Of a DNA stretch of 32,936 nucleotides, positions 1-32,936 are shown piece after piece (position 1 is the first letter of the stretch; each line of letters starts with the position of its first letter). Location of the stretch: positions 1 to 32,936 of IMG/VR virus record IMGVR_UViG_3300010883_000216. One strand, given 5' to 3'. The position numbers and the translations under genes were made by a program. The notes under the pieces are model-generated. The model saw only the letters and a program-made list of their open reading frames with translations. It ran no database searches and had not been told where the DNA came from. Source of the DNA: a virus.

Positions 1-990
1 ACCAAATGAAACTAGGGCCGGACCAAGAACAGATGCTACCAGTGCTAAGAATCCGGCTGCTGGGAATATGCCAATCATTCCTAGCACAGCTGGTATTGCC
101 AAGGCAGCTGCTGCAATTGCCATGGGGACTGTAGCTATCATTACTAGCGCCATAAAGCCCATATTAAGTGCAGCGGAAAGCATGTCAACCTTGTCCATTT
201 CTTTTGTGACAGTCTGTAAGGCCGCCGCGAACATGGTTGCACCTAATGAAAGAAATCCGGCGCCGATGACAGCGCCCACAGAACCTAAAACGCCTAGCGG
301 GATTAAAAGAGTTGCCGCGACGGCCATGGGAACTGCAGCTAATGTAGCTATCACCAGCATTCCAAAGTTAATAGCTGCAGACTTCATGTCGACCATGCCC
401 ATGGCTTTATTGGTGATTCCCAATGCCACAGCAAATGCTAATGCACCGACGCCTACTAACATTGCGCCGACAAGAAGTCCTGGAATTGCTGCCTGTGCTG
501 GAATAAGTGCTACACCTGCCATTGCCAATAAAACTGCTGAGCCTGCTGCGAGGCCTAAGGCGAGCATATTCAACGCTGCACTACCCATGTCTATGGGACC
601 CATAACAACATTGGCTAGACCCAGGGCTAAAGCAAACGCCACAGCACCTAAGCCTAGCATAAGTGCACCAGCCATAAGACCGGGAATAGCGCCTGAGGCT
701 GCATTGAGTGCTACACCTGCCATTGATAAGACAACAGCAGCACCCGCAGATATCGCTAAGCCAATCATAGCAGCTGGAACTGCTTTCCAGTCTATTCCTT
801 CAAATGATGATGCTGCTAGTTTTAGTGCTATAGAAAATGCTACGGCACCAACACCTAGCATAATGGCGCCTGCGCCAAGACCTATTGAAGCTGCAACTAC
901 TCCGCCAGCATTAATTTGTTGGCCGGCTTTTGATAGAACCACAGCTGCGCCGACTGCGATTGCTAGAGCTACCATGCCGGCTGCAACCTT
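1..990 (-). repeat. Five tandem ~67-residue hydrophobic repeats in the tape measure
   Basis: Units start at residues 810, 879, 946, 1013 and 1081 (bases 990, 783, 582, 381 and 177). They are 69, 67, 67 and 68 residues long and the fifth runs off the window. Units 2-5 begin with variants of SAALNM, and several contain GAVAFALAL and end in a short MxxVDM-type linker. Each unit has two or three hydrophobic helix-length segments, so the region could insert in a membrane. Bases are diverged, so this is an old protein repeat and not a recent DNA duplication. Confidence 0.8.
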
Positions 991-3417
991 CATGGGCCCG
1001 GATGACTTGATAACCTTATATGCTTCAACTGCAGCAAATGCGAACACCTTAATGACAGGTATAAACGACAAAGCCATGATTGACAGTTTAAAAGCAGCCT
1101 TGAGGATATCAGTAACTTTAATAGCCGCAAAGCCTTTTATAAAACTTCCGAAGCCCTTGCCTAATCCTCCGCCCTTGGCCATTCCTTTGCCCATTTGGGC
1201 GGAGCCTTTTAGCGCACCTGGACTCTTAGCAACAGAACCAAACATTTTTCCGAATGCTTTACCGATCAAGCCAACCATCTTGCCCATCACAGCGCCTTTA
1301 AGTGCTGATAATGTGGCTACTAGGAACATTTTACTAAGAGCAACAATAAGGAGCGCGCTGCCTATCTTGATTAGTTGTGGCTTGTATTTTGTAAATACTG
1401 TTGTAGCCAGACCTTTTAGAGCTTTGAGTAACGGAGGCACTAGTGCAATTAATAAGCCTATTACTGCGGAGAATAGGTCGCCGAACATCTGGCCTAGACC
1501 TGATTTTATAGGCTTCGGGTTCTTTATTCCTTCTGTAATCTTGTTTACCAGTGTTGTCATTCCCTTAAGGGCAACAGACATCAAGCCTAAAAATATACCC
1601 TTAAGGGCCTTCATTATCTTAGACCCACCTTCGGCTACATCTTTCGCAGCACCGCCCTGCTTACCGAAGAACTTCCCAAAGGTCTTCTTGATACTGTCTA
1701 TGAACTTTTCTGTTGCCTTCTTTGGATCCTTACTAAGATCACCGAAGAATGTCTTAAAGACCTTCATGGTGTCTCCCATCAGGGCCTTAAATTTCTTGGG
1801 GTCAAATATGCCTGCTAGACCTCCTAAGAATTGCTTAACACCAGGAAACATTTTTACGAACATTATTCCGACTTGTTTACCAGCCTGGAAAACTACTTTA
1901 AGCGACTTTCGAATATTTTTCATCAATAAACGAAACTCTTTGCTCTTTTTAATTCCGTCGCCGAATCCAGAAAGGAATGCGTCCATGAAACCCTTAAAGC
2001 CTCCGCCGCCGCCGCCCTTCGTCATCTTTTGAATAGATCCAGCTAACTTATCCATTGCCTCAGCTTGTGATAGCTGTTTCTTTTCAGCCTTGTCTCCACC
2101 CTTGGAGATATCATCGTAGCTCAGAGACATGCCTTTTTGACTGAACGCTAGCTTTGCAGCTTCTTCAGAAAGGCCAGATTGTGATGCCAACATTTTCAAT
2201 TCTTGTCGACTCATGTCTTCAACAGACTTACCAGTATCCTTAAACGACTTCTGAAGCATTGATAGACGCTCTGCAGGGTTCTGTGCGTTCATAAGCTCCA
2301 TGGCATCAACGTTCATACCAAACGCCTGCGCCATTTCTCCTGCGCCCTTTGCTGCGTCTTCAAAGTTATCAAACTTAGAAATGACACCCTGAAGCTCTTT
2401 TGCCTTGATGCCTAACTTATCGGCAAAAATAGCTGCCTTACCTAATTCTTTAGCGCTTAACTGACCAAAGTTTGCAACGTCTGCAGACATCTCAGCCATC
2501 GACTTGCCTACAACCTTAGCATTAACCCCAAATTGATCACCCATTTGAATTGCCATGGATGCAAATTTATTCATTTCCGCAACAGGATCTTTACCTGCCA
2601 TGGAAGCCTGTTTAAGCATGTTGGCTTGCTGATCAGCTGTCATGCCTAATCCCTTACGGTACATCGAGAGTTCAACAGCGGATTTCTGGAACATCTCTGT
2701 CATACCGGAGAGACCGGGGCCGATAGCTTGAGCTAACTCGTGGACTTCCTTCATCGCCGCGGCGACGCCTTCAGGTCCGTGTCCGTATACTTGGGACATT
2801 TTTAGACCGGTGCCGGCCATGTCGCCCATTTGACTTTGTATTTGCCCTAAAGAAGATGCAACTGCTTTACCTTCATTTGATGCAATATCACCAAAGGTAC
2901 CTCTCATTGCCTCCAGCTCTTGACGAATTGGAGACGGCCCACCGCCGCCTGATTGTGCCATGCCTACTAAGCCGCTCATGAGCTTAAACGGTGTTGCGAG
3001 AATTGTGGCTCCAACTTTACCAAGTGAGCCAACAATGCCGGTAATTCCTTTACCGACACTCTTCATCATGCCCAATCCGCCCTTGAAGCCGGATATCAAG
3101 CCAACACCTGCACCAACTGCAGCTACTTTTGAAGCGTCGAGTTTGCTTGCTAATCCGCCGGCGGCGTCTGCAACTGATTCTAGGGAGTTTTTGGGCTTTT
3201 CAGCAGCATCAGCTGCCTCTGTAAGGGCGCCTGACATGCCTTCTAGCTGTTCAGTCATGCCTTCTAGAGACTCACACTTGAGTGCCGCACAAAGTTGCAT
3301 AGCAATTTGAGTCTGGTCTTGCAATTGCTTTGCAGATGCAGCCATTAACGCTTGCCTATCTTGTAGGAGCTTGTTAATCTGCTGCTGTATTTCTAGTTGT
3401 GCGCCTTCTTCGGCCAT
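1..3417 (-). CDS. Tail tape measure protein (partial, C-terminus beyond window)
   Basis: The minus strand is open without a stop from the ATG at 3417 to base 1, giving at least 1139 residues. An in-frame TAG lies two codons upstream, so this is the first possible start. The N-terminus is a Gln/Glu-rich helical segment (about 1-90). A Gly-rich hydrophobic stretch (about 100-155), a helical domain with Met/Ala/Gln-rich repeats (about 160-460) and a six-glycine linker (468-473) follow. A Lys-rich region and, from residue 810, hydrophobic repeats of 67-69 residues complete the visible part. Tape measure proteins set tail length inside the tube; their position after tube, baseplate and small chaperone-like genes is typical. 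If the usual rule of about 1.5 angstrom per residue applies, the tail exceeds about 170 nm (inference). The family is assigned from length, composition and context, not from a catalytic motif. Confidence 0.85.
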   Translation of the reverse strand, partial: MAEEGAQLEIQQQINKLLQDRQALMAASAKQLQDQTQIAMQLCAALKCESLEGMTEQLEGMSGALTEAADAAEKPKNSLESVADAAGGLASKLDASKVAAVGAGVGLISGFKGGLGMMKSVGKGITGIVGSLGKVGATILATPFKLMSGLVGMAQSGGGGPSPIRQELEAMRGTFGDIASNEGKAVASSLGQIQSQMGDMAGTGLKMSQVYGHGPEGVAAAMKEVHELAQAIGPGLSGMTEMFQKSAVELSMYRKGLGMTADQQANMLKQASMAGKDPVAEMNKFASMAIQMGDQFGVNAKVVGKSMAEMSADVANFGQLSAKELGKAAIFADKLGIKAKELQGVISKFDNFEDAAKGAGEMAQAFGMNVDAMELMNAQNPAERLSMLQKSFKDTGKSVEDMSRQELKMLASQSGLSEEAAKLAFSQKGMSLSYDDISKGGDKAEKKQLSQAEAMDKLAGSIQKMTKGGGGGGFKGFMDAFLSGFGDGIKKSKEFRLLMKNIRKSLKVVFQAGKQVGIMFVKMFPGVKQFLGGLAGIFDPKKFKALMGDTMKVFKTFFGDLSKDPKKATEKFIDSIKKTFGKFFGKQGGAAKDVAEGGSKIMKALKGIFLGLMSVALKGMTTLVNKITEGIKNPKPIKSGLGQMFGDLFSAVIGLLIALVPPLLKALKGLATTVFTKYKPQLIKIGSALLIVALSKMFLVATLSALKGAVMGKMVGLIGKAFGKMFGSVAKSPGALKGSAQMGKGMAKGGGLGKGFGSFIKGFAAIKVTDILKAAFKLSIMALSFIPVIKVFAFAAVEAYKVIKSSGPMKVAAGMVALAIAVGAAVVLSKAGQQINAGGVVAASIGLGAGAIMLGVGAVAFSIALKLAASSFEGIDWKAVPAAMIGLAISAGAAVVLSMAGVALNAASGAIPGLMAGALMLGLGAVAFALALGLANVVMGPIDMGSAALNMLALGLAAGSAVLLAMAGVALIPAQAAIPGLLVGAMLVGVGALAFAVALGITNKAMGMVDMKSAAINFGMLVIATLAAVPMAVAATLLIPLGVLGSVGAVIGAGFLSLGATMFAAALQTVTKEMDKVDMLSAALNMGFMALVMIATVPMAIAAAALAIPAVLGMIGIFPAAGFLALVASVLGPALVSFG

Positions 3418-3453
3418 ATGCTATTTACACTCTCATGTTAAGCTCAGCAACAT

Positions 3454-3460
3454 TAAGTAT
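3454..3460 (-). promoter_or_regulatory. ATACTTA motif upstream of tape measure
   Basis: Sense-strand ACTAGATACTTAATGT, 36 nt before the tape measure ATG, in the 69-bp intergenic gap. Confidence 0.45.
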
Positions 3461-3486
3461 CTAGTGCTCAAAGCTTGCAGTAGAAA

Positions 3487-3735
3487 CTATAGACGCCAGA
3501 TTCGACCAGTAATCTTATTATAGGCCTTTGCGCGGGCGCGCTTATTTTCTAAAAGAGGCATAACCTGATCAATTGTTGTACTGTCAGACGATAGAGCTGT
3601 ATATAGCACCTTAGAAGCTTCTAGCACTTCTTTAGTAGCCTCGACAATTTCTTTTTTGCCTTTTAACTTTACTATTTGAGTTGACCCCAAAATATAGCTG
3701 GCGTACGCTGTCTCATCGATTGTGTAGTTATTCAT
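3487..3735 (-). CDS. Small tail-assembly candidate, 82 residues
   Basis: This is a short protein of unknown function directly upstream of the tape measure (69 bp gap). The ATG has a fair ribosome site (AGAAGG, 6 nt spacing). The protein looks helical with mixed charge and no Cys, signal peptide or membrane segment. A basic C-terminus (KRARAKAYNKITGRIWRL) is the only marked feature. Position between the gp26-family gene and the tape measure is where tailed phages usually encode tail-assembly chaperones or baseplate-hub assembly factors, so such a role is inferred from context only. I do not recognise the family. Confidence 0.6.
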   Translation of the reverse strand: MNNYTIDETAYASYILGSTQIVKLKGKKEIVEATKEVLEASKVLYTALSSDSTTIDQVMPLLENKRARAKAYNKITGRIWRL

Positions 3736-3767
3736 AATAGTCCTTCTCTAAAGTTAAATATTGGTTT

Positions 3768-4046
3768 CTAAGTAAACCTTCTTAGTCTAGATGGGACTTG
3801 AGAACGTTGACGCCCTTGCATGGCGCGTTGTTCGCCGCCGTTGGCGTGTGCTGCCCTAGATGCACCAGATTGGTTATCGTTGGCAGCCTTAATCTCTTTG
3901 TTTAGCCGCTTTAAGAACCAGTGTCTCTGCCAAACAGGAAGTCTGTAGCACTCTTCAAATGTAAAGCCCATATAGTACATGAGACTAAATATGTGCTCTA
4001 AGAAGATTTCCTTATCATTCGGAGTCAGGCCAAAAAAACGTGGCAC
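3768..4046 (-). CDS. Small baseplate/tail assembly protein, 92 residues (gp51-like candidate)
   Basis: The frame starts at a GTG (MPRFFGLTPN...) and overlaps the end of the gp26-family gene by 32 bp. The nearest Shine-Dalgarno-like GGAGG lies about 15 nt from the GTG, which is unusually far. The core has an aromatic-rich helical segment followed by LPVWQRHWFLKRLNKEI, a pattern I associate with small baseplate-hub or tail-assembly proteins next to gp26 in T4-like phages. The last 35 residues are basic and low-complexity. In T4 gp51 assists hub assembly, and here that assignment rests on position and a loose resemblance. The start lies beside a run of seven T, so expression by frameshift from gp26 is an alternative. 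Confidence 0.6.
   Translation of the reverse strand: MPRFFGLTPNDKEIFLEHIFSLMYYMGFTFEECYRLPVWQRHWFLKRLNKEIKAANDNQSGASRAAHANGGEQRAMQGRQRSQVPSRLRRFT
3769..3775 (-). promoter_or_regulatory. TTACTTA variant motif upstream of 82-residue gene
   Basis: Sense-strand GGTTTACTTAGAAACC, 33 nt before the ATG at 3735, overlapping the end of the 92-residue gene. It differs by one base from ATACTTA. Confidence 0.3.
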
Positions 4047-4872
4047 CCATAGGGAGCCGTACCTCCGAGGACTCGAGACAGTGTGGGCAATCCATCCACT
4101 GCTTCATGTCGATTCCCGGCTCGTTCTTGTCAATAAATTTACGAAGCTCTAAAGAGTCTCGCGCTGGCATGTTCCTGATAAAGTGTGAAATCTTAGACTT
4201 ATCTGTAATGTTATTCACTGAGACAATTGAGTAGTGCAGCCTTGTTGTTACAAAGTTGTCTGACTTCATTCCCTGCTTTTTGCGCCTTTCCATCTGAACT
4301 GTTAGGTTCGACTCATCTAGTCCTGTCAAGAACTTAAACTTTAGCTCCATTTTAGTAACTGGAAGCTTGAACTCAAAAAGATTAGCACCCGGGGCCACAG
4401 GCTCGATCTCTAGCCTTTTAAGCGGTAGCTCAGAAAGATTAAACTCTTGTTTAGATCGCTCAGAGCATGCGGGACAATCGACTTCAGCGTTATACTCAGA
4501 GCCGTAGCCTGTAATTCGAATAGCAGTCATGACGGCATTTCGATCGCCGGTAAGCATTACATCAGGATCAATTGTTTTATCAATTAAACATGACTTAATA
4601 AGCGCACTAATCACAGTACCCTTTTTGATTAGCGTTCGGGAAGTCAAAATATCTTCTTCCTTAGCTGTCATTGCCTTGATATCCAGAGTTTCCTGGCTTG
4701 ACAAGGGCGATTCGGCGGGATACACAGTTCCGTTCGATGGAAGCGGAACAGACTCAGTGGGGACTTCAAAATTAAAGTCCTCCATCATCACGTTACGCGT
4801 TGTAAAACCTGCCTTCTGTGCTTCAGCGGCAGTAAATACCTCATTCCGATTTTTAGTTTCGTTATCTGACAC
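4015..4872 (-). CDS. Baseplate protein, T4 gp26 family
   Basis: This is a 285-residue protein of the T4 baseplate gp26-type family (PF12322-like). Typical features are LPSNGTVYPAESPL near the N-terminus, a KAMTAKEEDILTSRTLIKKG block, the segment LTGDRNAVMTAIRITGYGSEY, and two zinc-ribbon-like cysteine pairs, CPAC (133-136) and CPHC (262-265). The GTG at 4872 is chosen because it has a strong GAGGAG ribosome site about 8 nt upstream. The in-frame ATG at 4920 has none and would add 16 unlikely residues. The protein is expected in the baseplate hub or as a hub assembly factor. The gene starts a new unit just after the terminator behind the tail tube, and its 3' end overlaps the next small gene. 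Confidence 0.8.
   Translation of the reverse strand: MSDNETKNRNEVFTAAEAQKAGFTTRNVMMEDFNFEVPTESVPLPSNGTVYPAESPLSSQETLDIKAMTAKEEDILTSRTLIKKGTVISALIKSCLIDKTIDPDVMLTGDRNAVMTAIRITGYGSEYNAEVDCPACSERSKQEFNLSELPLKRLEIEPVAPGANLFEFKLPVTKMELKFKFLTGLDESNLTVQMERRKKQGMKSDNFVTTRLHYSIVSVNNITDKSKISHFIRNMPARDSLELRKFIDKNEPGIDMKQWMDCPHCLESSEVRLPMGATFFWPDSE
4032..4038 (-). other. T7 homopolymer run in gp26/92-residue gene overlap (possible frameshift site)
   Basis: On the sense strand the gp26-family frame reads ACG TTT TTT TGG and stops 15 nt later. A +1 or -2 shift on this run enters the 92-residue frame, whereas -1 meets TGA almost at once. It may be a plain overlap with independent GTG initiation. Confidence 0.25.
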
Positions 4873-4956
4873 TTGACTATGTCTCCTCAATAAATGGTTA
4901 TTCGGTGCCTTACTGCACATCGTATAACATTAGATTGTTTTAGTCAGATGTTAAAC

Positions 4957-4985
4957 ACAAAAAAGCCCGACATTACATCGGGCTA
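4957..4985 (-). terminator. Rho-independent terminator after tail tube gene
   Basis: On the sense strand AGCCCGA pairs with TCGGGCT around a 7-nt loop, followed by a run of T. It lies 25 bp after the tail tube stop codon and before the gp26-family gene. Confidence 0.85.
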
Positions 4986-5009
4986 GTTCGTTCTATTTAA
5001 GAAGTGAGT

Positions 5010-5498
5010 TTAGTACTGAAGTACGCAGTTATCAAATCTGATTGAGAGAGAAATCTCAGTCATATCTTCCGCGCCGTAGTCCAGATCACCAAATGTTGCG
5101 TTTGTGAGAAAGCACCCCTTGAGGTCCCAAAGCTCAACAACTGTCCCAACAGGATCCAGCAACTTAAGCTGGCAGTCACGCTTGTAAAAGTCAGCGTAAC
5201 CAGCTCGGCCTGAAACTGATTCGAAGTGAGTTCTCACCCACTCCATAACCTGTTGTGCACCTGAAGGTGCGATTGGATCGTAAAGCGTAACGGAAATCGC
5301 TTCGAACTTGGCCTTACCCGCCATATAGCGTGTAGAGTTCATGAACGGTACTTCCTGCTCTGCAATCGTAATGTTTGGACGTGCAGCGGTCTTCATCAAG
5401 AAGGAGTCGAGTCCCTCAATGGCAAAGACCCAGCGAAACTTTCGTTTCGGCTCAAACTTATTTGGTAGCATATCACTGACTTGAAGTGTCTCTGCCAT
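5010..5498 (-). CDS. Tail tube protein, T4 gp19-like
   Basis: The 162 residues match the length and layout of T4 gp19-type tube monomers (163 residues in T4). The sequence has an N-terminal KFRWVFAIEGLDSFL strand, ITIAEQEVPFMNSTRYMAGK, a VTLYDP strand, the central ARTHF/VMEWVR-type helix region and a C-terminal SLSIRFDNCVLQY strand. These proteins stack as hexameric rings to form the inner tube that the sheath surrounds. The ATG has an AGGAG site 7 nt upstream. The gene follows the second sheath gene, as gp19 follows gp18 in T4. It has its own ATACTTA motif upstream and a terminator downstream, which would suit a high-copy product. Confidence 0.92.
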   Translation of the reverse strand: MAETLQVSDMLPNKFEPKRKFRWVFAIEGLDSFLMKTAARPNITIAEQEVPFMNSTRYMAGKAKFEAISVTLYDPIAPSGAQQVMEWVRTHFESVSGRAGYADFYKRDCQLKLLDPVGTVVELWDLKGCFLTNATFGDLDYGAEDMTEISLSIRFDNCVLQY

Positions 5499-5526
5499 TT
5501 TGTAGTCTCCTAGTTTCCTTATCTAC

Positions 5527-5533
5527 TAAGTAT
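5527..5533 (-). promoter_or_regulatory. ATACTTA motif upstream of tail tube
   Basis: Sense-strand CACATACTTAGTA, 28 nt before the tube ATG, in the gap after the second sheath gene. It is a candidate late-promoter element from recurrence in the window. Confidence 0.45.
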
Positions 5534-5546
5534 GTGTTTAACGAGA

Positions 5547-8500
5547 TTAAATCTCGGCTCCTTGATTAGTAACAACAAAATCTAGTGAGATGAACTCTAG
5601 CGATCTTGTCGGCTGCAAGAAAATCTTGCCACGGATTGTATTATTTTCGACATCAGCCTGAGTTGTTGTCGAAGTATCAATCTGCACCTTGTACCTATCC
5701 AAACCTTGTTGGGCTTGAATTTGTTGCATAACTGGATTCACCAAGTTGGAGAATCTAGCAAGCGTATCTACTCTGTTAGGCTCGAATAATAAGCCTTGTG
5801 CAATTTTCTTAACTTTTCTACGAATATCGATAAGAAGACGACGTACATTGACACGATCAAGCGCACTTTGTGCAGCCTGCAGTGTTTTCTGTCCGAATAC
5901 CACAACTCCCGGTGTATGGGGGAACGATGTAATAGGATTAATATCCGCTTCGTAGAGGGCGTCTAGATTAGCTCTCTTAAGCTTTACTTGTGATTCCAAT
6001 ACCGTATTAAGGGCACCACGTGTAAAGCCCGCAGGAGCAAACCAGGGATGTGATACGGAGTCATTCAATGAGAAGGCTCCGAGTACTGCCACTGAAGGTG
6101 GACATTGCACATTTGAGTTAGTAACTGGGTCTGTGATTACAACATCAGGGAAGTAAGCAGCTGCAAACGAAGAGTCCAAATTACGGCTTTCAAAGTTGTT
6201 AACCGTGTATGTGACGTTTGTAAGCTGCTTAGAAGATCCTGTAACAAACTGATTGTTTTGGTCTTTTTCCTCGAGGTCCATTAAGAACATCGCATCAAAA
6301 CGATTTTCAACAGAATCAATTGCATAATCTGTAACAGCTGGGTGTCTTAGACCTGGAATTGCTAGCAGTTGAATTTCTACGTCTGCTTTCTCTTCCATTA
6401 CGTCGATAGCTTTTCTATAAGCTGCAACTGTTGGACCCTTGACACCACCTTGATTAGCTGGTTCACTAAACTCTCTTCGTACGGCAACGTCTGTAAGCTT
6501 TGCTTTCTCTTTGTCGAAGATGTTGAAGCCATCAAATCCGCCTTGAACGAATGTTGTGAACTTCAAGTACTTACGAGTTGGTAAGTGAGCAAAGTCCTTA
6601 GCAGGATCTAGGAATCTTGTATCTGATGCCTGATGTGTTGCGCCGTTCGCTGAAGTTAACGATCCCTTTGTTCCGTTTCTTCTGTATGTCGCAGCGGACC
6701 ACTCATTAACAACTGGTTTGTCAGTAGAACCTGTAACAACCTGGACTCTTTCTAGAGTGAAGAGATTGTTATTATAAAGGTCACTATCTAAAACAGCGTT
6801 ATTAAGATTAGCTGCGCCTGCATTGTCTCGAACGAATACGTTGGCAATGTCTTTTCTGTGGCTTGGGAAGAATTTTGTAAACGAAGCAATTGATGTATCA
6901 ACAACTGTATTTCGATTAGGCTCTTCAACCGAGTCAATTCTTTCAAACTGAACGCCCCATGATAGATCTGCATTTGATCTTTTCTTGTTGCCTTTGCCCT
7001 GTGCGACATTTCTTCGCAACGGAACAGGTGTCATTTTAACTTGGCGTACTTCAGCCAATGTAACACCGGAGCCACCAACAAAGCATGTATCAGCACCTAA
7101 GACATCAGAAAGAGCTGTACTTCCGTCTAGCGAAAGGTGACCAGGACCTCTAAACCCTACTGGTAAAGAGCTGTCTGGCATTACGCCTCTTGATACGTCT
7201 GTATGCATCTGCACTCTTGCGTATCTAGACCTGGATGTAAATGCACCTTCAAGTCTTAGCTTTTGAGCGCCTGCTCTTTGGTCAAAGTCATAATATGCAT
7301 ACATATCACCGATTCTTCGGGCAATGTAGTTGTCAGAAGATCTGTCTAGGTTGACACCTCGATATGATTCTAAAACGACGGGATCTGAGTCATTATCGTA
7401 AAAGTCACGAATAACAATGTCAAATTTTCCGAACTTATTGTTTTCATTGCTACTAGCAGCGATATTCTCAATAGTGATCTTAAAAAGATCATTGGAGCGT
7501 GCGCCGTCATCTAAAGCATGAACCTTAAAGAGGTTATTGTTGCCAGCACCGAAGTCCTGGGACATAAACCATGGTGACTGTGCCGTCTGATATCGATCCT
7601 GGAAATCCTCATAGTTAGGATTATTTGATGTTCCAGTATTACGGCCTGAGGTTCCTGCAAGGATAAATGCAGCTTCTTCTAGTCCAGTTCCTGTGTGACC
7701 TGCTGTATGTACACCTGATGCGTCTGGCTGGGATACTGCAGAGTGCACATCCCAATGTGCATACAAGAAGTGTCCTGCTTCACGAACCTTATTAGGATCT
7801 GTATTTAGGACCTTACCGAGATAACTAGGATCAGATGGATCAAACGATGCTTTAATCTTATTGGGATATAAGCTAGTAGACTTATGTCCGTTTAGAAATA
7901 CCTCGAAAGCTTGCTTGCCATTGGTGAGATTAACAGTACCGTGTGCCTGACCTGCTGTCATTTCTTGAGCACCGGAATTGTTGGATACAGGAGGCTCTGC
8001 TGTATCGATAGTAGCTGTGGTTTGATACGACGATGAAAGTGCCATAATAACACCATCTGGAGTCATGATCGCAGCACGAAGAATTGGAGCACCAGCGCCA
8101 CCAGAGCCGGCTGTAAATGCGGTAACAGCAGGCGCCGAATCCGGGTGCTTATAGAGGATCTTGTTTCCGAGAGTCTCTACAATTGCTGTATTGCCATCAA
8201 TACCGGGTTGCTGAGTGAGTACTAGCGTCTGGGGGTTTGCACCGGCTGTATCCGTTAAAACTACACTAAGGAAGTCTCCACTCGCACTAGCTGCACCAAA
8301 CGCGTTTGCATGAACAATTGCATCACGAAGCGCTGTTAGAAACGCTCGAGATGTTGTCGCGACGCCGTTAGGTACACCTACTGCAATTGCACCGACGTTG
8401 CCAGCACCTGCGGTTTCAGCACCAGTATCAGATCCTGTCTCCAAAACTGTCCCTGTAGTAACCCCACCTGCGGAGGTGTTGGAAACAACAAACTTAAGAG

Positions 8501-9179
8501 TTTTAGGTGTGTCAGGATTGGTTGTGCGCGCAGTAATTGTTATAGCATGCTTCTCAAGGACGTTAGTCTTAATGTCTTCGTCACCATCAGCTGTATGGAT
8601 TTGAAGCTTGCCAGAGACACTCGTCAGTGATTGTGCGCCGGCGTCGACCAAATAGCCAGATGAATTTGTATCAGCCATCAACGATCCAAGGAAGTTCATA
8701 CGTCCTAGAGGTTGAGGTCTGTCAGTACCCTGGTCGAAGTCGCCGTCGGCGTCATCAATTGGTGCAACTGCAAACGGATTTGCGCCACCTACTGTCTTTA
8801 ATAGCTCTCTAGTTGAACCAATTAAACCGCTGTCTTTAACTAAACGCTCACCGACAACAAAACCGGAGTTTGTTACAACACCTGTTGTGTCATCACGCTT
8901 TGTGCCATCGCCTACACCTAAAACTCTTACATACGTTCCTGCTCTCGCATTACGCATCCACTCGTTCATGGCTAGCGGTCCAAATTTTTCGCCATCGGTA
9001 GCACCGAACTCTGCGACGAAGTCTTGATAAGTAGCAACTGTAATAGGAACAAATGCTCGCCCCTTGATTGCAGTTCCAATAATTCCGGCCGGGGTGCCTT
9101 GAGGGCCTAAAGCAGTGGGACCGCTTAGGTCGATTTCCCTCGTGCTAACACCTGGGCTTTTAAAAGTTAGCTCAGCCAT
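5547..9179 (-). CDS. Tail sheath protein, second paralogue (1210 residues)
   Basis: The N-terminus has the sheath pattern TFKSPGVSTREIDLS, then GTPAGIIGTAIKGRAFVPIT. The C-terminal 157 residues (from RGALNT at 1054) include VVFGQKTLQ and LDRVNVRR (1107-1114), hallmarks of the sheath C-terminal domain. The sheath contracts around the tube during infection. At 1210 residues it is nearly twice T4 gp18; the excess is a Thr/Gly/Ala-rich beta-type central region, probably extra surface domains. It shares both ends with the upstream 1061-residue gene, so the two are tandem paralogues that differ mostly in the middle. A good AGGAG site (9 nt) precedes the ATG, and the tube gene follows 48 bp later. 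Confidence 0.9.
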   Translation of the reverse strand: MAELTFKSPGVSTREIDLSGPTALGPQGTPAGIIGTAIKGRAFVPITVATYQDFVAEFGATDGEKFGPLAMNEWMRNARAGTYVRVLGVGDGTKRDDTTGVVTNSGFVVGERLVKDSGLIGSTRELLKTVGGANPFAVAPIDDADGDFDQGTDRPQPLGRMNFLGSLMADTNSSGYLVDAGAQSLTSVSGKLQIHTADGDEDIKTNVLEKHAITITARTTNPDTPKTLKFVVSNTSAGGVTTGTVLETGSDTGAETAGAGNVGAIAVGVPNGVATTSRAFLTALRDAIVHANAFGAASASGDFLSVVLTDTAGANPQTLVLTQQPGIDGNTAIVETLGNKILYKHPDSAPAVTAFTAGSGGAGAPILRAAIMTPDGVIMALSSSYQTTATIDTAEPPVSNNSGAQEMTAGQAHGTVNLTNGKQAFEVFLNGHKSTSLYPNKIKASFDPSDPSYLGKVLNTDPNKVREAGHFLYAHWDVHSAVSQPDASGVHTAGHTGTGLEEAAFILAGTSGRNTGTSNNPNYEDFQDRYQTAQSPWFMSQDFGAGNNNLFKVHALDDGARSNDLFKITIENIAASSNENNKFGKFDIVIRDFYDNDSDPVVLESYRGVNLDRSSDNYIARRIGDMYAYYDFDQRAGAQKLRLEGAFTSRSRYARVQMHTDVSRGVMPDSSLPVGFRGPGHLSLDGSTALSDVLGADTCFVGGSGVTLAEVRQVKMTPVPLRRNVAQGKGNKKRSNADLSWGVQFERIDSVEEPNRNTVVDTSIASFTKFFPSHRKDIANVFVRDNAGAANLNNAVLDSDLYNNNLFTLERVQVVTGSTDKPVVNEWSAATYRRNGTKGSLTSANGATHQASDTRFLDPAKDFAHLPTRKYLKFTTFVQGGFDGFNIFDKEKAKLTDVAVRREFSEPANQGGVKGPTVAAYRKAIDVMEEKADVEIQLLAIPGLRHPAVTDYAIDSVENRFDAMFLMDLEEKDQNNQFVTGSSKQLTNVTYTVNNFESRNLDSSFAAAYFPDVVITDPVTNSNVQCPPSVAVLGAFSLNDSVSHPWFAPAGFTRGALNTVLESQVKLKRANLDALYEADINPITSFPHTPGVVVFGQKTLQAAQSALDRVNVRRLLIDIRRKVKKIAQGLLFEPNRVDTLARFSNLVNPVMQQIQAQQGLDRYKVQIDTSTTTQADVENNTIRGKIFLQPTRSLEFISLDFVVTNQGAEI

Positions 9180-9211
9180 TCTGTCTTGCTCCTAACTGTG
9201 CAAAATGTTGT

Positions 9212-9224
9212 ATAATATACATAT
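9212..9224 (-). promoter_or_regulatory. ATATGTATATTAT 13-mer upstream of second sheath gene
   Basis: This 13-mer lies 32 nt before the sheath ATG. The same 13 bases occur 29 nt before the gene at 23754-24035. It is a candidate AT-rich promoter element of a second class. Confidence 0.4.
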
Positions 9225-9227
9225 CCA

Positions 9228-12200
9228 TTACTCGAACGAAACTCCGCTATTCGTAACGACAAAATCAACCGCAATGAACTCAACAGCTCTTGTTGGGACA
9301 AGAATAATTCGCCCGTTCATCTTGTTTGATTCGCGATCAGTTTCAGTATTATTTGTATTATCACAAACAACGCCAAACTTCTCGATGCCTGCTTGAGCTT
9401 GAATCAACGTAAGAAGAGGTGTGACTTGATTTACAAATCTCTGCCTAGTCTGATCATTGTTTTGCTCAAATAGCAGTTTTGTTGCAACGCCCGAAACTAA
9501 TCGTTTGACTTCTAGAAGAAGCCTGCGAACGTTAACTCTATCAAGTGCTGATTTAGCAACCTGAAGTGTCTTTTGACCGAAGATTACGAATCCACCTGTG
9601 GGGAAAACCGCGATGGGGTTAATTCTCGCATCGTAAAGAAGATCTCTGTCAGCAGAGTTAAGCCGAACATCAACGTTTGTTACAGATTCCAGCGCGCCTC
9701 TATTGAAGCCGGCTGGTGCAAACCATGGATATGCGACCTTGTCATTGAATCCTAGAGCTGTCATTGCAGCGACCGAAGCCGGTACAGAGACTACTTCATT
9801 ATTCACAACATCTAGTATGTCGATATCTGGGAAGTAAGCAGCACCGTAATTATTGTCGATGACTCTGGACTCAAACTGTTCTGATGTCTCTTGAACATCA
9901 ACCTTTGCTGTGGAATCGTCAAAAAGACGTGTTCCACCAGAAGCGTACTTAATAACATCCATCAAGTAGATTGCCATGCTGTAGCTCTTTACAGCTTCCA
10001 GTGCATGATCACTAATGAATGCGTCTCTCATTCCCGGGACAGCAAGAATGTTGACTCTTGATGCCATTGGGTTTGTTATGATCGTAACTGCTTCCTTGAA
10101 GGATGAAACAATGTTGTTTTTGTTTCCCTTGCCTGCAACGTGTGACTTAAGACCAATAGCGGGAATAGCATCAGTTGCCTTGCCACCGGTATCTGATGAC
10201 GAAGCTTTGTCATTCATCAGACGATTATCTCTATCTAAGAAGTTAACGCCGTCAAAACCACCATAGAACATTGTCGAGAACTTTGCGTACTCGGTAAATC
10301 TATTAAAGTAAGATGAACTGTTGTGATTAACCAGAGAAGCAAATGTTAACCTCTGGTCTGCTCCGCCAACGCCTGCATCCTTAATAGTATAGTATGATGA
10401 ATCAGGTTTGCCGTTTCTCATGTAAGCTGCACCGAGCATATGCTCCTTAGCAGTACCTGTAAGCTCTGTAAGCTCTGAGCCTACTGTGCCTGAGTTTACA
10501 TGGTTTGCGAAAGCAACGCGTGCCATTGTGAACTTATTATTATTAAACTTGTCAGCGCCTGAGCCTGTTACCAGAGTATCAAGCTTTTCAATTCCTTGAA
10601 ACTTAGCGTATGAACCAACAATTGCATTGGGCAGTGCACCAACATTTGGATTCATAATAGCATCTGTAATTGACCCTTGATCAGCACTTGATGATAGAGG
10701 CATTCTTTCGAACTTAACACCCCAGTAAAGTCTAGCATCTGATCTTTCGTTGTCACCTCGTTGGCCTGTCCACGTCGCTGTATTAGATGTAGCGCCGCGT
10801 GTGCACTTAAATCTAAGCGGCAGCGGAGGAATTACACTGAATGGTAGATCTGTGGCATTATCGTCTACATCGCCGTCATGCTTCATGAGTGACGTTGCAT
10901 AAGTGGCGGTGTAAGCATCCGAACCAAATGATGCGTCGACTGTTGCCGCTTGATCCATCAAGGATAATGAAGTTTTTAGAACTGGAACGCCACGGAATCC
11001 GAAAGGTAGTGATGAAGCCGGAATTTCTTTTTTCTCAACTGCATCTGCCATTTGAACCCTAATACGTGATGACTTATTAGGATACTTTCCTTGGATTGCG
11101 AGCCCACGATCTTCGATATTTGCTGCATTAAAGTTGTAGAAAACTTTCTTATCGCCAACTTTTTTGGCAACATAGCTATCAGAACTTGGATCTAGTGAAC
11201 ATGCAGGATAAGCTTCTAAGACTTCTAAGCTTGTATCAGTGTCAGCGAATCTTCTTACCTGAACATCGAATGTACCGTAAGGATTATTGGGATCCGTTGA
11301 TCGTCTCAAGTTAGCGATTGAAATCTTATATAGCGTATTACCAATTGCACCGTCATCGATTGTTTCGAAGTGAAACAAATCATGCTCAGACTCACCAAAA
11401 GGCTGTGAGATTATTGCGGGTGTTCTAGCAGTTGTGAATCTACTGTCTAGACGCCCGAATAGCTCAGAATGTTTTGCTGTTTTGAGAAAGCTTTTGTCTG
11501 AAGTTGAAGATGGTGATCCGATGTATACAGCAACCTTAGCAGCAGTTGCACCTGTATCTCGTTTGACAGAAGCTAGCTCATCCTCAACAGCAAAGTCTAG
11601 ATATAGAAGATGCTTAAGTGCTGTGAACTGGTCAGGGTCTGTGTTTAAAACGTTTGCGATATACATAGTGTCGCTAGGATCTAGTGAGACTACATAAGAC
11701 TTCGCATTTGCCGTTGTAATAGGGCTGGCATCTGTATCTTGCGCAATCCAGAGTGTGAATCGACCTGTAGCTTTGTGTGCGTCAACTGTTCTGGTGTTAA
11801 GCGCTTGCAAACCAGCCTCGTTAGCTGAAGCTGCAGCTGTTGTTCCGTCAGTTGCAACAGCTGGTATAATTCTTGTCGCGGAGTCTGTTAAGATAACAGC
11901 ACGGACAAGACTAACAGCATTGGCTGCAATTACGTACGAATCATTGTCACTGAATGCTGGAAAACCTGCGACTTCGTTTCCTGCACCATCAGCTCGTGTT
12001 CTATGTTCTGCTGTGATAAATGTTACACCACCATGGAGGCCGTTAGCGGCGTCGCCGCTCCGGGCCGTGGTAGACAATACAGTGCCAGCATTTTTAGCGA
12101 ATCCGCCGTTTTCAAAATTGCTAATATCTGTATCGTTTTCGATAACGCCCGCACCTAAAGTACGTACGTAAGTAACTGCATTCCTGTTCTTAAGAAATTC

Positions 12201-12413
12201 TCTCACAGCATACGGACCAAAACGGTCCTGGTCTAGTGTTCCAAACCTTGCTGTAAAATCTGCTAGTGATCCTACAGTGACGGGAACAAATGCTGGTCCT
12301 CGCTCTGCAGTGCCAACTACGCCTGCTGGTACGCCCAGTGGCGTGGCTACTCTAGCTGAGAGATCTATTTCCTGTTCAAAGAACCCAGGTGATCTAAATG
12401 TCTGCTCGGCCAT
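9228..12413 (-). CDS. Tail sheath protein, first paralogue (1061 residues)
   Basis: It begins TFRSPGFFEQEIDLS and then GVPAGVVGTAERGPAFVPVT, matching the start of its downstream paralogue. The C-terminal 157 residues (from RGALES at 905) carry FVIFGQKTLQ (about 945) and LDRVNVRR (957-964), the conserved sheath core. A middle region shared with the paralogue includes a Gly-rich FYGGFDGVNFLD segment (FVQGGFDGFNIFD in the other). It is about 400 residues longer than T4 gp18, consistent with extra domains on the sheath surface. The start has AAGGAG about 9 nt upstream. An ATACTTA motif lies in the 103 bp gap behind the gp15-like gene, and no terminator separates the two sheath genes. Confidence 0.9.
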   Translation of the reverse strand: MAEQTFRSPGFFEQEIDLSARVATPLGVPAGVVGTAERGPAFVPVTVGSLADFTARFGTLDQDRFGPYAVREFLKNRNAVTYVRTLGAGVIENDTDISNFENGGFAKNAGTVLSTTARSGDAANGLHGGVTFITAEHRTRADGAGNEVAGFPAFSDNDSYVIAANAVSLVRAVILTDSATRIIPAVATDGTTAAASANEAGLQALNTRTVDAHKATGRFTLWIAQDTDASPITTANAKSYVVSLDPSDTMYIANVLNTDPDQFTALKHLLYLDFAVEDELASVKRDTGATAAKVAVYIGSPSSTSDKSFLKTAKHSELFGRLDSRFTTARTPAIISQPFGESEHDLFHFETIDDGAIGNTLYKISIANLRRSTDPNNPYGTFDVQVRRFADTDTSLEVLEAYPACSLDPSSDSYVAKKVGDKKVFYNFNAANIEDRGLAIQGKYPNKSSRIRVQMADAVEKKEIPASSLPFGFRGVPVLKTSLSLMDQAATVDASFGSDAYTATYATSLMKHDGDVDDNATDLPFSVIPPLPLRFKCTRGATSNTATWTGQRGDNERSDARLYWGVKFERMPLSSSADQGSITDAIMNPNVGALPNAIVGSYAKFQGIEKLDTLVTGSGADKFNNNKFTMARVAFANHVNSGTVGSELTELTGTAKEHMLGAAYMRNGKPDSSYYTIKDAGVGGADQRLTFASLVNHNSSSYFNRFTEYAKFSTMFYGGFDGVNFLDRDNRLMNDKASSSDTGGKATDAIPAIGLKSHVAGKGNKNNIVSSFKEAVTIITNPMASRVNILAVPGMRDAFISDHALEAVKSYSMAIYLMDVIKYASGGTRLFDDSTAKVDVQETSEQFESRVIDNNYGAAYFPDIDILDVVNNEVVSVPASVAAMTALGFNDKVAYPWFAPAGFNRGALESVTNVDVRLNSADRDLLYDARINPIAVFPTGGFVIFGQKTLQVAKSALDRVNVRRLLLEVKRLVSGVATKLLFEQNNDQTRQRFVNQVTPLLTLIQAQAGIEKFGVVCDNTNNTETDRESNKMNGRIILVPTRAVEFIAVDFVVTNSGVSFE

Positions 12414-12448
12414 TGAATGATTCTCCTTAGACTCGTGTCATCCTAAGA

Positions 12449-12455
12449 TAAGTAT
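12449..12455 (-). promoter_or_regulatory. ATACTTA motif upstream of first sheath gene
   Basis: Sense-strand GTCAATACTTATCTT, 35 nt before the sheath ATG, in the 103-bp gap behind the gp15-like gene. It is a candidate late-promoter element. Confidence 0.45.
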
Positions 12456-12516
12456 TGACGTTTGATTCAAAATTCCTGGTCAGTAAGATAGATAAAGACA
12501 TGAAACCCCGAAATAA

Positions 12517-13860
12517 TTAACCTAAATCACCGAGATCGATCGTAATACCTTCTCGGTACACTGTCTCTCCGGACCTTTGGTCCTTTGAAATGACAGTGAC
12601 TAAACTCCATTTTCTTTTTCCCGTAAACGGATCAATTACCATTCTTCGCATTTTGGCCTGTTCACGTCCTTTTGTAAAACCGCCCATCTTAGTATCTCCT
12701 GTTTTTGAACTTGAATTGACACTAGAAGAGCCTCCAGATCCGGAAGATCCTTCAGATGCAGGTGTCTTTGAAACTGATCCTGCTTTTCTAGAGTCAACTG
12801 ATGCTAATGCTGAATTACCTGCGTAGCCAATTGCTGCGCCTGGATAACTATCTGATTCTGTTAACAAATCTTCCATAACGTAGTCATTTGGTGAGCCTGA
12901 TGCGACTGGTGGGAAAAAATCAGGGGCAAGATCCCCTGCTTGTGTTACATCAAATGTGATGTCTGGTGCTGATATTGTTCTGCGAATTCCTGTTTTAGAT
13001 CCAGGAAATTCTGGTAAGACCATATAACCTCCGACCCTCATCGTAAAATTGTACCTGACCAATCTCTCGCTGTCTGTAAAGTCATCGTAGTTGTTGCCAG
13101 GCGACATATCAGCATCTGTAAATCCTACAAACCAGTAACCTTTATCAGTCTCTAACTTGAAAGTTCTACGATTATTATCTTGATATGAGCTCATAAGTGC
13201 AGTAATCATATCATTCATCTGCTGTGTATACTGAGCCCAAAATGTGATATCATATGTTGTTGTAAAGTATTTGACAGGTGGGATCGTGTATATCTCATAG
13301 ATGTTGTTCCCTAACGAGGGTGCTAATAAGCGACCCTGTCTGCTGTCCATAGTTGCAGATTTCGACCCTCTTCTAGTAGATACCTTGCCGGGTTCTGCTC
13401 CGGGCTTTCCATCCTTATGTCCTGTCGATGCTGCTTCATCCATATTTTTGAAGACGTTATTAAGAAGTCTTTTATAGGTCTCACTATCTTTTGATATCTT
13501 TTTCTTAATAGTAATAGTTTGTGTTTCACTCGTTGCCATGCCATGGGCAACTTCTTGTGAGACGCCTGTCCGCATAATTGATACTAGCGGCAAAATGAGT
13601 GCATTATTTTTATCTTTAAGTGGCTTTTTTCTTCTAAGTACAGCAAATCGCTCACCGGTGGCGAAGATAACTGGAATTTTCTTTTGTTTCTTCCTGTGTT
13701 CATACTGAAGCGGTATTTTGTTTTCAAAAAGATCAAATACAGCCCTGTCAACATCCTCAATAGTACAGGGAGGAACGTAGATATCACCTGCGTCTTTTCC
13801 TTCGTACCCACCCGCAACTGTATTTGCGGATTCTAGTTGTTTGTCGTATCTAGTAGACAT
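12517..13860 (-). CDS. Tail completion / proximal sheath stabiliser, gp15-like candidate
   Basis: This 447-residue protein lies between the neck gene and the sheath genes, the T4 gp15 position. Its centre (about 195-285) reads YTIPPVKYFTTTYDITFWAQ, then a Gln/Met-rich helix, NRRTFKLETDKGYWFVGF and a beta-rich MRVGGYMVLPE. This alternation of strands, a tail-joining helix and a wedge-like edge resembles gp15-type and tail-terminator proteins. A Lys/Gly-rich insert (about 145-175) and a Ser-rich linker (about 365-395) separate it from a basic C-terminal segment. Such proteins cap the tail tube and bind the top of the sheath. The start has CGGAG 7 nt upstream and overlaps the end signals of the previous gene. 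Assignment is by context plus pattern. Confidence 0.65.
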   Translation of the reverse strand: MSTRYDKQLESANTVAGGYEGKDAGDIYVPPCTIEDVDRAVFDLFENKIPLQYEHRKKQKKIPVIFATGERFAVLRRKKPLKDKNNALILPLVSIMRTGVSQEVAHGMATSETQTITIKKKISKDSETYKRLLNNVFKNMDEAASTGHKDGKPGAEPGKVSTRRGSKSATMDSRQGRLLAPSLGNNIYEIYTIPPVKYFTTTYDITFWAQYTQQMNDMITALMSSYQDNNRRTFKLETDKGYWFVGFTDADMSPGNNYDDFTDSERLVRYNFTMRVGGYMVLPEFPGSKTGIRRTISAPDITFDVTQAGDLAPDFFPPVASGSPNDYVMEDLLTESDSYPGAAIGYAGNSALASVDSRKAGSVSKTPASEGSSGSGGSSSVNSSSKTGDTKMGGFTKGREQAKMRRMVIDPFTGKRKWSLVTVISKDQRSGETVYREGITIDLGDLG

Positions 13861-13862
13861 TC

Positions 13863-14519
13863 TTAATCTCCGTAAAACGAAGACTTAATAGACCCCGAAT
13901 TCTTTTTAACTTTAGCTGGTCCTTCATCTGGGGGATCTAGCTTGCCGTCTTCAATGAGAGCTCTCTTATCTCCCGTTGGGCCTTCGCTATTTTCAGCCAG
14001 TCCCCGCTTTTGTACAAACTCTGTCTGGACAGCGTCTGGATCGTTTTTATCTTCAGATGTCGGACCGATTGCAAATTTATCTATTTGACCTTCACGGGCT
14101 TGCTTGCCGGTGACTTTAAAACCAGTCTTGTGTTCAATTTGTCCGAAAATAGTCTTGTCAACTACAACAGAAGTTATCTCAAAAAATATTGATCCATAGC
14201 TAAAATAGTCGCCGGCTGTAATTTCAAACCCTCGGTCGATCAGATCACGCATCTGAATGTAAACTTCAATACTTTTAAATTCTTCACTGCCAAAGCGATT
14301 TGTTCTGACTTCTTCCGGTGACCATTCAACCATTGCTTCAACTTCAATTGGTAGGTCAAAAACTTTTTCAGGAGCCTCTTCATATACATCATGAACGTCA
14401 GTAATATCGTGACGTATTCTATAATAGTATATCTTTTGACCCCTTACATCTTTTGTGATCTCTTTAGTAATATGAGATACAAAATCAATTTCTCTGGGTG
14501 TTATGAATATTCTAGCCAC
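13863..14519 (-). CDS. Neck protein, gp14-like candidate
   Basis: This 218-residue protein starts at GTG with TAGGAG 7 nt upstream, the site sitting on the previous gene's stop. The N-terminal part is beta-rich (IYYYRIRHDITDVHDVYEEA). It is followed by FGSEEFKSIEVYIQMRDLID and AGDYFSYGSIFFEITSV, a pattern of neck or head-closure proteins of the T4 gp14 type. The last 70 residues are charged and Pro/Gly-rich, probably flexible. It would join the portal vertex to the tail with the 390-residue protein upstream. No enzyme motif is present. It could also be a generic head-tail connector. Confidence 0.6.
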   Translation of the reverse strand: MARIFITPREIDFVSHITKEITKDVRGQKIYYYRIRHDITDVHDVYEEAPEKVFDLPIEVEAMVEWSPEEVRTNRFGSEEFKSIEVYIQMRDLIDRGFEITAGDYFSYGSIFFEITSVVVDKTIFGQIEHKTGFKVTGKQAREGQIDKFAIGPTSEDKNDPDAVQTEFVQKRGLAENSEGPTGDKRALIEDGKLDPPDEGPAKVKKNSGSIKSSFYGD

Positions 14520-14528
14520 TTATATCTC

Positions 14529-15701
14529 CTAGCCCATCGATATGGCTAATCCGTTCGGCATGGGAATATTCTTAAGAATTCTCATGAGGTTTTCTGAGGC
14601 ATTTGCCTCGTCTTCAAGCATCTTGCTGTATGTCATACTATCAAGCATTTCTTTTAGCTCAGTGCGAAGATTTGTTTGTTCTTCACGGCCTTGTGCTATA
14701 AGATCTGCTCCGTTTAGTTGTAAATCGCCGCCTGGAATTGGAACAGTAGCGAATTTTGATCTTACTAGGCCTAGCAATTCTTTTCCTAGTGCCAGTGTAT
14801 ATTGTCTAGTCCACTGTCGCCCAATACTGTTCACCCTAGCAAACTTTAAATTACCGTAGGGTATGTTTGATAAGTTGCTCATACCATCAATAGTGCCATC
14901 ATCATACGATGGGTTTAATGGATCGAGAGGCACACCAATTCTTATAAATAAGCTTTGTGGGTTTGAATTTGTAGGCTCTGGAAACACTCTAATTCTTGTG
15001 CCCATTATCTTGTAAGAGTAATTTGATCTTCTTACTTTCTGGGACAACTTAAGCTGACCGCCTCTTAAAACATCTTCGAAAACAGGTAAGACATAGAATA
15101 CTGTCTCAGGTGTAAACGATTCAAAAGAAAACTCATTGTTCAAGTAGTTAAGTGCTGATGTTGTATCGAAGAATCGATATGCAGCTTGAGGTGAAAAGTG
15201 AAACACCTCCATAATCTTAAGTCTAGTGGGTGGATTATTAACAGAGCTTGAATATATTAAATTTCCTTCGGCATCTTTTAGTTCTGCTAGAATATCATAA
15301 TCTTGACGTCTAGATTCTAGCTTAATAGATCCAGAGATTGTATGATACGATCCTCCGAGACCTGCCTCCATGGCATAAGGTTCGGCACGTCTCATGATAA
15401 GCTCCAGATTCTCTCTAGGGAACTTCTGTTCCATTCCAGAGATGTCTGATCCAGTAGCTGCGCCGATTAGATTCGAAAGCTGTGATGCAGCTTGATATTG
15501 ATTAACCAGCGATCCGTATTCTAGAAATGCTTCTTCAAAACAAGCCCACACCTGCTTTTTTGTTAGCTCAACTGATAGGATATCATCGCCCAGCTTTCGC
15601 TTGACAAATGTGACCATGGCATCAGCTTCATTTTGAAACTGCACCTCTTCGTCAAATATTCCAAACGGTGTTGGGGTTAATGTGTTTGCAAATAATGCCA
15701 C
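14529..15701 (-). CDS. Neck / head-completion protein, gp13-like candidate
   Basis: This 390-residue protein starts at GTG with TAGGAG 8 nt upstream. The N-terminus (PTPFGIFDEEVQFQNEADAM, then FVKRKLGDDILSVELTKKQV and CFEEAFLEYGSLVNQYQ) is an all-helical segment seen in neck proteins that contact the portal. The C-terminal part ends in a helical segment (TVPIPGGDLQLNGADLI, then REEQTNLRTELKEMLDSMTY). The gene leads the neck/tail-completion set, matching T4 gene order 13-14-15-18-19. It is expected at the head-tail junction. It is longer than T4 gp13 (about 309 residues). Confidence in the exact T4 counterpart is moderate; in a connector role it is higher. Confidence 0.65.
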   Translation of the reverse strand: MALFANTLTPTPFGIFDEEVQFQNEADAMVTFVKRKLGDDILSVELTKKQVWACFEEAFLEYGSLVNQYQAASQLSNLIGAATGSDISGMEQKFPRENLELIMRRAEPYAMEAGLGGSYHTISGSIKLESRRQDYDILAELKDAEGNLIYSSSVNNPPTRLKIMEVFHFSPQAAYRFFDTTSALNYLNNEFSFESFTPETVFYVLPVFEDVLRGGQLKLSQKVRRSNYSYKIMGTRIRVFPEPTNSNPQSLFIRIGVPLDPLNPSYDDGTIDGMSNLSNIPYGNLKFARVNSIGRQWTRQYTLALGKELLGLVRSKFATVPIPGGDLQLNGADLIAQGREEQTNLRTELKEMLDSMTYSKMLEDEANASENLMRILKNIPMPNGLAISMG

Positions 15702-15777
15702 GTAACACTCCTAGGGCTTACCCCTAATAACTATCCAATTAAACTAACAAATACAAACAACAAACTACTGGGTTGGT

Positions 15778-16113
15778 CTAGCCACCACCCGCAAACTTCA
15801 TGGCGAATAAAATAGCCGCCATTGTAAACTGAACAACTGCAAAAACTGTAACTGCCTTGGTTTTGAAAACCTTTAAGCTCTCGACATCTTCTGTCAATAC
15901 TTTAAGCTGTGTGGGCGACGCGACTTCATCGATTTTATCTTTCCAGACCTTCAACTCAGAAACCCTGTCTTCTTTTGATTTTAGAAGTGCAATTTCCTGC
16001 TTAAGACCTGAAATTTCATCTCTTAGGGCTGTAATACCATCTGTAAGTGTTTCTAGCTCCTTGAGAACTAATCGTGAATATTCGTTCCAACCATTTTGGC
16101 TATCATTACCCAT
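15778..16113 (-). CDS. Tail-anchored coiled-coil membrane protein, 111 residues
   Basis: Residues 12-82 are heptad-like coiled coil (LVLKELETLTDGITALRDEI and following). A single C-terminal transmembrane segment follows at about 86-107, ending in AGGG. The basic residues before the segment (KVFKTK) suggest a cytoplasmic N-terminus. The opening NGWNEYSRLVLKELE resembles a small family of T4-like and other phage membrane proteins of unknown role; XhlA-type lysis accessory proteins have a similar plan. The ATG follows the stop of the PAS gene with no spacer and uses a GAGGAG site inside that gene, so the two are co-translated. A role in lysis, membrane attachment or signalling is possible but not shown. 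Confidence 0.7.
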   Translation of the reverse strand: MGNDSQNGWNEYSRLVLKELETLTDGITALRDEISGLKQEIALLKSKEDRVSELKVWKDKIDEVASPTQLKVLTEDVESLKVFKTKAVTVFAVVQFTMAAILFAMKFAGGG

Positions 16114-16674
16114 TCAAGACTCCTCAGCGCCGGGCATCCGATGCATAGGAATGCCTGACTCGATCATTGATCGAAGACGACTTGATACGACGGCTTCTTT
16201 TAAGAGATCTAATCCTAGCTCTAAATTTCCTTCTGAAAAGTAACTTAGTGAATTAGACGCGTGTCCAAGCATTGCAACATTGGATGTTATATCCCATGCT
16301 AGTCCCATAGCACCAGCAAACTGGTCTTGAGAATCAAGCTTTGGCACGACATGTACATAAAATATAGGATCGCCAGACTCAATCATGAAAGAAACTGTTT
16401 TTCCATCACTTGCTTGTTTATGAGCCTGAACGATATGTGTGGTTAAGTGTGGACATTCAAACATTTTCTCAACACATGTAGTATCGATACATTGAATTGC
16501 ATTGCCCTTACAGGTGAGAACGTCCCCGTTCCGATTTGTCGACCAGACAGTGACCGGAACGGGGAAATGCTCAAAAAAGTCATTAAACGCAGAAACATCC
16601 CTCTTGAGTTGCTCATCACGATCACTCAAGTCATCAACTAATTCTCTTAGCTTTAGAAGGCTGTCTCCACGCAT
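16114..16674 (-). CDS. PAS-domain protein with no output domain
   Basis: The frame extends to a TTG at 16683, but the ATG at 16674 is preferred; neither has a clear Shine-Dalgarno. After a 25-residue coiled-coil linker (LLKLRELVDDLSDRDEQLKR), residues about 29-130 look like a PAS fold. They run FNDFFEHFPVPVTVWSTNRN, GDVLTCKGNAI, GKTVSFMIES, PIFYVHVVPKLD and FAGAMGLAWDIT. PAS domains sense small molecules, redox or light or mediate dimerisation. Several Cys and His (CIDTTC, FECPH) could bind a ligand or metal. No kinase, cyclase or DNA-binding domain follows, only a 55-residue helical tail. It abuts the downstream membrane-anchored coiled-coil gene. A PAS protein inside a late structural operon is unusual. 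Confidence 0.7.
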   Translation of the reverse strand: MRGDSLLKLRELVDDLSDRDEQLKRDVSAFNDFFEHFPVPVTVWSTNRNGDVLTCKGNAIQCIDTTCVEKMFECPHLTTHIVQAHKQASDGKTVSFMIESGDPIFYVHVVPKLDSQDQFAGAMGLAWDITSNVAMLGHASNSLSYFSEGNLELGLDLLKEAVVSSRLRSMIESGIPMHRMPGAEES

Positions 16675-16686
16675 AATAATCAACTA

Positions 16687-17223
16687 CTAGCTAAGTGCTA
16701 TTGCTGCTGGTCCGAACCACTCAACGATGACTACAACTGTAGCAGTTCCAGTAGCCGCTGATATGTCTTCTTTAGCAACTAGCTGAAAGTATGATGCAGC
16801 TGTGCCGCGGTCGATAGCAGCTAGAGTACCCATATTAATGCTGTCATTGACGACATCAACGGCACCAACGTTTAAGTCAGTGTCGGGTAACGATAAGTTG
16901 CCGGCCTCATCGGCCCCAACAATCTCTGTTCCAGCTGAAGCTGCGTCTACAGCAACGTCAGCGCTGTGAACTTCAAGTGCAACTGAACCGTTATCTGACG
17001 TGAGCAATGCTGTTCCGATGATATGAGCGTTTGTAATTCTAGCTTGCGCAGGAATGTACATGCCTAAACGTGCAACAACATCATTGTCTGCAGATGCATT
17101 TGTGACTGTGAGTTCTTCTACCCACCGGTGAAAACCGACTTCGCCTGCTGTGTCTGAATGCTCAAAGCCCTTACCGGACTTCTGAACCAAACCTTTGGCG
17201 TTTGATAACTGTACCTTTGGCAT
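16687..17223 (-). CDS. Beta-rich structural protein of unknown role, 178 residues
   Basis: This is an Ala/Val/Thr/Asp-rich protein with alternating short strands (VEELTVTNAS, VALEVHSADV, TVVVIVEWFGP) and almost no Lys/Arg outside the first 35 residues. It has no signal peptide, Cys or catalytic motif. Composition and placement behind the capsid gene suggest a virion component such as a head decoration or outer capsid protein. A strong AAGGAG site precedes the ATG. The 101-bp gap upstream contains a TATAAT hexamer (17275-17280, 51 nt from the start) that might serve as a promoter. I do not recognise the family. Confidence 0.6.
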   Translation of the reverse strand: MPKVQLSNAKGLVQKSGKGFEHSDTAGEVGFHRWVEELTVTNASADNDVVARLGMYIPAQARITNAHIIGTALLTSDNGSVALEVHSADVAVDAASAGTEIVGADEAGNLSLPDTDLNVGAVDVVNDSINMGTLAAIDRGTAASYFQLVAKEDISAATGTATVVVIVEWFGPAAIALS

Positions 17224-17274
17224 AATCTTTCTCCTTTTGTTCCCAAGATTCCGATCCGCCGGGGAGTTCGGCTG

Positions 17275-17280
17275 ATTATA
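17275..17280 (-). promoter_or_regulatory. TATAAT hexamer in 101-bp intergenic gap
   Basis: A sense-strand TATAAT (CCACTATAATCAGCC) lies in the gap 17224-17324. A TTATCA stands 15 nt upstream, a poor -35 at short spacing. The same hexamer occurs 22 nt before the Thr-rich gene at 17325-17636. It is a candidate only. Confidence 0.25.
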
Positions 17281-17324
17281 GTGGAGCGGGCCTACTGATA
17301 ATTATGGAGAAAGATTTGAATTAT

Positions 17325-17636
17325 CTAGTCAGTAAGATTTGCGTTTTCCATGAGTTGAGCAATGCCACGTGGGCCTTGCAGCACTTCTGTTGAGAACTCA
17401 GTGTGCAGAATGGTGATTAAATTTTGCAACTTTTTTTCTAGGGTGGTCACCTGCTCACGCAGTGCTAATACCTCAGTATTTGAATTACTAGTCTTTGTTG
17501 CTGTTTTAGCTGTAATTGAAGTCGCTGGCTTGCCGGTTGTAGTTTTTGTTCCAGTAGCGCGACGTGTTGTTGTCTTTGTAGGCGTCGTCTCAATTGCGAC
17601 AGACGTCTTTGTGTTCGTTTTATTTGTTATTGCCAT
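17325..17636 (-). CDS. Thr/Lys-rich protein with C-terminal coiled coil, 103 residues
   Basis: The first 52 residues are a low-complexity, basic Thr/Lys/Ala-rich tail with repeated TKTTT-like units. Residues 55-82 form a heptad-like coiled coil (VLALREQVTTLEKKLQNLIT). The final 20 residues (GPRGIAQLMENANLTD) are conserved-looking. A basic disordered tail joined to an oligomerising helix suits a DNA-associated or capsid-lining protein, but this is inference. The ATG has GGAGG 11 nt upstream. No family is recognised. It lies between the ParB-fold gene and the beta-rich protein. Confidence 0.55.
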   Translation of the reverse strand: MAITNKTNTKTSVAIETTPTKTTTRRATGTKTTTGKPATSITAKTATKTSNSNTEVLALREQVTTLEKKLQNLITILHTEFSTEVLQGPRGIAQLMENANLTD

Positions 17637-17658
17637 GATAAGTTATACCTCCAAGATT

Positions 17659-17664
17659 ATTATA
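17659..17664 (-). promoter_or_regulatory. TATAAT hexamer upstream of Thr-rich protein
   Basis: Sense-strand TGTTATAATAATC, 22 nt before the ATG at 17636, in the 59-bp gap behind the ParB-fold gene. No -35 is obvious. Confidence 0.25.
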
Positions 17665-17695
17665 ACATGTTTTGATGCAGGCGAATATGTTAAAA

Positions 17696-18631
17696 TTACT
17701 CTATTCCTGCTAAGTGATTCCACCTCTCTAAAAGCACATCGCCCTTATGCCGCGAGCCTTCTTGAGTTGTAGCCTTTTCTTTGTCACCATCGTCTTTTTC
17801 GACTTGATATGGTGGGTTAACATCAACCTCTCCAGTGGTTAAAGCCTGGATAGCTGGTTGAGGATTGTCGATAACAGGCATGTCAGGTCTTTCAGGTGCA
17901 CCAGGTGGTGTTTCAAACTTTAACCCAGAAAGGTTGCTTACCATTTTATCGGCAGCTGCTTGAATAGCTTCTTCGCCTGTTTTGTCCGTAAACTTCTCTA
18001 ATGCCTGCAATACTTGTTCAGGAGGTCGAGGAAATTCACCAGGAACACCTTCAGCTGCAAACTTTTCTAATGTAGCTCTAACAGGACCTTCTTGAAACTG
18101 ATCGAATCCGCCCGATGCCGGTTTACCCTGGGTAATTCCAAACTTACCTGCTGTAATAGCGTTAAGAATTGCGATTAATTCTTCACCTGGAAAATCGACT
18201 TGATATCCGCCCACAGGCTTTGATGGATCGACCATTGCTGTTGCAACCCATCGATGGTGCCCGTCCATGATGTGATTATCACTACTGATAAACGCTTCAA
18301 TGTTTCCGCCTAATTCCATGTCGCCTAAAATCATTGAGATAGCTTGACCCATAGCTTTTTCTATGTTCATGCTAGTCTGGGAAGGCTTAAGCTCGCTGAC
18401 TGGCTTCGAAGTGCCAGTAACAGCAATCGTATCTTCTTCAGAAGGCTCTGTGCTTACAGCTCTCTTCGCAAATTCTGCATCTACTGATGATAGATTTGTG
18501 GGAAATCTGTCGACTTCGACCTTTCCTGGGTCGGCCTTTTCATTAAGCGTCTCCACAATTAAGTTAGTCAGTTCTTTCGTAGAAAGTTTTTTTGTCTTGG
18601 TTTTGAAGCCGTATAGATCTGTAAGTTTCAT
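17696..18631 (-). CDS. ParB/sulfiredoxin-fold protein with head-targeting-like N-terminus
   Basis: This is a 311-residue protein. Residues about 78-135 fit the ParB/Srx fold: VSELKPSQTSMNIEKAM is followed by NHIMDGHHRWVATAM, with the DGHHRW motif at 123-128. In ParB-related families this pocket binds nucleotide, and some members are nucleases, CTPases or kinases. The N-terminus carries LSTKELTNLIVETLNE|K, an amphipathic helix ending in an L-x-E site (29-31) of the type cut by the gp21 protease. A Pro/Gly-rich C-terminal half (about 215-300) is disordered-looking. The start has AAGGAG and an ATACTTA motif 31 nt upstream, after the capsid terminator. Possible roles are a packaged internal protein or a DNA-modifying factor; neither is demonstrated. 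Confidence 0.7.
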   Translation of the reverse strand: MKLTDLYGFKTKTKKLSTKELTNLIVETLNEKADPGKVEVDRFPTNLSSVDAEFAKRAVSTEPSEEDTIAVTGTSKPVSELKPSQTSMNIEKAMGQAISMILGDMELGGNIEAFISSDNHIMDGHHRWVATAMVDPSKPVGGYQVDFPGEELIAILNAITAGKFGITQGKPASGGFDQFQEGPVRATLEKFAAEGVPGEFPRPPEQVLQALEKFTDKTGEEAIQAAADKMVSNLSGLKFETPPGAPERPDMPVIDNPQPAIQALTTGEVDVNPPYQVEKDDGDKEKATTQEGSRHKGDVLLERWNHLAGIE

Positions 18632-18662
18632 CGACTATCTCCTTAGATGTCTATATCTGTAT

Positions 18663-18669
18663 TAAGTAT
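18663..18669 (-). promoter_or_regulatory. ATACTTA motif upstream of ParB-fold gene
   Basis: Sense-strand GCATACTTAATAC, 31 nt before the ATG and immediately downstream of the capsid terminator, where a new promoter is needed. Confidence 0.5.
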
Positions 18670-18680
18670 GCTGTTTAAAG

Positions 18681-18712
18681 TAAAAAAAAGGGGATGCCGA
18701 AGCATCCCCTTT
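18681..18712 (-). terminator. Strong rho-independent terminator after major capsid gene
   Basis: On the sense strand AAGGGGATGC pairs with GCATCCCCTT across a TTCG tetraloop, followed by eight T. It lies 23 bp beyond the capsid stop codon. Confidence 0.95.
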
Positions 18713-18734
18713 AGTCACAAAGCTATTGCTTTGA

Positions 18735-20633
18735 TTAGATAATATTCATATCCATACAAGTAACAGTTCCGAAGAAATCGGATCGAACCATCTTCTTACC
18801 GTATCGAGTCATCACGCCCTTGCGAGGAGTGAAGTCTTCTGGTGCGAAGATCGTAGGAGTAACGATCAGCGGAACATATGGAGCATAGACGTATCCAGAC
18901 TCAAGGTAGCTTCCGCCCTTGTATCCAACCAGAACCTTGTTGCGAGGGAAGTAGGGATCCTTGTAAACCGTGAAACGATTTGAAAGGGTACCGACCTTAT
19001 CTGCACCAATGCTCATTGGCTGACTGACCTGACCTTCACCATCCAAGCTATAGCTAGGACGATACATGACAGATGACTCAAGGATTGTAGCAACATCTGG
19101 ACCAACAACGATGAAGTTAGCAGAACCACGTAGCGTCTTGCGGTGGATCTGGTTAGCAACGTCGATGATTGTCTCAGTGAGCGTCTCATACCATTCGCGA
19201 ACTGTACCAGTAAAGGCCGGACCAGGATTAAGGGTTGAAGTTCTTGCGATCTCTGCACCACTCTGCTTGTTTACGAACTTACCAGGAGCACGTGACCAGT
19301 AGAAGTTAGCAGCGTTAGCGCTATGAAGAAGATCACCAAGGATCTCGCGGTCAATCTCAAGAGCAATCTGCTCTGAGAGGATCTGAGTAAGCTCAACCTC
19401 AGCGTCAAGGCTGTGGTAAGCATTCAGGTCCTGTGCGAGTTCCGGTGTCCACTTGGCACGGAGCTTACGAGTAACTGCAGTAACTGCAATTGATTCGATC
19501 TTGATGTCAATCTCAGGGATCTCACCATCATCGCCACCGGTAACACCAGCAGTGAAGTCAGATTCGAAACCAGGAACTGTGATGGTTGAACCAACACCGC
19601 TCTCGACGTCAACTGATGCTGAACGCACGAAGTTAGCTGAGATGTTGGCAGCATCAGCAGTGTTAATACCCGCTGACTGCATAACGAACAGAACGTTGTC
19701 TCCTCCAAGTGGATCAACTTCAAATGCAGTGACTTGCTCGGCGGCAAGAACACCACCAGCAGTGTCACGTGTAGCGTTACCAAGCTGATTAAGGCGTCGA
19801 AGATTTAGAGATTTACCACCCTGAAACTTCTCTGACCAATAATCGCCTGTGCTAGCATTAAGAGCAGCATGACCGGAAAGTGCAACTTCGCGAATCATAG
19901 TCTTATCGAGTAGATTCGTTGCCGTTCCTGTTGTGTGCTCCAAGAAAGCAGTAGGAACAACAAAAAGAGTAATAGTTCCGCCGTCTTCTAGATGCTGAAG
20001 CACCTGTGGGTCGTACTGAACTAGCTTCTTCTCTGCGTCGGTAATTGGGTTAGCCCCATCAGCGTTACTAATGCTAACACCGAAATCACACGTATCATCG
20101 TGAATATCAGTAACATCAACGCCAATTCGAGCACGTGAATAACCAGCGCCGGCAAGGTCATATTGACCACCAGCTGCTAGCGATCCGCTTCGGATGCCCT
20201 TACCTGTTGGGTTGTTATAAATTGAGTCGCCTTGACGGTATACACCGTCAGCAGGGGTTGCTCCATCACCGATATTATCACCATAGGTGTAATCTAGATA
20301 GAAAAGTAGTCCCGAAGGAAGACTCATTGGCTGAATTGAAACAAGATCGTTAGCAATCAATCCACCGAAAACTCGGCGAACGATTGGAAACGCGATGTTT
20401 GAGAAACCGCGGATATCACTGTTGCCGGCTGTGCCAGCACCCATATCCGAAGCTTCTCGCAGAACCTGTGAGGCCTGGTTCTCGAGCATGCGGGCCATAT
20501 TCTCACGGTGTACTCCGTCTAAACCACGGAGGAGACCTGTGCGAGACCACTTCTCGAGTAGACGACTGTTTTGGGTTCCGAGATGTCGTTCCCGGATTCC
20601 CTCAGTCAATTGCTCAAGTGAAAAATTAGACAT
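18735..20633 (-). CDS. Major capsid protein, T4 gp23-like
   Basis: The 632-residue protein has the unmistakable gp23 block SNIAFPIVRRVFGGLIAND, then VSIQPMSLPSGLLFYLDYTYG (about 76-117). The later KLRAKWTPELAQDLNAYHSL and QIALEIDREILGDL segments are also gp23-like. The sequence VLRE|A at 57-61 matches the (L/I)xE rule of the prohead protease and sits near the T4 cleavage at residue 65, so removal of 60 residues is predicted. It forms the hexamers of the shell. The ATG has AGGAG 8 nt upstream. An ACACTTA variant of the ATACTTA motif lies 29 nt upstream and a strong terminator follows, as expected for the most abundant late product. It is longer than T4 gp23 (521 residues), probably through an inserted domain. 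Confidence 0.97.
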   Translation of the reverse strand: MSNFSLEQLTEGIRERHLGTQNSRLLEKWSRTGLLRGLDGVHRENMARMLENQASQVLREASDMGAGTAGNSDIRGFSNIAFPIVRRVFGGLIANDLVSIQPMSLPSGLLFYLDYTYGDNIGDGATPADGVYRQGDSIYNNPTGKGIRSGSLAAGGQYDLAGAGYSRARIGVDVTDIHDDTCDFGVSISNADGANPITDAEKKLVQYDPQVLQHLEDGGTITLFVVPTAFLEHTTGTATNLLDKTMIREVALSGHAALNASTGDYWSEKFQGGKSLNLRRLNQLGNATRDTAGGVLAAEQVTAFEVDPLGGDNVLFVMQSAGINTADAANISANFVRSASVDVESGVGSTITVPGFESDFTAGVTGGDDGEIPEIDIKIESIAVTAVTRKLRAKWTPELAQDLNAYHSLDAEVELTQILSEQIALEIDREILGDLLHSANAANFYWSRAPGKFVNKQSGAEIARTSTLNPGPAFTGTVREWYETLTETIIDVANQIHRKTLRGSANFIVVGPDVATILESSVMYRPSYSLDGEGQVSQPMSIGADKVGTLSNRFTVYKDPYFPRNKVLVGYKGGSYLESGYVYAPYVPLIVTPTIFAPEDFTPRKGVMTRYGKKMVRSDFFGTVTCMDMNII

Positions 20634-20662
20634 TGTTTATCTCCTAAAGTGTGTAATGTGCC

Positions 20663-20669
20663 TAAGTGT
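20663..20669 (-). promoter_or_regulatory. ACACTTA variant motif upstream of major capsid
   Basis: Sense-strand CAACACTTAGGC, 29 nt before the capsid ATG, overlapping the end of the scaffold gene. One base differs from ATACTTA. Confidence 0.35.
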
Positions 20670-20676
20670 TGTTGGG

Positions 20677-22269
20677 TTAGTCCTTGTGAAGACCAGCAAG
20701 GGTTGCCCATCGATCTACTTCAGCCCCATTGTTGGCAGGCGAACCTGACCGGGTTGATTTAGAAGACGATCCGAGCGTCCGTAGCGATCCCTCATTAAGA
20801 TTCTTACGAGGAACCTTGTTGAGAGATTTAGTCAGAGACTGATACAATAGCTTTGATTCACGAAGCGTCTTGGCATTATCTAGTGCCTCAACAATTGCCC
20901 GCTGCTGCTTTTGGGTCAAGTTTCTGTTTTGCATAAGCTTATTTGCATAAAGCAGCTTAGCATTAAAAAGATTCATTTCTGTTAGTTGAGCTTTGAGAGC
21001 GTGTGCGGCTTTCTTATACTCATTTAACTGGCGCTGTGTTGAAGAGGAAGTCTTTCGACCTCTTCTTGACTCAGCAATTCTACGCTGACGACGTGCCATA
21101 CGGCGACGACGTGATTCAGGTAATGCAGGACCCGCATCAGGCATTGGTGCATCACCAAGCTCATCCTCGAGTGCGTCTAAAAGGTCTTCCTCGTCGACGT
21201 CGACGAACATTTCGTCTTCTGCTTCTCCACCACCGAATGAACTATCACCTGATCCATCGACCGGGTCACTTTCATTCAATGAACGAAGGCGTCGAATTTC
21301 ACGTCGGAGGGCAGCTTCATCGATCTCATAGACCTCTTCTAACTCTTCCTCTTCCATTTCTCCACCTTCTTCTTCTCCGTCTTCTTCTTCGTCTGCACCA
21401 GCCTGGACGACTTCGACATCGAGCGCATCAACAGAGGCCTCCGAGGGATCCTCCACTCCTAGCGCTTCGAGATCTTCGTCGCTTAGTACAAGGTCAAGCT
21501 CTGAAAGTGCTTTACGACCTGTTACTTGACTATCTTCCGCCTCGAAGAGGAAGTCGAAGATATTTCTGTTATTACGCTTTGACATATCTCTCATCTCCTT
21601 GATTATAGCGTCAACTCTCGCTCTATTTAGAACACCACCGTTAGTGTTCTGTTCTGTAATTATTACGCTCTCACGTAAACTAACTGCCTCACGTGCTAGA
21701 GATTCAAAAATCTTTGCAGTCTTTAACTGAGTGCTTTGATCTTTAGATCCCTTCGCAAATGCAAGGGCTTCTCTAAGGAGGCCAACACGGCGCTCCAAAA
21801 TTCGAATATTGCTTCTGATCTTTTTTCTGCTCGAGTTGCTTGAAGCAACCACGCGAGCAAGGGCCTCAGCAACCGCATCGTCTAGAAGTACATCGTCTTC
21901 AACGTCTGCGGGATCAGAATATGCCGAAACCGAAGCTTCGTCGCCGGCTGTATCTAAAGATATAGATACACCTCCGACTTCAATTTCAACATCGCCGCCG
22001 GATCCTACGCGGACCGCCGTATCTCCGGATGTATCACCACTTTCGCCGGATACTGCCACTGGGGGAGCATCGACTTCAGAATCGTCAGGCATCAGGTCGG
22101 AAGGCACAAGCTCTGTTTCCTCGGCTTCACCCTCAACAAGCTGCTGCTCAATAAGAGTTCTGATTCTTGGTGTCACGGCATCAATGATGACGTTTTTTGC
22201 ATTTTGCTCTGCCATTTCGCGAAGTTGTCGCGCCTCAGCAATAGCATCTTGATAAAGATTTTGACCCAT
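20677..22269 (-). CDS. Prohead core scaffold, gp22-like acidic protein
   Basis: The ATG at 22269 is chosen over 22275 because GAGAG stands about 7 nt upstream. The 530-residue protein is strongly acidic: it has Asp/Glu-rich stretches (about 45-135, 255-305 and 335-370) and an Arg-rich segment (SRRRRMARRQRRIAESRRGR). The N-terminal helix (IRTLIEQQLVE|G, cut expected after residue 46) fits a gp21 site. A helical C-terminus follows (LTQKQQRAIVEALDNAKTLR). Immediately preceding the capsid gene and carrying several (L/I)xE sites, it corresponds to the T4 gp22 core that is degraded during maturation. Length is about twice T4 gp22 (269). Whether it also carries a decoration function is unknown. Confidence 0.75.
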   Translation of the reverse strand: MGQNLYQDAIAEARQLREMAEQNAKNVIIDAVTPRIRTLIEQQLVEGEAEETELVPSDLMPDDSEVDAPPVAVSGESGDTSGDTAVRVGSGGDVEIEVGGVSISLDTAGDEASVSAYSDPADVEDDVLLDDAVAEALARVVASSNSSRKKIRSNIRILERRVGLLREALAFAKGSKDQSTQLKTAKIFESLAREAVSLRESVIITEQNTNGGVLNRARVDAIIKEMRDMSKRNNRNIFDFLFEAEDSQVTGRKALSELDLVLSDEDLEALGVEDPSEASVDALDVEVVQAGADEEEDGEEEGGEMEEEELEEVYEIDEAALRREIRRLRSLNESDPVDGSGDSSFGGGEAEDEMFVDVDEEDLLDALEDELGDAPMPDAGPALPESRRRRMARRQRRIAESRRGRKTSSSTQRQLNEYKKAAHALKAQLTEMNLFNAKLLYANKLMQNRNLTQKQQRAIVEALDNAKTLRESKLLYQSLTKSLNKVPRKNLNEGSLRTLGSSSKSTRSGSPANNGAEVDRWATLAGLHKD

Positions 22270-22301
22270 TAGCATTCTCTCTAGTCATAAATGGCTGCTT
22301 C

Positions 22302-22308
22302 TAAGTAT
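22302..22308 (-). promoter_or_regulatory. ATACTTA motif upstream of scaffold gene
   Basis: Sense-strand CAATCATACTTAGAAG, 26 nt from the ATG at 22275 and 32 nt from the preferred one at 22269, in the gap behind bS21. Confidence 0.5.
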
Positions 22309-22340
22309 GATTGTAAAGGGTAACTTTTCACAATCAAACA

Positions 22341-22574
22341 TCAACGATTTGGTGTTGGGGTTTCAGATTTCTTCTTTTGACTCTTTAAACGAGCCTCTCC
22401 CGCTGCCTTTTTACGTCGCTTTTTTTGTCCCTTCGTTTCACAGATTAACTTATCTCTGAACTCCTTGACAATTCCCTCTTTTTTACACTTCTTAATAAAG
22501 ACTTTAATAAGATGATCAACAGATTTAATTTTTCCGCCTAATTCTACAGAAACATTGATAGGCTTATTTGCCAT
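22341..22574 (-). CDS. rpsU: Phage-encoded ribosomal protein bS21
   Basis: The 77 residues have the bS21 plan: a short beta start (INVSVELGG), the helix KSVDHLIKVFIKKCKKEGIV, then KEFRDKLICETKGQKKRRKK and a basic tail. E. coli bS21 is 71 residues with the same order (helix, REVRRREYYEKPSEKRKRKK-like motif, basic tail). bS21 sits on the 30S subunit near the anti-Shine-Dalgarno of 16S rRNA and aids initiation on mRNA. Phage and giant-phage copies are known, and they could replace the host protein to favour phage mRNAs. The ATG overlaps the stop of the upstream gene (TAATG) with an AGAGGA site. The gene lies inside the head operon, which suggests expression with structural genes. Confidence 0.85.
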   Translation of the reverse strand: MANKPINVSVELGGKIKSVDHLIKVFIKKCKKEGIVKEFRDKLICETKGQKKRRKKAAGEARLKSQKKKSETPTPNR

Positions 22575-23200
22575 TAAGCTTCCTCTGACCTCTGTCCACG
22601 TGTGTCTCGCATTATTTCCAATGCATGTTCAAAATCTTTAACTTCCGGTTCTTTTTCGATATCCGGATTTCGTTCAGAATCTAACTGAACTGCTATTTTA
22701 GATGGCGGCGGGGGAGACGTATACCCACGTTTGCTGCCTGTTCTTTTGTAGTTACCTGTTGTAGCATGCACGGCAGAACCTCCTGATCCTGCTGATCTGC
22801 CTTTATAGATATGCGGCATTGTATTCATAGATTGCGCCATAACTCCAATTTCTGCTAAAACTTCGTCCGGATGGATGAAACAATCAGAAAGTTTAGTATT
22901 TCCGGCGGCAAAGTAAAATGGATCTACTGCAGAGCCGGCGTATGGATCATTCGTTATGAAAGGTTCAGACTTTTTACGTATGAGCACATCTTCTTCAGGT
23001 TCATCCATATCTTCTAAGTCGTATTGATCCGGTGTGAGATAAGGATAGACAGAATTTTGCTGTCTAGATAATTGCTTATCTGGGTTTAGCTTACCGTAGC
23101 CTCTGTCTTGATTATCATCATAAGGCGAACCATAACTAGTAGTCATCCTGAGTTCTTGAAGCCTTTCAAGAACTGCTTCCAATAAATCTAGTTTATGCAC
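22574..23200 (-). CDS. Head-module protein of unknown function, about 208 residues
   Basis: The open frame reaches a TTG at 23230 that lies inside a terminator hairpin, so it is unlikely to be the start. The GTG at 23200 (MHKLDLLEAVLERLQELR) gives an amphipathic helix like those of neighbouring head proteins and is my choice; the ATG at 23146 is an alternative. The body is hydrophilic, with Tyr/Asp/Pro-rich stretches (SPYDDNQDRGYGKL, YPYLTPDQYDLEDMDEPEED) and a SPPPPSK stretch, and looks partly disordered. No known motif is visible. It is translationally coupled to bS21 (TAATG). The function is unknown; prohead core or virion component is inferred from context. Confidence 0.55.
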   Translation of the reverse strand: MHKLDLLEAVLERLQELRMTTSYGSPYDDNQDRGYGKLNPDKQLSRQQNSVYPYLTPDQYDLEDMDEPEEDVLIRKKSEPFITNDPYAGSAVDPFYFAAGNTKLSDCFIHPDEVLAEIGVMAQSMNTMPHIYKGRSAGSGGSAVHATTGNYKRTGSKRGYTSPPPPSKIAVQLDSERNPDIEKEPEVKDFEHALEIMRDTRGQRSEEA

Positions 23201-23214
23201 CTTGGTTTCCAGTG

Positions 23215-23238
23215 AAAAACCCCGCCACAAGGGCGGGG
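23215..23238 (-). terminator. Rho-independent terminator before 208-residue head gene
   Basis: On the sense strand CCCCGCC pairs with GGCGGGG around a short loop, followed by TTTTT. It lies 24 bp beyond the 159-residue gene's stop. Confidence 0.85.
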
Positions 23239-23261
23239 TAAATCAGGTTTGATTTTAGATT

Positions 23262-23741
23262 CTAGCCTTCAGCTGTAGATCTGCCGAGTAGATACTCGCC
23301 AATTGTGTGAGCTGAATGTCTTGCGGACGACATTGCCGGCGATTCTTGTGAACCGACGCCACTGCCCCATGTATCAGATGGTCTCTGCCCAAAACCTTCA
23401 GGGGGTTCAGGCATATCTGCTGGGTTTAGGCTTCCTGGGCCAGGTGATGTTATGTTCGGAACGTAAGGTGAAGCCGGAAGGCCGCCTCCGCCTGTCTTAA
23501 CATCATTGAGATCAGGTGCACCTGCATAGGATGTGTCATATGTTCCAAACGTATGACCTCCATCGTTAATTACTGCATCCATAACAATTTCTTGATATTG
23601 GCCTCTTACCAGCTCGTCAGTCATTTCACGCTTGTGAATAGGTGACGCGGGGTATGCGGTTGCAAGGTCATTTGATGCAGAACGTCCCATAAAACGTTCA
23701 GTGATAACTGCCTCTACTGTTAGCTGCTTATGCTGTGGCAT
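23262..23741 (-). CDS. Hypothetical head-module protein, 159 residues
   Basis: The ATG has AAGGAG 8 nt upstream. The N-terminus (PQHKQLTVEAVITERFMGRS) is a short helix, and the remainder is Gly/Pro/Ser-rich with few hydrophobics (SPGPGSLNPADMPEPPEGFG), probably extended. A short C-terminal segment, SAHTIGEYLLGRST, may be a helix. No enzyme or DNA-binding motif is seen. The gene begins 12 bp after the 93-residue gene and ends just before a terminator. Its place among core-type genes suggests a head component, but nothing more can be said. Confidence 0.5.
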   Translation of the reverse strand: MPQHKQLTVEAVITERFMGRSASNDLATAYPASPIHKREMTDELVRGQYQEIVMDAVINDGGHTFGTYDTSYAGAPDLNDVKTGGGGLPASPYVPNITSPGPGSLNPADMPEPPEGFGQRPSDTWGSGVGSQESPAMSSARHSAHTIGEYLLGRSTAEG

Positions 23742-23753
23742 TTAGTATTCTCC

Positions 23754-24035
23754 TTATGATAGCTGCTTAATAACGCGGGTCTTCAGTCGCTGCTTCGCTT
23801 CTCGAACCATCTTGAAACGTTTAACCAAACGTGCTTCCTCAATTTTGAGTGCCTTCATATGATCAATATCTTTAGCGAGCGTATCCTGCTGTTCATCCGC
23901 ATCCTTTTCTTCTGCATCGACTTTTTCAACATCATCGATACCAGCTTCAATAGGATCAGATTCTAAAATTCTTTCTCGCTCTTCTAGAACGATCTTTCTG
24001 AGCAACTTTGGGGTCAGCTTAATTCGTTTAGTCAT
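23754..24035 (-). CDS. Small charged helical protein, prohead core candidate, 93 residues
   Basis: The ATG has AGGAG 7 nt upstream and a 13-nt AT-rich element (ATATGTATATTAT) 29 nt upstream. The N-terminal helix KLTPKLLRKIVLEERERILE|S ends in an I-L-E site (23-25) typical of gp21 cleavage. The rest alternates acidic (EKVDAEEKDADEQQ) and basic (RLVKRFKMVREAKQRLKTRV) helices, as in small T4 prohead core proteins (gp67/68) or internal proteins. It has no hydrophobic core for an enzyme. The role is inferred from the N-terminus and from its place between protease and capsid genes. Confidence 0.55.
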   Translation of the reverse strand: MTKRIKLTPKLLRKIVLEERERILESDPIEAGIDDVEKVDAEEKDADEQQDTLAKDIDHMKALKIEEARLVKRFKMVREAKQRLKTRVIKQLS

Positions 24036-24064
24036 TTTTTGTCTCCTGACGACTTACACGTCAT

Positions 24065-24077
24065 AATATACATATTC
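24065..24077 (-). promoter_or_regulatory. ATATGTATATTAT 13-mer upstream of 93-residue gene
   Basis: This 13-mer is identical to the one before the second sheath gene, at 29 nt from the ATG here and 32 nt there. It fills most of the 67-bp gap after the 139-residue gene. Confidence 0.4.
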
Positions 24078-24102
24078 CACAACTTGGTATTCTTCTATTG
24101 AA

Positions 24103-24522
24103 TTACGGAAGGTTCTTGTCAGTAAAGGCTAGTGCAGCCCAATTTTGTGCACCTTCTGCAAAGACAGGGTCATCTTCAATATTTTTTTCGGGCTCAATAG
24201 ATTCTTGCATATTAACATGGCGACCGCGATCTGCGCCGGCCTGTTCTTGCAATGTTGTACGAGCTGTGTCTGCTAGAATAGACTGCATAACAGGATCACT
24301 CGTAATTGAAGCAGCTCGTTGCGTAGCAGCCTCGTTAAACTTGTTGTCATCCACAGCAGGATGATTTTTTGATCTCTTAGAGGTAGCTGCAGCCTTCCTA
24401 GAAGGTCTTGTCTGCCTAGCCTCAACCATAACATCAGCCGATGAAGAAAGCCCTTCTGCAAGCAATTCTACCAAACACTCTTTAACAATCGATTTAAGCT
24501 GATTTTTTGTTAACTTCGCCAT
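24103..24522 (-). CDS. Small head protein with gp21-type N-terminal cleavage site, 139 residues
   Basis: The N-terminus MAKLTKNQLKSIVKECLVEL continues LAE|G (21-24), an amphipathic helix followed by an L-x-E site, as in capsid-targeting sequences of T4 internal proteins. After the site the protein is hydrophilic, Ala/Arg/Lys-rich (RPSRKAAATSKRSKN) and then acidic. This composition suits a core or DNA-associated packaged protein. The ATG has AGGA 8 nt upstream and the gene starts 5 bp after the previous stop. No family is recognised, and the function is inferred from the N-terminus and context. Confidence 0.55.
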   Translation of the reverse strand: MAKLTKNQLKSIVKECLVELLAEGLSSSADVMVEARQTRPSRKAAATSKRSKNHPAVDDNKFNEAATQRAASITSDPVMQSILADTARTTLQEQAGADRGRHVNMQESIEPEKNIEDDPVFAEGAQNWAALAFTDKNLP

Positions 24523-24527
24523 TATTA

Positions 24528-25043
24528 TTATCCTGAAACGCCGTCGATGTTGTCTACATCGCAGTCATAGGGTTCTTCGATATTAGTGAGCTCAGCCATA
24601 ACAGAAACATGACCTGCGGTGATAGCAGCTCCAAATGCAGCCAAGTAAAGCTTTCGGGTTTTAACTTTTGTTGCTACTCTTGGAATTCGACCAGCTTCAC
24701 CCTTTGGGATTACAAAATAGTTTTTGTTAACCCTTACACCGCTATTGCTTGCGTTGTCAGCATCTGTAACAGCAGTACTGCAAAAATAAAAAGCAAGATC
24801 TTGATCAGTGTGATTATCAATAATCAGCCTGGATGTAACAAAAGGAAACGAAACAGTTGCCGCTGCTACATCTGCCGCAACCGTAACTGCAGCATCGATC
24901 TGAAGTGTGATTGCTGTGCCTGTAATTGTCTTTACAAAAGGTCGACCCGAGACTTGGTACTCACCTACAGCATTTAAGCCCGGCTTAGGAGCGTGAAGGC
25001 CTCGGGAGGCCTGACCTGATCGGTCTGCATTAAAGTAACCCAT
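24528..25043 (-). CDS. Beta-rich virion-type protein of unknown role, 171 residues
   Basis: The start is translationally coupled to the protease stop (TAATG) with an AAGGAG site. Residues 1-40 are Gly/Pro-rich and extended. After that come many short strands (TITGTAITLQIDAAVTVAAD, VTSRLIIDNHTDQDLAFYFC, RKLYLAAFGAAI, AGHVSVMAELT) and an acidic end. The layout is that of a beta-sandwich decoration or fibre-type virion protein, similar in character to the 178-residue gene near 17 kb but not obviously homologous. No catalytic residues are visible. It lies between the prohead protease and the core-type genes. Confidence 0.55.
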   Translation of the reverse strand: MGYFNADRSGQASRGLHAPKPGLNAVGEYQVSGRPFVKTITGTAITLQIDAAVTVAADVAAATVSFPFVTSRLIIDNHTDQDLAFYFCSTAVTDADNASNSGVRVNKNYFVIPKGEAGRIPRVATKVKTRKLYLAAFGAAITAGHVSVMAELTNIEEPYDCDVDNIDGVSG

Positions 25044-25660
25044 TATTTGTCTCCTTGCCAGTCAATAATATCATTAAAGATTCTATCAATGCGGTCTGTC
25101 TTGTTAAAGTGCTTATTTAGGTCGGATCTAGAAATTTCTAATCCTTCCTTCATCATAAAAGCACCTGGTGTTGAAGGTTCAGAAACAAAGTCCCAACAAA
25201 TGAGCTGAAAATCGTCTTGTACGACTTGGTGGTCGCCTTCGTTTTTAGTTGAACCGACGCCGCGTGATGAAATGCCTAAAGTTACACCGGACTCTACTAA
25301 GCTTTGCAAAATTTGGCCGGCTGGAGTATCTAATAGCTCAACAGTCCCGTAACAAACATCACCTTCCATGTAAGCTTCGCGAATAATGTGTGATGCGTTT
25401 TTAAGTTCAACAACAGAAGAGTCTGGGTGATCGCATTCACCTAATGCTCGATTCTCTTTGATAAACTTCTGGTAGTTTCTAATCTCTCTCTCTAAGATAG
25501 GAAGAGGATATACACGGCCATTTTGATTTAGAGTATCTGCTTTTTGCAGCACACCTTTCATTAAAACTTTTCCACCATTTAATTCTCTAGACTCTTTAAT
25601 AGTCTCTGAGCTATAGTCAAATGGTGTCCATTCTGTCAACAGTTTAAGATGCTTACTCAT
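25043..25660 (-). CDS. Prohead maturation protease, T4 gp21-like
   Basis: The 205 residues have the gp21/herpesvirus-type serine protease signature. The catalytic His is H78 in GECDHP, and the Ser is S132 (or S131) in LGISSRGVGS, compared with H85 and S140 in T4 gp21. GRVYPLPILEREI and MEGDVCYGTVELLDTPAGQIL are also typical. It cleaves the scaffold, core and capsid N-termini after (L/I)xE inside the prohead and degrades itself; GLEISRS near the C-terminus may be a self-cleavage site. The ATG has AGGAG 7 nt upstream and overlaps the previous gene by 8 bp (ATGAGTAA). Predicted substrates lie in the next 7 kb. Confidence 0.93.
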   Translation of the reverse strand: MSKHLKLLTEWTPFDYSSETIKESRELNGGKVLMKGVLQKADTLNQNGRVYPLPILEREIRNYQKFIKENRALGECDHPDSSVVELKNASHIIREAYMEGDVCYGTVELLDTPAGQILQSLVESGVTLGISSRGVGSTKNEGDHQVVQDDFQLICWDFVSEPSTPGAFMMKEGLEISRSDLNKHFNKTDRIDRIFNDIIDWQGDK

Positions 25661-26507
25661 TTTTGTTCTCCTGAAGCTCTTCGCAAAGCCCCATTACTGT
25701 GAGGAACTTTGCTACATTGTCATCCTTGTGATCTTCAGGATTTAAAGCGCGAATTGCCTCTTCTATCGTTGGTATTTTTTCCTTGACAAATCGATTATCG
25801 CATTCAACCTTGTAGGTAGTTATAAGCTTTTCAGCCTTATCTTTTTGTTCCTTCAAGACAGTTGTTATTTCATCGAGTGTTGCCGTTTGCTGCGTAAAGA
25901 CAAAGTCTCTTACTAGATTTTGTTGTGATGCAGTCATATCGGCGTTGTACTTCTTATTAAACTTTTCACGCATAATCTTAACAGTGAGCTTGTTGATATC
26001 AGGTGTCTTCATTTCTTCAAGTTTAACATTAGCTTTTTCAGAAACTAGCCACTCACATATTTTTTGCTCAAATTCTGCAATTTTTCCTAAGTTGTCAGAT
26101 CCGGCGCGCCAATCGTTCAGTAAGGTCTGTATTGTCGCGTAGGTTCTATACTCAGGCACCCTAGTATTGTAGAAATTGTCATCAGTTAGCTTATGATTAA
26201 TCTCTTTGATTAAAAGTGACTTTTCTTTATTAAGCTTTAAAGCATTGTGGTCAGAAGCAGCTGTTTGTGCCTTTTCTATAATTCGACTTGCGATAGTATC
26301 AGATGACACTGTAGTCTTAACAAGTGAATTAAATAGGCGAAACTCTTTATAGAGTTCAGTGCCCTTTCTAAAATGCTCTTTGAGAATTGTCAAGGCAACG
26401 TCTGCTTGTTCCTTGTCACCCTCTACGAGACATTCTGATACTTTTCTGCACAGTTGCTCGTATATGATTCCAACATTTCTTTTTTTATTGTGATTCTTAC
26501 TCGTCAT
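25653..26507 (-). CDS. Conserved helical protein between portal and prohead protease, about 284 residues
   Basis: The frame extends to a TTG at 26522, but ATG 26507 (or 26510) is preferred because GAGG stands 6 nt upstream; it overlaps the portal gene end. The protein is almost entirely helical and highly charged (KNHNKKRNVGIIYEQLCRKV, then LTILKEHFRKGTELYKEFRL), with no Walker, zinc or membrane motif. In T4-like phages the interval between portal and protease usually holds small prohead core genes (67, 68); this one is larger and not obviously homologous. An ATACTTA motif lies upstream inside the portal gene. It is translationally linked to the protease gene (8 bp overlap). The function is unknown; a head-assembly role is inferred. 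Confidence 0.65.
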   Translation of the reverse strand: MTSKNHNKKRNVGIIYEQLCRKVSECLVEGDKEQADVALTILKEHFRKGTELYKEFRLFNSLVKTTVSSDTIASRIIEKAQTAASDHNALKLNKEKSLLIKEINHKLTDDNFYNTRVPEYRTYATIQTLLNDWRAGSDNLGKIAEFEQKICEWLVSEKANVKLEEMKTPDINKLTVKIMREKFNKKYNADMTASQQNLVRDFVFTQQTATLDEITTVLKEQKDKAEKLITTYKVECDNRFVKEKIPTIEEAIRALNPEDHKDDNVAKFLTVMGLCEELQENKNE

Positions 26508-28491
26508 CATTGCCCTCTTCAATCAAGTCAATATCATACTCTTGATCTTCACTTACGTCTTCACTAAGTATGGCGCGCCGAGCGATTCCTATCGTACTCG
26601 ACATATTCGATAAAGTTCTATTCATTTGTTTTGTCATAATAGTTCTTTGAGTCATCTTGTCATCGATGAACTTGTCCATGAATTCATTTCTAGGTAGAGA
26701 AGCCTCTTTGAATGGATTCTTGATGAAGTCATCATCAAAAGGCTGGTTAAGGGTGTCTTGCTTTCGGCCTACTTTGCCGACGCCTGTCATTGTCTTAAAG
26801 TCAGGCATGTGTGTAGATGCTGGACCTGCTGTGACTTTTCTCTTTTTCTGTATGGGTTCATTAAATATATTCTTAATTCTGTTATGAGCCTTGACAGGTG
26901 CATCAGCGTCATCAATGGATAGTTGCGGTATAAGATCGTCGTCTTCGTCGTCGTCGTCGTCACTATTTTTTCTGTTCTTGCCCGGTGTGCCTATAAGAAG
27001 AGGACCTTCGGGTTGATCAGCACTGAACAGATCATCGCCGCCTTCGTCATCGCCTCCTCCTTCATCACCGCCTTCTTCTTCTCCGCCGCCCGTGTCAGAT
27101 CCAGCCTCGACCTTTGCATCCTCGTCTGTGTCCGCAATTCTTTCTTTGACCATTCCACCAATTTGTGAGTCTGAAAGCTCTAGAATACTTTTGCGAATAT
27201 AAGACCTGCTAACTAACCCTTCAGGGGCAGAACCAGCAATTTCAAATTTTGTTCGTATTAGCTCCAGCTTTTGCTGCTGTGCTATTGATGATGGATTCGA
27301 TAGTCTGAGATCGAAATCTACTATATTATCACCCTCATAGCCATGTGCATATAGGTGAATCATTGCTAGCTTATTAAGCTCAGCTATAATAGTCTTTTGA
27401 ATTCTAGCAATATTCCGGCTGAATCTGATATCTTCTTGAGCTAGGGTCGCCTTAGCTCCAATTTCTTCATCATACCCTAAGTAAGCTTTTGGAACCTTTA
27501 GTGCAGCAAATAGCTTCTTTTGGACGTATTCTACATCTTCAATAGCTGACGCGTTTTGGCCGCCAGCCAGAGTATCGATTCTAGTACCGGATTCACTTCC
27601 TCGCACTGGCAAGAAATAATCTTCATCAACTGAAAGCGGATTATACCTTAAGTCAACTTTGCCTGTATTCTTATCTACGATCTGTGATCGCTTAAGTGAT
27701 GTTTTTGCTTGCTCCAAATAGTTTGAAACCTCTTCCGGTGGGACATTACCTACATCAATATAGAACACACGGCGTTCAGGGGCTCTGATCACTCGGTAAA
27801 CTAACATTGCATCCTCAATTAAGATTAGCTGGCGCCAAATTCTTCTAGCAGACTCCAGAACTGATGATCCATAAGGTAAAAATGCATCGTTTCCTAGCAA
27901 TCTGAAGTGTGAAATCTGCCAGTTCTCTAGAATCTTATTTCCCTGTGTAATCCATCTGAATCTTACTGCCATCGGATCGTTTGGGTCGAAGCCTTCTTCT
28001 CTTTCAATCTCTGATATTGCAATAGGAAAGACGTTCATGATTCCGAATTCCGGAGAAACATCATTAAAGAGAAAGAAATCGCCATATTTGACAAGATTTC
28101 TTACCCACATGCCTAAATTAAATTCAACATTTAGAGTTTCATAAAAAAGATCATCTAGTAGACCCTGAACTTTTCTATTTTCCGAATAGATATGAAGTGC
28201 TACACCCTGAGCGTCAGGTGATACACACTCTTCTGCGTAGATATCTAAAGCAGAAGATATTTCAGGCGTTGCCTCCATCTCACTAAAGTCACTGTACCTC
28301 GACATTCTATCAAATGCGCCATAGGATGATAATGTACTGTTGTATACATCACTATGGGCACGCTTAAAAACCTCTAGAGCTGTACTGCTGCCGCCTGTTT
28401 TCGCGTTATAGTTCTTAACGCGTCTTTTAATAATAGGACCTGATCTAAAAAGCTTAGTCAGCCTTACAAATAGATTCTTATTTTCTGCCAT
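26497..28491 (-). CDS. Portal protein, T4 gp20-like
   Basis: The 664 residues start with ATG behind GAGG (8 nt). Segments typical of T4-type portals are YSDFSEMEATPEISSALDIY, SPDAQGVALHIYSENRKVQG, LPYGSSVLESARRIWRQLIL, YRVIRAPERRVFYIDVGNVP and LAGGQNASAIEDVEYVQKKL. The portal is a 12-fold ring at the head vertex that starts assembly and passes DNA. The C-terminal 190 residues contain Gly/Glu/Asp-rich runs (about 475-535), probably disordered, making it longer than T4 gp20 (524). The gene follows terminase after 57 bp. An ATACTTA motif lies within its 3' end (26566-26572), in position to serve the downstream unit. Confidence 0.93.
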   Translation of the reverse strand: MAENKNLFVRLTKLFRSGPIIKRRVKNYNAKTGGSSTALEVFKRAHSDVYNSTLSSYGAFDRMSRYSDFSEMEATPEISSALDIYAEECVSPDAQGVALHIYSENRKVQGLLDDLFYETLNVEFNLGMWVRNLVKYGDFFLFNDVSPEFGIMNVFPIAISEIEREEGFDPNDPMAVRFRWITQGNKILENWQISHFRLLGNDAFLPYGSSVLESARRIWRQLILIEDAMLVYRVIRAPERRVFYIDVGNVPPEEVSNYLEQAKTSLKRSQIVDKNTGKVDLRYNPLSVDEDYFLPVRGSESGTRIDTLAGGQNASAIEDVEYVQKKLFAALKVPKAYLGYDEEIGAKATLAQEDIRFSRNIARIQKTIIAELNKLAMIHLYAHGYEGDNIVDFDLRLSNPSSIAQQQKLELIRTKFEIAGSAPEGLVSRSYIRKSILELSDSQIGGMVKERIADTDEDAKVEAGSDTGGGEEEGGDEGGGDDEGGDDLFSADQPEGPLLIGTPGKNRKNSDDDDDEDDDLIPQLSIDDADAPVKAHNRIKNIFNEPIQKKRKVTAGPASTHMPDFKTMTGVGKVGRKQDTLNQPFDDDFIKNPFKEASLPRNEFMDKFIDDKMTQRTIMTKQMNRTLSNMSSTIGIARRAILSEDVSEDQEYDIDLIEEGNDDE
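26566..26572 (-). promoter_or_regulatory. ATACTTA motif within portal 3' end
   Basis: Sense-strand CCATACTTAGTGA, 58 nt before the preferred start of the downstream helical-protein gene (43 nt from its TTG). It lies inside the portal coding sequence. Confidence 0.35.
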
Positions 28492-28548
28492 GATTAATGC
28501 CTCGTCTCGCTAATTAGGATTCTACGTGTAAGAGTTAGTCTTTAAACA

Positions 28549-30141
28549 CTATAGAAGCCAGCTAAAGTCTCCGTAAGGTTGATTAGAACCGCTTTCAGGC
28601 ATTTGTGAAATAACAATTGGCTTAAACGGGTTCATACTCTTATTCTCCCATGGAGACGTAACTTTATCTGCACTGGTTATATTAACGGCAAAGGCGCCTA
28701 ACATAGCTTGATTAATGTCGACTGAATGTTTGCTGTTAACAGGTGACGTATCAAATAACCATACACCAATTGCCAACGATATCACTAGATCGTCATTTTT
28801 ACCTTTTTGCGCCTGTGCCTTAGCACCCTTCCAGATAAATGTTTTCATTTCGTCATATAAACGACTAGAGTATACCTTGATTTCTTTGTTTCGGATAACT
28901 TGTTCAAGCTTAGTCAGTATTTGACTTCTAGATTGACCTGTTGTCGTAAAGCCTATCTTGTGTATGGGTATTTCACCAATACCGTATAGTGCATTGAACT
29001 TATCTCGTTGATCCTTAAAATACAAATTCTTGTAGCCCATCTCTTTGAGCTTCATAATAACTGCATAGCCGTATGTATTATTTTCAGGGCAAACTAATGC
29101 TTCACAGTATCTCTTACCTGCCTCTGCTAGCAAAGCTGCAAACTGATCAGGTGGTACTTTACCCTTATACTCACAAACCACTTCAGATGTATTTGAGTCA
29201 ATAACGTGAAACGTACTATAATCTTGCGCATCGCCTCGAGCGACGTCAGCTGATACTATGTACTTGTGCTCACTCATTGAGTATTTCCAGACCCATACAC
29301 CCATGTCTGGACCCCACCTTTCCAAGGGTGGCTTTACACAAGAACCGATCCAGTCTATTTCACTATTGCTTAGATATGTGTCACCAGATGCAGCAAAGTC
29401 ACACATAAGCTCTTGTGCGATCTGTTTGTTAGTAAAGTTTCGACTTTCTTTAGCAAACCATTCAGCATCATGCTCTGGGTGCACATCCCAGGGAAGCTTA
29501 ATAGGGTTAAACTCATTCTCAGATGACTCTGCTTTAAGCCAGATATCATGATATTGACCACCGACACCGTTTGGTGTGGAAAGAACGATAGCACGACCAC
29601 CTGTTGAGATTGTCGGATACAAGGATGTCCATAGCTCATCAAAGTTTCTAATAAAAGCCGCTTCATCCACAATCAATAGAGATAATGCCTCAGAACGACC
29701 TGCATCGTCGGATGTTGGAACAGCTTTTATTTGTGATCCGTTGCTAAACTCAACAGTCTGCTTATTATTTGCTGTAATCTCTGGAAGAATTAGCCAATTT
29801 GGCATGCTCTTCAGGGATATCTTTACTTTTTTAATAAAGTTTTGAGCAACAGCTAACTTAGTTGCAATAACTAGAACATTTTTGTCTTTATAAAATATTG
29901 CTAGCCACACTGCATAAGCAGCTGACAGTGTAGAGATACCTAGCTGCCTAGACTTAAGAATTACATTAAATCTATGTTCAACAAACTGCTCTAAACACTC
30001 ATCCTGAAACGGATAAGTGTCAAAGCCTATCAAACCCCGGGTTGGGTGCTGGATCCTCAGGTACTTATTGATAAAGTACACAGGATCCTTACCACACTTA
30101 ATAATTTCCTTGATCTGCTTCTGTTTGTTGACTATAGCCAT
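28549..30141 (-). CDS. Large terminase subunit, T4 gp17-like
   Basis: The 530 residues hold an N-terminal packaging ATPase: Walker A variant SRQLGIST (64-71), Walker B LLIVDEA (155-161) and coupling motif STPNG (188-192). A C-terminal RNase H-like nuclease follows, with acidic residues in SADVARG (D299), CPEN (E353) and KNDDL (D450/D451). It cuts concatemeric DNA and pumps it through the portal. The ATG follows the previous stop by 3 bp without a strong Shine-Dalgarno, implying coupling. No gp16-like small subunit is obvious in the window. Length is a little less than T4 gp17 (610), and all key motifs are intact. Confidence 0.95.
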   Translation of the reverse strand: MAIVNKQKQIKEIIKCGKDPVYFINKYLRIQHPTRGLIGFDTYPFQDECLEQFVEHRFNVILKSRQLGISTLSAAYAVWLAIFYKDKNVLVIATKLAVAQNFIKKVKISLKSMPNWLILPEITANNKQTVEFSNGSQIKAVPTSDDAGRSEALSLLIVDEAAFIRNFDELWTSLYPTISTGGRAIVLSTPNGVGGQYHDIWLKAESSENEFNPIKLPWDVHPEHDAEWFAKESRNFTNKQIAQELMCDFAASGDTYLSNSEIDWIGSCVKPPLERWGPDMGVWVWKYSMSEHKYIVSADVARGDAQDYSTFHVIDSNTSEVVCEYKGKVPPDQFAALLAEAGKRYCEALVCPENNTYGYAVIMKLKEMGYKNLYFKDQRDKFNALYGIGEIPIHKIGFTTTGQSRSQILTKLEQVIRNKEIKVYSSRLYDEMKTFIWKGAKAQAQKGKNDDLVISLAIGVWLFDTSPVNSKHSVDINQAMLGAFAVNITSADKVTSPWENKSMNPFKPIVISQMPESGSNQPYGDFSWLL

Positions 30142-30144
30142 TCT

Positions 30145-30513
30145 TTAGTTTTGGATCTCAACTACGTGGTGACGTCGATACACAGCCACCCTAACTGGAT
30201 TCAAGGCGTTTGATAGCATTTCGACTGAATCGTCGCTGGCAACATCTTTCACCTTTAAAGTGTTTCCAGTTGCCTCCTTAAAGTGAGCTTTAACCTCACT
30301 AAGCTTGGCATTTAACCTCTGTACTGCTTCATCAACCAGTTTATCAACCTGGAGCTTTAAACTCTGTTCATTTGCAAAATGAACTACTTGATTAAACTTC
30401 AAGACAAGCTTATTATCAGCTAGTCTAGCAATACAAGAAGATTGCCCATCTGGGCTTGACCCTACAACATTAAGCACTGAACCCAGTGCGTTTATTTCTT
30501 TCATGTCCAACAT
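30145..30513 (-). CDS. Conserved small protein upstream of terminase, 122 residues
   Basis: The ATG has AAGGAG 9 nt upstream, with an ATACTTA motif 31 nt upstream inside the previous gene. The protein has a short beta start (INALGSVLNVVGSSPDG), a middle helix (LKLQVDKLVDEAVQRLNAKL) and a C-terminal part ending VAVYRRHHVVEI. I recall similar small proteins next to terminase in several T4-like phages but know no function. It lies where T4 encodes the small terminase gp16, yet has no helix-turn-helix or obvious coiled-coil ring plan, so it is not called gp16. It ends 3 bp before the terminase ATG. Confidence 0.7.
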   Translation of the reverse strand: MLDMKEINALGSVLNVVGSSPDGQSSCIARLADNKLVLKFNQVVHFANEQSLKLQVDKLVDEAVQRLNAKLSEVKAHFKEATGNTLKVKDVASDDSVEMLSNALNPVRVAVYRRHHVVEIQN

Positions 30514-30517
30514 GTGT

Positions 30518-30763
30518 TTACACTCCTTTAAGAGGACTACTTCCTAAGTATGCTGCATCTAGATTGATTCTATGCAGCAATTCATCGACCTCATTCTTTG
30601 AGGGTCGCCATCCGGTCTTCCATTTTTCTTGATTCGGATACATAAAAAAGTCACGACAAACGCTGCAGCAGCCATATTGGTGCCACACTACAACGTCATG
30701 CTTGTCTGCGAATAATATATCACATAGTGGACATGATAAAGGCGCAACTTTTTTATTACTCAT
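30518..30763 (-). CDS. Small zinc-ribbon protein, 81 residues
   Basis: Two cysteine pairs, CPLC (11-14) and CSVC (33-36), with the HQYGC segment between them, make a zinc-ribbon-like fold. The rest is a basic Trp-containing tail (WKTGWRPSKNEVDELLHRIN). The ATG overlaps the gp46-like stop by 8 bp, with AAGAG about 6 nt upstream. It could bind DNA or a protein partner. The neighbours are a recombination ATPase and packaging genes, so a role in DNA processing is possible but unproven. Its last codons contain an ATACTTA motif. Confidence 0.7.
   Translation of the reverse strand: MSNKKVAPLSCPLCDILFADKHDVVVWHQYGCCSVCRDFFMYPNQEKWKTGWRPSKNEVDELLHRINLDAAYLGSSPLKGV
30545..30551 (-). promoter_or_regulatory. 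ATACTTA motif in zinc-ribbon gene, upstream of 122-residue gene
   Basis: Sense-strand GCAGCATACTTAGGAA, 31 nt before the ATG at 30513, inside the zinc-ribbon coding sequence. It may start transcription of the terminase unit. Confidence 0.4.
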
Positions 30764-32936
30764 TGACTACTCTTGCATTTTTCTCAAATTGAGTTATCTC
30801 TAAAACATTATCTACTGCATCCTTGACAGCATCTACGTGGGATATAACCATAATGTTCTTGAACCACTTCTTAAGAGAGTTAAGGAGGCGACTACACGCC
30901 TCGATATTAGTATCATCCAGGGCACCAAAGCCCTCATCAATAACAAGCAAGTCTGTTTTAGGTAAGGCACTTACGTTAATCAGCGCAACCCTTATTGCCA
31001 GAGATGACATCATTTTTTCCATTCCAGAACCACACTCAACAATTCGTCGAGAATCACCGTAGTTAATATAGACTTGCATATCATTAGATCCTGGCTGTGT
31101 TTCTAACTCTACTGTAAAACCAACTACACCCTGTAGGATCTTAGATATCTCTTCGTTGATCAAAGGTAATTGAGATGCTATAATTTGTAGCGGGATTCCC
31201 TTCTTGGAAAATGCATTTTCAACAAGATTAAATATTCTCCATTTTTTTGTCAGGGACGAGTATTGATCTTTTTCAACTTCTAGACGCTGAATTTCTGTTT
31301 CTGACTTCGTAATTTCGCTAGTAAGATTAATTCTTGCTGCATCCTCGATATTAATTCTATTGTTGAGTTCTGAAGCTTGTGCCTTTACCATTGAAACCTT
31401 TTTTGCCTCATCTGAGGTTGAAACCCTAGCGCGCATCGATGTCAATTCAAGCTCAGATGAATCAACCTGCTCGCTTAAACTCTTTTTCTTGTTGTTAGTC
31501 TGATTCAGTTCCAGTCTAACTTTACCTAGATCAATGTGCATTTCGTTTTCTTTTTGTAATACACAATCATATTTTTCAATTTTTTCGCTTAGGTTCTCTT
31601 TAAGCATTACTCTTAGTGATTTTTGAGCTGCGCGTACTTTTTCTTGTGCTTCTTTTGCTTTCGCTGCCTGCTTTTCAATCTGTCGTTTGTGCTTAACAGC
31701 ATTTTTAACATGAGGACAAACCGGCAAGTGACTCTCTGTACAGCTGCATGGTGCTAGTTTTTCATCTAGACTTTTCTTACTGGACAATAGCTGCTTATCT
31801 AATTCTCTTTGGTGCTCAAGGTCTTTAAGTGTTCTTTCCAAGTCACCTAGTGCGGTTTGACGTTCACGTAGCTCATCAATAGGGAACTGCTCTTTGATAG
31901 CCTGTACAGCTGTTAGTTTCGCCTCTAGATCTTTGACTCGTTGCAGGTGTGTATCGCTCTTCTTTTCTATAGACACCAAAGACTTCTTAGAGTCATTAAG
32001 TACTTGAATATGATTGTCAACATCAGCTTCTGTAACTAGACCTGAATGGTCTGAGGTTGCAAAGGCAATATTTAGCTCTTGAAGCCTAAGTCTTAATTTA
32101 GCTAGATTATCCTCAGCACTTTTACGCTGTGCTTCGTTTTTATTCTTTTCAGCCTTCTCTGCCCCTATTAATACATCCCATTCTCTATCAGGAGCATTCT
32201 TTAACAAGGTTTTTACCTCTGAGGCGTCTTCTTTAATATGATTAGACATTTCATCATAGATTTCTAGGTCTAGAAACTTAGTTAAGATTGCTTTTCGCTG
32301 AGTTGCTTTGTTTTTGATGAAGTTATTCATCTCACCTTGACTTGCAAGTGAAGTCATTAGGAAGTCTTCAGGTGTACCCACAATTTGTCGTAGTACCTTT
32401 TCAGTCTCACGGCGCTGTTCGCCGTTCAAGTCCTTAATTTCGACACCCATATCATCTACTTGACTGAGATTTAAGTGGGTTACAGCGCTTTCGACCCCTG
32501 ATCTATTAGTCTTCCTAGTAGCTTGACGCTCAATTTTATAGTCTTTGCCATTCGCACTAAGCATAATCTTAGCCATACAGTGCCCTTTCCTCATGTTGAT
32601 CACATGAAGATTGCTCATAGCACCCCTGTCGGTAGTATTATAGAGGCCAAACATAAGTGTGCCTGGTATTGAGGACTTACCTGCCCTATTTTTACCAAAG
32701 ATACCTGTGATCCCATTGATCTTTTCAAAGTCTACAATGTTGTTTTTACCGTAGGAAAAGGTATTATCGAACTCTAGACGCTTGACAGACCACTTAATGT
32801 TCCTAGGGTTGTCCGATTTAGCTGCTAGTACCACGTACTTGGACACTATAGATTCTATTTTTTCCCACTCTTCGTCACTTATTTCAACGTCTCCATAGTA
32901 CTCTTTGAGAAACGTCATGTGTGTTGAAGGATCGCG
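30756..32936 (-). CDS. Recombination/repair ATPase, T4 gp46 / SbcC / Rad50-like (5' end outside window)
   Basis: Numbered from the Met at 32918, the protein has Walker A GKNRAGKSS (75-83), a Q-loop SQGEMNNF (about 193-200) and a long coiled coil (about 240-570). A Cys cluster CSC...CPH (391-402) sits mid-coil, with signature ECGSGMEKMMSS (628-639), Walker B LLVIDEGFGALDD (657-669) and H-switch VISHVD (691-696). With gp47 it trims DNA ends and loads recombination on forks. The frame remains open upstream to the window edge (R-D-P-S-T-H before the Met), and the Met has no ribosome site. About 45 residues precede the first ATPase strand, unlike T4 gp46. The true start is therefore probably outside the window, possibly as a fusion with gp47. 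Confidence 0.9.
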   Translation of the reverse strand, partial: RDPSTHMTFLKEYYGDVEISDEEWEKIESIVSKYVVLAAKSDNPRNIKWSVKRLEFDNTFSYGKNNIVDFEKINGITGIFGKNRAGKSSIPGTLMFGLYNTTDRGAMSNLHVINMRKGHCMAKIMLSANGKDYKIERQATRKTNRSGVESAVTHLNLSQVDDMGVEIKDLNGEQRRETEKVLRQIVGTPEDFLMTSLASQGEMNNFIKNKATQRKAILTKFLDLEIYDEMSNHIKEDASEVKTLLKNAPDREWDVLIGAEKAEKNKNEAQRKSAEDNLAKLRLRLQELNIAFATSDHSGLVTEADVDNHIQVLNDSKKSLVSIEKKSDTHLQRVKDLEAKLTAVQAIKEQFPIDELRERQTALGDLERTLKDLEHQRELDKQLLSSKKSLDEKLAPCSCTESHLPVCPHVKNAVKHKRQIEKQAAKAKEAQEKVRAAQKSLRVMLKENLSEKIEKYDCVLQKENEMHIDLGKVRLELNQTNNKKKSLSEQVDSSELELTSMRARVSTSDEAKKVSMVKAQASELNNRINIEDAARINLTSEITKSETEIQRLEVEKDQYSSLTKKWRIFNLVENAFSKKGIPLQIIASQLPLINEEISKILQGVVGFTVELETQPGSNDMQVYINYGDSRRIVECGSGMEKMMSSLAIRVALINVSALPKTDLLVIDEGFGALDDTNIEACSRLLNSLKKWFKNIMVISHVDAVKDAVDNVLEITQFEKNARVVNE

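Follow-up and report, generated by a model that had tools for sequence, protein, structure and literature searches.

What is a PAS protein with no output domain doing directly ahead of a tail-anchored membrane protein, amongst the head genes of a T4-like virus? The window we analysed, by which we mean the whole stretch of DNA (a T4-like virus record of 32,936 bases), has most of its genes on the minus strand in the order SbcC-like nuclease, large terminase, T4-type portal gp20, head protease and gp23, followed by the two genes in question, referred to here as gene A (the PAS protein) and gene B (the membrane protein), and then by neck-type genes, two tail sheath proteins, tube and baseplate. 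An earlier account made from the DNA letters (the sequence-only reading) had placed the pair inside the structural operon, and this agrees with gp23 lying upstream and the neck-type genes downstream. It had also located both genes correctly (they lie on the minus strand), with a span running to 16683, where gene A could begin at a TTG; we consider ATG 16674 the likelier start. The features needed for the argument are as follows:

18735–20633, minus strand, major capsid protein of the T4 gp23 type (Pfam and PHROGs), upstream of the pair
16687–17223, minus strand, 178-aa protein starting MPKVxxxxxKGLVxxxG, directly upstream of gene A
16114–16674, minus strand, gene A, PAS-domain protein of 186 aa (likeliest start ATG 16674, alternative TTG 16683)
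16570–16671, minus strand, gene A N-terminal helix, residues 2–35, with the motif LxKLRxLVDxLxDRDxQLKxD; common to PAS-less partners and the proposed docking element
16291–16554, minus strand, gene A PAS core, residues 41–128, ending in a PAS_4-like GxxGxAWDITSN strand
16159–16287, minus strand, gene A C-terminal helices, residues 130–172, as predicted in the AlphaFold model
16120–16125, minus strand, ribosome site of gene B, GAGGAG, inside gene A and 6 nt before the ATG
15778–16113, minus strand, gene B, coiled-coil protein of 111 aa with one C-terminal membrane helix (ATG 16113)
15922–16086, minus strand, gene B N-terminal part, residues 10–64, with a near-invariant WxEYSxLVLKELETL and then the coiled coil
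15799–15855, minus strand, gene B membrane helix, residues 87–105, containing Gln95, which is invariant in 69 of 69 distinct homologues
14529–15701, minus strand, neck/head–tail adaptor protein (phrog_211, E 3e-11), directly downstream of gene B

The PAS fold claimed for gene A is established as far as prediction allows. The AlphaFold model has a mean pLDDT of 87.8 (≥89 over nearly all of the PAS block), and in it strands at residues 41–47 and 51–57, a helix at 75–89 and strands at 94–99, 104–113 and 119–128 give the PAS topology of two strands, a helical connector, a long helix and three strands, with a 34-residue N-terminal helix and three C-terminal helices predicted to flank this core. When the model was compared with the PDB using Foldseek we obtained 51 matches at E ≤ 1e-3, headed by PAS or PAS-containing structures, with PF0695, Rv1364c, DosP, NifL and phage VqmA amongst them. 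The window protein itself matched nothing convincing in Pfam or PHROGs, and no PAS profile; in an alignment of 35 relatives, where sequences diverge to ~30% identity or less, PAS_4 matched 18 of the 35 (best E 2e-4), and the best PDB sequence match to the family profile was PF0695 (E 0.037, weak alone).

The absence of an output domain also stands, with the addition of helices at both ends of the PAS core. By Pfam and the model, there is neither a catalytic output domain such as a histidine kinase or diguanylate cyclase nor a C-terminal DNA-binding HTH domain, and helix, PAS core and short helices make up all 186 residues. Inspection of the family by eye showed no heme or flavin residue that is conserved. 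A conserved cysteine pair acting as a redox switch was dropped as a candidate because both cysteines are common rather than invariant and several members lack one or both, and a heme PAS was dropped because the common F-helix histidine lies off the DosP heme histidine (in a hand alignment). We note in passing that the PAS model weakly matches predicted T-type holins from Serratia phage PS2 (E 0.008) and Proteus phage phiP4-3 (E 0.04).

Gene B is, as described earlier, a coiled-coil protein with one C-terminal membrane segment: it has a single hydrophobic stretch at residues 87–105 which ends six residues short of the C-terminus, and the long helix predicted for it has two parts with a break near a conserved Ser–Pro in the model. 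Fourteen positions never change in 69 distinct sequences (Trp9, Tyr12, Ser13, Leu15, Val16, Leu17, Glu48, Asp49, Trp57, Lys58, Asp62, Pro67, Phe91 and Gln95). Matches of gene B to DivIC, ZapB, SbcC and other coiled-coil profiles were weak and we judged them unspecific. Both genes are under purifying selection, with dN/dS values of 0.12 for gene A and 0.09 for gene B in comparison with a relative that is 87–89% identical in protein. A protein so strongly conserved, with an invariant glutamine in its membrane helix and no named family, merits a functional assignment even if its output should not be lysis.

The junction between the two genes is as tight as the sequence-only reading had it, with the gene A stop codon (TGA, 16116–16114) directly abutting the gene B ATG in the same frame and the ribosome site of the second gene lying within the first, and the pairing recurs in relatives. 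Queries with both proteins gave 41 distinct pairs of partner and membrane gene on viral contigs (39 with a PAS partner and two, L024 and L028, with a short one), where the junction ranges from −26 to +4 nt and is most often −1 nt; short-partner junctions range from −8 to +4 nt. Of the 38 PAS pairs, 30 have an AGGAG-type ribosome site immediately ahead of gene B, as do 24 of the 26 short-partner pairs, compared with 8.6% of random positions. Gene B comes next in every PAS-query locus whose contig reaches far enough, and amongst the loci fetched with the PAS family no PAS member was found apart from gene B. The A/B pair is real and is conserved in dozens of viruses that differ widely, large and marine ones of the T4 kind. 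A search of 50,697 isolate phage records found no relative of the window A and B proteins, of the A protein of L010 or of the B protein of L203, the doubtful weak matches being to the L014 B protein (E 0.2) and the L203 PAS (E 0.03). Tight gene packing is common in phages and two unrelated genes might overlap by accident, but we consider this very unlikely for a pair whose adjacency survives divergence of gene A to such low identity, another place in the genome and another PAS domain, with no PAS member seen away from gene B at the loci fetched.

On most PAS contigs the pair lies, as in the window, between gp23 and the neck genes. A control made from the capsid side found many gp23 relatives with no pair in this position (many of these records are fragments), and the pair belongs to part of the gp23 group and is not universal. 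We also rejected the idea that every gp23 relative has gene B as part of its core, as 12 of 14 further records checked from the capsid side (again, many of them fragments) do not have it. T4 procapsids start on the membrane and PAS domains are often pure protein–protein modules, and this, together with the position between gp23 and the neck genes, would suit a pair in which gene B tethers procapsids or portal complexes to the inner membrane and gene A serves as an assembly factor built on a ligand-free PAS scaffold. Such a role in head assembly is unlikely in our view, given that most of the gp23 relatives examined manage without the pair and that in other viruses gene B is away from the head genes and has thyX, ribonucleotide reductase, ClpP-like protease or endolysin genes nearby, whether or not a PAS protein accompanies it.

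A census of the gene before gene B at 69 loci found a PAS protein at 38, a short helical protein at 27 (L060 included), something else at three and the contig edge at one. The short PAS-less partners are helical proteins of 71–89 aa, and most of them carry an N-terminal motif, SIxKLRxLRExLC, to be compared with LxKLRxLVDxLxDRDxQLK in the PAS proteins. A profile comparison of the two N-terminal helices scored 35.2, where the reversed alignment gave 15.9 and the best of 100 column shuffles 19.9, and the PAS proteins and most short partners thus have this helix in common. L024 and L028 have a short partner with the PAS-type helix and lie between gp23 and the neck genes like the window pair, and the L021-type short partner, which adjoins a ClpP-like gene, was not joined to the other partners by profile comparison. 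A tree of gene B, whose details are uncertain with 109 columns and 69 rows, places the PAS and PAS-less forms mostly in two clusters, and its well-supported branches force at least four changes of the PAS label. Gene B also occurs without such a partner in a few viruses (L202, L205, L087, L091 and L092). Gene B is the constant part of the system, and its soluble partner comes in several forms, the PAS protein being one; the earlier picture of a PAS gene accompanied by a partner was right about the pair but had the roles the other way round, with the membrane protein being the conserved core.

Some neighbourhoods recorded by eye may be mentioned here. In the viral contig L091, genes resembling IscU, NifU and IscA (iron–sulfur cluster; 6680–7640) lie just upstream of the divergent gene B, and in L014, L016, L093 and L095 the PAS-less pair is in a run with endolysin and acyl-CoA thioesterase-like genes, joined in some of these by glutamine synthetase-like and thyX genes.

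A second PAS lineage bears directly on whether the two proteins work together. In L203, a 32-kb contig from a Prochlorococcus single-cell genome, and in L206–L209, viral contigs of 145–198 kb, gene B follows a protein of 138–140 aa whose N-terminal helix is the one described above and whose PAS domain is another, canonical one (the coupled PAS of L203 matches PAS_9 with an E of 7e-6, 0.3 bits below the cut-off), and no recognised head genes adjoin these pairs. The L203 pair is located at 5546–6309 and the neighbourhoods in L206–L209 are near-identical, with the source of L203 hinting at a cyanobacterial host for this lineage. Nothing argues more strongly for A and B working together than that the pair is coupled elsewhere in the genome and with a different PAS domain. 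We regard the description of a soluble sensor with a membrane partner, which the sequence-only reading had also arrived at, as well supported by fold, adjacency and conserved coupling, and think that the two proteins probably pair physically. Of the two outcomes that the sequence-only reading had named as fatal to it, a predicted structure with no PAS fold and a pair not kept in related phages, neither occurred when we checked for them. The same lineage bears on the earlier idea of a virion-carried sensor, according to which the particle would carry both proteins, inside it or attached, and they would act as it infects. The place amongst structural genes is all that speaks for this; the pair is found outside the structural operon, unsplit, in L206–L209 and in L063, and a tail-anchored inner-membrane protein is an improbable virion component, leaving the idea barely credible.

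How the partners might dock is suggested by the shared helix. When A and B were modelled as an artificial read-through chain, the confidence of the gene A N-terminal helix rose from 71–77 to 79–88 despite fewer rows covering it, which is only a hint toward docking, coming as it does from an artificial single chain and from a model that gives no contacts. The reading we prefer is that A and B form one membrane complex which controls when the membrane is opened, and we give this a probability of about 35%. Gene B would be anchored in the inner membrane, its N-terminal coiled coil facing the cytoplasm, and would form an oligomer through the coiled coil and the glutamine-containing membrane helix; gene A would dock on it by its N-terminal helix, and the state of the PAS domain (a bound metabolite, or the redox or energy state) would be passed to the membrane oligomer. 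Both proteins would be made with the head genes, presumably late, and for this reason a lysis-type output seems the most likely, with the time of membrane opening being controlled by gene B, either a holin itself or a regulator of one, together with gene A, the partner that senses. It is conceivable, though doubtful, that this is a widespread module of marine T4-like viruses, in which the soluble partner is exchangeable (with no PAS, a PAS_4-like or a PAS_9-like domain) and a single conserved helix connects it to an unvarying tail-anchored membrane oligomer, so that virulent phages could adjust lysis, or some other membrane event, to the physiological state of the host cell.

Lysis control is thus our leading guess for the output, and a tentative one. 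The place amongst the head genes is a point in its favour, and gene B is present as one copy per record in 27 of 27 long records, which we also count for lysis, together with a weak holin-profile match of a divergent member (L091). An Amidase_2 endolysin was found in 13 of the 27 long records, and in 10 of those 13 it shares the strand of the pair and precedes it by 1–6 kb. Against this, the endolysin-linked records are all PAS-less and related to each other, and the genes between endolysin and pair are metabolic (thyX, thioesterase and glnA), so that this is not a clean lysis cassette. With the families tried, an endolysin was absent from nine of ten PAS records and lay 38 kb from the pair in the tenth; Peptidase_M15_4 and SLT endolysins were found in none of the 15 records tried and Hydrolase_2 in one of the 15. 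The phrog_689 holin profile matches three of 48 gene B members, all weakly, with the divergent L091 protein giving an E of 0.0029 and the window protein not being amongst them, and coiled coils attract chance matches. Gene B has no Pfam holin amongst the matching families listed and matches no established holin family convincingly, and the T holin family PF11031 was not detected in 27 records by a search run without a positive control. The earlier suggestion of lysis timing keeps its place as a possibility, with indirect support coming only from the PAS-less relatives.

The same evidence can be read in terms of the host, with the pair sensing a host metabolite and targeting some membrane machinery of the host (for division, proton motive force or transport) or a superinfecting phage, without being a lysis system. 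The pair is spread over genomes with varied neighbours, the PAS-less form is linked to metabolic genes, the gene B coiled coil resembles DivIC/ZapB-type proteins, and the variation in sensor form (no PAS, PAS_4-like, PAS_9-like) might suit host-specific signals. However, the coiled-coil profile matches in question are weak and unspecific, and a position amongst the head genes would suit a late role more than one in taking over the host, and we think this reading possible, though less likely than not. PADLOC defence models had no match to gene A, gene B, a short partner or the L203 PAS.

T4 has one of the closest known systems, and the analogy with it speaks for lysis control. The soluble cytoplasmic protein RIII of T4 binds the holin T (PMC8385771), and the holding of T by a small soluble partner allows environmental information to reach lysis timing (PMC8385771, PMC11413866). 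T4 T/RIII (plus the periplasmic RI) and the A/B pair are alike in combining a membrane protein with a small soluble cytoplasmic partner, and differ in that we found no sequence relation between them, with gene A and the short partners having no relevant PHROG match, and in that gene B all but ends with its membrane helix, unlike T with its large periplasmic domain. To our knowledge, RIII has no sensor domain. VqmA of vibriophage VP882 has a DNA-binding domain and acts as a transcription factor (PMC8284805); it resembles gene A as a phage-encoded PAS sensor, one that feeds a lysis decision, and its structure (7dwm) matches the gene A fold (E 3e-4), but gene A is without a DNA-binding domain and is paired with a membrane protein instead. 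The layout of gene B is like that of the XhlA-type and phrog_689 proteins. XhlA has an N-terminal cytoplasmic coiled coil and one C-terminal membrane helix and works with a second membrane protein, where gene B has a PAS protein as partner.

Stand-alone PAS proteins are also known. MopJ of Caulobacter is a single-domain PAS protein with no output domain which works by protein contact (PMC4432633), and it differs from gene A in being cellular, in acting on DivJ, and in having no dedicated tail-anchored partner. Two PAS-annotated proteins from uncultured phages, A0A6J5KZZ3 and A0A6J5RGP7, are stand-alone like gene A (169 aa) and are known here as domain annotations only; the first of them matches the gene A fold (E 3e-6). 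In the literature searched we found no PAS protein translationally coupled to a tail-anchored membrane protein, in keeping with the sequence-only reading which knew of no phage system of this form. Membrane-coupled PAS sensing, and perhaps regulated lysis, are of a kind already known, and it is the coupled PAS/tail-anchored pair that we would rate as new. Lysis timing in virulent marine phages is known for very few, with T4 lysis inhibition being the main worked example, and if our reading is true, a dedicated PAS sensor tied to a membrane protein would give uncultured ocean viruses a direct route by which physiology feeds into infection. The PAS, other-PAS and PAS-less forms provide natural, ready-made comparisons.

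Several further observations were made around the capsid and tail genes. A strong terminator-like hairpin (18712–18687, minus strand) lies directly after the major capsid gene, with an 11-bp stem, a TTCG loop and a T run, and the genes after it may in consequence have lower expression. The gene past the capsid gene (17696–18631, minus strand) encodes a 311-aa protein with the motif DNHIMDGHHRWVA, reminiscent of ParB/sulfiredoxin-type proteins, and its sole match is phrog_2859 (function unknown, E 4e-12). The two tail-sheath-like proteins, of 1210 and 1061 aa, are encoded in tandem (5547–9179 and 9228–12413, minus strand), and both have the sheath C-terminal domain and are far larger than T4 gp18. 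In L076, L080 and L115, two gp23-type capsid genes are found in tandem upstream of the PAS pair.
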